NCBI GenBank assembly: GCA_027014605.1 | Contig: JALWDJ010000030.1 | Coordinates: forward strand, 1 to 64,000 | Origin: Campylobacteraceae bacterium | Lineage (GTDB): Bacteria; Campylobacterota; Campylobacteria; Campylobacterales; Sulfurovaceae | DNA: 64,000 nucleotides | Reading direction: 5' to 3' | Part shown: one piece after another, positions 1 through 64,000 of the stretch | Layout of the letters: the number at the start of each line of letters is the position of its first letter | Numbering within the stretch: the first letter of the stretch is position 1 | Notes under the pieces: model-generated | Told to the model about the DNA's origin: nothing | Database searches by the model: none | The model's input: only the letters and a program-made list of their open reading frames with translations | Position numbers and translations under genes: made by a program

Positions 1-1
1 T

Positions 2-124
2 AAAAAATGGCTGGACAGTTTTATAGACTTCAAAAAGCCACCAAAACCCCGAGATATAGAGATTTTAAAAAGATTAGAAGTAGAGATTAAAGATAGTAAT
101 TATTATAATATTTTGATAACTTAA
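2..124 (+). CDS. 3' end of an unidentified protein (partial)
   Basis: An open frame enters from the left edge and stops at TAA 122-124, giving about 40 C-terminal residues rich in Lys, Pro and Ile (starting KKWLDSFIDFKKPPK). It converges on the flippase gene 21 bases away, so it could be another surface-polysaccharide gene such as a glycosyltransferase, but that is only inference from the neighbour. The fragment is too short to assign a family. Confidence 0.4.
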   Translation, partial: KKWLDSFIDFKKPPKPRDIEILKRLEVEIKDSNYYNILIT

Positions 125-145
125 AATCATAGGATTAGGTCATCA

Positions 146-1408
146 TTAGCTTTTTTTAATTTTACTATATATATATATCATTACTCCTATATTATGAATA
201 ACACCTATAGTTATAAATAGAATTAAAGAGATAATATAGGAGTCATAAAAATAGTAACCTATATATATAGTTAATGCTCTAAGAAAAAGTGTAGTTATCT
301 GAACTATTAATCTAACTCTTTGAAGACTAAGTATATTAAACATAACTGTAGTAGGTGGAGAGATAAAACTAAACATAAACCATATAACAGAGATTTGAGC
401 AATTAATCCAGACTCTATCCACTCATTACCAAAGATAAATGAAAATATCTCTTTACCAAAAAAGATAATTATAATTAGGGGTGCAATAAATATTTTTATT
501 AATCCTAGAGTTGTCTTTTTATATAGAGGATATATATCTTCTCTATTTGCGTACATCTTTGAAGCTTTTTGATAATATACACTTCTTGTAGAGCTTGATA
601 TTAAAATCATTGGAACTTGCATTACTCTATATGTAAGAGCATAAAATCCAGATATAGCAGGAGAAAATAGAGCTGAAAACATAAAAAGAGGTATATTTTG
701 AGATATAGAGTTAGTTAAGTTTGAGGCCATCTGATATTTTGGAAAGTTCTCATGTCTCTTTATATTTGCTTTTAATCTTCTTTTAGAGAGGTATTTAAGC
801 CTTAGTGTCTGCTTTTTTATATGAAAAGATATAAGTAAAAATAGTGCAAATATATCTGATAACATCTTTCCAACTACTAAACCATTAAGCTTAAATATAT
901 ATCTACTTCCACTCTGAATAGTAACCGTAGCTATTGATGCCCCCATTTTTGTAGTAGCAATTTTTCTATAAAACTCTTTTCTTGTTGAGTAGGCATCAAA
1001 TACTTGAAGTAATCCAATAGAAAATGTAGCAAATGGTAACAACCATAACATATAAGTTCTATTTTTAAAATACTCTATAAAAAATTCTTTAAAAATATAT
1101 ATAACAATAGCCAAAATTATAGTTACTACTATAGTGATAATAGTGGAGAGAAACACCAAAACTTGGGCATCTCTATCAGATTTAGGCAACATAATAGCTT
1201 GTTCATAACTTAAACTTGATACCATTCCAACCATACTAGCTATGGCAAAAAATAGTGAATATATACCAAATTCACTAGGATTATATATTCTTGTTAAAAT
1301 TGGGATAAAGAGAAGCATAATAGCTTGTGCCATAAGAGTACCTGTTAAAAGAGTAACTATATGTAACAAATAACTGCTTTGTTTTAATCTATTTATAATT
1401 TTATTCAC
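146..1408 (-). CDS. Wzx-like polysaccharide (lipid-linked oligosaccharide) flippase
   Basis: Predicted inner-membrane flippase of the MVF/MATE-like polysaccharide transporter group, moving undecaprenyl-linked glycans to the periplasmic face. The 420-residue protein is almost entirely hydrophobic segments separated by short basic loops, with an N-terminal half typical of the family (LLTGTLMAQAIMLLFIPILT near residue 20, then IYNPSEFGIYSLFFAIASM). Length fits the family (400-500 residues). The start ATG lies at 1408. No glycosyltransferase genes are visible beside it apart from the fragment at the window edge, so the substrate is unknown. Family assignment is confident, substrate is not. Confidence 0.8.
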   Translation of the reverse strand: MNKIINRLKQSSYLLHIVTLLTGTLMAQAIMLLFIPILTRIYNPSEFGIYSLFFAIASMVGMVSSLSYEQAIMLPKSDRDAQVLVFLSTIITIVVTIILAIVIYIFKEFFIEYFKNRTYMLWLLPFATFSIGLLQVFDAYSTRKEFYRKIATTKMGASIATVTIQSGSRYIFKLNGLVVGKMLSDIFALFLLISFHIKKQTLRLKYLSKRRLKANIKRHENFPKYQMASNLTNSISQNIPLFMFSALFSPAISGFYALTYRVMQVPMILISSSTRSVYYQKASKMYANREDIYPLYKKTTLGLIKIFIAPLIIIIFFGKEIFSFIFGNEWIESGLIAQISVIWFMFSFISPPTTVMFNILSLQRVRLIVQITTLFLRALTIYIGYYFYDSYIISLILFITIGVIHNIGVMIYIYSKIKKS

Positions 1409-1573
1409 TAAAAACCTTTTTTTAATATAGAATTATCTTCTAATTATATCTTATTTATCTTTTTGTTATATTGTATTGTAAAATATTATTTAAAAAAATA
1501 ATTTTATTTAAGAGTAAATTTATCCGATTTAAACTATAATACCAAAACTTAAAAAAAAATATAAGGAAAACAA

Positions 1574-2095
1574 ATGGCAACAGTAACATTTAAAAATGAC
1601 ACGGTATGTAATTTAGCAGGTAATGAGGTAAATGTAGGTGATACAGCACCAGTAGTAACAGTAGTAAATTGTGACCCAATGCTTCAAGATGAGCAAGTTG
1701 GTGGTGAAGGAAAAGTTCAACTTGTAGTAGCAGTTCCATCATTAGATACAGGTGTATGTGATGCAGAGACAAGAAGATTTAATAGTGAAGCAGCTAATCT
1801 TGATGGTGTAGAGGTTATTACAGTATCTATGGATTTACCATTTGCAGCAGCTAGATGGTGTGGAGCAGCAGGAATTGATAATATTAAAGTATGTTCAGAC
1901 TTTAGAAATAAAGATTTTGCTAACGCTTATGGTGTACTTTTAGCAGATGGTCCTTTAGCTGGAATTTTAGCTAGAGTTATTTTTGTAATTGGAAAAGATG
2001 GAAAAGTTACATATAAGCAAGTTGTACCTGAAATTACACAAGAGCCAAACTACGAAGAGGCACTAGAGGCTGCAAAAGAGGCAACTAAAAAGTAA
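1574..2095 (+). CDS. tpx: thiol peroxidase Tpx (atypical 2-Cys peroxiredoxin)
   Basis: Thioredoxin-dependent peroxidase that reduces H2O2 and alkyl hydroperoxides; expected in periplasm or cytosol depending on lineage, and no signal peptide is seen. The peroxidatic cysteine is C62 in the PSLDTGVC motif and the resolving cysteine is C96 in ARWCGAAG, the classic Tpx pair. Length of 173 residues is normal. A Shine-Dalgarno AAGGA lies just upstream of the ATG, and a -10 hexamer TATAAT sits at 1535-1540. The gene ends in a strong hairpin shared with the convergent sensor kinase gene. It is one of three peroxide-defence genes in the window, with bcp and the di-haem peroxidase. Confidence 0.96.
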   Translation: MATVTFKNDTVCNLAGNEVNVGDTAPVVTVVNCDPMLQDEQVGGEGKVQLVVAVPSLDTGVCDAETRRFNSEAANLDGVEVITVSMDLPFAAARWCGAAGIDNIKVCSDFRNKDFANAYGVLLADGPLAGILARVIFVIGKDGKVTYKQVVPEITQEPNYEEALEAAKEATKK

Positions 2096-2101
2096 TCTAC
2101 T

Positions 2102-2134
2102 AAAATAGAGTGTTTAAAACAAACACTCTATTTT
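2102..2134. terminator. bidirectional intrinsic terminator between tpx and arsS
   Basis: Perfect 14-bp inverted repeat AAAATAGAGTGTTT / AAACACTCTATTTT with a five-base loop; the A/T-rich flanks give a U-tract in both directions. The right arm overlaps the last codons of the convergent kinase gene. Confidence 0.85.
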
Positions 2135-3348
2135 AAAATAATCTCAAATATATTTTTACCATCTTTATAAGAGTAGCTTAATTTATACTCTAATCTTTTT
2201 AAAATATTGTTGACAATGTATAAACCCAATCCAAAACCTTTCTGTCGTTTCTCTTCTTGTGTAAATGGTTCAAGATAGTACTCTAAAGGGTGTTCTAAAC
2301 TTCTGCCTTTAGATAATATTTTAATTGATTTATTATCTGCAATAATAGATGCTTTTCTATCTTCAGAATATTTTATGGCATTATCTATTAGATTTTTGAG
2401 TGCAAGAGAGAGCAGTTTTGTATCTGTTAAGATTTTACTATTTTGAGTTGAGATAGATATTTTATCTCTATTTGATATAAGGAGTGTTAGACTCTTCTCT
2501 ATAATCTCATCTAAAGATACCTCTTTTAATTCTGGATTAAAATTTTGTGTTGTAAGTCTCTCAATATATGCTAACTCTCCAATTAATTGGTTCATTCTAT
2601 CAAATGCTCTAATTAGAGTCTTTTTATTGTTGCTATCTTCTATCATCTCTACAGCAATTCTACCTTTTGTAATAGGAGTTTTAAGTTCATGCATCATATT
2701 TCTCATAAATAGATTTTTTGATTCAATAAGAGATTTTATATGATATATTGCATTATCAAAACTCTGTGCAATCTGTCCTATCTCATCATCACTTTTATAT
2801 TTTATCTTTACATTCATATCTCCTCTAGCAAATCTTAAAATTTTTCGATTTATCTTTTTTAATGGAGATAGTTTCCGTCTAATTGCAATATATAAAAATA
2901 TAAATAAAATTCCAATAAGAATAGCTACTAATATTGTAACTTTAATACGAATATTTTTAGATTTTACATCTTTTAACATAAGATTAAAACCGTATCTCTG
3001 GAGATATATATATCTATTATCTCCTATTTCAAAAATCTGCATTCTTCCATATACAGATTCTCCCTCAAATATAACTTTCCCTCTACTTAAAATAAGGAGA
3101 CGATTTGCATTTATTGCTACAGGTTTTACTTTTGAGTTTTTATAAAATCTATCTACCTCCTCTTTTGATGGGTTTAATTGAGCTGTTGAGAGAAGAGCAT
3201 TTGAAATTAATTGATATCTTGATATATCATCTCTTTTTTGTCTCTCTCTATCCCATGATATAAAGAAAAAAAGAGCTGTAATTAAAAGAGATAAAACCAA
3301 TGCAAAGAGTACATTTAAAAATGTATTAATAGATATATTTCTAATCAT
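2128..3348 (-). CDS. arsS: ArsS-like sensor histidine kinase
   Basis: Membrane sensor kinase of the OmpR/EnvZ-like class. Two transmembrane segments (about residues 8-31 and 135-160) flank a roughly 100-residue periplasmic sensor region; a HAMP segment follows (about 160-210, containing SDDEIGQIAQSF), then a dimerisation domain with phospho-acceptor H220 in MMHELKTPITK and a short ATPase domain with an N-box (LKNLIDNAIKY) and a glycine box (KGFGLGLYIV). The MMHELKTP motif and layout match Helicobacter pylori ArsS, the acid-responsive kinase. Its likely partner regulator is about 18.5 kb away at 21906-22583, not adjacent. It is the last gene of a likely bioB-antiporter-arsS run with a 7-base gap. 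Orthology to ArsS is inferred from motif memory. Confidence 0.8.
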   Translation of the reverse strand: MIRNISINTFLNVLFALVLSLLITALFFFISWDRERQKRDDISRYQLISNALLSTAQLNPSKEEVDRFYKNSKVKPVAINANRLLILSRGKVIFEGESVYGRMQIFEIGDNRYIYLQRYGFNLMLKDVKSKNIRIKVTILVAILIGILFIFLYIAIRRKLSPLKKINRKILRFARGDMNVKIKYKSDDEIGQIAQSFDNAIYHIKSLIESKNLFMRNMMHELKTPITKGRIAVEMIEDSNNKKTLIRAFDRMNQLIGELAYIERLTTQNFNPELKEVSLDEIIEKSLTLLISNRDKISISTQNSKILTDTKLLSLALKNLIDNAIKYSEDRKASIIADNKSIKILSKGRSLEHPLEYYLEPFTQEEKRQKGFGLGLYIVNNILKRLEYKLSYSYKDGKNIFEIILK

Positions 3349-3355
3349 AATAGTT

Positions 3356-4507
3356 TCACTTTTTTATTGCAATAGTTTTAATAGCAATCATACCAAAAAT
3401 TACCTCTAAGATACTAGCTAATATAAGAGCATTATATTCAGACTCCTGCATAATCCCAGCTCTATATCCAACTGTAGCAGTTGCAACTAAAAGAGTCAAA
3501 GGCATATTTAGAGATAGTGAGATTAATATAAGCTCTCTCTTATTTAAAAGTTTAATTAGTGAGAGTGATGCTAATAGTCTAATTATTAACATAACAACCA
3601 TTATCTTAATAGCAATTCCAATAGCAGATATAAAGTAGCTATAGTTAAATGAACTTCCAACATGTATAAAAAATATTGGGATTAAAAATCCAAATCCAAA
3701 GCTAGATATTTTACTCTCTAATTGCTTTTTATGATGAAAAAATGTAGATATAAAGAGTCCAGCAATAAATGCTCCAAAGGCTAACTCTAAATGTAGAACT
3801 TTCATAATAACTAGCATAATCAAAAAAACACCAATTGCCAATCTAAAATCTTGGTCACTACTATCAATATGTGGCATCATTCTATTTTTAAGTTCAGGAT
3901 ACCACCAGAAGATTAATTTAAATATATAGTAAAAGAGTACTATCACTACTAAAAAAAGCATTAAAATAAGAGACTTATATATAAGTACTTTACTAAATCC
4001 TACAGCAATAGATACCTCCAATATAGTAAGAAGTGTAATACTTAAAACTTCACCAATAGCTCCAATTAAAAGAGCCATAGATATCCATGAGCTACTCTTT
4101 CCATGCTCTTTAGATAGAGTAGCTAGAAGTCCTACAGATATGAGAGGTAGTGCCACTGTTATAATGTAGTTAAATTGAAATATAAAGTGACCAATAATTG
4201 GAGTTAAAAGTCCCATAATAATTAAAAAATAGATAGCTTTTAATAGATGCTCTCTTGGTATCTTTTTTATGCTTTTTAGATTTATCTCTAAACCTGCTAA
4301 GAACATTAGATATAAAAATCCAATTTCAGCAATTAAATCGAAATACTCATTACCTTTACTATCAAATCCAATCCACCCCATATATCCTAAGAGTGAGCCA
4401 ATAATAATCTCAATAGGAGCAGTTTGAAGTTTTAAAGGCTTAGCTAGATATGGAGAGAATACCAATATAATAGATAGGGCTAAGATATGAGTAACAATAC
4501 TATCCAT
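3356..4507 (-). CDS. CPA2-family cation:proton antiporter (KefB-like)
   Basis: Polytopic inner-membrane protein of 383 residues, about 11-12 hydrophobic segments, resembling the Na+/H+ exchanger (CPA2, KefB/GerN) transport domain. It has the acidic residue-containing GLEINLKSIKK loop after the third helix and the conserved LELAFGAFIAGLFIS segment near residues 242-256. It lacks the C-terminal RCK/TrkA-N nucleotide-binding domain of full KefB/KefC, so it is a transport-domain-only antiporter. The start overlaps the end of bioB by 8 bases and the stop is 7 bases from arsS, indicating one operon. Whether it carries Na+ or K+ cannot be told from sequence. Confidence 0.82.
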   Translation of the reverse strand: MDSIVTHILALSIILVFSPYLAKPLKLQTAPIEIIIGSLLGYMGWIGFDSKGNEYFDLIAEIGFLYLMFLAGLEINLKSIKKIPREHLLKAIYFLIIMGLLTPIIGHFIFQFNYIITVALPLISVGLLATLSKEHGKSSSWISMALLIGAIGEVLSITLLTILEVSIAVGFSKVLIYKSLILMLFLVVIVLFYYIFKLIFWWYPELKNRMMPHIDSSDQDFRLAIGVFLIMLVIMKVLHLELAFGAFIAGLFISTFFHHKKQLESKISSFGFGFLIPIFFIHVGSSFNYSYFISAIGIAIKIMVVMLIIRLLASLSLIKLLNKRELILISLSLNMPLTLLVATATVGYRAGIMQESEYNALILASILEVIFGMIAIKTIAIKK

Positions 4508-5348
4508 TACAGCTAGTTGCTATCTTTAAGTTTATCTTCTCTAACATAATCTTATCTTTTAAAGGCTCTTCCCCCTTAGTTGTAAGATAGTCTCCAATAA
4601 CAATTGAGTTAGCACCTGTACTAAACATCTCCTTTTCAAATCCACTAAAGAGTAGCTCTCTCCCACCTGCTACCATTAGAAGTTTATCCTCTCCTAAACT
4701 CTCTCTAGCTTTTTTAATAATCTCTAATGCCTCATCTTTAGATATATTTCTACTCTTAATAGGTAGAGCAGGATTTGGAATATAGAAATTTAGTGGAACA
4801 GAGTCTGGATTTAGATATACAATAGCCTTAAGTAGTGACTCTCTATCCTCTAAACTCTCACCCATTCCCCATATTCCACCACTACATAGTTGAAGTCCAA
4901 CCTCTTTTACATTTAAACAGGTTTGATACCTCTCTTCCCATGAGTGTGTTGTACAAATCTCTCTATAATACTCTTTAGATGTCTCTAAATTGTGATTATA
5001 GCTATCTATACCACTCTCTTTTAAAAATCTTAACTGTTCAGTTGAGGCTGTACCATTACAAGCGATAAGATTTAACCCCTTCACCTTTTTTTTTATCGCT
5101 TTAGCTGTTCTTGATACAAAATCAACCTTTTTATCATCTAATCCCTTACCTGCTGTAACTAGACAGTAGCCTAAAGCTCCATTAGCCTTTGCTCTCTTTG
5201 CCTCTTCAACTATAGTATCTATAGATTTATAGTTATATCTCTTAATCTTAGCATGATAACGGACACTCTGCGTACAGAACTTACAATCCTCTTTACATGT
5301 TCCACTCAATATATTATTAATGGCACATAAAAATATTTTTCTATTCAT
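4500..5348 (-). CDS. bioB: biotin synthase BioB
   Basis: Radical SAM enzyme inserting sulfur into dethiobiotin in the last step of biotin synthesis. The radical-SAM cluster motif is C18-x3-C22-x2-C25 (CKEDCKFC); downstream are YNHNLETS and CSGGIWGMGES, conserved BioB segments that include ligands of the second, sacrificial Fe-S cluster. At 282 residues it is a short form, usual in Campylobacterota. It reads divergently from bcp, with about 70 bases between the starts, and is translationally coupled to the antiporter gene. Confidence 0.95.
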   Translation of the reverse strand: MNRKIFLCAINNILSGTCKEDCKFCTQSVRYHAKIKRYNYKSIDTIVEEAKRAKANGALGYCLVTAGKGLDDKKVDFVSRTAKAIKKKVKGLNLIACNGTASTEQLRFLKESGIDSYNHNLETSKEYYREICTTHSWEERYQTCLNVKEVGLQLCSGGIWGMGESLEDRESLLKAIVYLNPDSVPLNFYIPNPALPIKSRNISKDEALEIIKKARESLGEDKLLMVAGGRELLFSGFEKEMFSTGANSIVIGDYLTTKGEEPLKDKIMLEKINLKIATSCNG

Positions 5349-5419
5349 AAAGAGATTATACTAAAAATAGATAGATAATAGGTTATACTTCCCAAAAAAT
5401 TTATTTGAGGATAACTGTT

Positions 5420-5893
5420 ATGTTAGATATTGGAAATAGTGTTCCAGATTTCTGTCTCCCTAATCAAGATGAAGAGGAGATATGTTTTAGAGATATAAAG
5501 GGTAGATGGATAGTGTTATATTTCTATCCAAGAGATAATACTCCCGGTTGTACTACAGAGGCTTGTGATTTTACAGATAGATTGGTAGATTTTAGAGAGC
5601 TTGATGCAGTTATTTTAGGAGTTAGTCCAGATACTCCAAGAAAGCATAGAAACTTTATAAAAAAATATGATTTAAAGATAACTCTATTAGCAGATGTAGA
5701 TAAAGAGTTAGCTAAGAAGTTTGGAGTTTGGCAACTTAAAAAGAGTTATGGGAGAGAGTATATGGGGATAGTAAGAAGCACATTTTTAATCTCTCCAGAT
5801 GGCAAAATTGCCTATAAGTGGGAGAAGGTTAGAGTTAAAGGACATGCCAATGAGGTTAAAAAGAGACTTATAGAGCTAAAAGATGCTAAATAG
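5420..5893 (+). CDS. bcp: thioredoxin-dependent peroxiredoxin Bcp/PrxQ
   Basis: AhpC/TSA-family peroxiredoxin that detoxifies H2O2 and organic hydroperoxides in the cytoplasm. The active site PRDNTPGCTTEACDF carries the peroxidatic cysteine and, five residues later, the second cysteine diagnostic of PrxQ. I chose ATG 5420 rather than an upstream in-frame TTG at 5405 because the sequence AGGA of that upstream stretch is the ribosome-binding site, 9 bases before the ATG; this gives 157 residues, the family norm. The last codons overlap the start of tilS by 11 bases, so the two are translationally coupled. Confidence 0.93.
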   Translation: MLDIGNSVPDFCLPNQDEEEICFRDIKGRWIVLYFYPRDNTPGCTTEACDFTDRLVDFRELDAVILGVSPDTPRKHRNFIKKYDLKITLLADVDKELAKKFGVWQLKKSYGREYMGIVRSTFLISPDGKIAYKWEKVRVKGHANEVKKRLIELKDAK

Positions 5894-6854
5894 AGACTCT
5901 CTTATTGAGCTAAATAAAGGTAAAAATCTATTAGCATTTTCAGGAGGAGTTGACTCCTCTGCTCTTTTTTATCTTCTATTAGAGAGTAATATTAAGTTTG
6001 ATATTGCATTAGTAAATTATGGATTGAGAGAGCAGAGTATAAAAGAGGAGGGTTATGCTTTAGAGCTATCTAAGAGATATAATCTTAAAGCATATATCAA
6101 AAAAGCACCTAAATTTAGTAGTAATTTTGAAAAAAATGCTAGAGATTTTAGATACTCATTCTTTAAAAGAGTTATTAAAATGCATAAATATACCAATCTA
6201 ATAACAGCACATCAACTAAATGACCAATTAGAGTGGTTTTTAATGCGTTTAACTAAAGGGGCTGGAGTTAGTGAGCTTTTAGGTTTAGAGAGTATCTCAA
6301 AAAGAGAAGATTATAATCTTATTCGTCCAATTCTTCATATATCTAAAGATGAACTATTAGCCTATCTAAAACAAAATGGTTATATATACTATATAGATAG
6401 TAGTAATATAAATCAAAAATATGAGAGAAACTATTTTAGAGTAGAGTTTGCAAATAGATTAATAGAGAACTATAGAGATGGTATTAAAAGGAGTTTTGAT
6501 TATCTAAAAGAGGATAGAGATATAGTTCTAAGTGGATATAGAGAGATATTTTACTATAAAGAGTTATATATTATAGAGCTAAAAAATCCTAAAATATTGT
6601 CTCGTGTAGTTGATATATATCTAAAAAAATTAGGTTATCTCCTCTCCTCTGCTCAAAGAGATGAGCTAAAGAGAGAGAACTCTATAGTTTTTGGTGGAGT
6701 TTGGGCTGTTGAAGTTAGTAATAATAAGATATATATTAGTCCATATATAAAAATAGTAATTCCTAAAAAGGTAAAAGAGGCTTATAGAGTAGCCAAAATC
6801 CCACCTAAAGTTAGAGGATATTTTTATAAGGAGGGTTTAGATTTAACTATTTAA
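5883..6854 (+). CDS. tilS: tRNA(Ile)-lysidine synthetase TilS
   Basis: ATP-dependent enzyme that converts C34 of the CAU-anticodon isoleucine tRNA to lysidine so that AUA is decoded; AUA is heavily used in this genome. The PP-loop pyrophosphatase motif SGGVDSS is at residues 20-26, followed by the TAHQLNDQLEWFLMRL segment typical of TilS. The protein (323 residues) is of the short type with a reduced C-terminal domain, as in Helicobacter. It overlaps bcp by 11 bases. An A/T-only inverted repeat follows at 6849-6876 and may act as a weak terminator. Confidence 0.93.
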   Translation: MLNRDSLIELNKGKNLLAFSGGVDSSALFYLLLESNIKFDIALVNYGLREQSIKEEGYALELSKRYNLKAYIKKAPKFSSNFEKNARDFRYSFFKRVIKMHKYTNLITAHQLNDQLEWFLMRLTKGAGVSELLGLESISKREDYNLIRPILHISKDELLAYLKQNGYIYYIDSSNINQKYERNYFRVEFANRLIENYRDGIKRSFDYLKEDRDIVLSGYREIFYYKELYIIELKNPKILSRVVDIYLKKLGYLLSSAQRDELKRENSIVFGGVWAVEVSNNKIYISPYIKIVIPKKVKEAYRVAKIPPKVRGYFYKEGLDLTI

Positions 6855-7062
6855 AATGTTTTTTTTTATTTTAAATAAAAACTATGTAATTTAGAATAAA
6901 TAATGTAAAACTAAAACAAACAATTTAATCTAAAAAATTTAATTTTTTTTTTAAAAAACTATTTTTTAAATTTTTATAAGAAAAATATATGTTATACTTT
7001 TTAAAAGTTTAAAATAAAAATTAGTTTTTATTTAAATTAAATTTTAAAATTAGGTGAACATT

Positions 7063-7464
7063 ATGAAAAAAAAGTTTTTTTTGACTATAAGAGTATTTAC
7101 TTTTCTATCTTTTTTATTAACACCAATTTTTGCAGGTAATATTCCTGATGCAAAACCATCTTTAAATAGGGTCTATAGAACAGAAAAAATATCTGATAGC
7201 TATCACTTTTTACTGCTAGATAGTAATAAAAGGTACTACTATATCAATACAAATAAATCAAAAAAATTAACACCTAGCGAGATGAAATCTCCAGATATTT
7301 TAGAAATACTCAAACGCAAACAGTCATGGGGACAAGCGTTTGTCTCTAGTGGGAAATATATCAATAAAAATGGTAATATCTATACTGAAAAATATTTAGA
7401 TAGAATTAAAGTCATATCTCCTAATAAGATTAAATATCTAAATAAAATTTTTATACTCCAATAG
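7063..7464 (+). CDS. small secreted protein of unknown function
   Basis: I do not recognise this 133-residue protein. It starts with a clear Sec signal peptide (KKK charge cluster, hydrophobic core, cleavage near PIFAG), so it should be periplasmic. The mature part is hydrophilic, Lys- and Tyr-rich, with no cysteines and no repeats. ATG 7063 is chosen over GTG 7054 because AGGTGA at 7052-7057 makes a good ribosome-binding site for it and the signal peptide begins there. It stands alone behind a 200-base, nearly pure A/T intergenic region and converges on the AI-2E transporter gene. Confidence 0.6.
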   Translation: MKKKFFLTIRVFTFLSFLLTPIFAGNIPDAKPSLNRVYRTEKISDSYHFLLLDSNKRYYYINTNKSKKLTPSEMKSPDILEILKRKQSWGQAFVSSGKYINKNGNIYTEKYLDRIKVISPNKIKYLNKIFILQ

Positions 7465-7468
7465 CTTT

Positions 7469-8503
7469 CTATCTATGTGCATTATGTCCATAGAGTTTTA
7501 TATATATCCTAGAGATAGCAATAAGAAATGAGGTTATAGCAGGTCCTAAAATCATACCCCAAAAGCCATAACTACTCATTCCTGCTAAGATAGAGAAGAA
7601 TATAAGTAATTCATTAATTTTAACTGAACTTTTTAAGACATTATCTTTTATATATTTAATAATTATTGGTTTTACAAATGTATCTGCAATTACAGAGATA
7701 ATTATAACAGAATATACTGCTATAAAGATACCTGCATTTGCATTAATACTACTCCAAGCAAAAAGAGACACAGGTATCCATACAACAGCACCACCAACAA
7801 TAGGAATAAGCGATGAAAATCCATAAATAATTCCCAATAGTAGCCCATCAAATCCAAAAAAACTAGCCATTGTTCCAAATAAAATACCCTCAAATATCGC
7901 AGTTACTAATATAGAGTAGAATACTATCTCCATAGTAGATGAGATTTCTGTTAAGATTTTATTTCCCTCTTCATCTTTCATTGGTAGAAAATTTCTCATA
8001 AGATTAAAGAGCTTCTCACCATTTAAATTTAATATAAAATAGAACACAATAACGAAAAATATATCTTTAACAAATCCAAAACCTTTAGTTCCAGCTTTTG
8101 TTAATGCAGTTGTTGAAGTTTTTATTGTATCTAAAATCTTCTCATCAGATAGATTATCTTTTAACCACTCATCTAACATAGGAATATCTTGAACTAAATT
8201 TATAATTTTATGTGTTATCTTAGTAATTATATCTATATCCATACTAGATAGATATTGTACTCCTATAGTAGCTATATATATAATTGGAACAAATAGTATA
8301 ACAAACAGAATTAGGGTTAGGAATGTAGCAGAGATATGCTCTGATGAAACTTTGGCTGTAAAGTTCTTATGCATATTAGCAGTAGCCATAGTAAGAAGTA
8401 GTGCTACTGTAATAGATAGTAAAAATGGTTGATATATGGAGTATGCACCCACCAAGGCAAGTATAAAAAGTACTGCTATAATATAATCTGTTTTTCTCAT
8501 CAT
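7469..8503 (-). CDS. AI-2E family transporter (PerM/YdiK-type membrane protein)
   Basis: Polytopic membrane protein of 344 residues with the family layout: two or three N-terminal helices, a central amphipathic stretch (about 100-150), then five C-terminal helices. Conserved segments include [20 protein letters not shown] and the Pro-Ile-Ile motif (VKPIIIKYI). The family includes E. coli TqsA, linked to autoinducer-2 export, and Na+/H+ antiporters of Halobacillus; the substrate here is unknown. Its start overlaps the ruvB stop by 4 bases (ATGA), so it is the last gene of a panB-ruvB operon. Confidence 0.85.
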
Positions 8504-9495
8504 AATCTATTATCTTTAAATTTAAAATCTATATATGTCTTTTGTGTAGCAACTCTTCCTCTAGCAGTTCTCTCAATATATCCATTTGCTATAAGATAAG
8601 GCTCTATTACATCTTCAATTGTTCCCTCATCTTCACTTAGAGTTGCCGATATTGTACTAAGTCCTATAGGACGACCTTTTGCAGAGATTAGAAGTTTAAG
8701 TAGCTTAATATCCTGTTCATCAAATCCTAAATGATTAACTCCTAATTGGTCTAGTGCATATTTTGTAGTGTGTAGATAAATTCTATTCTCATTTGCAACC
8801 TCTGCAAAGTCTCTAACTCTTCTAAGAAGTCTAAGAGCAAGTCGAGGAGTTCCTCTACTTCTTTTAGCTATCTCAATAGATGCATCATCTTCTGATATTT
8901 TATTTAATTTTATTGATGCTAACTTAATAATCTTTGCTAACTCTTCACTACTATAAAATTGCATTCTAAAATGCATTCCAAATCTCTCTCTAAGAGGACT
9001 AGATAACATTCCTGCTCTTGTAGTAGCTCCTATTAGTGTAAATCTTGGCAAATCAATCTTAACAGTTTGTGCAGCTGGACCTGAACCTATAATAATATCT
9101 AATCTAAAATCCTCCATAGCAGAGTATAGTATCTCTTCAATTGCTGGTGACATTCTATGTATCTCATCTATAAATAAAATATCTCTCTCCTCTATATTAG
9201 TTAAAATTGCTGCTAAATCTCCAGATTTTTCTATCATAGGTGCTGAGGTTGTCTTTATTTGAGCATTCATCTCATTTGCTATAATATTTGCTATTGTTGT
9301 TTTACCAAGTCCTGGAGGACCAAAAAATAGAATATGGTCAAGTGCTTCGTTTCTTCTTCTACTAGCCTCTATAAATACTTTTAAATTCTTTTTTATCTGC
9401 TTTTGTCCTATATATTCGTCCCAAGAGGAGGGTCTTAGTGTAATCTCCTCAATATATTCACTATTAAATCTCTCTATATCTACAACTCTTTTCAT
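8500..9495 (-). CDS. ruvB: Holliday junction branch migration helicase RuvB
   Basis: AAA+ motor ATPase that, with RuvA, drives branch migration of Holliday junctions during recombination repair. Walker A is GPPGLGKTT at residues 59-67, Walker B is LFIDEIHR, sensor 1 is [11 protein letters not shown], and the arginine finger region is [11 protein letters not shown]. The C-terminal winged helix has the conserved RTARGR motif. Length of 331 residues is standard. It lies 28 bases after panB and overlaps the AI-2E transporter gene. Confidence 0.98.
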
Positions 9496-9523
9496 AATCT
9501 ACTTAATTCTCTTTTATTTTTTT

Positions 9524-10336
9524 TTAATATGTAAACTCCTTAGTTGGAAATTTTCTACTCTTAACCTCATCTATATATCGGCTTAAAGCTTCTCTAACTA
9601 ATTCTGCTCCATTGCAGTACTGTTTTACAAATTTTGGTCTGAAATCTTCAAAAAATCCAAAAGCATCACTCCATACTAAAACTTGACCATCTGTATATTT
9701 TCCTGCTCCAATCCCAATAGTTGGGATATTAATAGCCTCTGTAATAGCTCTTCCTGCCTCCTCTTTTACTCCCTCTACTACAATAGCAAATGCTCCTGCC
9801 TCCTCTAATGCCTTTGCATCTTCTATTAGAGTATTAATATCTTCTTGAGTTTTGCCTCTAATCTTATATCCACCATCACTTCTTAGAAATTGAGGCATAA
9901 GTCCAATATGTCCTAAAACAGCAATAGAGTTAGTAGTTAATGCTTTTATAATATTAGCTCTACTCTTTCCTCCCTCAATTTTTACAGCTTGTGCATTAGT
10001 CTCTCTATAGGCTCTAGTGGCATTTTTTAGAGCTTCATTTTCATTGATATAGCTACCAAAAGGCATATCTAAAACTATAAGGGGTAGATTTGCCCCATTA
10101 CATACAGCTTTAGTATGATAAATCATCTGTTCCATAGTAGCTGATAGAGTATCATCTTTACCTAAAAAGCTCATATTTAGGCTATCGCCAACTAAAATCA
10201 TATCAACACTTTTATTAAAAAGCTTAGCAAAAAGTGTATCATATGCTGTTATCATAGTAATAGGTTCTCTACCTTTCATCTTTGCAATAGTAGTAAGCGT
10301 TACCTTTTTTGCAACTCTATCTGTATGAATACTCAT
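9524..10336 (-). CDS. panB: 3-methyl-2-oxobutanoate hydroxymethyltransferase PanB
   Basis: Class II aldolase-like enzyme making ketopantoate from alpha-ketoisovalerate and methylene-tetrahydrofolate, the first step of pantothenate synthesis. Signature segments visible are MITAYDTLFAKLF, VDMILVGDSLNMSFLG (metal-binding Asp) and IGIGAGKYTDGQVLVWSDAFG. Length of 270 residues is normal. Upstream there is a -10 hexamer (TATAAT on the minus strand, 10388-10393) inside a pair of 11-bp direct repeats, then the first copy of the 57-bp repeat that flanks higBA. Confidence 0.97.
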   Translation of the reverse strand: MSIHTDRVAKKVTLTTIAKMKGREPITMITAYDTLFAKLFNKSVDMILVGDSLNMSFLGKDDTLSATMEQMIYHTKAVCNGANLPLIVLDMPFGSYINENEALKNATRAYRETNAQAVKIEGGKSRANIIKALTTNSIAVLGHIGLMPQFLRSDGGYKIRGKTQEDINTLIEDAKALEEAGAFAIVVEGVKEEAGRAITEAINIPTIGIGAGKYTDGQVLVWSDAFGFFEDFRPKFVKQYCNGAELVREALSRYIDEVKSRKFPTKEFTY

Positions 10337-10370
10337 AATTTATATACCTTAATAATATAGTCTATTTGAA

Positions 10371-10400
10371 ATAGTGTATAATACCAATTATAGTGTATAA
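10371..10400. repeat. pair of 11-bp direct repeats in the panB promoter
   Basis: ATAGTGTATAA occurs at 10371-10381 and again at 10390-10400, spaced 19 bases start to start, overlapping the likely panB -10 box. This is consistent with a tandem regulator site, but the second copy also overlaps the beginning of the 57-bp repeat, so it could be coincidental. Confidence 0.45.
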
Positions 10401-10451
10401 AAGAGTTTATCTAATTAAAAAAATAGATAATTCTATCTATAAATGTAGATA
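10395..10451 (+). repeat. 57-bp direct repeat, copy 1 (upstream of higBA)
   Basis: Begins GTATAAAAGAGTTTATCTAA and matches 11311-11367 at 53 of 57 positions in the same orientation, counted by eye. The two copies bracket the higBA pair, 916 bases apart start to start. Confidence 0.85.
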
Positions 10452-10498
10452 AGAAGAAATTTATCTTTATATAGATTTTTGTAAAATTTAACTTTAAA

Positions 10499-10526
10499 GT
10501 TACCATTATGGTAACTATGTTATAAT
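10499..10526 (+). promoter_or_regulatory. higBA promoter with palindromic operator
   Basis: The near-perfect palindrome GTTACCATTATGGTAAC (10499-10515) lies five bases upstream of a consensus -10 hexamer TATAAT (10521-10526), about 30 bases before the higB start. A dyad overlapping the -35 region is the usual place for autorepression by a HigA-type antitoxin; that role is inference. Confidence 0.65.
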
Positions 10527-10555
10527 CTTATTGATTTTAAAATCAGGATATTATT

Positions 10556-10867
10556 TTGAGAGTAATTGCCAAAAAAACGCTCAGAGAGTTCTTTGAACAA
10601 CCTATATATAGAGATAGCAAAATATCACTTGAAGCATGGCATCATGAGGTATTAAAAGCTGATTGGTCAAATCCAAATGAGATAAAGATACAATATAAGA
10701 GTGCAAGTATTGTTGGTCATAACAAAGTAGTTTTTAATATTTGTGGAAACAAATATCGATTGATAGTTAAGATTAACTATTTTGCAAAGATTGTCTATAT
10801 TAAATTTATAGGCACACATAAACAGTATGATAAAATCAATGTAGATAACCTAGAAGAAGAGAGTTAA
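10556..10867 (+). CDS. higB: HigB-type mRNA interferase toxin (type II toxin-antitoxin)
   Basis: RelE/ParE-fold toxin of the HigB_toxin family that would cleave mRNA at the ribosome. Recognisable segments are RVIAKKTLREFFEQ at the N terminus, LEAWHHEVLKADWSNPNEIK, then VVFNICGNKYRLIVKINYFAKIVYIKFIGTHKQYDKI, the hallmark core and C terminus of this family. The start is TTG 10556, supported by AGGA at 10545-10548 seven bases upstream; no ATG is available in frame nearby. Length of 103 residues is typical. It precedes its antitoxin gene by one base, the toxin-first order typical of hig loci. Confidence 0.92.
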   Translation: MRVIAKKTLREFFEQPIYRDSKISLEAWHHEVLKADWSNPNEIKIQYKSASIVGHNKVVFNICGNKYRLIVKINYFAKIVYIKFIGTHKQYDKINVDNLEEES

Positions 10868-10868
10868 A

Positions 10869-11237
10869 ATGAAAATTCAGCCTATACGAACTGAAAAAGA
10901 TTATGAATTAGCATTAATAGAGATAGAATCACTAATGGAGGCAACTCCAAATAGTGATGAGTTTGATAAGTTAGAAGTATTAAGTATGCTTGTTGATAAT
11001 TATGAAAATAAACATTATGCTATAAATATACCAGACCCTATTGAAGCAATTAAATTTAGAATGGAACAAGAGGGATTAATACAAAATGATTTAGTTCCCT
11101 TTTTTGGTAATAAATCTAGAGTATCAGAGGTACTTAATAAAAAAAGAAAATTGACATTAGATATGATTCGTAATTTAAATAAACATCTTAATATTCCATT
11201 TGAAAATCTTTTAGGAGAGTATAAACTTTGTTGTTAA
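10869..11237 (+). CDS. higA: HigA-type antitoxin with C-terminal helix-turn-helix
   Basis: Antitoxin and probable autorepressor. Residues 1-60 are acidic and helical, with the IRTEKDYELALIEIESLME motif seen in HigA relatives; the helix-turn-helix lies at about 70-115 (GLIQNDLVPFFGNKSRVSEVLNKKRKLTLDMIRNLNKHL). Length of 122 residues is typical. Coupled to higB by one base. The palindrome at 10499-10515 is its likely operator. Confidence 0.92.
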   Translation: MKIQPIRTEKDYELALIEIESLMEATPNSDEFDKLEVLSMLVDNYENKHYAINIPDPIEAIKFRMEQEGLIQNDLVPFFGNKSRVSEVLNKKRKLTLDMIRNLNKHLNIPFENLLGEYKLCC

Positions 11238-11310
11238 AAAAATATTTCTATCATTACTTTCGATAAAGCTGTAAAATAAAACTCTTTAGATAAGAAAAGC
11301 TTTTGATGGA

Positions 11311-11367
11311 GTATAAAAGAGTTTATCTAATTAAAAAAATGTATAATTCTAACTATAGATGTAGATA
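11311..11367 (+). repeat. 57-bp direct repeat, copy 2 (downstream of higBA)
   Basis: Second copy of the repeat at 10395-10451, same orientation, four mismatches. It sits in the leader of the M14 carboxypeptidase gene; just after it come a short GGGA/TCCC hairpin and a TATAAA hexamer near 11384. Confidence 0.85.
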
Positions 11368-11435
11368 GGGAACTACTCCCTTGTATAAAATAGAAAAAGG
11401 AGGGTGCAGTTATTTACTTTTGCACAAATATATAG

Positions 11436-14015
11436 ATGAAACAGCAGTATAAATCATATCAAGAGAGTAAGGATTTTTTAATAGATTGTGAAAAAAAATA
11501 TCCAAATCTTATTAGTGTAACTAATATTGGGAAGAGTTGGGAGAATAGGGATATTTTATTAGCAACTATATCTTTAAATGTAGAGTATGCTAATTTAAAA
11601 CCAGCACTACTATATACAGGAACTATTCATGCTCGTGAGTGGATAGGAAATGAATTAGCAATAGCATTTATTGATTATCTCTTAAGAAATCATGAGAATA
11701 ATCCAGAGATATTAAAAACTCTAACATATAATACCCTATATATTGTACCATGTTTAAATCCAGATGGATTTGAGTATAGTAGAAATCATTTCTCATTTTG
11801 GAGAAAAAATAGGAGAAAAAATAGAGATGGAACTTATGGTGTTGATTTAAATAGAAACTTCTCAATAGGTTATAAAAAATCTAAAAATACAAGCTCAAAT
11901 GTATATAGTGGACCTTATCCATTTTCAGAACCAGAGACAAAAGCTATTAAAGATTTCGTTGATAGGCATGATAATATTACTATTGCACTAGATTATCACT
12001 CACAAGGAAATGTATTTTTCCCAGCTCATAAGTTTAATCATGAGATGGAGCTTGAGGGAACTGATTTAAATACACTATGTGCAAATATGAATTATCATAT
12101 TCATAAAGTAACAGGTAGAAAATATGGTATTAATAGAGGCAAACCACCAACTAAATTAATATCAGGAAGTGGTAGAGAATACTACTACTCCAAAGGAATA
12201 ATATCAGCTGTTGTTGAAGTTGGAACTAGAAATATCCCTGATTATATGCAAAATATGTCAGAGTCAATAAATGAAAATATTCCAGCACTGCTATATGCTT
12301 TAAGTGAGGCTAGAAACTATAGTTCAAATGCTCCTAAGAGAGTTGAAAATTTTCACTTAGTAGAGTTTGGTTCAAATAGTTGTAAATTGGCGTGGGATTA
12401 TCCTGAAAACCCTAAGATATATTTTGAGATATACAAAAATGTAAATAATAAAGAGGCTTGTAATGACTCCTCATTAGTTGGAATTACCTCTGGTAGAGAG
12501 TTTATAGATGAAAATTTACATAGTGGTACTATGTATTTTTATTATATAAGAGCAGTTCATAAACTATTTCAGACAAAATCTCCATTTGCACCTAAAGTTA
12601 AATTAAAAACACTACTTGAAAATAGAGAGTTTTCAAAAACAATTTTTCCTAAAAAATCTGATGTAGGATATGTAGCAGAGAAGTCTCCAGAAGCAAATGC
12701 AGGACATTTTGGAGTAAACTCTCTAAAGGTTGGAGTGAGTCAAGCTAGAGGGATTAGTTATGGTGTTATGGAATTTGATTTAAAAAGTATTCCTAGAGAT
12801 GCTATTATTTTAGATGCACAAATATCTCTCTATCCATTAAATAGAGTTTCTGCTAAGATAGAAAAATATGGTGAGTGGACAATGACTATTTTGGATAGTA
12901 AAACTATTGCAAATATAAGAGATTTTGAGCAGGTTCATAAAGCAAAAAATCTTAAGAGTGTTGGAGAGAGTATCCCCTCAGAGAGATTAACACAAGGTAT
13001 TTGGAGTAGATGGGTTTTTAATGAGTTTGAGAGAGAGCAACTTCAAAAGCAGTTAGATAAAGGAAAAGTTATCTTTAAATTAGCAGGACCTACAAAATTA
13101 CCAGTTGGAAGAGACTCTCAAATTATGGTGTTTGATTTAGGATATGGAAATCAAGGTGGAGGACTTCACTATAGACCATCTATAGATATAAAATATACTA
13201 TTCCACCTAAAGAGATAGCAATAGAGGCTTCTAATAGTATGACAATATCTGAAGATGAGATAGAAGAGGATAAACTAGCTTGTGGATTTGATAAAAATAA
13301 TGAGAAGATATATGGTTTTATCTCTTTTGATTTATCTAAACTTCCAGATATTAATGAGATAGCAATTACGGATGCATGGATAGAGATTAAAAATAGTTCT
13401 ACTGTTAAAAAAGATGTTGATATTCGTTATAATGTAGAGTTTATTGATTTAGATGAGTTTTCATATCAAGATATTAAAAATAGAGATAGAATAGAGTATA
13501 TTGGCTATGAGGTAAGTTCCGCCCAACTTAGTAAAAAGAGAGAGCATGATTTTATATTTGATTCCTACTCAATTCATGCACTTGAAGATAAAAAAAGAGA
13601 GCAACAAGAGGCAAAATTTATTATTCGTCCCACTAGTGTATTGACTAGAAAACATCTAATTCATTGGGAAAATAGCGGTAAAAATGGCGTTAAACTCAAA
13701 ATTAATTATATAGAAAAGAAGAGAACTCCTCCTAAATCACCTACAAATTTAAAAACATCTATTGAGAGAGGAGTAGTAAAACTTACATGGGATAGGGTTT
13801 TAAGTGATGATATTGTAGGCTATTATGTAGTTAGAAACCGTTGGCATATACCAAGTAACCCTTTTGACGGGGTTAAACTATATGCAGGGAAAGATAACTA
13901 TACCTATGATACTTATGGTTCAACTAAACTTGATAAGTATTATGCTGTTTTTAGCTATGATAATGTCCCTAATTATAGTAAAGGGACAAATATTAGATAT
14001 AAAGGAAAAAGATGA
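11436..14015 (+). CDS. multidomain M14 zinc carboxypeptidase with DNRLRE and Fn3-like domains
   Basis: Predicted metallocarboxypeptidase that removes C-terminal residues from peptides. The M14 domain fills about residues 1-295: zinc ligands H65 and E68 (HAREW) and H188 (DYHSQG), catalytic E261 (VVEVGTRN), so the active site is complete. Then comes an Fn3-like domain (about 300-390), a DNRLRE/CBM96-like beta domain (about 395-585), a second similar domain (about 590-760) and a final Fn3-like segment (about 765-859). Unusually, no signal peptide is present: an in-frame stop directly precedes ATG 11436 and the M14 fold starts at once. The best ribosome-binding site (AGGAGG near 11397) is about 30 bases upstream, separated by a small GTGCA/TGCAC hairpin. 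Overlaps the next gene by 4 bases. Native substrate and export route are unknown. Confidence 0.82.
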   Translation: MKQQYKSYQESKDFLIDCEKKYPNLISVTNIGKSWENRDILLATISLNVEYANLKPALLYTGTIHAREWIGNELAIAFIDYLLRNHENNPEILKTLTYNTLYIVPCLNPDGFEYSRNHFSFWRKNRRKNRDGTYGVDLNRNFSIGYKKSKNTSSNVYSGPYPFSEPETKAIKDFVDRHDNITIALDYHSQGNVFFPAHKFNHEMELEGTDLNTLCANMNYHIHKVTGRKYGINRGKPPTKLISGSGREYYYSKGIISAVVEVGTRNIPDYMQNMSESINENIPALLYALSEARNYSSNAPKRVENFHLVEFGSNSCKLAWDYPENPKIYFEIYKNVNNKEACNDSSLVGITSGREFIDENLHSGTMYFYYIRAVHKLFQTKSPFAPKVKLKTLLENREFSKTIFPKKSDVGYVAEKSPEANAGHFGVNSLKVGVSQARGISYGVMEFDLKSIPRDAIILDAQISLYPLNRVSAKIEKYGEWTMTILDSKTIANIRDFEQVHKAKNLKSVGESIPSERLTQGIWSRWVFNEFEREQLQKQLDKGKVIFKLAGPTKLPVGRDSQIMVFDLGYGNQGGGLHYRPSIDIKYTIPPKEIAIEASNSMTISEDEIEEDKLACGFDKNNEKIYGFISFDLSKLPDINEIAITDAWIEIKNSSTVKKDVDIRYNVEFIDLDEFSYQDIKNRDRIEYIGYEVSSAQLSKKREHDFIFDSYSIHALEDKKREQQEAKFIIRPTSVLTRKHLIHWENSGKNGVKLKINYIEKKRTPPKSPTNLKTSIERGVVKLTWDRVLSDDIVGYYVVRNRWHIPSNPFDGVKLYAGKDNYTYDTYGSTKLDKYYAVFSYDNVPNYSKGTNIRYKGKR

Positions 14016-14299
14016 GTTTAATTAAAAAAGTTGTATTTATAGCAAAAAATGGCTCTATTTATGAGTTAAAATCTCTACTTGAGACTATGATTGAGGCTTC
14101 AAGAGCTGAAGAGGGGTGTGAGTTATATAATATATATCAGATAAAAGATAAACCAAACACTTTTGTAGTTATTGAAAGTTGGGAGAGCGAAGATGCCCTT
14201 AAGGGACATCAAAATTCATCTCACTATATATACTATAAGAGTAACTATAAGAAATATACAGCAGATAAATCTTCCAATGAGTTAGTAAGTTTAGGTTAA
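14012..14299 (+). CDS. antibiotic biosynthesis monooxygenase (ABM/YgiN-like) domain protein
   Basis: Small dimeric ferredoxin-like-fold protein (95 residues) of the ABM family, which includes quinol monooxygenase YgiN. Family features visible are an N-terminal beta strand (IKKVVFIAKNGSIYEL), then EASRAEEGCELYNIYQIKDKPNTFVVIESWESEDALKGHQNSSHY, with the conserved E-x-W and the histidine near residue 65. It is coupled to the carboxypeptidase gene by an ATGA overlap, but a functional tie is not obvious. Specific reaction is unknown. Confidence 0.8.
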   Translation: MSLIKKVVFIAKNGSIYELKSLLETMIEASRAEEGCELYNIYQIKDKPNTFVVIESWESEDALKGHQNSSHYIYYKSNYKKYTADKSSNELVSLG

Positions 14300-14380
14300 C
14301 TAAATTTACTTTATGATAAAATTCTATCTCAAAAATTCTTGCTCACTATTTTAGTGGGATATAAAACCAAAAGGAATAAA

Positions 14381-14794
14381 ATGAATAATTATGAGACACT
14401 TTTCATACTTAGACCTACTCTAACTGATGAAGAGCAGACTGCTAATATTACAAAGATTAAAGATACTCTCTTAAATGAGAATGCCCAAATTCTTGCGACT
14501 GATGAGATAGGAATGAGAAGATTAGCTTATCCTATAGACAAGTATGAAAGAGGTGTATATATTATCTTGTATTTCCAAGCAGTTGGGAGTGTTATTGGTG
14601 AATTTGAAAGAAAGTTAAAATTTAATGAAGATGTTATTAAATTCTTTACTATTAAATATACCAATAAAAGAGAGTCTGAACACTTCAATAAACTTGTAGC
14701 AAATGCTAATAAATCTATTGAAAAAGTAGCTCAAAAAGAGGAAGTTGCAGAAAAGACTGAAACTCCAATAGAAGAAGAGAAAATAGAAGCGTAA
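14381..14794 (+). CDS. rpsF: 30S ribosomal protein S6
   Basis: Small-subunit protein that binds 16S rRNA with S18. It begins MNNYETLFILRPTLTDEE, the standard S6 start, with AGGA at 14372-14375 before ATG 14381; an upstream in-frame start at 14339 would add a non-homologous 14 residues and is rejected. The 137-residue length includes an acidic C-terminal tail (EEVAEKTETPIEEEK) common in this phylum. First gene of the conserved rpsF-ssb-rpsR operon. Confidence 0.97.
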   Translation: MNNYETLFILRPTLTDEEQTANITKIKDTLLNENAQILATDEIGMRRLAYPIDKYERGVYIILYFQAVGSVIGEFERKLKFNEDVIKFFTIKYTNKRESEHFNKLVANANKSIEKVAQKEEVAEKTETPIEEEKIEA

Positions 14795-14811
14795 AGCTCA
14801 GGAGAGACCCC

Positions 14812-15348
14812 ATGTATAATAAAGTAGTATTGGTAGGATATTTAACAAGAGATGTTGAGATAAGATATTCTCAAAGTGGTTCTGCAATTGGTAATGTTGG
14901 AATTGCAACTAATAGAAGATGGAAAACTCAAACAGGCGAGACAAGAGATGAGACCATGTTTATAGACTTAACTTTTTTGGGTAGAACTGCTGAAATTGCC
15001 AATCAATACCTTAGAAAGGGGAGTAAAGTTTTAGTTGACGGACACCTTGCATTTCAGCAGTGGACTGGACAAGATGGAACAAGAAGAAGTAAACACTCCG
15101 TAACTGTAGAGAGTTTAAAAATGCTAGATACAAAAGCAGAGAGTCAAAATCTTAATAGTAGTAGTGGATATAAAGAGCAACAGGTTCAACCTCAATCAAC
15201 TAGTAGTAGTTTGTATGGTAATTATAATAAAACTCAACAGCAATCACAGAGTTTACCTCAACAACAACAATCTTCATATATACCACAGCAGACAAGACAA
15301 GCACCCGTTCCAGAGATAGACATCAATGAAGATGAAATACCATTTTAG
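14812..15348 (+). CDS. ssb: single-stranded DNA-binding protein Ssb
   Basis: Tetrameric OB-fold protein that coats single-stranded DNA and recruits repair and replication partners. OB domain spans about 1-110 (MYNKVVLVGYLTRDVEIRYS at the start), followed by a Gln/Ser-rich disordered linker (about 115-165) and the acidic protein-interaction tip INEDEIPF. Length is 178 residues. AGGAGA precedes the start. It lies between rpsF and rpsR, the usual bacterial arrangement. Confidence 0.98.
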   Translation: MYNKVVLVGYLTRDVEIRYSQSGSAIGNVGIATNRRWKTQTGETRDETMFIDLTFLGRTAEIANQYLRKGSKVLVDGHLAFQQWTGQDGTRRSKHSVTVESLKMLDTKAESQNLNSSSGYKEQQVQPQSTSSSLYGNYNKTQQQSQSLPQQQQSSYIPQQTRQAPVPEIDINEDEIPF

Positions 15349-15357
15349 GAGATAAAT

Positions 15358-15621
15358 ATGGCAGAGAGAAGAAAATTTAAAAAGAGATACTGTAAATATT
15401 GTGAGTCAAAAGTTGATTTTATTGATTATAAAGATTTAAATCTTTTAAAAATTAGTTTAAGTGAAAGATTTAAGATTATGCCAAGAAGATTAACAGGAAA
15501 CTGTAAAAGACATCAAGAACTTGTAACAGTAGCTATTAAAAGAGCAAGACAAACAGCACTTATTCCATATATTGTAGATAGAAAACGAGTAATAGAAAAT
15601 CCATTTGAGCTAATTAAATAG
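15358..15621 (+). CDS. rpsR: 30S ribosomal protein S18
   Basis: Primary S6 partner on the 30S platform. The basic 87-residue protein has the conserved [26 protein letters not shown] and the [11 protein letters not shown](E)[17 protein letters not shown] core. Two CxxC-like cysteines at the N terminus suggest a zinc-binding form. Nine bases after ssb. Its stop codon lies inside the operon terminator. Confidence 0.98.
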
Positions 15622-15633
15622 CTCTATTTTTTT
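15607..15633 (+). terminator. intrinsic terminator embedded in the end of rpsR
   Basis: Stem GAGCTA / TAGCTC (15607-15612 with 15619-15624), six-base loop, then TATTTTTTT. The rpsR stop codon TAG is the first triplet of the right arm, so the translating ribosome must clear before the hairpin forms. Confidence 0.8.
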
Positions 15634-15713
15634 AAACTCTCCTCTTTTTTTAACTATTTTTAATATTATTATTTTATAATATTGATATTATTTTACAAAA
15701 TGGAGAGTTTATT

Positions 15714-16808
15714 ATGAAAATATTTAAAATTATTATCTTACCCATATTAACAACAATCATATTATTTAGTAGTCCAACCTCTTTAATTGAAAAAGCTAAA
15801 AAAAATGGTTTACTTCCAATTCCTACTAAAAGTAGTGAACTTTTAAAAATTATTGACCCTAAAGGTGTTTTAACAAAAGATAGAATAGAACTTGGAAAAA
15901 TGTTATATTTTGAACCACGACTATCAAAGAGCAGTCTTATATCATGTAATTGGTGTCATAATTTAGGTTTAGGTGGAGTTGATGGTGTACCTAAAGCAAT
16001 AGGACATCAATGGTCAGGAAATCCAAGACATATAAATTCGCCTACTGTATATAATGCCGTCTTTTTTAAGAGACAGTTTTGGGATGGTAGAAGTCCTAGT
16101 TTAGAAGACCAAGCCAAAGGACCTGTTCAAGCAGGTGTTGAGATGGCTGCTTCTAAGAGACTTGTAGAGGAGAGAATAAATTCCATTCCAGAATATGTAG
16201 CGCTTTTTAAAAAGGCTTATGGTAATAATGTTAAAATTGATTTTGATAAAATCACCTCTACTATTGCAATTTTTGAAAGAACCTTAGTTACTCCATCGAG
16301 ATATGATAATTTTTTAAATGGTAAAATAGATGCATTAAGTAAAAAAGAACAGAAGGGTTTAGAGACTTTTATAGATAAGGGATGTGTAACTTGTCATAAT
16401 GGTATAGCTTTAGGTGGTGATATGCAACCATTTGAGCTTAGAAATAAGTATAAATATAGAGATGTGGGTGGATTTAGAGGAGATAGTAAAAATATGATAA
16501 AAGTACCAACTCTTAGAAATATTACTCAAACTGCTCCATATTTTCATAATGGAATGATTTGGAAATTAACCGATGCTATAAAAGAGATGAGTCATCTTCA
16601 AGTAGGATATAAGTTAAAAGATAAAAAGAATGGTGGATTTATACTAGATATTAAACCTATAACTCTTACTAATAGTGATGTTGATAATATTAGAGAATTT
16701 TTTAATTCACTTGAAGGGAAAAAACCTCAAATTATATATCCAGAGCTTCCAAGAAGTAGAGATAATACTCCTAAACCAGAACCCGAAAATAGCACTTCTA
16801 AAAAATAA
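15714..16808 (+). CDS. di-haem cytochrome c peroxidase (CcpA/MauG family)
   Basis: Periplasmic enzyme reducing H2O2 to water with electrons from c-type cytochromes. Signal peptide covers about residues 1-24; the two haem-binding motifs are CNWCH (about residue 79) and CVTCH (about residue 224), with the spacing expected for the family, and the conserved VPTLRNITQTAPYFHNG segment follows. Length of 364 residues is slightly longer than classic CcpA because of a Pro-rich C-terminal tail. Preceded by a TATAAT-like hexamer and followed by a clear terminator, so probably monocistronic. Confidence 0.93.
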   Translation: MKIFKIIILPILTTIILFSSPTSLIEKAKKNGLLPIPTKSSELLKIIDPKGVLTKDRIELGKMLYFEPRLSKSSLISCNWCHNLGLGGVDGVPKAIGHQWSGNPRHINSPTVYNAVFFKRQFWDGRSPSLEDQAKGPVQAGVEMAASKRLVEERINSIPEYVALFKKAYGNNVKIDFDKITSTIAIFERTLVTPSRYDNFLNGKIDALSKKEQKGLETFIDKGCVTCHNGIALGGDMQPFELRNKYKYRDVGGFRGDSKNMIKVPTLRNITQTAPYFHNGMIWKLTDAIKEMSHLQVGYKLKDKKNGGFILDIKPITLTNSDVDNIREFFNSLEGKKPQIIYPELPRSRDNTPKPEPENSTSKK

Positions 16809-16833
16809 AATCTTAAATAAAGTAAATTTATAA

Positions 16834-16858
16834 AGCCTATTGTAAGATAGGCTCTTTT
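16834..16858 (+). terminator. intrinsic terminator after the di-haem peroxidase gene
   Basis: Stem AGCCTAT / ATAGGCT (7 bp) with loop TGTAAG, followed by CTTTT. Confidence 0.8.
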
Positions 16859-16964
16859 ACTGTGTAAAATATACACATATTATTTTTAATATTTTTCATT
16901 AACTCTATAATATAATATAACTCTTTTAATAAATTATATAATAGATTAAAAAAGATAATAATTC

Positions 16965-17579
16965 ATGTCAATGCGTATTAATATTGAAAATATACTCAAT
17001 AGTCCAGAACATCTATTTAAAGAGATATTAATTAAATTAACACAACAAAATATTGAGAATGCTAAAAAAGAGTTATCTATAAAAAATAGAGAGATTGATA
17101 CTGTTTTATTTGATGCTATAAAATTAGTTCTTAGTGATTTGAGAAATGAAGAGAGTTATATAAGCAGACTACTCTATAGACTATTTAAGATTGAGTTTAC
17201 AAGAAATATTAGAAGGGAACAGCTTATAATTTTAGGTAGTCAGTTAAAATCTCAGGATATAGAGTTAAAAAAAGATATATATAGAATAAAATTATATATA
17301 TATAACATATCATTAACTTTAAAAAATTTAAAGAGATTAGATAAAGCCTTCAGGGAAAAAAATACATCTATATTTGAACAAGATATGTTAAATAAAAGTC
17401 GCTACTATTTAGATAGAATTAATCATAAATATAGAGAGTTAGATAAGTATAAAGATAGATTAGAAGATAAATTAAATATAGTTGAGGCGGTTGAAAAAAA
17501 GTATAGAACTCTTTTAAAAAGAATACCTAGATATTATGAGTTAAATGAACAGATATATCTTCAACTTGCAAAGGATTAA
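16965..17579 (+). CDS. predicted helical (coiled-coil-like) protein of unknown function
   Basis: Not recognised. The 204-residue protein is very rich in Lys, Glu, Ile, Leu and Arg with almost no Gly or Pro, so it should be all-helical, with heptad-like stretches around residues 85-195. No signal peptide, no cysteines, no known motif. The start is ATG 16965 or ATG 16971; neither has a strong ribosome-binding site. It lies 37 bases before the amidohydrolase gene on the same strand and could be cotranscribed with it, which is the only clue to its role. Confidence 0.6.
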   Translation: MSMRINIENILNSPEHLFKEILIKLTQQNIENAKKELSIKNREIDTVLFDAIKLVLSDLRNEESYISRLLYRLFKIEFTRNIRREQLIILGSQLKSQDIELKKDIYRIKLYIYNISLTLKNLKRLDKAFREKNTSIFEQDMLNKSRYYLDRINHKYRELDKYKDRLEDKLNIVEAVEKKYRTLLKRIPRYYELNEQIYLQLAKD

Positions 17580-17616
17580 AATTATCATGCTAAAATTCTA
17601 AAAAAGTAAAAGTAAA

Positions 17617-18837
17617 ATGAGAATATTAAATCCAAATTATATATATATTGATGATGATTTTAGAGAAAATATAGCTGTAGCCTTTAACTCTAAAATAGAG
17701 TTAATAGATAGTATAGAGAGATTAAAAGATAGATATCCAGATGCAGAGGTTATTAATTGTGGGAAAAACTCTGTATTATACCCAGGGTTTATAAATACAC
17801 ATGTTCATTTAGAGTTTTCTGCTAATAGGACTACTCTAAAGTATGGTAGTTTTATGAGATGGTTAAACTCTGTAATTGATAGTAGAGATAAGCTTTTAAA
17901 TAGTTGTGATAATGCTATGATGGAAAAGGTTTGTAGAGAGATGTTAAGTTCAGGCATTACATCGTTTGGGGCAATCTCTAGTTTTGGAACAGAGCTTGAA
18001 GTTTGTGAAAAGACTCCACAAAAAGTTATATTTTTTAATGAGTTAATAGGCTTAAATATGGCTTATATTGATGCTCTATATAATGATTTTTTAGTAAGAG
18101 TTAAAGCATCAAAAGAGGCAACTAAAAATGGGATAATACCAGCAATTGCTATACATTCACCATACTCTGTTCATCCAGTAGCTCTAAAGAGAGCATTAGA
18201 GATTGCAAAGGCTAGTGATATGTCAATATCTGCCCACTTTTTAGAGTCACCACAAGAGAGAGAGTGGTTAGAGAGTGGGAGTGGTGAGTTTTTAGAGTTT
18301 TTTAAAAAATACTTTAATACTACTCAACCAATGACTACTATAGATGAGTTTTTAAGCTATTTTGATAATACTCCAACACACTTTACACATATGACTCAGG
18401 CTAAAGAAAAAGAACTTAAATATATATCTAAAAAGGGACACTCAATAGCACACTGTCCTCGCTCAAATAGATTTCTTGGTTGTGGAAGATTAGATATAGA
18501 TAGAGTTAAAGATTTAGATATTCCATTTAGTGTAGCAACTGATGGGTTGAGTTCAAATAGTTCACTAAATATCTTTGATGAGTTATACTCTGCTCTAATG
18601 ATACATAATAGTGAAGATTTAATTAAACTCTCTAAACTTCTTATATCATCAGTTACAAGCCAACCTGCTAAGATATTTAATCTAAACTCTGGAGAGATAA
18701 AAGAGAAAAAAGATGCAGATTTTGCAATAGTTAAACTACCTGATACTCCATCATCTCTTAATGATATTGGACTCTATACAATATTGCATACTAAAAAAGT
18801 GGATAGTCTATTTATTGGTGGAGAGAGAATTATATGA
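17617..18837 (+). CDS. mqnX: amidohydrolase, probable aminofutalosine deaminase (menaquinone synthesis)
   Basis: Metal-dependent amidohydrolase of the TIM-barrel superfamily. Metal and catalytic motifs are present: NTHVHLEF, SAHFLES, THMTQ and ATDGLSSNSSLN. The NTHVHLEFSANRT...YGSFMRWLNSV start resembles the Campylobacterota enzyme (HP0267/Cj0067 group) that deaminates 6-amino-6-deoxyfutalosine in the futalosine route to menaquinone, the respiratory quinone of this phylum. Length of 406 residues fits. The stop overlaps the next gene by 4 bases. The general family is certain; the exact substrate rests on resemblance. Confidence 0.78.
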   Translation: MRILNPNYIYIDDDFRENIAVAFNSKIELIDSIERLKDRYPDAEVINCGKNSVLYPGFINTHVHLEFSANRTTLKYGSFMRWLNSVIDSRDKLLNSCDNAMMEKVCREMLSSGITSFGAISSFGTELEVCEKTPQKVIFFNELIGLNMAYIDALYNDFLVRVKASKEATKNGIIPAIAIHSPYSVHPVALKRALEIAKASDMSISAHFLESPQEREWLESGSGEFLEFFKKYFNTTQPMTTIDEFLSYFDNTPTHFTHMTQAKEKELKYISKKGHSIAHCPRSNRFLGCGRLDIDRVKDLDIPFSVATDGLSSNSSLNIFDELYSALMIHNSEDLIKLSKLLISSVTSQPAKIFNLNSGEIKEKKDADFAIVKLPDTPSSLNDIGLYTILHTKKVDSLFIGGERII

Positions 18838-20153
18838 GAATTATATCCATCTTTATAGCTATTTTTCTCTTTTATGGGTGTGAAGAGGTTGGCGATAATA
18901 TGCCTATTTTAAGTGATAAAAAAGAGAAACAACCAATTATTATTGTAAATAAAAATCGTCACTTAAATATTGCAGATTTTTGGATAGATAAGATTGAAGA
19001 TGCAGATAAGATTATTATGAGTAGAGAGGAGATAGAAAAGTTTAATAGTAGGGTAGCCTATGTAGAGAAGAAACTTACAAATTTTAAAGATATAAGTCCA
19101 ACATATAGTGGTAGTTGGGTTAAAAAGAGTATTGAGGGTATGTTAAAGGGAATTTCTCAACAAGCAGACTATTTTGAAGATGGAACTAGAATTGCCAATA
19201 GTTTTTTTAATGATTTAAAAGACTATATGGATATAGGAGCTATAGAAGATAGTGTTAAAACTCGTTATGCTTTAACTGTAAAATATACAAATCAAAGGAT
19301 TGTACCAACAGAGTTATCTCTTTTAAAGAGTAAAGAGCAGATATTTTTTGATAGAAATCAGAACTCTGCATTGGATATTGGAACACCTATTGCTATTTTA
19401 CATACAACAAAAGATGGAAAGTGGCATTTTGGAATAGCACCTACTAGTTCAGGTTGGATTAGAGATAAAGATATAGCATTTGGAACAAAATCAGATATAG
19501 GTGGATTTTTAAATACAAAAAAATTTATTGTTACAACAGAAGCAAAAAGTTCCATTAAGATAGCAGGTAGATATTATGACTACTTAAGAATGGGAGTTAG
19601 ATTGCCATATATTTTAACTGTTGACAATATGGTTATGGTATTAGTTCCAACTAGAGATGAAAATGGAACTCTTATACTTAGTAATGGTACTATTAGGTCA
19701 AATCATACTCATAAAGGTTATTTAGATTACACTCCAAACAATATATTAACAGAGGCTTTTAAATTTTTAAATGCACCTTATGGTTGGGGTGGCTCTTTTG
19801 GAGAGCAGGATTGCTCTAAATTTATCCAAGAGATATATGCTACTGTTGGAGTTAAAATGCCAAGAAATTCACTATCTCAAAGTATGGTAGGAGATAAATT
19901 TTTAGATTTAGCTCCTCTATCTAAAGAGGCAAAATCGGCTCTATTGATAAATTCAGCCCATATCGGAGCTACTATTGTTCATCTAAAAGGGCATATTATG
20001 CTATATATAGGTGAATATAAGGGAGAGCCTTATGTTATTCAGACTGTTTGGGGAGACTCTAAGAGACACTATCCATTAGGAAGAACTGCTGTAACATCTC
20101 TAAATTTTAATGACTATCTTAGTAAGATAGATAGAGCCACTCTTATAGAGTAG
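18834..20153 (+). CDS. SH3-domain NlpC/P60 lipoprotein, probable murein endopeptidase
   Basis: Peptidoglycan hydrolase anchored as a lipoprotein (signal ends at FLFYGC, lipid on that cysteine). An N-terminal stabilising region and SH3-like domains (about 130-300) are followed by an NlpC/P60 domain; the catalytic cysteine is C327 in GEQDCSKFIQE and the histidine is in KGHIMLYIG. Length of 439 residues matches the C40-peptidase group with tandem SH3 domains. It is coupled by a 4-base overlap to the amidohydrolase gene and converges on an outer-membrane protein gene 4 bases away. Confidence 0.88.
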   Translation: MRIISIFIAIFLFYGCEEVGDNMPILSDKKEKQPIIIVNKNRHLNIADFWIDKIEDADKIIMSREEIEKFNSRVAYVEKKLTNFKDISPTYSGSWVKKSIEGMLKGISQQADYFEDGTRIANSFFNDLKDYMDIGAIEDSVKTRYALTVKYTNQRIVPTELSLLKSKEQIFFDRNQNSALDIGTPIAILHTTKDGKWHFGIAPTSSGWIRDKDIAFGTKSDIGGFLNTKKFIVTTEAKSSIKIAGRYYDYLRMGVRLPYILTVDNMVMVLVPTRDENGTLILSNGTIRSNHTHKGYLDYTPNNILTEAFKFLNAPYGWGGSFGEQDCSKFIQEIYATVGVKMPRNSLSQSMVGDKFLDLAPLSKEAKSALLINSAHIGATIVHLKGHIMLYIGEYKGEPYVIQTVWGDSKRHYPLGRTAVTSLNFNDYLSKIDRATLIE

Positions 20154-20157
20154 CTTT

Positions 20158-20925
20158 TTAAAAGTCATAAGTTACCCCTGCACTAAAGGCATCTAGTTGT
20201 GGAGCATGTTTTTTAGCAACAAGTCTCTCATAATCTAAGAAAAAGCCTATTCCCTTCTCTTGATTTCCTTTTCCATCAAACTTTCTTGAGTATATACCAT
20301 CTTTTGGAATATCTTTTGATAAATCAAACTCTAAACCACCACCAAAAGCCATACTCTCTGCATTTAGATGTGGAGTATTTTTCCCTTTTACTCTTGTCTT
20401 TGCAAATCCCAATAGTCCATATAGATTTGTTATATCTCCAAGTGGTATCATAGGTTTTACAAAGAGTCCTGTATGTGTAAGTGACATATCTTCATCTTCT
20501 GCAAAGCTTACAATTCCCCTTGCCTCTACGCCAATATATGGATTATAGTCATATCCAACTCTACCTAAAACAGCCATATTTCTCTCTTTATTTGAAATCT
20601 TTTGAGTGATTGAGTTATTTGTGCATTTACAAGTATCGTAGTATCTATTTCCTGTAATTCCAAGTCCCACATAGAAACCACTTGGATTTATCTCCTTTTT
20701 AGAGGGTGGAGGGACAACCTTTACATGCTCTTTTATAACAATAGGAGTCGGTTCTACCTTAATCGGCTCTTTTATTGGCTCAATATATGTTTCTGGTTCT
20801 GCATTTTGGGTTGCTAACTCTACATCATTACTCTCATAAGGAGTTACTACAGATATATCTCCTCCTGAGTAGCCTAAAAAACTCATTGATATTATAGTAA
20901 TAGTTAATAGTTTTATATTTTTCAT
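20158..20925 (-). CDS. predicted outer-membrane beta-barrel protein with Pro-rich linker
   Basis: Secreted protein (Sec signal ends near LGYSG) with a Pro/Glu/Val-rich linker (about residues 40-78, PIKEPIKVEPTPIVIKEHVK) followed by an OmpA-like eight-strand barrel: alternating hydrophobic strands such as GFYVGLGITGNRYY, VGYDYNPYIGVEARGI and a terminal aromatic residue (AGVTYDF) expected for BAM recognition. Length is 255 residues. Cys-x-Cys (CKC) sits in the first surface loop. No specific function can be given. Confidence 0.75.
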   Translation of the reverse strand: MKNIKLLTITIISMSFLGYSGGDISVVTPYESNDVELATQNAEPETYIEPIKEPIKVEPTPIVIKEHVKVVPPPSKKEINPSGFYVGLGITGNRYYDTCKCTNNSITQKISNKERNMAVLGRVGYDYNPYIGVEARGIVSFAEDEDMSLTHTGLFVKPMIPLGDITNLYGLLGFAKTRVKGKNTPHLNAESMAFGGGLEFDLSKDIPKDGIYSRKFDGKGNQEKGIGFFLDYERLVAKKHAPQLDAFSAGVTYDF

Positions 20926-21006
20926 CTTATTATACCTTTAATTTAAAAAGAAATATTTTAAATATATTGATTATACCTAAAATTAAATTTTCTTTAAATT
21001 AAATAA

Positions 21007-21825
21007 TTAATAGGATTTTGAATTTTTTTTTAATATAAAATAGATAACTATTGATATAGATAACATAACTAAACTCTGTATCTGTCCCATTGTAACCCAA
21101 TTATCATATAGATACCCTAGTTGAATATCTGGTTGTCTCCAAAATTCAGATATAAATCTCATTATACTATAGAGTATCGCATATAGTACCATAAGTTCAC
21201 CATCAAAAGATTTTCGTTTTCTATATATAAATAAAATAACTGCTACAACAAATCCCTCTAAAAATGCCTCGTATAGTTGAGATGGATGTCTTAAAACTCC
21301 ATCTACATATATTCCCCATGGTACATCTGTAGCTCTTCCTATTAACTCTTGATTTAAAAAGTTTCCAATTCTACCAAATATATATCCAACAGGAATTGAA
21401 AGGGCTACTATATCTACTATCTTAGGGAGTATATTAGGATGTTTTCTTGAAAATAGATATGAACTAATCATAGCTCCAACCACTGCACCATGATAACTCA
21501 TTCCTCTAATACCAACAAACTCTCCATTATGAAAAGGGTTAAAGATTTGCCAAGGGTGAGATAGATAATATATTGTATTAATATCATAAAATAAAATATA
21601 CCAAATTCTTGCACCTAAAATAATGCCAATCTCTATCCATATAAAATAGTTATCTAATACTTCAATCTCTATATTTATAGAGTCTTTCTTAATAATCCAC
21701 TTAGCAAACCATAGAGCTGTAAGTAGTGCTGATATATACATAATTCCATACCAATGTACAGATATAATACCAAGATTAAAAGCTATAGGGTTAAAGTGTT
21801 CATAAATGTGGTTCCAATATTCCAA
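21007..21825 (-). CDS. lgt: prolipoprotein diacylglyceryl transferase Lgt
   Basis: Inner-membrane enzyme adding diacylglycerol to the lipobox cysteine, the first step of lipoprotein maturation. Conserved segments are HWYGIMY, RGMSYHGAVVGA, and the Lgt signature GRIGNFLNQELIGRATDVPWG; seven membrane helices are expected. I start it at TTG 21825, because AAAGG at 21832-21836 lies six bases upstream and the product then begins MEYWNHIYEHFNP as in relatives; the upstream TTG 21840 has no such site. Product length is 272 residues. Reads divergently from arsR. Confidence 0.95.
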   Translation of the reverse strand: MEYWNHIYEHFNPIAFNLGIISVHWYGIMYISALLTALWFAKWIIKKDSINIEIEVLDNYFIWIEIGIILGARIWYILFYDINTIYYLSHPWQIFNPFHNGEFVGIRGMSYHGAVVGAMISSYLFSRKHPNILPKIVDIVALSIPVGYIFGRIGNFLNQELIGRATDVPWGIYVDGVLRHPSQLYEAFLEGFVVAVILFIYRKRKSFDGELMVLYAILYSIMRFISEFWRQPDIQLGYLYDNWVTMGQIQSLVMLSISIVIYFILKKNSKSY

Positions 21826-21905
21826 TTTTTGCCTTTGCAATTTTTATTATAAATTAACTTCTTAAATGATATTATTCCATAATTTTACCTATATAAGGAT
21901 TTACT

Positions 21906-22583
21906 ATTATAAAAATTTTAATGATAGAAGATGATTATGAACTTTCTCAAATATTGACTGAATATTTAAATAAGTTTGATATTGAGGTTGTTGATGCAGA
22001 AGAGCCATATATTGGGCTTTCTTTATTAACTCAACATAAATTCGACCTTATTATTTTAGATTTAACTCTCCCTGGTATTGATGGATTAGAGGTTATTCCT
22101 AAAATCAGAAAAAATTTATCTATTCCAATTATTGTCTCCTCTGCTAGAGATGATATAACTGATAAGGTAATTGCACTAGAGAGAGGTGCAGATGATTATA
22201 TGCCCAAACCTTATGACCCCAGAGAACTTGTAACTCGAATAAAAACTATTCTTAGACGAGTTCAAAAAAGTAATGAAAAACCTGTAAGAAAATCTCTTTT
22301 TGAATTAAATTATAATGCTAGAAGTATCACTTTTAATAATAAATTATTGGAGTTAACAGCTGCTGAGTTTGATATTTTATCTATATTAATTAAACAGAAA
22401 AATCATGCTGTATCAAGAGAGCAGCTATTATATGAAAGTGAACATATTGATGATAATAGTTCAATTAAAAATATTGATGTAATGATTTCACGAATAAGAC
22501 ATAAATTATCAAATATTGATAAGGAGCATACATATATTAAACCTGTTAGGGGAGTAGGGTATTTACTTACAGAAGAGGTTTAA
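21906..22583 (+). CDS. arsR: ArsR-like OmpR-family response regulator, probable ATT start
   Basis: Two-component regulator with a receiver domain (phospho-acceptor D52 in LDLTLPG, acidic cluster EDD, conserved Lys in YMPKPYDPREL) and a winged-helix DNA-binding domain. ATG 21921 would cut off the first beta strand (IKILMIEDD) and has no ribosome-binding site at the proper distance. AAGGA at 21895-21899 is six bases before ATT 21906; starting there aligns the product with H. pylori ArsR, which as I remember it begins MIEVLMIEDD. ATA 21909 is a weaker alternative. Product is 225 residues. Its likely kinase is the ArsS-like gene at 2128-3348. It is not in an operon with a kinase. Confidence 0.85.
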   Translation: MIKILMIEDDYELSQILTEYLNKFDIEVVDAEEPYIGLSLLTQHKFDLIILDLTLPGIDGLEVIPKIRKNLSIPIIVSSARDDITDKVIALERGADDYMPKPYDPRELVTRIKTILRRVQKSNEKPVRKSLFELNYNARSITFNNKLLELTAAEFDILSILIKQKNHAVSREQLLYESEHIDDNSSIKNIDVMISRIRHKLSNIDKEHTYIKPVRGVGYLLTEEV

Positions 22584-22622
22584 ATATTTTTATTTTTATA
22601 TCTTTTTAAATTTAATATATTA

Positions 22623-23456
22623 TTAATTTAATATATTATGAAGAGTATTTGCTTCTAACATCCATTGATGTAGAGATTTCCAATCTTTATCTTCTATCAT
22701 CTTTTTGCATATTTTTAACTCCTGATTAAAAGCCTCTATGGCTTCTAGCAGATTTTCTCTATTTTGTCTAAAAATATCTTCCCACATATTTGGGGAACTT
22801 TTTGCAATACGACTCATACTTCTAAATCCTCCTCCAGCTAAAGCTATAATATTAGTTGAATCTTCTTGTTTCATAACAGAGTTAGCAATAGCATAACTTA
22901 CAGCATGAGGCATATGAGATATAAATGCAGCGTGTCTATCATGCTCATCTGCACCCATAAATATGATTTTTGCTCTAATATCATTAAATATTTTAATGGC
23001 TTTGTTTAGTTGCAACTCTCCACTTTTTTCCCTATCACAAACTACCATTATTTTATCTTTATATAATCCATCAATAGAAGCAGTTGGTCCAAATTTTTCT
23101 GTACCAGTCATTGGATGTGCAGTTACAACTAACTCTCTTATATTTTTTGGAATACTATTAGATATTTTAGATTTACTACTACCAAAATCTATAATAGTTC
23201 TATTTTTAGGTATATCTTGTAGCTTGTTAATAGTGTTAATAATTGCATCAACAGGTATTGTTAAAAATATGACTTCACACTTTTTTATATCTTCAAATTT
23301 TTCATATATTTCATCAACAAGATTTAATAAAATTGCTTCTTTCTGATGCTTTTTATTATGGTCATATCCAATAATATGATATTTGTTAGGAAATTTTTTT
23401 AGTGCTAATCCTAAAGAACCACCCATTAATCCAAGACCTATAATTCCAATATTCAT
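22623..23456 (-). CDS. tyrA: prephenate dehydrogenase TyrA
   Basis: NAD(P)-dependent enzyme of tyrosine synthesis. N-terminal Rossmann motif GIIGLGLMGGSLGLAL; catalytic histidine in VTAHPMTGTEKFG; the helical dimerisation part contains HDRHAAFISHMPHAVSYA and LAGGGFRSMSRIA. Length of 277 residues is that of the monofunctional enzyme without chorismate mutase or ACT domain. Convergent with arsR; divergent from bamA. Confidence 0.96.
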   Translation of the reverse strand: MNIGIIGLGLMGGSLGLALKKFPNKYHIIGYDHNKKHQKEAILLNLVDEIYEKFEDIKKCEVIFLTIPVDAIINTINKLQDIPKNRTIIDFGSSKSKISNSIPKNIRELVVTAHPMTGTEKFGPTASIDGLYKDKIMVVCDREKSGELQLNKAIKIFNDIRAKIIFMGADEHDRHAAFISHMPHAVSYAIANSVMKQEDSTNIIALAGGGFRSMSRIAKSSPNMWEDIFRQNRENLLEAIEAFNQELKICKKMIEDKDWKSLHQWMLEANTLHNILN

Positions 23457-23564
23457 CTCTTATCCCTTATTTAACAACTAAATTATAGCACTTTTTTAGT
23501 GAAAAGAAGATACACTAATGCTATTTTAATAAGAAGATATAGATTTAAGGAATTATTTAATTTT

Positions 23565-25817
23565 ATGAAAAGAATTTTACCACTATCAATTACAGTTAGT
23601 TCACTCCTCCTATCACAAACTATTAATCGTATAGAGTATAAAGGGCTTTTTCATCTATCTAAAGATGTAGCTTCTGAAATATCTGATATTCATGCAGGAG
23701 ATGAGTTTGATATAAATAAAATTGATGAGTCACTTAAAAAGTTTTATAAACAGGGATACTTCTCTGATATATGGGTATCACTTACAGATAATAATGTATT
23801 AATATATAATTTTAAAGAGAAATCAGTAATATCAAAACTACAAATAAATGGATATAGTTCAGATGATGAACAAGAGGCACTATTTGCAGAGCTTGGGTTA
23901 AAAAAGGGTGACTTATATGATAAAGAGAAGATAAACAGAGCTAAAGAGAGATTAATTAAGAAGATTGAGGCAGAGGGATATTATGATACAGTAGTAGAGG
24001 TTACAGTTGAGCCTAAAGAGGATAGTATTGCATTGACATTTGATGTTAATAAGGGAGAGAAGATACATATTAAAAAAATCTATTTTGATGGTGCTAAGAA
24101 GATAGATAGAGATGAACTAGAAGATGCTTTAGCCAATCAAGAGGAGGATACTTTAGGTTGGTTGCCAGGTTTAAGTGATGGTGTAGCACATCTTGATCAA
24201 CTCAAATATGACCAATTTAGAGCAAAAGATGTATATATGAGAAATGGTTATCTTGATGCAGAGGTTGATGCTCCTTTACTTAGAGTTGATAATGGTTCAT
24301 ATATTGCTGATATATCATATCAGATTAAAGAGGGAGAGCAGTATAGATTAAATAATATTAATATAGAAGGTTTAGTTGAGAATATAGATAAAGATGAGCT
24401 ATTAAGTGAGCTTCATTTAGTTAAAGGAAAAGTATTTAATATTCAGAAATTAAGAAAAGATTTAGCACTTATAAGAGAGAGAGTTGCTAATTTAGGATAT
24501 GCCTATGCGAAGGTAATTCCTAATTTTAGACAAAATAGAGATAATCATACAGTTGATATAGATTTTTTAATTAAAGCTGGAAACAAGGTATATATTAATG
24601 ATGTAATTATTTCAGGAAACTATTCAACTAAAGATAGAGTTATAAGACGAGATGTATATTTAGCACCTGGAGATTTATTTAATTTAACAGATTTAAAAGA
24701 TAGTATAAGCACATTAAAGAGAAGAGGATATTTTGAAAAGGTTGATATTAAACAGCAGAGAGTTGATGCTAATAGGATTAATTTAATTGTAAAAGTAAAA
24801 GAGACTGCAACAGGTAGTATTCAAGCTGGTGGTGGATATGGTTCATATCAACATTTTATGTTAAATGCTGCAATATCAGATAGAAATATATTTGGTTCAG
24901 GTATAAGTTCTAGTCTTAGTTTTGATTTATCTAAGGTATCTAGTAATTATTCATTTTCAATAAATAATCCTAGAGTATTTGATAGTGAATATAGTTTAGG
25001 TATGAATGTATATAAAAATAAGTATGATTTTCCAACATATCAACATGATACATTTGGATTTGGAACAAATATTGGAAAACAGTTAACTAGAAATCTATAT
25101 GGATTTGTAGGATATAGTTATAGTAAAAATAAGATTGATACAAATGATACAACAAACTCTTTAATTAGTAGTGTATTTAGTAATGAAGATTTGAGTTATG
25201 CTAAGAGTACATTTAATGTAGGGCTTACTTATGATAGTACAGATGACTATTTTGTACCCAGAAAAGGGGTAATTGTTGGTGGTAGTTTAGGATATTCTGG
25301 AGTTGGTGGAGATGAGAAGTTTTTAGCATATCAAGCTAAATTTGGAGCATATTATGGAATGGAAGAGCTTATTGATTATGATTTAATTTTTAGATATAAA
25401 GTAAGGGCTAATATGTTACAAGATGAAGGGCATATCTCTGGTCCAGAAAAGTTATTTTTAGGTGGAGTCTCTTCTGTTAGGGGTTATCAACCATATACTA
25501 TTGCCCCATCTACATATGGTAAAAATGCTAATGGAGATACTACAAGAACAATTAATGGTGGTAAAAAAAGTTTAGTCAATACTATTGAGGCTAGTATTCC
25601 ATTATCAAAATCTGCTAAGATGCGTTTAACATTTTTTGCTGATTATGGTATGATTGGAGAAGAGAGTTTTAGTGAGATTAAGAGAGCTGGATATGGAACA
25701 TCAATAGAGTGGTACTCACCAATAGGACCTATTAATCTAATATTTGGACGAGCTAAAAATGCAGGTCTATTAGAGAGAACCTCGTCATTTGAGTTTACTA
25801 TGGGAAGGAAGTTTTAA
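23565..25817 (+). CDS. bamA: outer membrane protein assembly factor BamA
   Basis: Omp85-family core of the BAM complex, inserting beta-barrel proteins in the outer membrane. ATG 23565 gives a signal peptide (MKRILPLSITVSSLLLSQT) and POTRA repeats (about residues 20-410), then a 16-strand barrel with the substrate-exit motif GGVSSVRGYQ (VRGF/Y motif of loop 6) and terminal Phe. The product is 750 residues. An upstream in-frame start at 23499 would hide the signal peptide and is rejected, though the ribosome-binding site AAGGA is 14 bases away from the chosen ATG. Followed closely by a small lipoprotein gene. Confidence 0.95.
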   Translation: MKRILPLSITVSSLLLSQTINRIEYKGLFHLSKDVASEISDIHAGDEFDINKIDESLKKFYKQGYFSDIWVSLTDNNVLIYNFKEKSVISKLQINGYSSDDEQEALFAELGLKKGDLYDKEKINRAKERLIKKIEAEGYYDTVVEVTVEPKEDSIALTFDVNKGEKIHIKKIYFDGAKKIDRDELEDALANQEEDTLGWLPGLSDGVAHLDQLKYDQFRAKDVYMRNGYLDAEVDAPLLRVDNGSYIADISYQIKEGEQYRLNNINIEGLVENIDKDELLSELHLVKGKVFNIQKLRKDLALIRERVANLGYAYAKVIPNFRQNRDNHTVDIDFLIKAGNKVYINDVIISGNYSTKDRVIRRDVYLAPGDLFNLTDLKDSISTLKRRGYFEKVDIKQQRVDANRINLIVKVKETATGSIQAGGGYGSYQHFMLNAAISDRNIFGSGISSSLSFDLSKVSSNYSFSINNPRVFDSEYSLGMNVYKNKYDFPTYQHDTFGFGTNIGKQLTRNLYGFVGYSYSKNKIDTNDTTNSLISSVFSNEDLSYAKSTFNVGLTYDSTDDYFVPRKGVIVGGSLGYSGVGGDEKFLAYQAKFGAYYGMEELIDYDLIFRYKVRANMLQDEGHISGPEKLFLGGVSSVRGYQPYTIAPSTYGKNANGDTTRTINGGKKSLVNTIEASIPLSKSAKMRLTFFADYGMIGEESFSEIKRAGYGTSIEWYSPIGPINLIFGRAKNAGLLERTSSFEFTMGRKF

Positions 25818-25826
25818 AATAGAGTG

Positions 25827-26270
25827 ATGAGATTTATTGTACTATTGTCTTTTTTAATATTTGGGTGTAGTTCTCATAATAATATGGTGAAGAAGAGAGA
25901 GTATGCTATATATTTTGATACATCAAATATAGATTTTCATAATAAAAATCTAATTCTTGCTAAGATTAATAATAGATTTTACTATATTAGAAGAGATGGT
26001 AAAGCTATGCCTGTATATATTAATCAAAAAGGGAAAATAGATAAATTTCAAGAGGGATTGGCTAGAGTTAAAATTAATGGTAAAATTGGATTTTTCAATA
26101 AAAATCTTGATATGGTAATAGAGCCTTTTTATGATTTTGCTTTTCCCTTTCATAATGGTATTGCTGATATATGTGTTGGTTGTGTTGAGAAGATAGAAGA
26201 TAATAGTAGTCTATTGGATGGTGGAGAGTGGAAAAGGATTAATAGAGAGGGACTAATTATAGAAGAGTAG
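25827..26270 (+). CDS. small lipoprotein with WG repeat
   Basis: A lipoprotein of 147 residues: signal peptide MRFIVLLSFLIFGC with lipobox cysteine at 14. The mature part contains a WG-type repeat (INQKGKIDKFQEGLARVKINGKIGFFNKNLDMVIEPFYDFAFPFHNG), a beta-rich module found in many envelope proteins of unknown role, and two later cysteines (CVGC). ATG 25827 is preferred over GTG 25824 because the signal peptide begins there. It starts nine bases after bamA, so it may be cotranscribed. Confidence 0.68.
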   Translation: MRFIVLLSFLIFGCSSHNNMVKKREYAIYFDTSNIDFHNKNLILAKINNRFYYIRRDGKAMPVYINQKGKIDKFQEGLARVKINGKIGFFNKNLDMVIEPFYDFAFPFHNGIADICVGCVEKIEDNSSLLDGGEWKRINREGLIIEE

Positions 26271-26352
26271 TTAGTTTATAATAATTTTTGTTCTTTTTTA
26301 GTAACTTTTAGATATAATTTAAAATAGTTAATTAAATTTTGGGAGTTACTTT

Positions 26353-27645
26353 ATGAAAAATATTGTTCATACTACAGTAATGGCACTATTAACACTCTTT
26401 TCTGTCTATCTATATATGTTAGCAGATGCACCAACAGTACAAAACATTATTATAAAAGATACTCCCTTAATTGATGTGTCGTTAGAGGAGAATAGAAGTT
26501 TAGATTATTTAAATAAAATTAGAGTTAACTCTGGACTTGTTCCTTTTAAACTAAACTATAAATTACAAAAAGCTTCTAAAAACCATGCAAAGTATTTAAT
26601 AACAAATCATACAATAGGACACTATGAAGATAGCCAAAAGATAGGATATACAGGTAAATATGGTTCACAAAGAGCTATTTATAGTGGATATAAAACCTCT
26701 ATGATAATAGAAAATATATCAAACAATAATCTTAATTATAAAGAGTCTATTGATGGACTTATGGGTGCAATATATCATCGTTTTGGATTTTTAGATTTTC
26801 ATACAGATGAGATTGGAATTGGTATTTGGCAAAATAGAAAGGATAGATTAGAATCTGCATTTGTATATGATATGGGTAGTAGTAATTTAGAGGCTATATG
26901 TCAAGATAAAAATAGTATAACATCAGGAGAGTATGCAGAGGGGATATGTGCTAATAAAAATTTAAAAATTAGAGCTTCTCTGTTTAATAGAGTTTTGAAT
27001 GAGAATAGATTAAGAAATAGTAAGATTGTTACATATCCATATAATAATCAAATAGATGTTCCACCTGCATTTTATGAGGAGTTGCCAGATCCTCTTCCAG
27101 ATTATAGCGTGAGTGGTTTTCCAATTAGTATTAGTTTTAATGAGTCATATTTTAAAAAAGTTAAAATATTAAGTTTTAAACTATTTAATAGTCAAAAAAA
27201 AGAGTTGAAAGATGTTATTATTTATGATAATAAAACAGACCCAAACAGAAGACTTAAAAAGTTTGAGTTTGCGCTATTTCCTTTAAATAGACTACAATGG
27301 GATAAAGATTATACTGTAGAGGTTAAATATATAGCTGATAATAGATTAAATAGTAAAGTGTGGAGATTTAGGACAAGGAAATTTAATATACCTGTCTATA
27401 GGGTGACAGATAAGAAGAATAGTTTTAATATTAAGGTTGGAGAGAGTAATATATTCTATTTTCCACCAAATTCAAAAAGAGATGTTTTAACCACTCTTAA
27501 ATATCCAGCTTTTTTAGATATATCATTTATAGATAAAAATACTATAAAATTAGTGGCAAATAGTATAAAATCTAATAAACTTATGTTGAAAATAGGAAAT
27601 CATAAATTAAATTTACGAATAAAAGATAAGAGAGTTAATAATTAA
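26353..27645 (+). CDS. secreted CAP (SCP/PR-1) domain protein
   Basis: Exported protein of 430 residues with an N-terminal signal anchor (about 5-25) and a CAP domain at about 45-165: LDYLNKIRVNSGLVPFKLNYKLQKASKNHAKYL and HRFGFLDFHTDEIGIGIW are the typical helix and His/Glu motifs. The C-terminal half (about 235-430) looks like two beta-sandwich domains (WDKDYTVEVKYIAD). CAP proteins have varied roles (sterol binding, proteolysis, host interaction), so no function is assigned. Monocistronic by spacing. Confidence 0.78.
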   Translation: MKNIVHTTVMALLTLFSVYLYMLADAPTVQNIIIKDTPLIDVSLEENRSLDYLNKIRVNSGLVPFKLNYKLQKASKNHAKYLITNHTIGHYEDSQKIGYTGKYGSQRAIYSGYKTSMIIENISNNNLNYKESIDGLMGAIYHRFGFLDFHTDEIGIGIWQNRKDRLESAFVYDMGSSNLEAICQDKNSITSGEYAEGICANKNLKIRASLFNRVLNENRLRNSKIVTYPYNNQIDVPPAFYEELPDPLPDYSVSGFPISISFNESYFKKVKILSFKLFNSQKKELKDVIIYDNKTDPNRRLKKFEFALFPLNRLQWDKDYTVEVKYIADNRLNSKVWRFRTRKFNIPVYRVTDKKNSFNIKVGESNIFYFPPNSKRDVLTTLKYPAFLDISFIDKNTIKLVANSIKSNKLMLKIGNHKLNLRIKDKRVNN

Positions 27646-27968
27646 TTTTATTGATTATTTAAGAAAATATTTTACTATATGTTCCTTTTATACACATCTA
27701 TAATAATTATTTTTTTTGATTATAGATATAAAAAAATATGTTTTAAAGAGATATTTTTATTAAAATGTATAAAATATATGCAATATGCACTATAATATAT
27801 AAGAAAACTATATAATTTATAGTTGTTTTACTTATATATAAAATTTTTTTTTAAAATATGAGAAGATATGACTATATAGTTTTTCTTGACTTTTCAAATA
27901 TTATTATAATATAATCAGCTTGTTCCGACGGTATTCGCAGAAAATACCAAATTTTAAAAGGAGGACAA
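27646..27968 (+). promoter_or_regulatory. soxCD promoter region and leader
   Basis: This 323-base gap holds a good sigma-70 promoter: TTGACT (27886-27891), 18-base spacer, TATAAT (27910-27915). The leader then forms a small hairpin GGTATT / AATACC (27930-27935 with 27943-27948) and ends in a very strong ribosome-binding site AAAGGAGG (27957-27964) four bases before soxC. The first 230 bases are nearly pure A/T; I see no gene in them. Confidence 0.7.
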
Positions 27969-29309
27969 ATGAAGAAAAATGATAAAACTTCTACGGATAG
28001 TTCTAGTTTAGTATCAGATAAAACTAGCTCTAGTAGAAGAAATTTTTTCAAAAAAGCCGCTGTATATTCAGCTAGTGCTGTTGCTGCTAGTAGTCTGCTT
28101 TCACCTGTAAAACTCTCAGCAGAAGAGAAAGATGATAAGTTTATTACAGAAGAGCAACCATGGGCAACTTCATTAGGTTATGAGCTAAATAAACATCCTT
28201 ATGGTGTACCATCACCTTATGAGCATAATGTTGTAAGAAGAACAACGCCTCTACTATCTAGTGCAGGAGATATGCACGCTGCTGTCTCTCTAACGCCACT
28301 ACAAGATTTAAAAGGTATTATTACTCCAAATGGACTCTTTTTTACAAGAACTCATAATGGAGTAGCACGAATTGACCCTAATAAACATAGACTTATGATA
28401 CATGGTATGGTTAAAAACCCTATAGTATTAACTATGGAAGATATTAAGAGGTATCCAAGTGAGAGTGTAATTCACTTCTTAGAGTGTCCTGCTAATGGTG
28501 CAGCTGAGTGGAAGACACCTCAGTTTGACTCTTTACAATTTGTAAAAGGTATGGTTAGTTGTGCAGAGTGGACAGGAGTTAGATTAAAAACTATTCTTGA
28601 AGATGTAGGAGTTGACCCTAAAGCAATATGGATGTTAGCTGAGGGTGGTGATGGTTCATCTATGAGTAGAACTATACCTGTAGAGAAGGTTATGGATGAT
28701 GCTATGATTGTATATGCTATGAATGGTGAAGCATTACGAGAAGAGCAGGGTTATCCAGTTAGACTACTTTTACCAGGTTGGGAGGCAAATCTATCTGTTA
28801 AATGGCTTAAGAGATTAGAGTTTGGTGATAAGCCTTGGTATTGTAAGGAAGAGACATCTAAATATACAGTTCTCCTACCGAGTGGTAAAGCAATTCAACA
28901 CTTCTATCCTCTTGAAGTTAATTCTATCATTACATCTCCTTGTCCTGAAAAGCCATGGACAGACCTTAAAAAAGGTGATATAGTTGAGATTGAGGGACTT
29001 GCATGGAGTGGAAAAGGTACTATTACTCATGTTGATATCTCATTTGATGGTGGTAAGAATTGGGTTGAGGCTAAACTTAAAGGATTAGTACTTCCAAAAG
29101 CTTGGACAAGATTTAGCTATATATATAAATATGAGGGTAAAGAGCTAATGCTAGAGAGTAGAGCTACTGATGACTCAGGTGATACTCAACCAACAGTTAA
29201 TCAAGAGAAAAAAATTATGGGTGTAGAGGGTGTTTATCATAGAAACTCAATCAACACTTGGTATGTAAAAGCAAATGGGGAGGTGCATAATGCTCAAATG
29301 CGTTCATAA
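27969..29309 (+). CDS. soxC: sulfite dehydrogenase molybdoprotein subunit SoxC
   Basis: Molybdenum-cofactor subunit of the Sox(CD)2 sulfur dehydrogenase, which oxidises the SoxY-bound sulfane sulfur in the periplasm. A Tat signal (SRRNFFKK, twin arginines at 23-24) precedes a sulfite-oxidase-fold domain with molybdenum-ligand cysteine C173 in HFLECPANGAAEW, and a C-terminal Ig-like dimerisation domain (GKGTITHVDISFDGGKNW). Length of 446 residues is normal. The last 20 bases overlap soxD. Presence of SoxCD implies full eight-electron thiosulfate oxidation without obligatory sulfur-globule formation. Confidence 0.96.
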   Translation: MKKNDKTSTDSSSLVSDKTSSSRRNFFKKAAVYSASAVAASSLLSPVKLSAEEKDDKFITEEQPWATSLGYELNKHPYGVPSPYEHNVVRRTTPLLSSAGDMHAAVSLTPLQDLKGIITPNGLFFTRTHNGVARIDPNKHRLMIHGMVKNPIVLTMEDIKRYPSESVIHFLECPANGAAEWKTPQFDSLQFVKGMVSCAEWTGVRLKTILEDVGVDPKAIWMLAEGGDGSSMSRTIPVEKVMDDAMIVYAMNGEALREEQGYPVRLLLPGWEANLSVKWLKRLEFGDKPWYCKEETSKYTVLLPSGKAIQHFYPLEVNSIITSPCPEKPWTDLKKGDIVEIEGLAWSGKGTITHVDISFDGGKNWVEAKLKGLVLPKAWTRFSYIYKYEGKELMLESRATDDSGDTQPTVNQEKKIMGVEGVYHRNSINTWYVKANGEVHNAQMRS

Positions 29310-30387
29310 GACTATTTCTGTAGGTGTAGCAACTCTAGTATTAACTTCTATTTCAGCTTTTGCATCTTTTAATGGTAAAAGAGAGGCTGTTGATGGTGGT
29401 ATGATATATCCAAGAGCAAATGGTATCTATACTGCATATAGATATAATGACCAGAATATATCTCATTTTAATTATGGTAGAAAACCAACCCCAAATGAGC
29501 TCAAAGCTTGGGATACTGATATTATGCCAGATGGAACAGGATTACCTAAAGGTAAAGGTACTGTTGCAGAGGGTGATGAGCTATTTGAAGAGCAATGTGC
29601 TGTGTGTCATGGTGACTTTGGTGCAGGGGGACTTGGTTATCCTACACTAACAGGTGGAGATAGAGCATCTCTAACCAATCAGAGAACTCCAGGTAAAACA
29701 GATGCTCCAAAGAGAACTATTGGAACATATTGGCCAAAAGCTAGTACACTTCTTTGGTATATTCATGATGCAATGCCATATGCTCACCCTAAGAGTTTAA
29801 GTTGGGATGAGACTTATGCAATTACTGCTTATCTTCTTGCTACCAATGAGATAAAACTTGATGGTAAAGAGATGGATGATGATACAGTTTTAAGTAATGA
29901 GAATTTCTTAAAAATTAAGATGCCAAATGAAGATGGATTTATTCCTAATATAGATGGTCCTAATGGTGTTAAGAATGTAAAAGCATTTCTCTCTGATGGT
30001 AAAAATATTGGTGCAGTGGGTGTTAGATGTATGAAGGATTGTAAAGATGATGGGGCAAAACTAGTAGTAGTAAAAGACCCAAGAACAGATGTCAATCCTC
30101 CATTTAGTGAAGTTAGAGATTTACCTAAAAAACCTAAAGATAGTTCTATAAAACCTGGTCAAGAGGAGTATGAGAAGAGTTGTGCTGTGTGTCATGGAAA
30201 TGATAAAATGGGTGCTCCTGATGTAGGTAATAAAGAGGCTTGGGCTAAAGTTATGAAAAAAGGTATGGATAAAGTTCTAGCAACTGCAATTAAAGGAACA
30301 GGTGCTATGCCTCCAAGAGGTGGTAGTTCATATAGTGATGAAAAATTGAAACAGATTATTGAATATATGTACTCTAAGAGTAAATAG
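29290..30387 (+). CDS. soxD: SoxD di-haem cytochrome c subunit
   Basis: Electron-accepting subunit of the SoxCD sulfur dehydrogenase, periplasmic. Signal peptide to about residue 27 (ending SAFA), two class I cytochrome c domains with haem motifs CAVCH at C103 and C298, and methionine-rich regions for axial ligation. ATG 29290 is chosen because GGGGAGG at 29277-29283 lies directly upstream; a start at 29275 would contain that site. Product is 365 residues, overlapping soxC, so SoxC and SoxD are translationally coupled. Haem 2 domain has the AMPPRGG motif with its likely Met ligand. Confidence 0.93.
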   Translation: MLKCVHKTISVGVATLVLTSISAFASFNGKREAVDGGMIYPRANGIYTAYRYNDQNISHFNYGRKPTPNELKAWDTDIMPDGTGLPKGKGTVAEGDELFEEQCAVCHGDFGAGGLGYPTLTGGDRASLTNQRTPGKTDAPKRTIGTYWPKASTLLWYIHDAMPYAHPKSLSWDETYAITAYLLATNEIKLDGKEMDDDTVLSNENFLKIKMPNEDGFIPNIDGPNGVKNVKAFLSDGKNIGAVGVRCMKDCKDDGAKLVVVKDPRTDVNPPFSEVRDLPKKPKDSSIKPGQEEYEKSCAVCHGNDKMGAPDVGNKEAWAKVMKKGMDKVLATAIKGTGAMPPRGGSSYSDEKLKQIIEYMYSKSK

Positions 30388-30405
30388 AATTTGATTTTCA
30401 CAATT

Positions 30406-30439
30406 AGTTCACAAAAATGAAATATACTTTTTGTGAACT
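30406..30439. other. 12-bp perfect inverted repeat after soxD
   Basis: AGTTCACAAAAA / TTTTTGTGAACT with a ten-base loop (30418-30427). It ends 52 bases after the soxD stop but has no U-tract behind it, so it could be an RNA-stability hairpin or a protein-binding dyad rather than a terminator. Confidence 0.6.
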
Positions 30440-30483
30440 CAAGTATATTAAGTCTTTCTTAATAAAGAAACTTAATATAAGTC

Positions 30484-30549
30484 GTGTTAAGTTTTGATAG
30501 AGTAGGTTTTTGAAATCTAAATCAATACTCTTAATTATCAACTTAACAC
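30484..30549. other. long imperfect inverted repeat in the soxY leader
   Basis: Outer arms GTGTTAAGTT (30484-30493) and AACTTAACAC (30540-30549) are perfect; pairing continues inward with GATAGAGTA against TACTC and TATC segments. It ends about 45 bases before soxY. No coding potential. Possible operator or mRNA-processing hairpin that sets soxYZ levels apart from soxCD. Confidence 0.55.
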
Positions 30550-30593
30550 AATATTGAGATTTCACACATTACATCATATTGAAAGGAAATTAG

Positions 30594-31043
30594 ATGGATA
30601 GAAGAAAATTTTTAGGTTTAGGTTTAGCTGCGTTAGCAATAGTACCAATGACAAAGCTTAATGCAACAGACTTTAGAAAAGAGAAGCCAGATGCTTGGAA
30701 AGCAACAACACCAGAAGATGCTATTAAAGCACTTTATGGAGATGCTAAGGCTGAAGAGAAAGGTGTAAAAATTAAAGCACCAAAACTTGCAGAAAATGGT
30801 GGGAAAATTCCTGTAGTTGTTAAATCTGATATAGATGCTAAATCTGTAGCACTATTACAAGATAGTAATCCTCGTTCATTAGTAGCTGTTTGGACTATTC
30901 CAGAGGGTGGAATTGTTGATTTCTCTGTAACTATGAAAATGAAAAAATCTGGTAAGATTACTGCTATTGTAGAAGGTAAAGATGGTAAGTTATACTCTAA
31001 AGTATTACCAATTGAAGTATCTAAAGGTGGTTGTGGAGGTTGA
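30594..31043 (+). CDS. soxY: thiosulfate-carrier protein SoxY
   Basis: Sulfur-carrier subunit: intermediates are bound to the C-terminal cysteine. The mature C terminus ends SKGGCGG with C147, the invariant swinging-arm motif. The N terminus has a twin-arginine-like start (DRRKFLGLGLAALAIV), in line with Tat export of the SoxYZ dimer. Length of 149 residues is normal. A good ribosome-binding site (AAAGGAAA) precedes the ATG. soxZ follows 65 bases later. Confidence 0.96.
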   Translation: MDRRKFLGLGLAALAIVPMTKLNATDFRKEKPDAWKATTPEDAIKALYGDAKAEEKGVKIKAPKLAENGGKIPVVVKSDIDAKSVALLQDSNPRSLVAVWTIPEGGIVDFSVTMKMKKSGKITAIVEGKDGKLYSKVLPIEVSKGGCGG

Positions 31044-31108
31044 TTTGATTCACCTTTACAGACTAGCAATAAGTAATTAAATCTAAGTATTAAATTGAAA
31101 GGAAAGAG

Positions 31109-31402
31109 ATGAAAGTTAAAGCAAAAGAAAAAGATGGAATTGTAAAAGTTAAAGTATTAGCAAAACACCAAAATATTGGGCCAGAAGAGGCTGAAAAGAA
31201 GAAAAAAGAGGCTAATTTTATAACTTCTGTAGTTGCTAAAGTTGGTGATAAAGTGGTTTATGAGATGAATGGAAGTGGATTTATGTCTAAAAACCCTCTA
31301 TATAAATTTAAATTTAAAGGTGCTAAAAAAGGTGATGAGTTAGAAGTTACTTGGACAGACCTTAAAGGTAATACAAAAACTAAGAAAGTAAAAATTAAAT
31401 AG
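31109..31402 (+). CDS. soxZ: SoxZ, partner of the SoxY carrier
   Basis: Ig-like 97-residue subunit that dimerises with SoxY. The core VKVKVLAKHQNIG near the N terminus and NPLYKFKFKGAKKGDELEVTWTDLKGNT near the C terminus are family hallmarks. It has no signal peptide, as expected since SoxZ is co-exported with SoxY. Followed by a terminator-like hairpin. Confidence 0.96.
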   Translation: MKVKAKEKDGIVKVKVLAKHQNIGPEEAEKKKKEANFITSVVAKVGDKVVYEMNGSGFMSKNPLYKFKFKGAKKGDELEVTWTDLKGNTKTKKVKIK

Positions 31403-31406
31403 TTTG

Positions 31407-31432
31407 AATACTCCCTTTTTTAAGGGGGTATT
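31407..31432 (+). terminator. hairpin terminator after soxZ
   Basis: 11-bp stem AATACTCCCTT / AAGGGGGTATT (one G-U pair) with a TTTT loop. The U-tract behind it is poor, so termination may be partial and allow read-through to the accessory genes. Confidence 0.65.
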
Positions 31433-31438
31433 ACTTAG

Positions 31439-31466
31439 TCTTATTGTGTTTGAAAACATAATAAGA
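31439..31466 (+). other. second hairpin downstream of soxZ
   Basis: TCTTATTGTGTT / AACATAATAAGA pair over 12 bases (one G-U-type mismatch) around a TGAA loop, directly following the soxZ terminator and about 40 bases before the next gene. Could be a processing or pausing site. Confidence 0.5.
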
Positions 31467-31507
31467 GTAAGTTATGAATTTCAATTAAATAAAATAGGAG
31501 AAAATGA

Positions 31508-32821
31508 ATGAGAAAAATGGTTTTAATATCTGTAGTAACAGCATCTCTGTTAACTGTAGTATCTGCAAATGAGGAGAAGAGTGTTCCTGAAATTTTAAAC
31601 TCTACACTTAAGCAAGTTGAGTCTATTGCTAAGAGTGCATTAGAGAAAAATATTACTATTAAAACAGCTACTAATAGCACTACTGCAACTGCTAAAAAAC
31701 AGGAGATTAAAAAAGATAGTAATACAACTGTAGCTCCAAAGGCTTCAACTACAAAAGAGGCTACAAAAATAGATATAAAAATTAGCTCTATTGGTGAAGA
31801 TAAGGGTGTTGGAGATATTATAAAAGCATCTTTAGATAATAATAAAGGCGATAATAAAGTAGAGGCTAAAGCAGAAGATAATAAAACTAAAATAGAGAAA
31901 AAAGAGGCTGAAGTAAAAAAAGTAGCTGTAGATAATAATAGTAGTAATGTTCCATTTGACTATAAGTTAAAACCTAAAAAGGTAGCAGATGATGTATGGT
32001 GTTTCTTTGGTGCATTAGATAAGCCAACTAAAGAGAATGCTGGAAATATGGCAAATAACTGTTATGTAAAGACCAATGATGGTTATTTTGTAATGGATAC
32101 AGGTCCATCATATCAGTTTGCAAAACAGGCATATTCAGCTATGAAAAAGATTGCAGATTTACCTGTTAAATATGTTGTAAATTCACATAATCATGATGAC
32201 CATTGGTTAGGAAATGATTTTTATAAAAAAGAGTTTAATGCTACTTTAATTGGACCAGAGACAATCAATACTAACTATAAAGATGGTGATAAGACAAGAA
32301 TGTATAATGTCTTACCTAAAAATGCAATTGAGGGAACACACATTATTAAGCTTGATAAAACTCCTAAAAAACCATTTACTCTCTCATTAGGTGGTAAAGA
32401 GTTTAAGATTATTCCAATGGCTATAAAAGCACATACTATTGATGATATTTTTGTATATATGCCAAAAGAAAAAGTTCTATTTGCTGGTGACCTTGTTATG
32501 AATGGAAGAATTACATCAAATAGAGATGGTTCTGTTATTGGACAGATTAAAGCTATTGATATGATAGAAAAATTAGATTGGAATGTTTTAGTTCCAGGAC
32601 ATGGATTAATAACAGGTAAACATGCAGTTGATGAGGCTAGATTATATTTTAAACTCTTAAAAGAGAGAATTATGAAAGCATTAGAAGATGGTGTTGATGC
32701 AACAGAGATTACAGAAAAAGTAACTCTTCCAGAGTTTAAAAATAAGGCTATGTATGATATTTTAAATGCTCAAAATGTTGGATACGCATTTGATGAACTT
32801 GAGATGTTAGACGACGAGTAG
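31508..32821 (+). CDS. SoxH-like metallo-beta-lactamase-fold protein with Lys-rich N-terminal region
   Basis: Exported metallohydrolase of the sox-linked SoxH type. A signal peptide (to about VVSAN) is followed by a low-complexity Lys/Ala/Thr-rich region of about 130 residues and then the MBL domain (about 155-437): zinc motif NSHNHDDHW, then AHTIDDIF and PGHG. The hydrolysed substrate is unknown; SoxH relatives appear in many sox clusters without an assigned role. The gene begins 105 bases after soxZ and is followed by a thioredoxin-like gene 13 bases on, suggesting a shared sulfur-handling role. The repetitive N-terminal segment is absent from the second paralog at 33742. Confidence 0.85.
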   Translation: MRKMVLISVVTASLLTVVSANEEKSVPEILNSTLKQVESIAKSALEKNITIKTATNSTTATAKKQEIKKDSNTTVAPKASTTKEATKIDIKISSIGEDKGVGDIIKASLDNNKGDNKVEAKAEDNKTKIEKKEAEVKKVAVDNNSSNVPFDYKLKPKKVADDVWCFFGALDKPTKENAGNMANNCYVKTNDGYFVMDTGPSYQFAKQAYSAMKKIADLPVKYVVNSHNHDDHWLGNDFYKKEFNATLIGPETINTNYKDGDKTRMYNVLPKNAIEGTHIIKLDKTPKKPFTLSLGGKEFKIIPMAIKAHTIDDIFVYMPKEKVLFAGDLVMNGRITSNRDGSVIGQIKAIDMIEKLDWNVLVPGHGLITGKHAVDEARLYFKLLKERIMKALEDGVDATEITEKVTLPEFKNKAMYDILNAQNVGYAFDELEMLDDE

Positions 32822-32834
32822 GAGTATTATTTAA

Positions 32835-33308
32835 ATGGATATGAGTATAAGATTTATAAAGAAGATATATATTCTGCTCATATCTATGTTTACACTCTCT
32901 ATTAGTGCAGATATAAATCTTGATGATATATTTAGTAAAAAAATTGATAAACCAATAATGTTCTTTTTTCATAAAGATAATTGCAATTTTTGTGAAAAGA
33001 TGATTTTTGAGTTTGAAGATAACAATATATCAAATATATTAAAGAGTAAATTTATCTTTTTAGATATAAATAGAGATGATGATGATACTATTTTATATAA
33101 GGGTAAAGAGCAAAATAATAGAGAGTTTACTAAAGATGTAGTAGGTATAGACTTCTTTCCTACGCTTATTTTTATGGATAAAAATCAAAATATAATCTAT
33201 AGTATAGTGGGATATAGAAATATAGATATCACAAGAGATACACTTATTTATATATCTACAGGAGCTTATAAGAATAAAACTTTTGAGGAGTTTGAAGAAG
33301 ATGAGTAG
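32835..33308 (+). CDS. periplasmic thioredoxin-like protein (SoxW-like)
   Basis: Thioredoxin-fold protein of 157 residues with a Sec signal (about 1-26, ending SISAD). The active site is CNFC (DNCNFCEKM), and the cis-proline loop is GIDFFPTLIFMD. The motif and fold resemble SoxW/SoxS thioredoxins that keep SoxY cysteine reduced in the periplasm; that specific role is inferred from context. AGGAG precedes ATG 32835. The stop overlaps the MOSC gene by 8 bases. Confidence 0.82.
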   Translation: MDMSIRFIKKIYILLISMFTLSISADINLDDIFSKKIDKPIMFFFHKDNCNFCEKMIFEFEDNNISNILKSKFIFLDINRDDDDTILYKGKEQNNREFTKDVVGIDFFPTLIFMDKNQNIIYSIVGYRNIDITRDTLIYISTGAYKNKTFEEFEEDE

Positions 33309-33732
33309 TATAGACTCTATCGGAGAGGTTTTAGAGCTATTTATCTCAAAAAAGAGTGTAGATAGAATGCTCTTAGATATAAAAGGTGTAGTAAATGATA
33401 AATTTTATGCCAAAGATATTGATAGGTCTGTTCTAATTAGCTCAATAGATAGTTATAAACTAGCTCAAGATAGAGATATAGAGTTAGAGTATGGGGAATT
33501 GGGAGAAAATATCTTAATTGACTACAACCCATATAGATTAAAATCAGGAACAAAAATTAAAATAGGTGAAGCTATTTTAGAGATAAGTCAAAACTGTACG
33601 CTATGTAAAAGTTTGACTAAACTTGATAAAAGATTACCAAAACTGCTAAAAGATGATAGAGGCATATTTGCTAAAGTTATTAAAGCAGGAGAGATAAAAA
33701 AGAGAGATAAAATTTATCTTATTAAAAATTAA
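33301..33732 (+). CDS. MOSC-domain protein
   Basis: Small protein of 143 residues consisting mainly of a MOSC domain (molybdenum cofactor sulfurase C-terminal fold): YGELGENILIDYNPYRLKSGTKIKIGEAILEISQNCTLC followed by DRGIFAKVIKAGEIKKRDKIYL. MOSC proteins carry sulfur or bind molybdopterin. The NCTLCK pair replaces the single conserved cysteine and could accept a sulfane sulfur. No signal peptide, so cytoplasmic. ATG 33301 is preferred over an upstream start at 33283 because it gives the standard ATGAG-TAG overlap with the thioredoxin gene. Link to sox is inference. Confidence 0.8.
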   Translation: MSSIDSIGEVLELFISKKSVDRMLLDIKGVVNDKFYAKDIDRSVLISSIDSYKLAQDRDIELEYGELGENILIDYNPYRLKSGTKIKIGEAILEISQNCTLCKSLTKLDKRLPKLLKDDRGIFAKVIKAGEIKKRDKIYLIKN

Positions 33733-33741
33733 GGAGACATA

Positions 33742-34701
33742 ATGAAAAAAACACTGTTATCACTAGCTGTTGTAGGTGCATTAAGCATCTCTGCAAATGC
33801 ATTTACTTTAGGTAAACTAGGAAATTTTGAATTTAAAAAATTTGCCAAAAATCTATATATCTTACCTGGACCTCCAATGGAGCCAAATGTAGAGAATGAG
33901 GGTTTTATGAATAATCCTGCAATTATAGAAGCAGAGCATGGTTTAATTATGATTGACCCAGGTGGAAATTATAATGTTGGTAAAAAAATTTTAGCTGAAG
34001 TTGAAAAAGTTAGCAAAAAGCCAATTATTGCTATTTTAGATACACATAAGCATGGTGACCACTGGTTTGCAAACAGAGCAGTATTAGAGAAGTATCCAAA
34101 TGTTAAAATTTATGCTTTAAAACATATGGTAGATGTATCAAAAGCAGGAGAGGCTGAAAAATGGTATGGGATATTAGATAGATTATCTCATAATCTAAAA
34201 GGTACAAAACCGTTTGCATTTCCAACATATTATGTAAAGAATGGAGATAAGATAGAGATTGATGGGCAAACTTTTTATATTCATCACCCAAAAAGAGCTC
34301 ATACTGATACAGATATTATGATTATTCATGCTAATACAAAGACTCTATTTTTAGGTGATAACTTAATGAAGAGTCGTTTTGGAGGATTTGATGCATCATC
34401 TAGTATTTTAGGAAATATTAAACTTCTTGAAGATGTAGAGAAAGCTCCAGAGCTTAATCTATATGTACCAGGACATGGAGCTCCAGGAAAAATGCATGAG
34501 ACTATAGACCCATTTTTAAAATATATGAAAATTTTAAGAGATGGTGCTAAAGAGGCATTAGATAATGATATGGAAGCTTATGAGATTAAGCCAAAAGTTG
34601 TTGCGAAAATGAAAGATTTTCAAAAATGGGATGCTTTTGACCATCAAATGGGTAAACATCTTCAAAAAGTACTTGAAGAGCTTGAAGCTTTAGATGAGTA
34701 G
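33742..34701 (+). CDS. SoxH-like metallo-beta-lactamase-fold protein
   Basis: Second exported MBL-fold hydrolase of the cluster. Signal peptide to about residue 20 (SISANA), then zinc motifs LDTHKHGDHW, HTDTDIM and VPGHGAPG. Length of 319 residues matches SoxH. Distinct from the paralog at 31508 in lacking the Lys-rich extension. Preceded by AAGGAG and 9 bases from the MOSC gene; overlaps no upstream gene. Substrate unknown; periplasmic thiol-derived or persulfide esters are possible guesses only. Confidence 0.85.
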   Translation: MKKTLLSLAVVGALSISANAFTLGKLGNFEFKKFAKNLYILPGPPMEPNVENEGFMNNPAIIEAEHGLIMIDPGGNYNVGKKILAEVEKVSKKPIIAILDTHKHGDHWFANRAVLEKYPNVKIYALKHMVDVSKAGEAEKWYGILDRLSHNLKGTKPFAFPTYYVKNGDKIEIDGQTFYIHHPKRAHTDTDIMIIHANTKTLFLGDNLMKSRFGGFDASSSILGNIKLLEDVEKAPELNLYVPGHGAPGKMHETIDPFLKYMKILRDGAKEALDNDMEAYEIKPKVVAKMKDFQKWDAFDHQMGKHLQKVLEELEALDE

Positions 34702-34711
34702 GAAAGATATT

Positions 34712-35872
34712 ATGAAGTTTAAACAAATTTTTAGAGTAGTTACCTCTTTAATTGTCGTTGCAACTCTCTCTTATGGTAGTGGTATTTTAGTTGACTTGCA
34801 TGGGACAAAGGGACAACCAGATAAAGAGTTAAGTGCAATGGTTAAAAAATTAGATAGTATTGGTTTTGAGGCTGTTGGTAAAAATGAACATATAGAGACT
34901 CACTACTACAATAAGTATAAAGAGAAAAATCTTGATTTATTAAACTTCTATCCTGTAATAGATAAAAAGACTATGAGAGAGCTTATTTTAGCAAATCCCG
35001 ATTTTGGTGCTTATGCTCCATTTAATCTTTTAGCATTTAAAAAGTTAGCAAAAGATGGAGGAGATACAACATGGTATGGACATCTTGATGCTAATACAAT
35101 GTTAAAGATTATTGGTGATAAAGATGAGGCTAGAGCTAAAAAATTTAAAGAGATGGTTGCTAAATTAGATAAATTAGTAATTGCTGAGATGAAGCCGACA
35201 GAGGAGAAGAAGCTCACATTTGATGGTGACTTACCTAAAAAGCCTCTCTTAAAGATGGTTATGAAATTTGATAAGCCTGATGATATAGAAGATTTTGTTG
35301 AGAGTTTTATTATGAAGCATGATGGACTCTTTGCAAAAAAAGAGTTTGTTATCGCAGGTTTTTTGGATTTAAAATTTGAATATGGAGATTTAGATTTACC
35401 ATTTGATAAATATGATGCATATTGGGTATCTTCTTTATGTCATTTTGGTTTTTCAAATACTGTATTTAATCATGGTGACCCACAAGCTGGGGTGTTTGCA
35501 CCATGTTCAGTCTATTTTTATATTCCAAAGGATAAAAATGAACTTCATGTAGGATATGCTACTGTTGATAATTGGATAAATACAACAGGTATTAAAGATG
35601 AGAAAAAAATTGCATATATGAAGAAAATCTCAAAAAGTATTGAAGAGGCGTTTACTGAGTTAGGTTTTGTAAGAGAGGATAGTCTGCCAAAAGAGAAGAT
35701 AACTAAAGCTCCTAAAAAAGAGGAGAAAAAGGTGGTAGAAAAAAGCTCTAGTAAAAAAGTATCTTCTTCTAATAGTTCTGATGTCTCTGTTCAATTAGCA
35801 GAGCTTAAAGATATGATGTTAAAACTTATAAAAGAGGTAAAAGATATTAAAAAGATACTCAATGAAGATTAG
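34712..35872 (+). CDS. tandem DUF302-domain exported protein
   Basis: Protein of 386 residues with a signal peptide (to about SYGSG) and two DUF302 modules, one around residues 50-110 (FYPVIDKKTMRELILANPDFGAYAPFNLLAFK) and one around 225-330 (VSSLCHFGFSNTVFNHGDPQAGVFAPCSVYFYIP, with the C...PC signature). A Ser/Lys-rich tail with a coiled-coil-like end follows. DUF302 proteins are recurrent in sulfur-oxidiser clusters; function unknown. ATG 34712 is chosen since AGGA at 34700-34703 is eight bases upstream and the signal peptide begins there; a start at 34694 overlaps the previous gene. Confidence 0.78.
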   Translation: MKFKQIFRVVTSLIVVATLSYGSGILVDLHGTKGQPDKELSAMVKKLDSIGFEAVGKNEHIETHYYNKYKEKNLDLLNFYPVIDKKTMRELILANPDFGAYAPFNLLAFKKLAKDGGDTTWYGHLDANTMLKIIGDKDEARAKKFKEMVAKLDKLVIAEMKPTEEKKLTFDGDLPKKPLLKMVMKFDKPDDIEDFVESFIMKHDGLFAKKEFVIAGFLDLKFEYGDLDLPFDKYDAYWVSSLCHFGFSNTVFNHGDPQAGVFAPCSVYFYIPKDKNELHVGYATVDNWINTTGIKDEKKIAYMKKISKSIEEAFTELGFVREDSLPKEKITKAPKKEEKKVVEKSSSKKVSSSNSSDVSVQLAELKDMMLKLIKEVKDIKKILNED

Positions 35873-35916
35873 TATTTATTGAGTAGAAAGATACCATATT
35901 GGTATTTTATATAAAT

Positions 35917-35956
35917 AGAGTATCTTATTTCAATATATATAAAGATAAAATACTCT
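35917..35956. other. inverted repeat between the two DUF302 genes
   Basis: AGAGTATCTTAT (35917-35928) pairs with ATAAAATACTCT (35945-35956) with one mismatch. A shorter palindrome ATACCATATTGGTAT lies just before it (35891-35905). Either could attenuate transcription into the last DUF302 gene or act as an operator for it. Confidence 0.5.
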
Positions 35957-35987
35957 ATTATAAACTAAAATTATATAAGGAGATTAT

Positions 35988-36566
35988 ATGCTTAAAAAAA
36001 TTTTAAGTGTTATTGGTGCTATTACTGTAGTTGGTGCTATAATTGGTTATTTGACAATTGGAACAAAGATTAGCTCTCTTCATCCAGATGCAATGGGTTA
36101 CTATATGAAGATGTTTGAAGGTGTTTTAGAGACAGGTAACTCTGCTGCTGCTATGACAAGAAAAGTTAAAGTTAAAGAGGGAATATCTCCAGAAGATATT
36201 GTTGAGACTATGAATAGTATTGCTGAAGAGAATAACTTTTTAGTTGTTGGTGACTCTAAGATGAATATAAATAGTAGTATTAAAAAGACAGGGAAAAAAG
36301 AGGATAGATATATAAGAATTTTATCTTACTGTAGTCCTAGTATTGCTAAGAAATTTATAAACTATTCAAAAGAGTATGGTGCATTTATGCCATGTAGAGT
36401 TATGATTGTTGAAGATGATGAGGGAAATTTATGGCTTGAGACAATGGCTATGGAGCTTATGTTATATGGTGGAAAACCTCTACCTAAAGATATGATGGAT
36501 ATGGCTCAACATGTTCGTAAAACTATGTACACTATGATGGATAGTGCTGCAAGTGGAGACTTTTAA
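35988..36566 (+). CDS. DUF302-domain membrane-anchored protein
   Basis: Protein of 192 residues with an N-terminal signal anchor (LKKILSVIGAITVVGAIIGYL) and one DUF302 domain (about 55-150) carrying the cysteine motif SYCSPSIAKKF...GAFMPCRVMIVEDDEG. The C-terminal part is Met-rich (PKDMMDMAQHVRKTMYTMM), which might bind metal; that is speculation. Last gene of the sox-linked run; a strong ribosome-binding site AAGGAG precedes it, and a bidirectional terminator follows. Confidence 0.78.
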   Translation: MLKKILSVIGAITVVGAIIGYLTIGTKISSLHPDAMGYYMKMFEGVLETGNSAAAMTRKVKVKEGISPEDIVETMNSIAEENNFLVVGDSKMNINSSIKKTGKKEDRYIRILSYCSPSIAKKFINYSKEYGAFMPCRVMIVEDDEGNLWLETMAMELMLYGGKPLPKDMMDMAQHVRKTMYTMMDSAASGDF

Positions 36567-36567
36567 A

Positions 36568-36591
36568 AAATAGAGTTTTTTAACTCTATTT
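36568..36591. terminator. bidirectional terminator at the end of the sox region
   Basis: AAATAGAGTT / AACTCTATTT (10 bp) with a TTTT loop, lying between the convergent DUF302 and PAP2 genes; the A/T flanks supply U-tracts both ways. Confidence 0.8.
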
Positions 36592-37182
36592 AAAATATTT
36601 TTTATATAGAATTAAAGCTATAAGATAGCCTAAAAAAGATGCAAAAACAACATCACTCATATAGTGATTTACTCCTACAACCCTACTAAAAGCTACAAAG
36701 ATACTAAATATTAAAAATAGATACTTATATTTAGGAAATATAAATCCTAATGCAAATGCTGAAGAGATGGCTGTAATTGTATGTCCTGATGGAAATGATG
36801 TAATAGAGTGATGAAATTCAAACCACTTAAATCCATATATATTATCTAATATATATAGTTTAGGTCTAGCTCTTCCAAAAGGAATTTTAATAAACCAAAC
36901 TCCAATACCTGCTACTAGATTTGTAATAAATATATATAGTGATATCTTAGCATATTTTCTATTCTTTTTTTTTCTAAAATAGAGGTATAATAGAAAAGAT
37001 GGTACTAAATACCACTCACTTTTTCCAAATTTAGTCATAAAGTGAAAAAACTCTTTAAATAGACTATCTGATGGGATAGAGTAGAAATATAGTGCAATTT
37101 GCTTATCTGCATAGTTATATAGTAAAATAACTATAATCAAAGTTATTATAAATAGTATATAACATCTTTTTGTCTCTAGCAC
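36586..37182 (-). CDS. PAP2-family membrane phosphatase
   Basis: Inner-membrane phosphatase of the PAP2 superfamily with the three signature motifs: KIPFGRARP (motif 1), FPSGHTIT (motif 2) and SRVVGVNHYMSDV (motif 3), so the active site is complete. Six hydrophobic segments, 198 residues. Substrate may be phosphatidate, phosphatidylglycerophosphate or undecaprenyl pyrophosphate. Its ATG overlaps the pgpA stop by 1 base, so it is cotranscribed with a phosphatidylglycerol phosphatase; lipid A or phospholipid substrates are thus plausible. Confidence 0.9.
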   Translation of the reverse strand: MLETKRCYILFIITLIIVILLYNYADKQIALYFYSIPSDSLFKEFFHFMTKFGKSEWYLVPSFLLYLYFRKKKNRKYAKISLYIFITNLVAGIGVWFIKIPFGRARPKLYILDNIYGFKWFEFHHSITSFPSGHTITAISSAFALGFIFPKYKYLFLIFSIFVAFSRVVGVNHYMSDVVFASFLGYLIALILYKKYFK

Positions 37183-37673
37183 TATAAAACTCTATTTAAC
37201 CCAATTAATATAATATCTGTAAGTAATCCTCCTGCAACTCCTGCTAATATATCATCTCCCATAACACCGAGTCCGCCTTTTACTCTTCTATCTATAACTC
37301 CTATAGTTGATGGTTTCCATATATCAAATAGTCTAAATGAGATAAAACTTAATATAACTGCTATCTCATAAGCATATTTAAAATTGATATTATAAGATAC
37401 AGATATAGCAAACATCATTGCAATCCACATTCCAGATACCTCATCTATGACTATGCTTTTATCATCATGACTATTAGTAGCTCTCTCATATTTATTTATC
37501 TCAAATACCCCTATTACAGTAATAAGTAGTGTTAACATAAAAAATGTCTGCATAGGTACAACTTGAAGTAACAATAATCCTATAATTAAGGCTAAAAAGC
37601 TACCAGCAGTGCCAGGAGCAATTGGAGATAGTCCTGAGCCAAAAAATGTTATAAAGATTCTATTTAAACTCAT
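37182..37673 (-). CDS. pgpA: phosphatidylglycerophosphatase A PgpA
   Basis: Membrane enzyme dephosphorylating phosphatidylglycerophosphate to phosphatidylglycerol. It has the GSGLSPIAPGTAGSF start, the DKSIVIDEVSGMWIAM acidic motif and the PSTIGVIDRRVKGGLGVMGDDILAG C-terminal motif. Length of 163 residues is normal. AGGAG lies upstream of ATG 37673. This position next to the sulfurylase-like gene is the same as in Campylobacter jejuni (from memory of Cj1609-Cj1610). Confidence 0.94.
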   Translation of the reverse strand: MSLNRIFITFFGSGLSPIAPGTAGSFLALIIGLLLLQVVPMQTFFMLTLLITVIGVFEINKYERATNSHDDKSIVIDEVSGMWIAMMFAISVSYNINFKYAYEIAVILSFISFRLFDIWKPSTIGVIDRRVKGGLGVMGDDILAGVAGGLLTDIILIGLNRVL

Positions 37674-37682
37674 TTCCTCTCC

Positions 37683-38876
37683 TTATGTTAATGAGCTAGT
37701 TTGATATAGCCCCATAAGTTTAATATAAAAATCCTCTTCACTATGTTCTTCCATTAAGCCTTCATTAGGGACTAGGGCATCATAAAGCTCTTGTATATTA
37801 TCAAATCTATCAGGAAATAGTGTGCTAAGAACAGAAGCTGAAACTTCTCTTCTAACTAATATGCTTGGAGGCATCATTCCTGCCTCTATAAGTTTTAATA
37901 TAGAGGCTGAATGGTAGTGTATATGATGGTGTTGTCCATGAGGGCAGGTTGAGTTACTTACAAGTGTTCTACATCTATTACAATATACATAGTGGTCAAC
38001 AGTTGATATTTTCATCTTAATCCCTTTTGAGTTATCAAATATGGAATTGAGTCTATTTTTATCATAGTATGAACCTAATCTTGTATGATTTTTAGTAACT
38101 ACTAATCTATTACATCCATAATTTTTGGCAACAAGTGCATCTAAAACTAGCTCATTATATCCTGCAAAGATATATGAGTTTTCTAATGGTACAACTATAA
38201 CTCTATTTTTAGGAAGAAAATTATCAATAAAACTAATAACAGCCTCATATCTAATATCATATCTTAACCACCCTTCATTATGAAAAGGTTTTAACAGAAA
38301 TAGAACAAGTATTTCAGAGTGGTCAAGTATCTCTCTTATCATTCTCTCATGAGAGCGATTTAATGGATTTGCTTGTAACATAAATCCAGATATATCTTTT
38401 ACATTTTGCTCTGCTATTAAATTTTTAACTTTTCTTACACTACTAGATATTAATGGATACTCAACCCTATAATCTCCACATACAGCAATATCACCTAATC
38501 TATCTATAGTATCTTTAACTCCTGGGTGGTATGGATCAGATGTTCCAAAGATACATGTAAGTCTCTGGTCTATATCTATCTCATAAGTCTCATCAACTAT
38601 TAATTCACCTACGACTTTTCCCTCATTTACAAGCTCAAGAGTATCTCCTTTTTTTGCTTTTTTAAGAACCTCTCTATTTCTTTTACCACTAGGTGAGAGA
38701 ATAAAAGCAAAAGGGTATGGTACTCCTTTATACATTTTTGTTCTATTTACCTCTAAAGCCTCCTCTTTATTCATAAGTCTAGTAACAGGTGCAATTAATC
38801 CCTCTTGAACTAAAGCTAATGTAGATAGAGCTTCGGCATCTATATATAGCTGTCTATTTTTTCTTAAAGATGCCAT
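37683..38876 (-). CDS. ATP-sulfurylase-like protein with degenerate active site
   Basis: Homolog of ATP sulfurylase (sulfate adenylyltransferase): an N-terminal PUA-like domain (about 1-155), then a nucleotidyltransferase-like domain, with a zinc site C299, C302, C311 and nearby histidines. Key catalytic motifs are altered: QTRNPxHRAHE reads LQANPLNRSHE (167-177), losing the catalytic Arg and the first His, and the GRDHAGVG motif reads TKNHTRLGSYY. It is therefore unlikely to make APS by the known mechanism. Length of 397 residues fits Sat. The ATG lies within the last 23 bases of the HP1021-like gene, with AAGGA before it, so the two are coupled. Role unknown. Confidence 0.8.
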   Translation of the reverse strand: MASLRKNRQLYIDAEALSTLALVQEGLIAPVTRLMNKEEALEVNRTKMYKGVPYPFAFILSPSGKRNREVLKKAKKGDTLELVNEGKVVGELIVDETYEIDIDQRLTCIFGTSDPYHPGVKDTIDRLGDIAVCGDYRVEYPLISSSVRKVKNLIAEQNVKDISGFMLQANPLNRSHERMIREILDHSEILVLFLLKPFHNEGWLRYDIRYEAVISFIDNFLPKNRVIVVPLENSYIFAGYNELVLDALVAKNYGCNRLVVTKNHTRLGSYYDKNRLNSIFDNSKGIKMKISTVDHYVYCNRCRTLVSNSTCPHGQHHHIHYHSASILKLIEAGMMPPSILVRREVSASVLSTLFPDRFDNIQELYDALVPNEGLMEEHSEEDFYIKLMGLYQTSSLT

Positions 38877-39738
38877 ATTTTTTCCTTTTTTCCCATAAAC
38901 TTTTTCTTGAAATTCCTAATTTTTTAGATAGCTCTGTATCTGGAAATTGATACTGAAAACTATTTACAATAAACTTAACATAATCATCAATTGTCAATAT
39001 CTCATTTTGGTCATAGAGTTTATTATCTGTATTTATCTCTATTTGTGGGTATGGTGTCTCTATTTCTGTTGTTGTTGATATTATAAATTCTCGCCTTGAG
39101 ATAAGTTCAAATAGTTGTTCTCTCTCACCCTTTTTTAAAACTTGAAGTTCTGATATATATAATATATATTTGGGATTTGCTTTTAGTATTTTATCTTTCC
39201 AATTTTTAGCTCCAAGTGGAATAAATACTAAAACTCTATCATTGTTTTGAACATATTTAAATGCTAATTTATCAACTAATTTAATATAATTAGTTAGGAT
39301 TACTACAGGAAGATTTAATCTACTAATATCATAATCTATTTTAATATCATTTAAAAGATATTCAGTATATTCTTTATAGAGATTTTTATATTTTTTAAGA
39401 GTTTGATACTCTTTATAGTGTTCGATTTTTCGTTGAAGCTCTTCTATCATAAATGGTTTTACAATATAATCATTTGCACCCAACTTTAATGGAGCTGCGA
39501 CTGTATCGTTATTTATATAGCTTACCATTAATATAATAATTTTCTCTTTATATTTGGTAATAATAGGGTTGAAATTCTGTCCTGGTAGATTTGTTGATAG
39601 GAGATAAGCATCTCCTGAACTATTTCTCATAGCCTCTTTTATTGAGGAGAAGATTTCAGTCTCATATCCAGACTGATTGAGTTTAGTCGATATACTTTGA
39701 GCTAAATATAACTCATTTTCTATAATAGTTATTTTCAT
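38854..39738 (-). CDS. HP1021-like atypical response regulator
   Basis: Orphan regulator with a receiver-like domain whose phospho-acceptor Asp is replaced by S48 (AYLLSTNLPG), so it cannot be controlled by usual phosphorylation, and a C-terminal DNA-binding domain (DTELSKKLGISRKSLWEKRKKYG). This matches H. pylori HP1021, which binds oriC and acts as a redox-responsive regulator. ATG 39738 is chosen since GGA lies seven bases upstream; TTG 39750 would be inside that region. Product is 294 residues, near the 298 of HP1021. It overlaps ispDF by 4 bases and the sulfurylase-like gene by 23. Confidence 0.88.
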   Translation of the reverse strand: MKITIIENELYLAQSISTKLNQSGYETEIFSSIKEAMRNSSGDAYLLSTNLPGQNFNPIITKYKEKIIILMVSYINNDTVAAPLKLGANDYIVKPFMIEELQRKIEHYKEYQTLKKYKNLYKEYTEYLLNDIKIDYDISRLNLPVVILTNYIKLVDKLAFKYVQNNDRVLVFIPLGAKNWKDKILKANPKYILYISELQVLKKGEREQLFELISRREFIISTTTEIETPYPQIEINTDNKLYDQNEILTIDDYVKFIVNSFQYQFPDTELSKKLGISRKSLWEKRKKYGIFKKK

Positions 39739-40856
39739 CGTTTTGTCCAATCATAATAGTATAGTGTTGCAATAGCTTCTACAGCTACCCCCTCTTTTCT
39801 GCCAATTGCTCCTAGTCTCTCTGCTGTTGTTGCCTTTATGTTAACAAAATTTGCTCCTATATTTAGTAATTTTGCAATATTAAATCTCATATCTCTCTTA
39901 TATTTTAGAAGTTTTGGAGTTTGTGCAATAATAGATAAATCAATATTTCCAATAGTATATCCTATTGAATTTAATCTATCTATTGTATCTTTTAAGAGTG
40001 TAGTAGAGTCAACTCCTCTATATTTTATATCTGTATCAGGATAGAACTCTCCAATATCTCCAAGTCCACTAGCTCCAAGTAGAGCATCAATTAGTGCATG
40101 GATTGCAACATCTCCATCACTATGAGCTTTAAATCCTAATGGTGAGTCTATTTCTACTCCACATAGATACATCTTCTTATTCTTTTCAAATGGGTGAATA
40201 TCTATACCAAATCCAACTAAAGCTCTATTTGATGGTGGTTTTAGACAATCTAACTTATCTAAATCTTCAATCGTGGTCAATTTATGAGCCTTAGTAGAAC
40301 CATCTACAAATATAATCTCTCCATTTTGAGAAGCTATAGCAGAACTATCATCTGTAAAATCTATATTTGTATCTAGTGCTTTTTTTAGAGTTTTACTACA
40401 AGATAGTTGAGGTGTCTGAATAATTCTCACATTTTCTCTATTAATAGGAGAGTTTTTAAAATAGAGTGTATCTGTAATATTAAGTGTAGGAACTACACAA
40501 CTATTGTGTTTTTTTGCTAAAAGTACTCTTCTTATCATATCTTTATCAAGGCAACATCTAGCAATATCAGAGACTAAAACGAAATCTGTTTTTACATATT
40601 TTAGAGCGTTTTTTAAAGACTTCTGCCTACTACTACCACCCTCTATAAAAGAGTAGTTAGCAAAGTTTGACATAATTCGTATATCATCTTGAGATGATAC
40701 TATTATGGTATCTGCAAAATTTTCTATCTTAGAAAACTCATTAGCTACCTGTAGCCATAAAGGTCTATTTTCACTCCATAACCACTGTTTTTTGGGAGGG
40801 AGTTTAAATCGAGAGGCACTACCAGCACCTAATAGTATAAGTGTAATATCTTGCAA
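39735..40856 (-). CDS. ispDF: bifunctional IspD/IspF (MEP pathway)
   Basis: Fusion of CDP-ME synthase and MECDP synthase for isoprenoid precursors. IspD part (about 1-205): LLGAGSASRFKLPPKKQWLW, and FVLVSDIARCCLD; IspF part (about 215-373): FGIDIHPFEKNKKMYLCGVE, AHSDGDVAIHALIDALLGA with the metal-binding D-x-H and H motifs, and IKATTAERLGAIGRKEG. I start it at TTG 40856 because TTAGGA stands six bases upstream and the product then begins MQDITLILLGAGS, typical of IspD; longer starts give a hydrophobic non-homologous leader. Fusion is usual in Campylobacterota. Confidence 0.93.
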   Translation of the reverse strand: MQDITLILLGAGSASRFKLPPKKQWLWSENRPLWLQVANEFSKIENFADTIIVSSQDDIRIMSNFANYSFIEGGSSRQKSLKNALKYVKTDFVLVSDIARCCLDKDMIRRVLLAKKHNSCVVPTLNITDTLYFKNSPINRENVRIIQTPQLSCSKTLKKALDTNIDFTDDSSAIASQNGEIIFVDGSTKAHKLTTIEDLDKLDCLKPPSNRALVGFGIDIHPFEKNKKMYLCGVEIDSPLGFKAHSDGDVAIHALIDALLGASGLGDIGEFYPDTDIKYRGVDSTTLLKDTIDRLNSIGYTIGNIDLSIIAQTPKLLKYKRDMRFNIAKLLNIGANFVNIKATTAERLGAIGRKEGVAVEAIATLYYYDWTKR

Positions 40857-40876
40857 TATCAATCCTAATAGTAAAA

Positions 40877-40914
40877 GTGTAACCATATTATACAACGGTA
40901 ACCTTTGGTAACAC
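40877..40914 (-). promoter_or_regulatory. ispDF operon promoter flanked by GTTACC repeats
   Basis: On the minus strand a -10 hexamer TATAAT (40887-40892) stands about 30 bases before the ispDF start. It is bracketed by GTGTAACC (40877-40884, plus strand) and GGTAACAC (40907-40914), an inverted pair with 7 of 8 matches, and a further GGTAACC lies at 40897-40903. The TGTTACC core is one base off the HP1021 box consensus TGTT[TA]C[TA] known from H. pylori, so autoregulation is possible. Confidence 0.55.
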
Positions 40915-41004
40915 TTTAATTTTATAGATTTTTAGCTTATCTATTTTTTTTTAATTTTAGTTTTATAAAAAACTATTATAATAATTTAAAAAGAGAATTA
41001 ATAA

Positions 41005-41904
41005 TTGAGCAATTTTTTATTAGAATATCCATATATACTTTTACTTATATTACTAGTTCCATGTTTTATATGGTGCAGACTAAAATCTAATATATTATAT
41101 TTCTCTAAACCAGAGTGGTTGCCAAATAGAGTTTTTTTATGGGATAATAATCTATTATTAATAATCTCTATATCTACTTTACTCATTATATCTCTAGCCT
41201 CTCCATATAGTTATGATAACTCCACCTCATCAAAAAAGAGGGGTAGAGATTTAGTTTTAGCATTAGATACAAGTGGCTCTATGGGTGAAAGAGGATTTAA
41301 TAAGGAGAGAAGAGAGCTTAGTAGATATGATATATCAGTAGCACTAGCTAAAGATTTTATAAAAAATAGATACAATGATAATGTTGGCTTAGTAATTTTT
41401 GGCTCTTTTGCATTTACTGCTTCTCCTCTAACTTATGATTTAAAATCACTTATTGAGATATTTGATTTAACTAGTAATATAGGAATTGCAGGAACAAATA
41501 CAGCTATAGGAGAGGCAATTATGCAGGGGGTTAATACTCTATCTAAAGGTATAGCAAAATCAAAAGTATTAATTCTACTAACAGATGGAAAACATAACTC
41601 AGGGAGGGTATCACCAAGAGAGGCAGTTAGAGAGGCTATAGAGAAAAAAGTAAAGATATATACTATTGGAATTGGAGATGATTATGATAGAGAGCTTTTA
41701 TATAAAATAGCAAAAGAGAGTGGAGGAAGAGCTTTTTTTGCAAAAAATAGCTTTGAATTAAAAGAGATATATAAAAGCATAGATAGATTAGAGCCTAGTC
41801 CTATTAGAGATAGAGAATATATAAATAGAGAAGAGATGTTTATATATCCTCTAATATTAGCTACTCTACTCTTAGCACTTTTAATATACAAAGAGGAGTT
41901 ATAG
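41005..41904 (+). CDS. BatA-like von Willebrand factor A membrane protein
   Basis: Inner-membrane protein with two N-terminal helices (about 8-24 and 48-65), a periplasmic or cytoplasmic VWA domain with MIDAS motif D88-T-S-G-S (ALDTSGSMG), GTNTAIGEAI and LLTDGKHNSG, and a C-terminal helix. Length of 299 residues is typical of BatA of the aerotolerance operon. Start is TTG 41005 with a weak AGAGA upstream; no ATG is closer. First gene of a five-gene run ending in a DUF58 protein. Confidence 0.85.
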   Translation: MSNFLLEYPYILLLILLVPCFIWCRLKSNILYFSKPEWLPNRVFLWDNNLLLIISISTLLIISLASPYSYDNSTSSKKRGRDLVLALDTSGSMGERGFNKERRELSRYDISVALAKDFIKNRYNDNVGLVIFGSFAFTASPLTYDLKSLIEIFDLTSNIGIAGTNTAIGEAIMQGVNTLSKGIAKSKVLILLTDGKHNSGRVSPREAVREAIEKKVKIYTIGIGDDYDRELLYKIAKESGGRAFFAKNSFELKEIYKSIDRLEPSPIRDREYINREEMFIYPLILATLLLALLIYKEEL

Positions 41905-41905
41905 A

Positions 41906-43426
41906 GTGGAGTTTTTATATTCTTGGTTTTTATGGTTACTCTTTCCTATTACTGTACTTTTTTTAAAGAGGAGAAGAGGGCTTAGTTTAAATCTTAAATA
42001 TTTAGCTCTAATATTTTTAATTCTTGCTATATCAAGACCAGCTATTAGAGGCTCTTTAGTTAAAAAAGAGTTAGATGCACACTCAATTGTTATTGCTTTA
42101 GATATATCTGCATCAATGAGAGCAGATGATATTAAACCAAATAGAGAGATAGCTAGTAAAGATACAATAAGAGAGTTTTTACATATAGATAAAATAGACC
42201 AGATAGCACTAATTGGATTTACATCAAATCCACTTCTACTATCTCCTCCAACAACAGACCATAATCTAATATCTATAGCATTAGATACACTAAGAGATGA
42301 GTATATATTAACTAAAGGGACAGATATTAAAAGAGTTATTAAAAAGGTATCTAAATTTGGTGATAAGAGGATATATCTAATTATATTTAGTGATGGTGGA
42401 GATGAGGTTATTGATGATAAGCTAATATCTATGGTTAAGAGTAGGGGAGTAGAGATATTGGCTATTGCTATGGCAACTAAAGAGGGTTCACCTATAAAAT
42501 TAGATAATAATAGTCTCCTAAAAGATAAAAAGGGGCATATTGTTATCTCTAAATTTAATGGTGAGTTGGAAAAGATTGCTAAAGTAGTTAAGTTTACTAA
42601 TCCAAAAGATATAGCAGAGACTATTTTAGATTGGATAGATAGCCAAAGCTCTAAGGAGAAGATAAAATATCAAACCTATAACTACTTTGAGCTATATTTT
42701 ATACCTACAATATTAGCTCTAATTCTACTATTTTTCTCATCTACAAAATTTTTACTAAATCTTATAGCACTACTATCTCTATTTGGAGTTAATCTTCAAG
42801 CATATAGCCTATTTGATAATATATATCTAAGTAGAGCATATAGTTCTTATATCTCAAATGATTATAATAGCTCAATAGAGATTTTATCTAAAATAGAGAG
42901 TGACTCATTAGAGAAAGAGCTAATATTAGCAAATAGCTACTATAAGATAAGAGAGTATAAGAGAGCTAAAGAGATATTAAAATCTATTAAGACAACCAAT
43001 CCAAAAATTAAACAGCAGATTTTATATAACTTAGGAAACTGTGAAGCTAATCTAGCATACTATAACAGGGCAAAAGAGTACTATATTAAAGCTTTAGCCT
43101 TTGGAGAAGATAAGGATATTCTATATAATCTAAATAGAGTTATATTTCTACAACAGAAATATAAATCAAAATTGGGAGTTACAAATCTAAGCTCGAAAGA
43201 GAACTCATCAACCTCATCTAAAGATAATATCAAGACAAAAGATAAACCATCTTCAAAAAATAGTGACAAAGTTGGAAGTAGTGGAGGGGGTGGCTCTAAA
43301 GTCAGTAAAAACTCAACTACAAAAGAGATTAAGAGTAGTAGCAAAAACTCCTCAAAGAGAGTTATGAGTTCTAAAGCCTATGATTTAATAAATAGAGGTT
43401 ATATTAAGGAGAGCAGACCGTGGTAA
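41906..43426 (+). CDS. BatB-like VWA protein fused to TPR repeats (BatB/BatC fusion)
   Basis: Two N-terminal helices, a VWA domain with MIDAS residues D66-I-S68-A-S70 (ALDISASMRADD), TKGTDI and FSDGGDE, then further transmembrane segments (about 250-290), followed by TPR repeats (about 305-420: LEKELILANSYYKIREYKRAKEILK and QQILYNLGNCEANLAYYNRAKEYYIKAL) and a Ser/Lys-rich disordered tail. In other phyla the TPR part is a separate BatC protein. One base after batA, and the last 7 bases overlap the BatD-like gene. Confidence 0.85.
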   Translation: MEFLYSWFLWLLFPITVLFLKRRRGLSLNLKYLALIFLILAISRPAIRGSLVKKELDAHSIVIALDISASMRADDIKPNREIASKDTIREFLHIDKIDQIALIGFTSNPLLLSPPTTDHNLISIALDTLRDEYILTKGTDIKRVIKKVSKFGDKRIYLIIFSDGGDEVIDDKLISMVKSRGVEILAIAMATKEGSPIKLDNNSLLKDKKGHIVISKFNGELEKIAKVVKFTNPKDIAETILDWIDSQSSKEKIKYQTYNYFELYFIPTILALILLFFSSTKFLLNLIALLSLFGVNLQAYSLFDNIYLSRAYSSYISNDYNSSIEILSKIESDSLEKELILANSYYKIREYKRAKEILKSIKTTNPKIKQQILYNLGNCEANLAYYNRAKEYYIKALAFGEDKDILYNLNRVIFLQQKYKSKLGVTNLSSKENSSTSSKDNIKTKDKPSSKNSDKVGSSGGGGSKVSKNSTTKEIKSSSKNSSKRVMSSKAYDLINRGYIKESRPW

Positions 43427-44514
43427 TTTTAGTAATTCTATCTATATTGAGTATCTTTTTAAATGGAGAAGATATAGAGTATAGTTTTCATCTAAATAGA
43501 AAAAGTCCATATAGATATGAGCCGATAACCTTAGATGTAAATATATCTCAACTAGACCATAGTAGAGTTATGTTTTTTAAATTCACTCCTAAAGAGAGTA
43601 GTGATTATGAGTATCATCAGATAGACTTTAAAGAGGATGATGAGTATCATAATTTAAAACAGAGATATAGATATATTATATATCCACTAAAGAGAGGTAG
43701 AGTTGATATTAGATTTAATATGATAAAAACGGTTACTACAGATGAGAGTGTAGCCTATGCCATATCTGGAGATAGAGATAATATTAAGAGTCTAGTAAAA
43801 ACAGATATAAAGATAGATTTAGAGCCTCTACTATTAGATGTTAAACCACTTCCAGAAGATACCTCTTTAGTTGGAGATTTTAGATTAAAGTATAATATAG
43901 ATAAGAATAGCACTAAAGCCTATGAGCCTATATATCTCCATATAGAGATAGTTGGAGATGGATATTTAAAGCCTTTTAATATAATCCCTCAAAATAGAGA
44001 AGAGTATCTCCTATTTACTCAAAAACCAAAACTAAAAAAGGGTAGTATCTCTTGGGACTATGCAATATCATCTAAAAGAGATTTTACTATCCCAAAGGTT
44101 AATATAAAAGCATTTAATCCAAAGAGTAAAGAGAGCTACTACTTAACTATTCCACCAACTCATATTAGAGTAAAACCTATAGATAAAGAGACTCTTTTAG
44201 ATAAAAAAGATAGTCCAAAATCGGCAAAAGATGAGATAGATTTATCTAAAATAGGTTGGATATTATCATATATAGCCATATTTATAGCTGGATTTTTAAC
44301 TCCTAGAGATATTTTAAAGAGAAGATTTACTAAAAGAGATAAAACTATTAGAGATGAGATAAGAGATATAAATAGTAAAAAAGAGCTTTTAAAATATCTA
44401 TTATCTAAAGATAGAGATAGATATGAAGATATTATATCTACTTTAGAGAGTGCAATATATAGAGATAATAAGATAGTTCTAAAAGAGATTAAGGAGATGA
44501 TATATGATAGATAA
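43420..44514 (+). CDS. BatD-like protein
   Basis: Secreted, membrane-anchored protein of 364 residues: N-terminal signal (about 1-16), several Ig-like beta domains (about 20-255) and a C-terminal transmembrane helix (WILSYIAIFIAGFLTP) with a cytoplasmic helical tail. This is the layout of BatD (Oxygen tolerance) proteins, and the position after a BatB-like gene supports it. GTG start at 43420 lies inside the previous gene; the stop overlaps moxR by 11 bases. No motif gives a molecular function. Confidence 0.75.
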   Translation: MVILVILSILSIFLNGEDIEYSFHLNRKSPYRYEPITLDVNISQLDHSRVMFFKFTPKESSDYEYHQIDFKEDDEYHNLKQRYRYIIYPLKRGRVDIRFNMIKTVTTDESVAYAISGDRDNIKSLVKTDIKIDLEPLLLDVKPLPEDTSLVGDFRLKYNIDKNSTKAYEPIYLHIEIVGDGYLKPFNIIPQNREEYLLFTQKPKLKKGSISWDYAISSKRDFTIPKVNIKAFNPKSKESYYLTIPPTHIRVKPIDKETLLDKKDSPKSAKDEIDLSKIGWILSYIAIFIAGFLTPRDILKRRFTKRDKTIRDEIRDINSKKELLKYLLSKDRDRYEDIISTLESAIYRDNKIVLKEIKEMIYDR

Positions 44515-45427
44515 GATTGATTTAATAAGAGAAGAGATAGCAAAAGTTGTAGTTGGGCAGAAGAGTATGATAGACGGGCTACTAATAGGACTATTTACAA
44601 ATGGGCATATCTTAGTAGAGGGTATTCCAGGGTTAGCAAAGACTACAACTATTAAGGCTCTATCTTTAGCACTGAAGTTAGAGTTTAAGAGGGTACAGTT
44701 TACTCCTGATTTACTCCCATCAGATATTATAGGTGCAGAGATTTATGACCCTAAAGATAGCAGTTTTAAGATTAAAAGAGGTCCTATATTTACTCAACTA
44801 CTCTTAGCAGATGAGATAAATAGAAGTCCATCTAAAGTTCAATCTGCCCTGCTTGAGGCTATGCAGGAGAGACAGGTAACTATTGGAGATAAGAGTTTTA
44901 AACTACCTTCTCCATTTATGGTTATGGCAACTCAAAATCCACTTGAACAAGAAGGAATATATAGATTGCCAGAGGCTCAATTAGATAGATTTATGATGAA
45001 AATTCTAATCACTCATAATACAAAAGAGCAGGAGTTAGAGATAGTAAGACGAGTTGCAAATAGAGAGAGTAAAAATATAGAAGCTACCATATCATCTAAT
45101 GATTTAGAGATAATATCTAAAGAGATAGAGAGTGTTTATATAGATAGAGAGGTAGAGGAGTATATTATAGATTTAGTTACTAAAACAAGAGAAAAAAATT
45201 CAAATATTAGATATGGTGTAGGAGTTAGAGCCTCAATAGATTTATATAGAGCATCTAAAGCTTATGCCTATCTAAATAGGAAAGATTTTGTAACACCTGT
45301 TGATATTATAACAATGTCTTATCCTGTATTTCGCCATAGATTAGGACTATCTTATGAGGCAAAGGCTAAGGGACTTAGTTGTGATATGGTTATAAAAGAT
45401 ATTATAGATATTATAGATATGCCATAA
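44504..45427 (+). CDS. MoxR-family AAA+ ATPase
   Basis: Cytoplasmic AAA+ ATPase of the MoxR group, proposed as a chaperone for VWA-domain proteins. Walker A GIPGLAKTT (about 40-48), Walker B LLLADEINRSPSKVQSALLEAMQERQVT, sensor 1 MVMATQNPLEQEG and the arginine-finger region LPEAQLDRFMMK are all present. Length of 307 residues is typical. It ends 1 base overlapping the DUF58 gene, and partners the two VWA proteins upstream. Confidence 0.95.
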   Translation: MIDKIDLIREEIAKVVVGQKSMIDGLLIGLFTNGHILVEGIPGLAKTTTIKALSLALKLEFKRVQFTPDLLPSDIIGAEIYDPKDSSFKIKRGPIFTQLLLADEINRSPSKVQSALLEAMQERQVTIGDKSFKLPSPFMVMATQNPLEQEGIYRLPEAQLDRFMMKILITHNTKEQELEIVRRVANRESKNIEATISSNDLEIISKEIESVYIDREVEEYIIDLVTKTREKNSNIRYGVGVRASIDLYRASKAYAYLNRKDFVTPVDIITMSYPVFRHRLGLSYEAKAKGLSCDMVIKDIIDIIDMP

Positions 45428-46251
45428 TGGATAGAGAAGTTCAAAAGATTATAATAAGAGCAAGAGAAGATGTGTATGGTTACTTAAATGGTAGTAATAT
45501 ATCAAATATATTGGGTGAGGGGTATGATTTTTCAGAGCTTAGAGAGTATAGTTATGGAGATGATATAAAACATATCTCTTGGATAAGCACAGCAAAATTA
45601 GGAAAACCTTATGTTAAAAAGATGTATGAGGAGAGAGACTTAAATATTGTAGTAGCCTCTCTAATTGATGGTAGATTTATAGTAGGTGATAAACTAGAGA
45701 CTATAAGTTATATAGCAGGAGTATTGGGCTACTCTTCGCATTTGTTAAATAGTATCTTATATCCTATATTAATATCTAAAGAAGATAGATTTTATGAACC
45801 TACAAAAGATATGAAGCTTATAGATAGATATATAGAAGATATATATAGCTCTAATCTATTAGGTAGTAGCTTAGACTACTCAAAAATATCTACAAAACTT
45901 CTAAATAGAGTATATAAAAAGAGTCTTATATTTATATTGGGTGACTTTTTAGACCCAATTGACTTATCTATACTATCTCAAAAACATGAGGTTATAGCTA
46001 TTATTGTTAGAGACAGATTTGAAGATAATCCAACTCCTATATTAAATAGTGAACTTATAGACCCAAGAACCAATAGAGCAGTAAATCAGACTCTAACTAA
46101 GAGAGCTATTGCTGAATATAAAAAGAGATTAAAAGAACATGATAATAGACTATTTTTCCATTTAGACTCTAATAATATTAAATATACCAAGATATATAGT
46201 ATAGATGAGGTAATTAAAAAACTTGAAGGACTATTTTTTCTTAAGTATTAA
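45427..46251 (+). CDS. DUF58-domain protein (MoxR-operon)
   Basis: Protein of 274 residues with the DUF58 core GSNISNILGEGYDFSELREYSYGDDIKHISWISTAKLGKPYVKKMYEERDLNIVV, a family always linked to MoxR and VWA proteins. It begins at the last base of moxR. No membrane helix is evident. Molecular role unknown; it closes the batA-batB-batD-moxR-DUF58 operon, in contrast to the more usual moxR-DUF58-batA order. Confidence 0.9.
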   Translation: MDREVQKIIIRAREDVYGYLNGSNISNILGEGYDFSELREYSYGDDIKHISWISTAKLGKPYVKKMYEERDLNIVVASLIDGRFIVGDKLETISYIAGVLGYSSHLLNSILYPILISKEDRFYEPTKDMKLIDRYIEDIYSSNLLGSSLDYSKISTKLLNRVYKKSLIFILGDFLDPIDLSILSQKHEVIAIIVRDRFEDNPTPILNSELIDPRTNRAVNQTLTKRAIAEYKKRLKEHDNRLFFHLDSNNIKYTKIYSIDEVIKKLEGLFFLKY

Positions 46252-46323
46252 CTAATATAAATAATGTTATAAGGTATATTGTTAATATATCCTTATAAAA
46301 TAATTTTAATTAAAGGATTTAAA

Positions 46324-46545
46324 ATGTCTAAATATTACTTACTAATAATAGTTCTATTAATTAATATTATATTTGGTTGTAGAGGAATAGATAATCAAAA
46401 GATAGAGTATTTAATAACTCCTATAAAAAATGATATATATTATAAATGTAGTAATAGAGTGATAAAATTAGATAAAGAGTCTAAATGTAATAGTTTTCCT
46501 ATTACATTTGGTAGGCAACGAATAGTTAATATAAAAGCTATATAA
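46324..46545 (+). CDS. small lipoprotein of unknown function
   Basis: A 73-residue lipoprotein: signal MSKYYLLIIVLLINIIFGC with lipobox cysteine at 19, then a hydrophilic, Lys- and Ile-rich mature part with two more cysteines (YYKCSN, SKCNSF) that could form a disulfide. ATG 46324 is preferred over ATG 46279 because AAGGA lies just upstream and the signal peptide starts there. It stands alone between the Bat operon and rimO (opposite strand). No family recognised. Confidence 0.55.
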   Translation: MSKYYLLIIVLLINIIFGCRGIDNQKIEYLITPIKNDIYYKCSNRVIKLDKESKCNSFPITFGRQRIVNIKAI

Positions 46546-46555
46546 ATATAGATAT

Positions 46556-47887
46556 TTAGATAGTTTTATTAATATTATAAATTAGAGTTCCTAAAAGTCT
46601 ATCTCCTGCTATATCTGTAATTTTTGCTCTATATAGAGAACCAAAATTAATGGGTAAATCCGAGGTATCATTAATTAGTATATCTCCATCTATATCTTTA
46701 GCCCATAGAGTTGGTCTAGCAGATAGAAGATACTCATGCTCATCACTCTTACCCTCTAAAATTACATCTATGGTTTTTCCTATCATACTCTTTAAAGACT
46801 CTATAGTTGTATTTTCTACTATTTTCTCTAATATTTCTACTCTCCTTTCAATAGTCTCTGGAGAAATAGGCTTCATACTATATGCTAGAGTTGACTCTTC
46901 ACTAGAGTACTCAAATATATTAACTCTATCAAATTTAAACTCTTTTAAAAATTTACATAGTCTATTAAAAGCTCTATTGCTCTCTTCAGGGTATCCCACT
47001 ATTATAGATGTTCTAATAAATGAGTTGTCTTTACTCTTCATTCTCTCTAATAACTCAATAGTCTTTCTCTCTCCAAAGCCTCTTCTCATAATCTTTAAAA
47101 TCTTATCATCTATATGTTGAATTGGCATATCATAATATGTCTGAAAAACTTTAGATTTTGCAATAGTATCTATAAGTTTAAAAGATGTTGTTGAGGGGTA
47201 TAGATATAAAATTCTAGCTACTTTAACCCCTTTAATATCCTCAACAGCCTCTATCATATCAATAAGTCCATCTTTTAGCCCTAAATCCCTTCCAAAGCTA
47301 GATGAGTCTTGAGATATAAAGCTAAACTCAAAATATCCTTTCTTTACTAATGCTTTTACCTCTTTAACTATAGATTGAACTGTTCTTGAGTGGAGTTTCC
47401 CTTTAAAGGTTGGAATTGCACAAAATGAGCAGTTTTGATTACACCCCTCTGATATTTTAATATAAGCATGTGTAAGAGAGCCAGTAATTACTCTATTGGA
47501 ATTTTCATTTGCTAAATATACTTCTGGTGAGAATATTGCACCACTTTTTTTAGCTATCAATTTATCTATCTGTTGATAATTACCTACACCTGTAAAAATA
47601 TCTACCTCTGGTAACTCTTTTTGTAGCTCCTCTCTATATCTCTCACTTAAACAGCCACTTACAACTAAGATAGAGTTATCTTTTCTTATCTCATGTAGGT
47701 TTAAAATAGTATTTATACTCTCTTCTTTGGCTGAATTTATAAAGCCACAAGTGTTAACTATAATAACATCAGAAATAGATGCATCATCACTTATCTGATA
47801 ATCTCGCAGTCTTCCTAACATAACTTCACTATCTACAAGATTTTTATTACAACCTAAACTTACAAGGTGTAGTTTTTTATTTGACAA
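46556..47887 (-). CDS. rimO: ribosomal protein S12 methylthiotransferase RimO
   Basis: Radical SAM methylthiotransferase that modifies Asp of ribosomal protein S12. It has the N-terminal MTTase domain (SLGCNKNLVDSEVMLGRL, NTCGFINSAKEES), the radical-SAM motif EGCNQNCSFCAIP and a C-terminal TRAM domain (about 375-440). Length of 443 residues is normal. Reads away from gtrA by 32 bases on the same strand, so it could end the sugar transferase-gtrA-rimO run. Confidence 0.97.
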   Translation of the reverse strand: MSNKKLHLVSLGCNKNLVDSEVMLGRLRDYQISDDASISDVIIVNTCGFINSAKEESINTILNLHEIRKDNSILVVSGCLSERYREELQKELPEVDIFTGVGNYQQIDKLIAKKSGAIFSPEVYLANENSNRVITGSLTHAYIKISEGCNQNCSFCAIPTFKGKLHSRTVQSIVKEVKALVKKGYFEFSFISQDSSSFGRDLGLKDGLIDMIEAVEDIKGVKVARILYLYPSTTSFKLIDTIAKSKVFQTYYDMPIQHIDDKILKIMRRGFGERKTIELLERMKSKDNSFIRTSIIVGYPEESNRAFNRLCKFLKEFKFDRVNIFEYSSEESTLAYSMKPISPETIERRVEILEKIVENTTIESLKSMIGKTIDVILEGKSDEHEYLLSARPTLWAKDIDGDILINDTSDLPINFGSLYRAKITDIAGDRLLGTLIYNINKTI

Positions 47888-47919
47888 ATTATATTCTCCG
47901 TTATTGGATATTTTTTGTA

Positions 47920-48291
47920 TTATATCTTAAAAACCCAAATTTTAGAGAGTATATATCCACTAATAGTATATACTAGACCTCCTATAATTTGAGATATATA
48001 TACATCAATATTCAATACTCTATAGGATATTACCATAAGAGTTAGATTTAAAATATAGGATATAGCCATACTAATAATAAATTTTGGTAAATCTTCTCTA
48101 TGACTTTTATTGCTTTTAAAGTTATATTTTTTATTTAGATAATATGATAGAAAAAAACCTAGAAAATAACCTATAAAATTGGCTATTTCTGCTTCCATAT
48201 TAATATAGAGGAGTAGAAAGATTACTCCATATCCAAATAGTGTATTTATAACTCCTATAAAGATATAGTTAATAACACTATTTGAAATCAT
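47920..48291 (-). CDS. GtrA-family membrane protein
   Basis: Four-helix membrane protein of 123 residues of the GtrA family, which flips or handles undecaprenyl-phosphate-linked sugars for glycan decoration. Features are FIGVINTLFGYGVIFLLLY at the N terminus and IGYFLGFFLSYYLNKKYNFKSN in the second helix pair. Six bases after the sugar transferase gene, with which it probably forms a surface-glycan pair. Confidence 0.85.
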   Translation of the reverse strand: MISNSVINYIFIGVINTLFGYGVIFLLLYINMEAEIANFIGYFLGFFLSYYLNKKYNFKSNKSHREDLPKFIISMAISYILNLTLMVISYRVLNIDVYISQIIGGLVYTISGYILSKIWVFKI

Positions 48292-48297
48292 TAAAAA

Positions 48298-48957
48298 TTA
48301 AACACCTTTTCTTCCTAAGACAACTCCGATAGTTTGAAGTAATATTTTAAAATCTAATAATATAGACCACTTATTTATATATAACATATCATAGGTTAAT
48401 TTTCGTCTAGCATCATAACTATTTCTCCCATAAGGGTATCTAACTTGTGCTAAACCTGTAATACCTGGTTTTACTCTATGTCTTAAGTGGTAGTTTGGAA
48501 TAACTTTTTCATATTTATTAACTAAAATATCCCACTCTGCTCTAGGACCTACTATATGCATATCTCCTTTAATAATGTTTATAAGTTGAGCTAACTCATC
48601 AATTCGTGTCTTTCTCATAAATCTACCATAAGGAAAAATTCTATTGTCATTTTCTTCTGTATATGGATTAAAATGAGCATTTTCATGCATACTTCTAAAT
48701 TTATAACATGTAAACTTTTCTCCATTTAAGCCTACTCTTGTCTGTTTAAATAGTATTTTACCTGGAGACTCCTTTTTAATTCTATATATTGTATATAATA
48801 TAATAGGAGATAAACATATAGAGAGGGATAGTGCCATACTATAATCTAAAGCTCTCTTTTGTATATAATCTATTTTAGAGTATTTCTGTTTAGCCTCTCT
48901 TTCTGCTAAAAATCCGATATATTTTTTTATTTTACTCAAACTATATAATCTGTTCAT
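48298..48957 (-). CDS. polyprenyl-phosphate sugar phosphotransferase (bacterial sugar transferase)
   Basis: Membrane-associated initiating glycosyltransferase of the PglC/WcaJ family, loading a sugar-1-phosphate on undecaprenyl phosphate. Catalytic core is present: KRALDYSMALSLSICLSPI membrane hairpin, SPGKILFKQTRVGLNG, FRSMHENA, MRKTRIDELAQLINIIKGDMHIVGPRAE, and HRVKPGITGLAQVRYPYG. The 219-residue length is that of short forms, but its C-terminal half resembles long forms (about 460 residues), so truncation by the upstream element is possible. ATG 48957 is chosen because GGAGG is six bases upstream; that site is part of the hairpin at 48964-49017. Confidence 0.85.
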   Translation of the reverse strand: MNRLYSLSKIKKYIGFLAEREAKQKYSKIDYIQKRALDYSMALSLSICLSPIILYTIYRIKKESPGKILFKQTRVGLNGEKFTCYKFRSMHENAHFNPYTEENDNRIFPYGRFMRKTRIDELAQLINIIKGDMHIVGPRAEWDILVNKYEKVIPNYHLRHRVKPGITGLAQVRYPYGRNSYDARRKLTYDMLYINKWSILLDFKILLQTIGVVLGRKGV

Positions 48958-48963
48958 CAAAAC

Positions 48964-49017
48964 CCTCCAATGATACCTCGTCCATAATCTTTGATTTGGA
49001 CGAGGAGGAATTGGAGG
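48964..49017 (-). promoter_or_regulatory. large two-part hairpin at the IscB element end, covering a ribosome-binding site
   Basis: Outer arms CCTCCAAT (48964-48971) and ATTGGAGG (49010-49017), inner arms CCTCGTCC (48976-48983) and GGACGAGG (48998-49005), both perfect, with a 4x4 internal loop and a 14-base loop. It lies 13 bases beyond the iscB stop and 7 before the sugar transferase start. On the minus strand its 3' arm carries the GGAGG that would serve as ribosome-binding site of that gene. It could be the subterminal hairpin of an IS200/IS605-like end, a terminator-like structure, or a translational control element. Confidence 0.7.
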
Positions 49018-49029
49018 AATTTGTTATTT

Positions 49030-50202
49030 TTAAATTGTTGCCATTGAGTAAGCATACCTATCTCCTTTCTGTATTGTTTTGCAATATTTGTAGTTAATAC
49101 CTTGAATTGTAGCAGCTGTTTTAGTTGTAATATTAAAATTACCACTAACCCTAACAGCTACTTTTCCAAGATAAGTTCTTATCTTTTTCCCTGTAGTTAC
49201 TACTGCTTTTACAATATCACTTGTTTGAAATTCTTTTACTATTTTAGAAGTTTTTGCTTTGGTTTTTGGAAATTCAAATCTATCCATTTTACACATTTGA
49301 CGATTTCCTCTTCCTTGGGCTTTAACCTGTAATATTTTATTTGTAACTACTTTATATTTGTAGTTATCTCCTATACACATTGCGTCATAATAATGCTCCT
49401 TTGGTAGATTTAATTCTCTTTTATTTAAGTAAGTTTGCCAACCCTCACCTGTGGTTACTTCAAAATCTTTTCCAACTTTTTTACCAAACTCTTTAAGAGA
49501 GAGATTGCCTTTGTTTTTATTACATTTTCTACAACTAAGTGTTAAATTAAAAACAGAGTTTGTTCCACCTTTTGAGCGAGGAACAATATGTTCTATCTCT
49601 TCTCCTTTATTTTTACAATAGATGCATTTATAGTTATTTTTTTTAAAGATAAACTCTCTTAATTTTCTATCTTTTAGATTACCATTTTGATACTTTACCC
49701 CATATAACTTTTTACCACTACTCATAGAACTAATATCAAATGAGACTCTCTCTATTGTGGCTTTTTTTAGTGGAATTAGCTTCGCATATTTTTTTGCAAA
49801 ATTAATAACATTTTCTGCTCTTGATTTAACACTTGGTGGTAACCAACCATTAGGTCTTGTTCTATTATTAAATCTTGGTTCTCTATATCTTGTTTTTCTA
49901 TTTCTTCTATCTCTTCTTACTGCTTTCCTTAAATCCATTGCTTTTTTAATAGCTTTTCCTTTATGTGTTATCTCTGCAAAGAAAAAGCATTTTATAGCAT
50001 CAACAATCGCTACACCTGTAACAGTTGCACCTATATCAAATTTTATCTCAAAGCTTTTTGTGCAGATTTTTTTCTCTTTTAATCTTATGGTAAATAGAAA
50101 TATTTTATGCACAACAGCTTTACCTTTTTTTAACAAAATTCTAGCCTTAGCTTCAGTAGTTGGAGCTAAGGGTTTCTTACTCTTATCCAATACAAAAACC
50201 AT
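49030..50202 (-). CDS. iscB: IscB RNA-guided nuclease (RuvC/HNH)
   Basis: IscB is the transposon-encoded relative and likely ancestor of Cas9, using an omega RNA guide. The 390-residue protein has an N-terminal PLMP-like stretch (KKPLAP at 9-14, then RILLKKGKAVV), RuvC-I with D56 (KFDIGATVTGVAIVD), an Arg-rich bridge helix (about 96-114), RuvC-II E151 (ATIERVSFD), an HNH domain with Zn pairs C193/C196 and C224/C227 and catalytic H205 (IEHIVPRSKGG), and RuvC-III H270/D273 (HYYDAMCIG). All catalytic residues appear present, so it may be active. AAAGGA stands eight bases before ATG 50202. No TnpA gene lies nearby. Confidence 0.92.
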   Translation of the reverse strand: MVFVLDKSKKPLAPTTEAKARILLKKGKAVVHKIFLFTIRLKEKKICTKSFEIKFDIGATVTGVAIVDAIKCFFFAEITHKGKAIKKAMDLRKAVRRDRRNRKTRYREPRFNNRTRPNGWLPPSVKSRAENVINFAKKYAKLIPLKKATIERVSFDISSMSSGKKLYGVKYQNGNLKDRKLREFIFKKNNYKCIYCKNKGEEIEHIVPRSKGGTNSVFNLTLSCRKCNKNKGNLSLKEFGKKVGKDFEVTTGEGWQTYLNKRELNLPKEHYYDAMCIGDNYKYKVVTNKILQVKAQGRGNRQMCKMDRFEFPKTKAKTSKIVKEFQTSDIVKAVVTTGKKIRTYLGKVAVRVSGNFNITTKTAATIQGINYKYCKTIQKGDRYAYSMATI

Positions 50203-50221
50203 TTTTAAAATCCTTTTTCAA

Positions 50222-50476
50222 ATTAACTCACTTTTCAGTGGTGACGGGCTTTTGCCTCTCTCCTCGACAATGATAAAAATGCTTGTTCGCAATGGCGAAC
50301 CGTCCTTAGGTTCACAGGGCTTTAACCAAACTTAAAGTGCCTACACAGAGCTTGAAACTGGAGAAGCATTCCAAGGTGTGATAACATTATTATCGTGGTT
50401 GGCTATCTCTAGCTATTTAGTCTGGTCAATCAAGCCTATTTAATAACTGTTAAGGTTTGGAAAAGGTTATTGACCT
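50222..50476 (-). ncRNA. omega RNA (HEARO RNA) of the IscB element
   Basis: The region directly upstream of iscB shows the structure expected for its guide-carrying RNA. On the minus strand: GGTCAAT (50469-50475) pairs with ATTGACC (50424-50430); GTTCGC pairs with GCGAAC around 50285-50300; GGC-AAAA-GCC and the small hairpin CACT-GAAA-AGTG occur near the 3' end, just before the iscB ribosome-binding site. The proximity and the AGGCAAAAGCCCGTCACC-like 3' block match what is known of HEARO RNAs. Boundaries are approximate; the guide would be at the 5' end, near 50476-50495, derived from DNA outside the element. Confidence 0.75.
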
Positions 50477-50502
50477 TTTTTACCTTTTAAAAATATAACA
50501 GA

Positions 50503-50522
50503 TTATACTATATATAGTATAA
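50503..50522. promoter_or_regulatory. perfect 20-bp palindrome upstream of the omega RNA
   Basis: TTATACTATATATAGTATAA is its own reverse complement. It includes on the minus strand a TATAAT (50502-50507) that would serve as -10 box for the omega RNA. The rest of 50523-50639 is A/T-rich and only contains the hemL leader with AAGGA near 50628. Confidence 0.5.
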
Positions 50523-50639
50523 AACAAAATTTAATATTTAAAAATATTAATTCTAATTGTCTTATGAAAGTTATTATCAAGAGATTTGAAATATTAAAGA
50601 TAGTATAATCGAAAAAAAATAGATAAGGATACTTAATAT

Positions 50640-51938
50640 ATGAATTATAAAAAAAGTGAAGAGGCTTTTAGAGAGGCATTTAGTGTAATTCCAGGAGGTG
50701 TTGATTCTCCTGTTCGAGCATTTTCAAGTGTAGGAGGAACTCCACTATTTATAGATAGAGGAGAGGGGGGATATATTATAGATATAGATGGAAATAGATA
50801 TATTGATTTTGTTCAGAGTTGGGGGCCTTTAATCTTTGGACACTGCGATAGTGATATTGAGAGTGCTGTAATAGATAGTGTAAAGAGAGGGCTTAGTTTT
50901 GGAGCTCCAACTCTAGTTGAGACTAAATTAGCTAAAAGAATAGTAGAGCTATTTCCAAATATCGATAAGGTTAGATTTGTAAACTCTGGAACAGAGGCTG
51001 TAATGAGTGCTATTAGATTAGCAAGAGGATATACTAAGAGAGATGATTTTATTAAATTTAGTGGTTGTTATCATGGACACTCAGACTCTCTTTTAGTTCA
51101 AGCAGGTTCTGGAATGGCAACATTTGGAACTCCATCAAGCCCTGGTGTTCCTGCTGATTTAACAAAACATACTCTTCTTGCTAGATATAATGATATTGGT
51201 AGTGTAGAGAACTGTTTTAAAGATAGTAAAGATGGCATAGCCTGTGTTATTATAGAGCCAATTGCAGGAAATATGGGATTAGTTCCTGCTGATGATAAGT
51301 TTTTAGTCGAGCTTAGAGAGCTTTGTAATAAATATGGAGCATTACTTATATTTGATGAGGTTATGAGTGGATTTAGAGCATCTCTTAGAGGTTCACAAGA
51401 GTTTACAGATGTAGAGGCTGATATTGTAACATTTGGAAAGGTAATTGGTGGTGGTATGCCTGTTGGTGCATTTGGAGCAAATAGAGATATTATGTCACAT
51501 CTATCACCAGAAGGAGCTATATATCAAGCAGGAACACTATCGGGTAATCCTATTGCTATGAGTGCAGGTTTAGCTAGTTTAGAAAAACTTATAGCAAATC
51601 CAGATATATATGCTACTTTAGAGAAGAGAGCAAAGAAATTAATGGATGGATTTAGAGAGGTAAGTAGTGAATTTAATATTCCAATGGTAACAGAAGTTAG
51701 AGGTTCAATGTTTGGCTTCTTCTTTTCAGATAAAGTAGTTAGAAACTTTGATGATGCCCTAAAAAATAATAGTGAATTATTTGGCAAATTCCATGGTGCA
51801 ATGTTAAAAAGGGGTGTATATTTAGCATGTTCATCTTATGAGACAGGATTTATATCAACTAAAACAACAGATGATATGATTGAATATACTATTCAAATGG
51901 CTAGAGAGTCATTAAGAGAAATTATAGATTTAGTTTAG
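50640..51938 (+). CDS. hemL: glutamate-1-semialdehyde 2,1-aminomutase HemL
   Basis: PLP-dependent enzyme making 5-aminolevulinate, the C5 route to haem. Typical segments: [20 protein letters not shown] at the start, [21 protein letters not shown] with the Asp contacting PLP, and the Schiff-base lysine in [16 protein letters not shown]. Length of 432 residues is normal. Overlaps the 3' end of convergent ribF by 17 bases. Supplies haem for the many cytochromes of the window. Confidence 0.97.
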
Positions 51939-52725
51939 CTAAATCTATATCTTTTTTTATCTGTTTTTTTAACTCCTTTAGAGTGCTAAATTTTTTATTA
52001 TCTCTAATAAAGTCTATAAATTCTATCTCTATTTTATCTTTTATAAAATCAATATCTCTATCTATAATATGTGTCTCTATAGCGTAACTTCCATCTGTCG
52101 TTACTCTATGTCCTAAAAAACTAATACTATTAAACCATACATCATCAATAAGAGTTTTAGAAAGATATACTCCCTCCTTTGGAAGGGTATAATCTTCTAC
52201 CTTTAGATTTATAGTTGGAAATAACTCTTTTTTTCCTAATCTTTGTCCTTTTATTACTTTACCAGATATTTTATAGTTATGATTTAGGAGTCTATTTGCC
52301 ATTGAGATATTCCCATTAGATATAAATTCTCGAATGATACATGAGTGGATAGATATATTATTATATTTAATTTCATCAACTATAATAACTTCTCCTTCAA
52401 AAAGCTCTTTTAATAGAGCTGTATCTCCTTTTTTTTTAAATCCAAAATAGAAATCATATCCAACTACTATTTTTTCTAATTTAGGAAAATCTTTTTTTAA
52501 TTTATCTATAAACTCTTTAGCCGATAGAGATTTAATAATATTGAGATAATAAAAAAAAGTAGGTTTTTTAATATACTCAACTCTTTTATGCCCATGAGTT
52601 AGTGTCGCAATATTTTTTTCAATTACAACAACTGCCTCTACTTGTGATATTAATTTTTTATGAGCTAAATGAATACCATCAAAAGAACCTATTGCTATTG
52701 ATTTAATACTATTTGTAAGTTTCAT
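51922..52725 (-). CDS. ribF: riboflavin kinase / FAD synthetase RibF
   Basis: Bifunctional enzyme making FMN and FAD. The N-terminal nucleotidyltransferase part (about 1-150) has the [18 protein letters not shown] motif and [14 protein letters not shown]; the C-terminal flavokinase part (about 150-267) has [20 protein letters not shown] and [11 protein letters not shown]. Slightly short (267 residues) but with both domains. It begins 5 bases after the formate-dehydrogenase-like gene, suggesting cotranscription, perhaps just by position. Confidence 0.92.
51926..51958. terminator. terminator spanning the hemL and ribF 3' ends
   Basis: Stem AGATTTAG / CTAAATCT (51926-51933, 51939-51946), five-base loop, then ATATCTTTTTTT on the plus strand. 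It overlaps the coding ends of both convergent genes. Confidence 0.75.
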
Positions 52726-52730
52726 TTTTT

Positions 52731-54794
52731 TTAAAGAACCTCAACCCGAATAGATTTAAATCTAGCAGTAGCAATTAGCTCATCAGCTTCATCTCCAAAT
52801 AGAGTATTTACTTTAGATTTAGAGTGATGGAATGTAACAAAAAGTGTTCTTGGTCTTATTTTTCTGCTGAATTTAACTGTTAATTTGGATGTTTGACCAT
52901 ATTTTGATTTTAATATAATTTTATTTTTTAATATATCTCTATCATATTCAGATGCTAAGATGATATCTTCATCATATTTTCTATTAAGTTTTTTACTCTG
53001 TTTGGTTTGGGCAGAGTTATTATAGTGTGCTAAAGTTCTACCTGTAGTCAAATAAAATCCATCCAATTTATTTCTATAGAACTCTTTATTTAATATCTCC
53101 TGAACCATTCCTCTTGGTTCATACTGTTTATATACATATCTTCCTAATCCATCATCTGTTCTAAAGTCAAGTCTATGTAAGATGGGTGTATCTTCTATAT
53201 AAATAGGCCACTGTATTCCTCTTTTAGAGTGTCGTTTGAGTCTATAATATTCAGCTCCAGAAAAACGGCGATAAGCTACCTCTCTAACTTCATCCCAAAC
53301 ATCTTCACTATTTTTATAATTAAAGTCACCTCCTAGTTTATTATCTAACTCTTTTAATACCTCCCAATCATCAGGAAGATTAGACTCTACAAGAGGTTCA
53401 GATAGATGAAGTCGTCTCATTGCACTTATATATACTCCTCTCTTCTCATAAGCAGAACTAACACCAATAATTATATCAGCTTTTTTTGTAATATCAGTCA
53501 TAAATAGTTCTTGAACCATAATAAACTCTAATTTATCTAAAGCTCTATCTATTTTATTGCTATTTGGATGAATATGAGCTATATCTTCACCCATATTAAG
53601 TAGTGCTTTTATTCTACCCTCTAACATTGCATCTATTAATTGAGGAGTCATTAAACCTATTATTTCTGGTTTTTGATAATCAGGCAAATAGTAGGGAAGA
53701 CAACCCATATCACAAACCCCTTGAACATTATTTTGACCTCTAAGAGGCATAAGCCCAGCCCCAACCTTACCTATATTTCCTGTCATTATGGCAAGATGAG
53801 TTATTGCCATAACTGCATAAGAGCCATCAAGATGTTGAGTAACTCCTAAGCCCCATAAAATCATAGACCTTTTACAAGCATATTCTCTAGCAATATTAGG
53901 TATCTCTTTTGCTAAATATTCATATCCTTCAATTTTTTCAAAAAATGTGGGGTTTGCATAAGGATCATCTAAAATTTTCTTTTTAAACTCCTCAAAACCT
54001 TTTGTTCTATTAGCTATAAAATTTTTATCATATAACTCTTCAGTTATAATTACATAAGCCATCATATTAAGAATAAGTAAATTGGATTCAAAAGGAATAA
54101 TAGAGTTATATTTAGCATATTTTGCTAGTTTAGTCTCTCTTACATCAATAACTGCAAGATTATTTTTCTGTTGTGCCATATCTACAATACGATTTGCCAC
54201 AATTGGGTGAGCTTCCATTGTATTTGAGCCAATAACAATATTAAATTCACTCTTATATATATCGTTGTATGGATTAGTTGATGCACCCTCTCCAATAGTA
54301 GCTCTCATTCCCTTAAGTGAAGGACTGTGACAGACTCTAGCACAATTATCTACATGAGGTGATTTCATTGTCTCTCGGCAGAATTTTTGAAATAGGTAAG
54401 CAGATTCGCAATTTCCTCTTGCTCCTCCAATAGCACAGAAGCTATCTCCACCATATTTTGATTTTATCTCTGCTAATTTAATTGAAGCTATAGTAGTTGC
54501 TGTATCTAAGTCACAAGTAAAAAAGTTATCATCAAATTCTTGAAGTCTATTTTTTACTTTCTTTTTAATTAGTGGATTTTTATCTAAAAAACTTTTACGA
54601 ACTCTAGGTTCTCTAATTCTATCTTTAGATTCTACAAAATCATAACCATACTTTCCTTTGATACACAGTTTTCCTTGTGATACAACTCCATCTTTTTGTG
54701 CATATATTTTTATAATTTTATTATCTTTTACCACTCCTGTAATGTCACAACCTACACCACAATAGGTACAGACACTCTCTATCTCTTTTAACAT
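52731..54794 (-). CDS. formate dehydrogenase-like molybdopterin oxidoreductase (Cys-type)
   Basis: Large molybdo-bis-MGD enzyme of the FdhF/formate dehydrogenase alpha class. One [4Fe-4S] cluster motif at the N terminus (CTYCGVGC, then CIKGKYG), a molybdopterin domain with VDNCARVCHSPSLKG in which the Mo-ligating selenocysteine of E. coli FdhH is replaced by cysteine, and a C-terminal molybdopterin-binding domain (about 570-687, GRTLAHYNNSAQ). Length of 687 residues is close to FdhH. No Tat signal, so cytoplasmic; no electron-transfer subunits adjacent. Assimilatory nitrate reductase (NasA type) is the main alternative, but the CARVCH motif favours formate dehydrogenase. Confidence 0.8.
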   Translation of the reverse strand: MLKEIESVCTYCGVGCDITGVVKDNKIIKIYAQKDGVVSQGKLCIKGKYGYDFVESKDRIREPRVRKSFLDKNPLIKKKVKNRLQEFDDNFFTCDLDTATTIASIKLAEIKSKYGGDSFCAIGGARGNCESAYLFQKFCRETMKSPHVDNCARVCHSPSLKGMRATIGEGASTNPYNDIYKSEFNIVIGSNTMEAHPIVANRIVDMAQQKNNLAVIDVRETKLAKYAKYNSIIPFESNLLILNMMAYVIITEELYDKNFIANRTKGFEEFKKKILDDPYANPTFFEKIEGYEYLAKEIPNIAREYACKRSMILWGLGVTQHLDGSYAVMAITHLAIMTGNIGKVGAGLMPLRGQNNVQGVCDMGCLPYYLPDYQKPEIIGLMTPQLIDAMLEGRIKALLNMGEDIAHIHPNSNKIDRALDKLEFIMVQELFMTDITKKADIIIGVSSAYEKRGVYISAMRRLHLSEPLVESNLPDDWEVLKELDNKLGGDFNYKNSEDVWDEVREVAYRRFSGAEYYRLKRHSKRGIQWPIYIEDTPILHRLDFRTDDGLGRYVYKQYEPRGMVQEILNKEFYRNKLDGFYLTTGRTLAHYNNSAQTKQSKKLNRKYDEDIILASEYDRDILKNKIILKSKYGQTSKLTVKFSRKIRPRTLFVTFHHSKSKVNTLFGDEADELIATARFKSIRVEVL

Positions 54795-54920
54795 TTTTTT
54801 ACTCCTTTAGTCTTTTACTATTAAAGTTCTATCTTTATTTTACTTAAAAAATAAATAAAAGAGATAAATATAGTCTGATTTTAATGAGAAATGGATATTT
54901 TAAATAGAAAAATTAAGAAG

Positions 54921-54942
54921 AGTAGAGCTAAAAAGCTCTACT
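54921..54942 (-). terminator. terminator after narK
   Basis: Perfect 9-bp stem AGTAGAGCT / AGCTCTACT with AAAA loop (TTTT on the minus strand), followed on the minus strand by TCTTCTTAATTTTTC. It separates narK from the formate-dehydrogenase-like gene; 54795-54920 would then hold that gene's own promoter. Confidence 0.75.
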
Positions 54943-54964
54943 AAAGAAGAGTTAAAACTAAATC

Positions 54965-56440
54965 TTATTTAGAAGCACCCTCTTCATTCATAGCTCTTGT
55001 TAAAAGAATAAAAGCAAATAGTGTTACAGCAAGAACAAACATCCATGCACTAGACCAGAGTCCTGTTAATTCAAGTAACCAACCAAAGATGATAGGAGAT
55101 ATAAATCCACCAAGTCCACCAAGTACACCAACAATTCCACCAACAACACCTACTTCTTGTGGATATTCTACAGCAACAAGCTTATATACACCTGCTTTAC
55201 CAATTCCCCAAAGAGCTCCAACAATAACTGCTAAGATACCAAAAATCCATACATTTGCTTGGAAAAAGATATATGTTGTACCTTTAACAAGTAGTTGTTT
55301 TTTCGTAACTTTGTCACCGACTTTAACAACAGGTTCTTGTATAACTTTTTTTGTAGGAAACATAAAGAAATTACTAGTATCTTTATTAAAGTCACCTGCT
55401 TGTGGAACAAATTTATATGTTCTTGGACCAGCTTTAGGATTTGTAACTACAACAGTATCTTTTGTAACAGCTGTAACCGTACCTGGAAGTTTAGCCATTA
55501 TTCCTTTACCTGGAGACTCTATTACCATTTTTGGTACCATAAGCATTGCAGAGATAGTAATAGCTCCAATAAATACCCACATAGTAACTATATTACCACC
55601 AAATTTATCACTTAGATATCCACCTAATGCTCTAATAACACCTGAAGGGAAACTAAATGCCGATGCAAATAGTCCAGCAGTAACTAGTGGAAGTCCATAA
55701 ACATTTACAAAGTAAGGCACTAACCATTGTGAGAAGGCAACAAAAAGACCAAACACAATGAAGTAGTACATACCAAGTCTCCAAACACGAATATCTTTTA
55801 GTGGCTTTAACATCTGTCCTAGAGTTCTATTTGAACTAGCTGGTTTTCTGTTTTCTGTTGTAAAAAAGAAGATAACTGCCATACCTGCTAACATAATTGC
55901 ATACATAATTGGAAGTTTTCTCCAAGCTTCAATATCTCCACCAGCAATTAGACTCATTAATATTGTAGGAGCAAAGAGAGATGTTAATGCTGCACCTGCA
56001 TTACCTGCACCAAATATACCAAGAGCTAAACCCTGTTTATCTTTTGGAAACCAAACTGAAGTAAATGCAATTCCTACTGCAAAAGTAGCACCAACTGTAC
56101 CAAATAGTAAAGACGCGATAATAAAGTCGCTATATGTTTCTGCTCTTGACATCAATAACATACCTAAAGCAGCAATCAATAGATTGATAGTAAAGATAGG
56201 TTTTCCACCAAACTTATCTGTTAAAATACCCATTGGTAATCTAAACAATGCACCTGTTAAAACAGGAATACCAATTACAGTTCCCATCTGAACTGGTGTC
56301 CAGTTTAAAATACCATTTGAAATTAAAAATGTAATTAATACACCATTGGATAACCACGCTGCAAACGCTATTGTAAACGCTAGCGTATTCATTGTTAACA
56401 TCCTCCAAGATTTGGATGTAGCCTCTTTCATCATGCTCAT
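54965..56440 (-). CDS. narK: nitrate/nitrite transporter NarK with periplasmic insertion
   Basis: MFS transporter importing nitrate or exchanging nitrate for nitrite. The NarK signature FGAGNAGAALTS (about 143-154), nitrate-binding arginines R68 (ALFRLPMG) and R270 (GVIRALGG), and the MFS loop motif DKFGG (76-80 and 278-282) are present. Residues 303-393 form an unusual soluble insertion, rich in beta strands (VTAVTKDTVVVTN, VVKVGDKVTKK), in the predicted periplasmic loop between helices 9 and 10. I choose ATG 56440 (GGAG seven bases upstream) over TTG 56446, giving 491 residues. Divergent from the nar operon and led by a structured 5' region. Confidence 0.92.
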   Translation of the reverse strand: MSMMKEATSKSWRMLTMNTLAFTIAFAAWLSNGVLITFLISNGILNWTPVQMGTVIGIPVLTGALFRLPMGILTDKFGGKPIFTINLLIAALGMLLMSRAETYSDFIIASLLFGTVGATFAVGIAFTSVWFPKDKQGLALGIFGAGNAGAALTSLFAPTILMSLIAGGDIEAWRKLPIMYAIMLAGMAVIFFFTTENRKPASSNRTLGQMLKPLKDIRVWRLGMYYFIVFGLFVAFSQWLVPYFVNVYGLPLVTAGLFASAFSFPSGVIRALGGYLSDKFGGNIVTMWVFIGAITISAMLMVPKMVIESPGKGIMAKLPGTVTAVTKDTVVVTNPKAGPRTYKFVPQAGDFNKDTSNFFMFPTKKVIQEPVVKVGDKVTKKQLLVKGTTYIFFQANVWIFGILAVIVGALWGIGKAGVYKLVAVEYPQEVGVVGGIVGVLGGLGGFISPIIFGWLLELTGLWSSAWMFVLAVTLFAFILLTRAMNEEGASK

Positions 56441-56555
56441 ATGCAACTCCTTTCAACTCCCTGCAGGGTTCCCTTTTGCTATGACCAAATGACGGAGCAG
56501 TGTCATTTAAATTTTTGGTATCTATTAGGAAATCATCCCTGTCTGCATTATTATA
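56441..56555 (-). promoter_or_regulatory. structured leader and promoter of narK
   Basis: On the minus strand a TATAAT (56550-56555) starts a leader of about 100 bases that contains AAATGAC / GTCATTT (56487-56493 with 56502-56508) and, next to the ribosome-binding site, two overlapping dyads CCCTGCAGGG (56459-56468) and GGGTTCCC (56466-56473) that cannot form together. This looks like a regulatory RNA or a leader controlled by structure; it matches no riboswitch class I know. The 668-base gap also holds the features listed up to 57108. Confidence 0.5.
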
Positions 56556-56612
56556 ACTTTAAAATAGTGAAATAATTGTAGATATAAGAAATAAACAAAT
56601 TCATCTTTAGAA

Positions 56613-56719
56613 ATGATACGTATTTACACGATTTTTATAATTATTAGTAATCTAATTTATAAGATAAAATATATACATTATATGTCTAATTAAGATGATA
56701 CCTATTTACACATTTTTAT
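56613..56719. repeat. pair of about 25-bp direct repeats between narK and the nar operon
   Basis: ATGATACGTATTTACACGAT (start of 56613-56638) recurs as ATGATACCTATTTACACATT (start of 56695-56719), 82 bases apart, with one substitution and one indel in 25. The TATTTACAC core is shared. The spacing is about eight helical turns. Probable regulator-binding sites for the divergent nitrate genes; regulator unknown. Confidence 0.6.
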
Positions 56720-56947
56720 TTAAAAATATCAATTATTTAAATTTAATATTTATATATAAAAATTAATTACTGTTTTTAATTTTTTTATATAAAAACTGTT
56801 TTTTAATATTAAAAAAAGAGATTTTAATATAAAAATAGTATAATATGACAAACTTAATATAAAATATTATAAATAAACAAAGAATAACTATTTATGTTCT
56901 TAAGTAAAGCTTTATGTTAAGTTTTAATTTTATTAAAAAGGAATTAT

Positions 56948-57019
56948 ATGTTAATTTTAAGCCTAATAGAGATAAAAAACTTATTTAAGTTTAATATATA
57001 TAAAAAAGTTATTTATTGA
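56948..57019 (+). CDS. possible 23-codon leader peptide ORF
   Basis: ATG 56948 has AAGGA (56938-56942) five bases upstream, which is as good as any ribosome-binding site in the window, and reads 23 hydrophobic/basic codons (MLILSLIEIKNLFKFNIYKK) to TGA 57017. It lies 90 bases before the nar cytochrome gene. It might be a leader peptide, a small membrane peptide or chance; A/T-rich DNA makes short frames common. Confidence 0.25.
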   Translation: MLILSLIEIKNLFKFNIYKKVIY

Positions 57020-57035
57020 TTTAAAATAATATTTC

Positions 57036-57049
57036 TTGATGTAAATCAT
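57036..57049 (+). promoter_or_regulatory. FNR/CRP-like box upstream of the nar operon
   Basis: TTGATGTAAATCAT matches the FNR half-site pattern TTGAT-N4-ATCAA in 9 of 10 fixed positions. It centres about 66 bases before the cytochrome start. A TACATAAT stretch near 57077-57084 could be the -10 region. Activation under low oxygen or by nitrogen oxides is inferred from the family of regulators. Confidence 0.55.
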
Positions 57050-57108
57050 TAACTAACAAGTAAAATATCATTAAAATACATAATCTTTAATAAAATAGGA
57101 GAAACTAT

Positions 57109-57621
57109 ATGAATATGAGTCGTATAATATTGTTATCTCTTCTCTTTGTAGTCACCTCATGGGGTGCATCTGCTAAGAGTGGAGCATTGTTATTTGAAGG
57201 TGTAAAACCTTTTAAAAATGGTGGGGTAGCCTGTATCTCATGTCACAATGCTAATAGTTCTTCAGTTATTGCTGGAGGGGCATTAGCTCATGACCTTAGC
57301 TATATGGGTGGAGAAATGGGAGCATCTATTGGTGCTATGGTAGCAGATGTTACAGCTATGCCCTCTCCAATTATGACTGAAGCTTATAGAGGTCATACAT
57401 TAACAGAAGAGGAGAGAGCCGACCTCTCTGCTTTTTTTGTTGAGAAGGTTAACCCGAAATTAAAAGATACTAAATTATCATCTCTATTTTGGTTATTTGG
57501 TCTATTGGGTAGTGGTGGTATCTTTGCAGGGTTGATGTTACTTGGTAAAAAGAGAACAAAGAATAAATCTGTAAATCATGAGATTTATGAGAGACAGATG
57601 AAAACTAAATGGAGAAGCTAA
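57109..57621 (+). CDS. membrane-anchored cytochrome c of the nar operon (NarC-like)
   Basis: Single-haem cytochrome c with signal peptide (about 1-22), haem motif CISCH at C42-H46, candidate Met ligands in LSYMGGEMG and a C-terminal membrane helix (about 123-147) ending in a basic tail. Length is 170 residues. It is 1 base from narG and leads the operon; a cytochrome c gene in this place is known as narC in Thermus, where it helps link nitrate reductase to the chain. Function here is by analogy. Confidence 0.8.
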   Translation: MNMSRIILLSLLFVVTSWGASAKSGALLFEGVKPFKNGGVACISCHNANSSSVIAGGALAHDLSYMGGEMGASIGAMVADVTAMPSPIMTEAYRGHTLTEEERADLSAFFVEKVNPKLKDTKLSSLFWLFGLLGSGGIFAGLMLLGKKRTKNKSVNHEIYERQMKTKWRS

Positions 57622-57622
57622 T

Positions 57623-60600
57623 ATGAGTTGGATACAAGATATTATTGACCCAAAGACAAGAAAATGGGAAGAGTTTTATAGAAATAGATTTCAGCATGAT
57701 AAAATTGTTAGAAGTACACATGGAGTAAATTGTACAGGTAGCTGTTCTTGGCAAGTGGCTGTTAAAGATGGTATTGTAGTATGGGAGACACAGCAATTAG
57801 ATTATCCTTTACTAGATAGTAAGATACCAGGTTATGAACCTAGAGGGTGTCAAAGAGGTATCTCATTTTCATGGTATATATATAGTCCAATTAGAATTAA
57901 ATATCCTCTAATTCGTGGTGCATTGATTGATGCCTATAGAGAGAAGAAAAGAGAGAATGGTGGCGATGCTATGAAAGCTTGGGAGGCTCTTCAAGCTGAT
58001 AAAGCAAAGAGAAAAAGCTACCAAGAGGCTAGAGGAAAAGGTGGATTTAGACGAGCTTCATGGGAAGAGGTTAATGAGATTATGGCCGTTGCCAATATCT
58101 ATACAGCTAAAAAATATGGACCAGATAGAGTAGTAGGTTTCTCTCCTATTCCTGCTATGTCTATGTTAAGTTACGCTGCTGGTTCAAGATTTTTACAACT
58201 TTTTGGTGGAGTTAGCCTTAGTTTCTATGACTGGTATTGTGACCTTCCACCATCATTCCCAGAGGTTTGGGGTGAACAGACCGATTGTGCTGAATCTGCT
58301 GATTGGTATAATGCTAAGATGATTGTTGATATGGGTGCAAACCTAAATATGACAAGAACACCTGATGCTCACTTCTTTGCAGAGGCTAGACATAATGGGA
58401 CAAAGACTATTGTTTGTGCGCCTGACTTCTCTATGGTAAGTAAATTTGCAGACCAGTGGGTTCCACTTCATGCAGGTAGTGATGGTGCATTTTGGATGGC
58501 TATTACTCATGTTTTACTAAAAGAGTTCTATATAGATAAGCAAGTTCCATACTTTATTGACTATCTAAAAAAATACTCCGACACCCCTTTCTTAGTTAAA
58601 TTAGAGAAAGATAAAAATGGTGAGTTAAGAGCAGGACGACTTCTTAGAGCAAATGAACTAGAAGAGTACAAAGATATAGAGAATGGCGAGTGGAAATTTA
58701 TTCAGATAGATAGTGAATCAAATTCTTTTGTTGTTCCAAAAGGTTCTGTTGGTCATAGATGGGATAAACAAGAGACTGGGAAATGGAATACAAAACTTGA
58801 AAATAGTATTGATGATAAACCTTATGATCCTATTTTAACTTTAATAGATAACTGTGATGAGGTTCTAAAAGCTACATTTGATGAGTTTGGACTTGACAAT
58901 AAAGCTAATAGAGGTGTCCCTGTTAAGTATATTACTACTACAAGTGGAGAAAAAGTAGCAGTAGCGACTACATTTGATATATTAATGGCACAATATGGAG
59001 TACCTAGAGGTTTAGAGGGTGATTATCCAACAGACTATACAGATAAAAAATCTGCTTATACTCCTGCATGGCAAGAGATATTTACAGGTATTGACTCTGA
59101 GACTATTATTAGTATTGCTAGAGAGTGGGGTCATACAGGTGAAGTAACTCAAGGTAAAAATATGGTTATTGTAGGTGCTGGAGTTAACCACTGGTATCAC
59201 TGTAACCTTATGTATAGAGCTGCAACCATGGCACTTATCTTTACAGGTAGTATTGGTAGAAATGGTGGGGGAATGAACCACTATGTTGGTCAAGAGAAAT
59301 TAGCACCAGTTGATTCATGGAGTACTATTGCTCTAGCAAAAGATTGGAACAACACAACAAGAGCTCAACAAACACCAATTTGGCACTATATGAATACAGA
59401 CCAATATAGATATGATGGGTTACACTCAAAATATAATGCTGTACCCAATAATGAGATGACACAAAATCACATGGCAGATGATATTTATAAATCTGTACGA
59501 ATGGGTCATATGCCATTCTATCCACAGTTTAGTGAAAATCCACTAGAGTTAGCTAAAAAGAGTGGAGCAGATAATAAAGAAGATATAGAAAAATATGTAT
59601 TAGAGTCTCTAAAAAATAGAAGTTTAGAGTATGCAATAGGTGATATTGACGCAGAAGAGAACTTCCCAAGAGTTTGGTATATGTGGAGAGGTAATGCTAT
59701 TGGTGGTAGTATGAAAGGTCAAGATTATGCACTAAAACACTATCTTGGAACTCACAACAATACTATAGCTAAAGACCAAGATGCAACAAAAGAGATAAAA
59801 TGGCATGAACATGCACCTGTAGGGAAAATGGACTTAGTAGTTGACCTTAACTTTAGAATGGATACATCTGCACTCTACTCTGATATTGTTCTACCATCTG
59901 CTTCATGGTATGAAAAAGCAGATATTAACACAACAGATATGCACTCATTTATCCACCCTCTATCTGAAGCTGTTCCTCCTGTATGGGAGTCAAAAACAGA
60001 CTGGGATATATTTGCAAATATTGCAAAAGCTACAAGTGAAGTAGCAAAAACTCATCTACCTGATGTGGTAAAAGATGTTGTAACTCTCCCTCTAGGACAT
60101 GATAGTGCAGATGAGATAGCTCAACCAACTATTAAAGATTGGTATAATGGAGAGTGTGAAGCAATTCCAGGTAAGACTATGCATAAAATTGTTGTTCAAG
60201 AGAGAGACTATACTAAGCTTTATGATAAATATATTACTTTAGGTAGAAGATTTAGAGAACATGGTGGAGGGGCTCATGGAAGTAGCTATAGAATAGATGA
60301 TTTCTATGATGATATGATAGAATCAAACCATTTTGCTACGGAGACCATAGATGGAGTTAAGTATCCATCTATAAAAGAGGATGTATCTGCTATTAATGCT
60401 GTTTTAAATCTATCTAGTGTAACTAATGGTAAATTAGCAGTAAGAGCTTATGAGAATGCAGAGAAAAAGACAGGTCTAAAATTATCAGATATTATTAAAC
60501 ATAAAGAGGGTGTAAGGATGCAATATAAAGATTTGCAAAAAGCACCACACCGATATCACTCTTCACCTGTATGGTCAGGATTAATGATGGATGATAGAGC

Positions 60601-61234
60601 CTATTCTGCTTATACATATAATGTAGAGAAGATGGTTCCTTGGAGAACGCTAACAGGAAGACAGCATACATACTTAGACCATGAAGCCTATATAGCATTT
60701 GGTGAAAATCTTCCAACCTATAAACCATCTCCAAAGGCAGAGGCTTATGGAGACTTAAGAGAAACTGTAGTAGAGGGCAAAGCAAAGGTGTTAAGCTGTT
60801 TAACTCCACATGGAAAGTGGCATATTCACTCAACCTATATGGATAATTTACGAATGTTAACTCTCTCAAGAGGAAAAGAGCCATGTTGGCTAAATGAATC
60901 TGATGCTAAAGAGTTAGGAATTAATGATAATGATTGGGTAGAGGTTATTAATGATAATGGTGTTTACTGTACTAGAGCAGTTGTGAGTTCAAGAATACCA
61001 AAAGGAGTTACAATAGTCTATCACACTGTTGAGAGAACAATAGATGCAGTAAAATCTCAAGAGAGAAAATATAGAAGTGGTGGTAATAACTCTGTAACTA
61101 GAGTAAGATTAAAACCAAATCTTTTAGCAGGTGGTTATGGGCAATTTAGTTTTCACTTTAACTACTGGGGTCCAGTAGCAGTAAATCGAGATACACATGT
61201 TATTGTTAAGAAAATGACAGAAGTCATCCATTAA
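57623..61234 (+). CDS. narG: respiratory nitrate reductase alpha subunit NarG
   Basis: Catalytic molybdo-bis-MGD subunit that reduces nitrate to nitrite. FS0 cluster ligands H33, C37, C41 and C76 (HGVNCTGSC, EPRGCQRG), Mo-ligand aspartate D221 (GEQTDCAESADWYN), and the pterin-domain signature PAMSMLSYAAGSRFLQLFGG are all present. Length of 1203 residues is close to E. coli NarG (1247). No Tat-type twin arginine at the N terminus, so it is placed at the cytoplasmic face like E. coli NarG rather than the archaeal periplasmic-type enzymes. Nitrate must be imported, consistent with the divergent narK. Confidence 0.97.
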   Translation: MSWIQDIIDPKTRKWEEFYRNRFQHDKIVRSTHGVNCTGSCSWQVAVKDGIVVWETQQLDYPLLDSKIPGYEPRGCQRGISFSWYIYSPIRIKYPLIRGALIDAYREKKRENGGDAMKAWEALQADKAKRKSYQEARGKGGFRRASWEEVNEIMAVANIYTAKKYGPDRVVGFSPIPAMSMLSYAAGSRFLQLFGGVSLSFYDWYCDLPPSFPEVWGEQTDCAESADWYNAKMIVDMGANLNMTRTPDAHFFAEARHNGTKTIVCAPDFSMVSKFADQWVPLHAGSDGAFWMAITHVLLKEFYIDKQVPYFIDYLKKYSDTPFLVKLEKDKNGELRAGRLLRANELEEYKDIENGEWKFIQIDSESNSFVVPKGSVGHRWDKQETGKWNTKLENSIDDKPYDPILTLIDNCDEVLKATFDEFGLDNKANRGVPVKYITTTSGEKVAVATTFDILMAQYGVPRGLEGDYPTDYTDKKSAYTPAWQEIFTGIDSETIISIAREWGHTGEVTQGKNMVIVGAGVNHWYHCNLMYRAATMALIFTGSIGRNGGGMNHYVGQEKLAPVDSWSTIALAKDWNNTTRAQQTPIWHYMNTDQYRYDGLHSKYNAVPNNEMTQNHMADDIYKSVRMGHMPFYPQFSENPLELAKKSGADNKEDIEKYVLESLKNRSLEYAIGDIDAEENFPRVWYMWRGNAIGGSMKGQDYALKHYLGTHNNTIAKDQDATKEIKWHEHAPVGKMDLVVDLNFRMDTSALYSDIVLPSASWYEKADINTTDMHSFIHPLSEAVPPVWESKTDWDIFANIAKATSEVAKTHLPDVVKDVVTLPLGHDSADEIAQPTIKDWYNGECEAIPGKTMHKIVVQERDYTKLYDKYITLGRRFREHGGGAHGSSYRIDDFYDDMIESNHFATETIDGVKYPSIKEDVSAINAVLNLSSVTNGKLAVRAYENAEKKTGLKLSDIIKHKEGVRMQYKDLQKAPHRYHSSPVWSGLMMDDRAYSAYTYNVEKMVPWRTLTGRQHTYLDHEAYIAFGENLPTYKPSPKAEAYGDLRETVVEGKAKVLSCLTPHGKWHIHSTYMDNLRMLTLSRGKEPCWLNESDAKELGINDNDWVEVINDNGVYCTRAVVSSRIPKGVTIVYHTVERTIDAVKSQERKYRSGGNNSVTRVRLKPNLLAGGYGQFSFHFNYWGPVAVNRDTHVIVKKMTEVIH

Positions 61235-61249
61235 GAGAGGAGATAAAGT

Positions 61250-62800
61250 ATGAATGTAAGAGCTCAAATGTCAATGGTATTTCACCTTGATAAATGTTTA
61301 GGGTGTCACACATGTACAGTGGCGTGTAAAAATATATGGACAGACCGAAAAGGTGCTGAGTATATGTGGTGGAATAATGTAGAGACCAAACCTGGAACAG
61401 GATACCCAACTAAATGGGAAGACCAAGAGATATATAAAGGTGGTTGGGAGCGTACCAAATCAGGGAAAATTAAACTAAGAGGTGCTGGTAAACTAAAAGG
61501 ATTAATGAATATATTTCACAACCCAAATCTACCAGTTATAGATGACTATTATGAACCGTTTACCTATAAGTATCTTGACCTTATTGAAGCACCACAGACA
61601 GATGAACAACCTACAGCTAGACCAATATCTTTAATTACTGGTAAACCTATCGACATTAAGATGGGGCCAAACTGGGATGATGATTTGAGTGGTACACCAG
61701 ATTTTGCAAGAAAAGATGTAAACCTAAAAAATCTAACCCCAGCAGAGCAAGAGGCGATGTTCCAACTAGAGCAGATGGCATTTTACTATCTACCTAGAAT
61801 CTGTAACCACTGTATTAACCCTGCTTGTGTAGCTTCATGTCCATCAGGAGCAATCTATAAAAGAGGTGAAGATGGTGTGGTTCTAATTGACCAGAGTGTA
61901 TGTCGTGGTTGGAGAATGTGTATTACAGCGTGTCCATACAAAAAGGCTTACTATAATTGGAATACAGGAAAATCAGAGAAGTGTCTACTCTGTTACCCTA
62001 GAATAGAGTCAGGTCAAGCCCCTGCATGTATGCACTCATGTGTAGGTAGAATTAGATACCTTGGAACACTTCTTTATGATGCAGATAAGATAGAAGAGGT
62101 AGCTTCTTCAGAAGAGAAAGATTTAATTGCCAATCAGATGGATATATATTTAGACCCAAATGACCCAGAGGTAATAAAAGCTGCAAAAGCAAATGGTATA
62201 GCAGACTCAACAATCAAAGCTGCTCAAAAGTCACCAATCTATAAATTTGTAAAAGAGTGGAAAATTGCCCTTCCTTTACATGCAGAGTTTAGAACAGTAC
62301 CAAACCTATTCTATGTACCACCATTGTTACCAGTTATGGCTTCTGTTACACAAAATAACAAAAGTGATGGAAGTGAGCTAAACCCTATTAGTAAACATTG
62401 GAGTGATGAGTGGTTATATGATACAAGTATAGATGAGATTTTTGGTACAATCGAACAAGCAAGATTCCCTATTAAATATATGGCAAACCTATTTAGTGTA
62501 GGTGATACAGAGCTAATGACAGAGAAGCTTAAAAAACTTATGGCTATTAGAATCTACAGAAGATATAAAACTGTAGGAGATATATCTAAAGAGAAATCTG
62601 ATAGAGCTTTAGCAGAAGTTAATCTAAGTGAAGAGGATGCAGAGGGATTATATCGCCTTACATCCTTAGCTAAATTTGATGAAAGATTTGTTATTCCTGC
62701 TGCTCATAGAGAACAGGCTATTGAAATGGCAGAATCAACAGCAGATGTTAAAGGTAGTGCGGGAATGGGCTTTAGAGAAACACCAGTAAGAGGTTTATAA
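61250..62800 (+). CDS. narH: respiratory nitrate reductase beta subunit NarH
   Basis: Iron-sulfur electron-transfer subunit between NarI and NarG. Cysteine clusters: CLGCHTCTVACKNIW (N terminus), CNHCINPACVASCPSG, CRGWRMCITACPYKK (with the Trp replacing one Cys of the [3Fe-4S] site) and CLLCYPRIESGQAPACMHSC. Length of 516 residues is normal. It starts 15 bases after narG; a ribosome-binding site GAGGAG precedes ATG 61250. Confidence 0.98.
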   Translation: MNVRAQMSMVFHLDKCLGCHTCTVACKNIWTDRKGAEYMWWNNVETKPGTGYPTKWEDQEIYKGGWERTKSGKIKLRGAGKLKGLMNIFHNPNLPVIDDYYEPFTYKYLDLIEAPQTDEQPTARPISLITGKPIDIKMGPNWDDDLSGTPDFARKDVNLKNLTPAEQEAMFQLEQMAFYYLPRICNHCINPACVASCPSGAIYKRGEDGVVLIDQSVCRGWRMCITACPYKKAYYNWNTGKSEKCLLCYPRIESGQAPACMHSCVGRIRYLGTLLYDADKIEEVASSEEKDLIANQMDIYLDPNDPEVIKAAKANGIADSTIKAAQKSPIYKFVKEWKIALPLHAEFRTVPNLFYVPPLLPVMASVTQNNKSDGSELNPISKHWSDEWLYDTSIDEIFGTIEQARFPIKYMANLFSVGDTELMTEKLKKLMAIRIYRRYKTVGDISKEKSDRALAEVNLSEEDAEGLYRLTSLAKFDERFVIPAAHREQAIEMAESTADVKGSAGMGFRETPVRGL

Positions 62801-63516
62801 TGAAGCACTATATAGCAATATCAAAACTATTTGACTATCCTGATGATAACTATTTGGAAAATATAGATAGAGCCTCTAAGGCTCTATTAGCTAATTATCC
62901 ATCAGCATCTATAGAGTTACGGGAGCTAAAAAATCTTTTACCAACAGATATATATAAGCTTCAAGAGTTATATACTAAATCATTTGAAGTTCAAGCAGTA
63001 ACTTCATTAGAGGTTGGTTATGTACTCTATGGAGATGATTATACTAGAGGTAGGATTTTAGCAAATCTCAGTGCTGAACATAGAGCAGTTGATAATGATT
63101 GTGGTGGAGAGTTACCAGACCATTTAGCTAATCTTTTAAGACTTATACCAAAAATAGAAAGTCAAGAGCTTTTAGATGATTTAGTAAAACTGCTAATAGC
63201 ACCTGGGGTAGAAAATATGATGAAAGAGTATAGTCCATCAAGTATGATACAAAAAGATAGGCTATATAAAAAACAGTATAAAACATTAATAGTACCAGAA
63301 ACTCCATTAGGCGTATTTCTGCATCTATTTAAAGCACTATATATTTTATTAGATAGTGATTTTGAACTCATAAAAGAGAATAAACCATTTGAAGATACTA
63401 GTTTCTTTGGTTTTTTAAAGAGTGAATTAGAGGTAGAAGAGGGCAAAAAAAGTTCAAATAGTTGTAGTGCTACATTTAATACATGTGGTATTCCTACAAC
63501 TAGTTGTGGAATATAA
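62800..63516 (+). CDS. narJ: nitrate reductase assembly chaperone NarJ
   Basis: Dedicated chaperone of the TorD/NarJ family that guides cofactor insertion into NarG. Features: LFDYPDDNYLENIDRAS at the start and TSLEVGYVLYGDDYTRGRILANLSAEH in the middle, the latter a NarJ hallmark. Length of 238 residues is typical. The C-terminal tail is cysteine-rich (SCSATFNTCGIPTTSCGI), which is odd for NarJ and could bind metal or a cluster. One-base overlap with narH. Confidence 0.92.
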   Translation: MKHYIAISKLFDYPDDNYLENIDRASKALLANYPSASIELRELKNLLPTDIYKLQELYTKSFEVQAVTSLEVGYVLYGDDYTRGRILANLSAEHRAVDNDCGGELPDHLANLLRLIPKIESQELLDDLVKLLIAPGVENMMKEYSPSSMIQKDRLYKKQYKTLIVPETPLGVFLHLFKALYILLDSDFELIKENKPFEDTSFFGFLKSELEVEEGKKSSNSCSATFNTCGIPTTSCGI

Positions 63517-63533
63517 AATAAAAAAGGAAAGAT

Positions 63534-64000
63534 ATGAATTTATTATTATTTGGGGCATTACCATACATGGCTTTAGCTCTATTTATAGCTGGAACGATTT
63601 ATAGATATAAAACAGGATTTAAATACTCATCTCTATCATCACAACTACTAGAGACAGATAGATTATTTTCTGCATCTTTAGCATTTCATATAGGGATTAT
63701 TACAATCTTTTTAGGACATTTAGTTGGATTTCTAGCTCCATCTCTATTTATACCAATAGGTGGCTCATCACTTGTAATTATTGAGATAATTGGTATAATG
63801 TTTGGAGTATTAGCTCTTATAGGAATGGTACTACTTTTTTATAGAAGAGTAACAAATGATAGAGTAAAAACAGTAACAAATAAAATGGATATAGTTATAG
63901 AGATACTGTTAATGATACAATTTGTAATTGGTATATTTATTGCTATAGATATGCATTGGGGTTCACAATGGTATCTCTCAAACATGGTTCCGTATTTACA
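63534..64000 (+). CDS. narI: nitrate reductase gamma subunit NarI (5' part)
   Basis: Membrane haem-b subunit that takes electrons from menaquinol. The frame starts at ATG 63534, preceded by AAAGGAA, and stays open to the window end (155 codons). It begins MNLLLFGALPYMALALFIAG, with four hydrophobic segments and candidate haem-ligand histidines in LAFHIGIITIFLGHLVGF. The last third, with the second pair of histidine ligands, lies beyond the window. Position after narJ settles the assignment. Confidence 0.92.
   Translation, partial: MNLLLFGALPYMALALFIAGTIYRYKTGFKYSSLSSQLLETDRLFSASLAFHIGIITIFLGHLVGFLAPSLFIPIGGSSLVIIEIIGIMFGVLALIGMVLLFYRRVTNDRVKTVTNKMDIVIEILLMIQFVIGIFIAIDMHWGSQWYLSNMVPYL

What the first reader, a model, noticed from the sequence alone, without database searches (positions are those of the whole stretch)
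48964..50502. Solitary, apparently intact IscB element with its omega RNA
Seen: a 390-residue IscB with RuvC D56/E151/D273 and HNH H205 all present, a structured ~250-base non-coding stretch directly upstream on the same strand, and a strong hairpin downstream. Known: IscB proteins are omega-RNA-guided nucleases of IS200/IS605-like elements (HEARO RNA). Not seen: any TnpA transposase. So this is a non-autonomous or domesticated copy, short for the family, in a lineage where I do not recall IscB being studied.
Basis: partly seen in the sequence, partly recalled or inferred. Interest (0 to 1): 0.72.

Follow-up and report, generated by a model that had tools for sequence, protein, structure and literature searches.

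The report
RNA-guided transposon docked at start codon
This is a worn, non-autonomous copy of a known kind of RNA-guided mobile element (IscB with its guide RNA), and comparing its relatives shows something unexpected: these elements insert exactly between a host gene's ribosome-binding site and its start codon, and bring a replacement ribosome-binding site with them, so the host gene can probably still be translated.

Summary
In detail: an IscB ORF (49030-50202, minus strand) with its omega RNA (HEARO, full length, E 5.6e-16, though 3 bits below Rfam's cut-off) and a strong downstream hairpin. "Solitary" and "intact" do not hold. The same Sulfurovum-like genome has a second copy, a fragment and an iscB-less remnant. 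The protein is short because 30 residues before RuvC-III, kept by its full-length relatives, are deleted, although both deleted copies evolved under purifying selection. No IS200-type TnpA was found in the genome.

An empty site in a relative fixes the element at 48958-50474, without target duplication. At 18 of 18 sites in the genus the element ends immediately before ATGAA. At 16 of 18 this is the start codon of a real gene on the same strand. The element's last bases (TTGGAGG-N5/8) form a Shine-Dalgarno sequence; the gene's own one is cut off on the far side, inside the predicted guide. Cyanobacterial copies (27 of 40 right ends) and some annotated plasmid copies in other phyla show the same docking.

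An RTGA insertion motif was, as I recall, already reported for HEARO. I found no report of start-codon docking or the carried ribosome-binding site, but the key papers were not readable here.

The parts
48958..50474 (-). Whole IscB/HEARO element, 1517 bp (GTCAATAACC...TTGGAGGGTTTTG), no target-site duplication
   Evidence: Empty site in relative G015 (L060) and in relatives of three other insertions; alignment of copies
50252..50474 (-). omega RNA scaffold (HEARO, RF02033)
   Evidence: cmscan 79.7 bits, E 5.6e-16, model 1-211/211; the other copies score up to 98.7 bits
50475..50494 (-). Predicted guide = host flank directly 5' of the element; holds the target gene's native Shine-Dalgarno AAAAGG (50483-50488)
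   Evidence: The empty site in G015 joins this flank to the ATG, with a 1-nt difference in an A run; that the guide is 5' of HEARO follows from published IscB work
49030..50202 (-). iscB, 390 aa; RuvC D56/E151/D273, HNH H205
49462..49464 (-). Junction of a 30-residue in-frame deletion (relatives: FTHLEPRKTPKHASIIQSARTYTLKELAKY), with ATTTT microhomology
   Evidence: Protein alignment and DNA comparison with L064
48958..49023 (-). Right-end hairpin; outer stem pairs anti-SD CCUCCAAU (49010-49017) with the SD
   Evidence: SD unpaired probability about 0 in the free RNA
48964..48968 (-). Element-borne Shine-Dalgarno GGAGG, 6 nt before the ATG of the target gene
   Evidence: Sequence; conserved as GGAG(G) with 5-8 nt spacing at all 18 right ends found by pattern
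48953..48957 (-). Insertion motif ATGAA = start codon of the target gene (putative TAM)
   Evidence: 18 of 18 right flanks begin ATGAA
48298..48957 (-). Target gene: bacterial sugar transferase, 219 aa, intact
   Evidence: Pfam Bac_transf E 1.4e-59, residues 34-214

Best explanation
A non-autonomous IS200/IS605-like element made of an omega RNA and iscB, inserted precisely between the Shine-Dalgarno sequence and the start codon of a sugar-transferase gene. The element requires ATGA(A) directly 3' of its right end. In gene-dense genomes nearly all harmless places with that motif are start codons, so surviving copies sit at starts (selection is inferred). The element avoids silencing its host gene because its right end carries a ribosome-binding site (in other lineages the iscB stop codon overlaps the new start), so translation is re-created; iscB translation probably opens the hairpin that hides this site (inferred). 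By analogy with studied IscB systems, the omega RNA guide, copied from the host flank, lets IscB cut empty sites and favours retention of the element. This particular copy is worn: it lost a RuvC segment and has no TnpA in its genome. SHOWN: element identity, ends, empty sites, ATGAA/start-codon docking, SD position, deletion, absence of IS200-type TnpA. INFERRED: translation from the carried site, coupling, nuclease activity, mobilisation in trans by related IS605 TnpA.
For: IscB and HEARO identity. Clean empty sites at four independent insertions, with the native SD (AAAAGG, TTGGGG, AAAGGA, GAGGGA) on one side and ATG on the other. 18 of 18 right ends at ATGAA, 16 of 18 opening ORFs of at least 96 aa, 12 of them with Pfam domains. 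Only 22-25 of 204 ATGAA sites in the window are starts, so 16 of 18 by chance is about 3e-13. IS605-type ends with a related hairpin in the same genus: 0 of 20 at starts. Cyanobacterial copies: 27 of 40 against a 14.7% background. Plasmid copies in other phyla dock at annotated ATGA starts; TGATG/TAATG/ATGA stop-start overlaps in five records. SD-led genes are common here (44 of 60).
Against: No expression or nuclease data. The SD is predicted to be paired (probability unpaired about 0) unless a terminating ribosome covers about 15 nt past the iscB stop. Start-codon bias may be only motif plus survival: ATGAA sites whose insertion point lies outside ORFs (23) are about as many as those at starts (22). 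Two of 18 right ends (L063, L252) open only 9- and 18-codon frames. Among plasmid records about half do not show the pattern at the annotated next gene. The shared hairpin with TnpA elements is circumstantial.
Confidence: 0.77

Rival explanations
1. Ordinary IscB element: the RTGA insertion motif is all there is. Start codons are hit only because insertions elsewhere are lost, and GGAGG at the right end is part of the transposition hairpin with no role in translation.
For: The motif explains the site; nearly all ATGAA insertion points outside ORFs are starts. GGAGG lies in the hairpin's outer stem and pairs with its other arm. Cyanobacterial G346 copies end GAGAGAAGAAG with only a weak SD.
Against: The GGAG(G)-to-ATG spacing stays at 5-8 nt while right-end sequences vary (GGAGGTTTTTG, GGAGATAGAGAG, GGAGATAATTTG). 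In five other records the iscB stop overlaps the next start instead. Without a new ribosome site the split native SD should inactivate genes such as uvrA and ubiX homologues, yet their frames persist.
Confidence: 0.25
2. Domesticated IscB: the RuvC-shortened protein with its omega RNA is kept by the host, for example as a nickase or guide-directed repressor of the adjacent gene.
For: Both 390-aa copies share the deletion and have since evolved with dN/dS about 0.25. The HNH histidine is kept in the window copy.
Against: The second copy has H205Y. The locus is empty in the relative G015. The window's HEARO has the lowest score of the well-preserved copies in the genus. The guide matches its own flank as expected for a mobile element. 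The predicted fold degrades without the segment.
Confidence: 0.08
3. Fully active autonomous or solitary intact nuclease.
For: Open frame, catalytic residues present.
Against: 30-residue deletion before RuvC-III, AF2 pTM 0.29 against 0.63 for a full-length relative with the same nine sequences, no IS200-type TnpA.
Confidence: 0.06

Closest known systems
IscB / OMEGA systems of IS200/IS605-like (ISC) elements (e.g. OgeuIscB, OrufIscB)
   Same: Domains, HEARO-type omega RNA directly upstream, guide position 5' of the RNA, insertion without target duplication
   Different: Insertion motif ATGAA rather than the NTAAA reported for OrufIscB (PMC13180657); carried SD at the right end; 30-aa RuvC deletion in this copy
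HEARO RNA elements (Weinberg et al. 2009, from memory; Goltsman et al. 2022, PMC9755519)
   Same: RF02033 RNA; I recall ATGA/GTGA as the reported integration site; TnpA rarely nearby (PMC9755519)
   Different: Start-codon identity of the motif, carried ribosome site and stop-start overlap not found in the papers readable here
IS605-type TnpA(/TnpB) elements of the same genus
   Same: Related terminal hairpin CCAAATNNNAGATTATGG in 13 of 34 genomes
   Different: Different terminal sequence (TTGTTCAA) and 0 of 20 ends at start codons
IStrons / self-splicing group I and II introns
   Same: Functional analogy only: a mobile element that limits damage to its host gene
   Different: No splicing; damage limited by re-creating translation initiation

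Membership tests
IscB (RNA-guided endonuclease family) | RRXRR/PLMP-RuvC-HNH architecture | tested here: met
   fold of relative L046 matches IscB structures 8csz, 9liq, 9k30
IscB (RNA-guided endonuclease family) | Catalytic RuvC D/E/D and HNH H | tested here: met
   D56, E151, D273, H205 invariant
IscB (RNA-guided endonuclease family) | Complete RuvC domain | tested here: not met
   30-aa deletion before RuvC-III in both copies of this genome
IscB (RNA-guided endonuclease family) | Cognate omega RNA directly upstream | tested here: met
   HEARO full-length match E 5.6e-16, below gathering score by 3.3 bits; other copies above it
IscB (RNA-guided endonuclease family) | RNA-guided DNA cleavage next to a TAM | not testable with these tools
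   Motif ATGAA inferred from flanks only
IS200/IS605 superfamily element | Precise insertion next to a fixed short motif, no target duplication, subterminal hairpins | tested here: met
   Empty sites; hairpin
IS200/IS605 superfamily element | TnpA (Y1) transposase in the element | tested here: not met
   None in the element and none of IS200 type in the genome: non-autonomous
HEARO RNA (RF02033) | Score above curated gathering threshold | tested here: not met
   79.7 against 83 bits for this copy; five genomes of the genus have copies over the threshold

The most novel reading that the evidence does not exclude
IscB/HEARO elements in several phyla are start-codon-docking transposons: their insertion motif is the start codon itself, and they reconnect translation of the host gene, either by a carried Shine-Dalgarno sequence or by letting the host's ATG complete or overlap the iscB stop codon. 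This would make them near-silent RNA-guided passengers and tie their TAM specificity to the genetic code.
Probability: 0.55. Interest if true: 0.75.

Novelty: new variant of a known kind. Interest (0 to 1): 0.6.

Why it matters
IscB is regarded as the ancestor of Cas9, and its natural biology is studied much less than its use in editing. If its insertion motif is the start codon and the element rebuilds translation of the gene it lands on, this explains how these elements persist next to important genes (parB, uvrA and ubiX homologues), gives a reason for ATGA-type TAMs, and predicts that the natural guides are ribosome-binding sites. It is directly testable with a reporter gene.

Tried and rejected
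Default Rfam scan gave no hit; the E-value scan settled it. Other RNA matches near the element (SNORA38, miRNAs) are chance matches to the hairpin or AT-rich DNA. AF2 of the window protein is too poor to use on its own (pLDDT 44.5); it is informative only against the full-length relative with the same nine sequences (68.7), and the alignment is shallow. First boundary call (48959-50476) was shifted by 1-2 nt: other copies and the L076 empty site show that the terminal G before ATG belongs to the element and that the left end is GTCAAT. Empty-site comparisons for L063 and L078 are too diverged to fix the junction. An attempt to find cyanobacterial right ends from shared alignment ends gave mixed breaks, and a first script failed to place iscB; a motif-based rule was used instead, with some misplacements, so 27 of 40 is approximate. 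Considered and set aside: that start codons are recognised as such (motif plus survival suffices).

Full report
WHAT IS THERE. The window comes from a Sulfurovum-like genome (Campylobacterota; named relatives). On the minus strand, 49030-50202 encodes a 390-residue IscB (Pfam RRXRR 5.6e-59, NCBIfam guided_IscB 305 bits). Directly upstream, 50474-50252 matches the HEARO RNA family over its whole length (79.7 bits, E 5.6e-16). That is 3.3 bits under Rfam's gathering score, so the default scan missed it; other copies in the genus pass the threshold, up to 98.7 bits. Downstream lies a hairpin of -33.8 kcal/mol (z -8.3).

ENDS AND COPIES. A relative (G015) has the uninterrupted locus. Empty sites for three further insertions of related elements fix the ends: the element begins GTCAAT (HEARO model position 1) and ends ...GGAGG(N)TTTTG, here 48958-50474, 1517 bp, with no target duplication. 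The same genome holds a second full-length copy (90% nt identity), a fragment, and a 166-bp remnant without iscB. HEARO matches occur in 5 of 60 relatives, and the protein in none of the other genomes of a 298-genome phylum sample, but iscB is annotated on Campylobacter fetus plasmids.

START-CODON DOCKING. In iscB orientation every right flank in the genus begins ATGAA (18 of 18). At 16 of 18 it is the first codon of a co-oriented ORF of at least 96 codons, and 12 of these carry Pfam domains: sugar transferase, UbiX-like flavoprotein, TPP enzyme, LysR regulator, NnrS, chorismate mutase, UvrA, carboxypeptidase and others. In the window 22-25 of 204 ATGAA sites are starts, so 16 of 18 by chance is about 3e-13. 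IS605-type ends with a related hairpin in the same genomes are at starts in 0 of 20 cases. Almost all ATGAA insertion points outside ORFs are themselves starts, so a fixed motif plus loss of harmful insertions is a sufficient cause; recognition of start codons as such is not needed.

A CARRIED RIBOSOME-BINDING SITE. The four clear empty sites show the gene's own Shine-Dalgarno on the left of the insertion (AAAAGG, TTGGGG, AAAGGA, GAGGGA) and the ATG on the right. The element therefore separates them, and the native site becomes part of the predicted guide. The element's right end supplies GGAG(G) 5-8 nt before the ATG at all 18 sites found by the pattern (the pattern itself requires TTGGAG, but the earlier unbiased listing shows the same). 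In the free RNA this site is paired with an upstream CCUCCAAU arm. That arm starts 13 nt after the iscB stop; covering 15 nt past the stop, as a terminating ribosome might, raises the chance that the site is free from 0 to about 0.5. Translational coupling is thus plausible but not shown.

OTHER LINEAGES. In cyanobacterial genomes with many HEARO copies, 27 of 40 right ends located by motif abut ATGA/GTGA opening at least 60 codons, against 14.7% of such sites in the same loci. Many of these elements have no iscB. In annotated plasmids, elements end at ATGA starts in Trichormus and Deinococcus (both between parA and parB), Anabaena, Nostoc, Pseudomonas veronii and Anoxybacillus. In two Polaromonas, two Cupriavidus and the C. 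fetus plasmid the iscB frame runs through the right-end hairpin and its stop overlaps the next start (TGATG, TAATG or ATGA). About half of the plasmid records examined do not show the pattern at the annotated next gene.

STATE OF THIS COPY. Relatives in the genus are 419-420 aa and cyanobacterial ones 425-427 aa. The window copy and its sister share an in-frame deletion of 30 residues before RuvC-III, at ATTTT microhomology. With the same nine sequences AF2 gives pLDDT 68.7 and pTM 0.63 for the full-length relative, whose deleted stretch contains a confident helix, but 44.5 and 0.29 for the window protein; this is suggestive, as the alignment is shallow. The relative's model matches solved IscB structures. 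The sister copy also has H205Y. Yet the two have diverged with dN/dS 0.25, with fewer amino-acid changes than neutral on both branches (p about 5e-5), so the shortened protein was not simply free to decay.

MOBILITY. No IS200-type TnpA was found in the genome. The hairpin motif CCAAATNNNAGATTATGG occurs in 13 of 34 genomes of the genus with zero matches to the reversed control, at IscB ends and at the ends of IS605-type elements with TnpA (L029, L030). Mobilisation in trans by such TnpA proteins is likely but unproven.

PRIOR KNOWLEDGE. From memory, the paper that described HEARO reported integration at ATGA or GTGA; it, and the main IscB discovery papers, are not held. In the papers that could be read or searched I found no mention of start-codon docking or of a carried ribosome-binding site at the right end. 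PMC9581776 describes a Shine-Dalgarno sequence in an IsrB omega RNA, but for IsrB's own gene. OrufIscB prefers NTAAA (PMC13180657), so the motif differs between lineages. PMC9755519 reports that TnpA is seldom near HEARO nucleases, as here.

VERDICT. The finding is a real but worn, non-autonomous IscB element, a member of a known family. The new part is how it sits in its host: at a start codon, with a replacement ribosome-binding site.

Noticed in passing
L267 2487-2572 and L270 2487-2581 (plasmids of Trichormus and Deinococcus): In two different phyla the iscB element sits between parA and parB, ending exactly at the parB start codon.
   Followed up: partly
L274, L277, L282, L289, L290: iscB frame runs through the right-end hairpin and its stop codon overlaps the start of the next gene (TGATG, TAATG or ATGA).
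   Followed up: yes
L158, L169, L171, L172, L174 (G346) and others: Many cyanobacterial HEARO elements have no iscB yet dock at ATGA starts, so the RNA and ends appear to suffice for mobility in trans.
   Followed up: partly
G000:C6, C8, C61, C64 (e.g. L248, L249): Further copies of the terminal hairpin CCAAATNNNAGATTATGG in the window's genome without IscB, probably small non-autonomous IS605-type remnants.
   Followed up: partly
G000:C82:59-133, C22:92-171, C83:23816-23893, C8:53181-53251: A 70-80-nt repeat near contig ends (ATTTTTTTTTATAATTAATTATAGTTACAGCTAGTGG...), also in several other genomes of the genus; identity unknown.
   Followed up: no
window 11436-14015: M14 carboxypeptidase-like gene whose apparent homologue in G003 (L254) carries an IscB element at its start codon; the window's gene appears to be free of it.
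   Followed up: no
L061 (second copy in the same genome): HNH catalytic histidine replaced by tyrosine (EEIEYIIP), besides the shared 30-residue deletion.
   Followed up: yes
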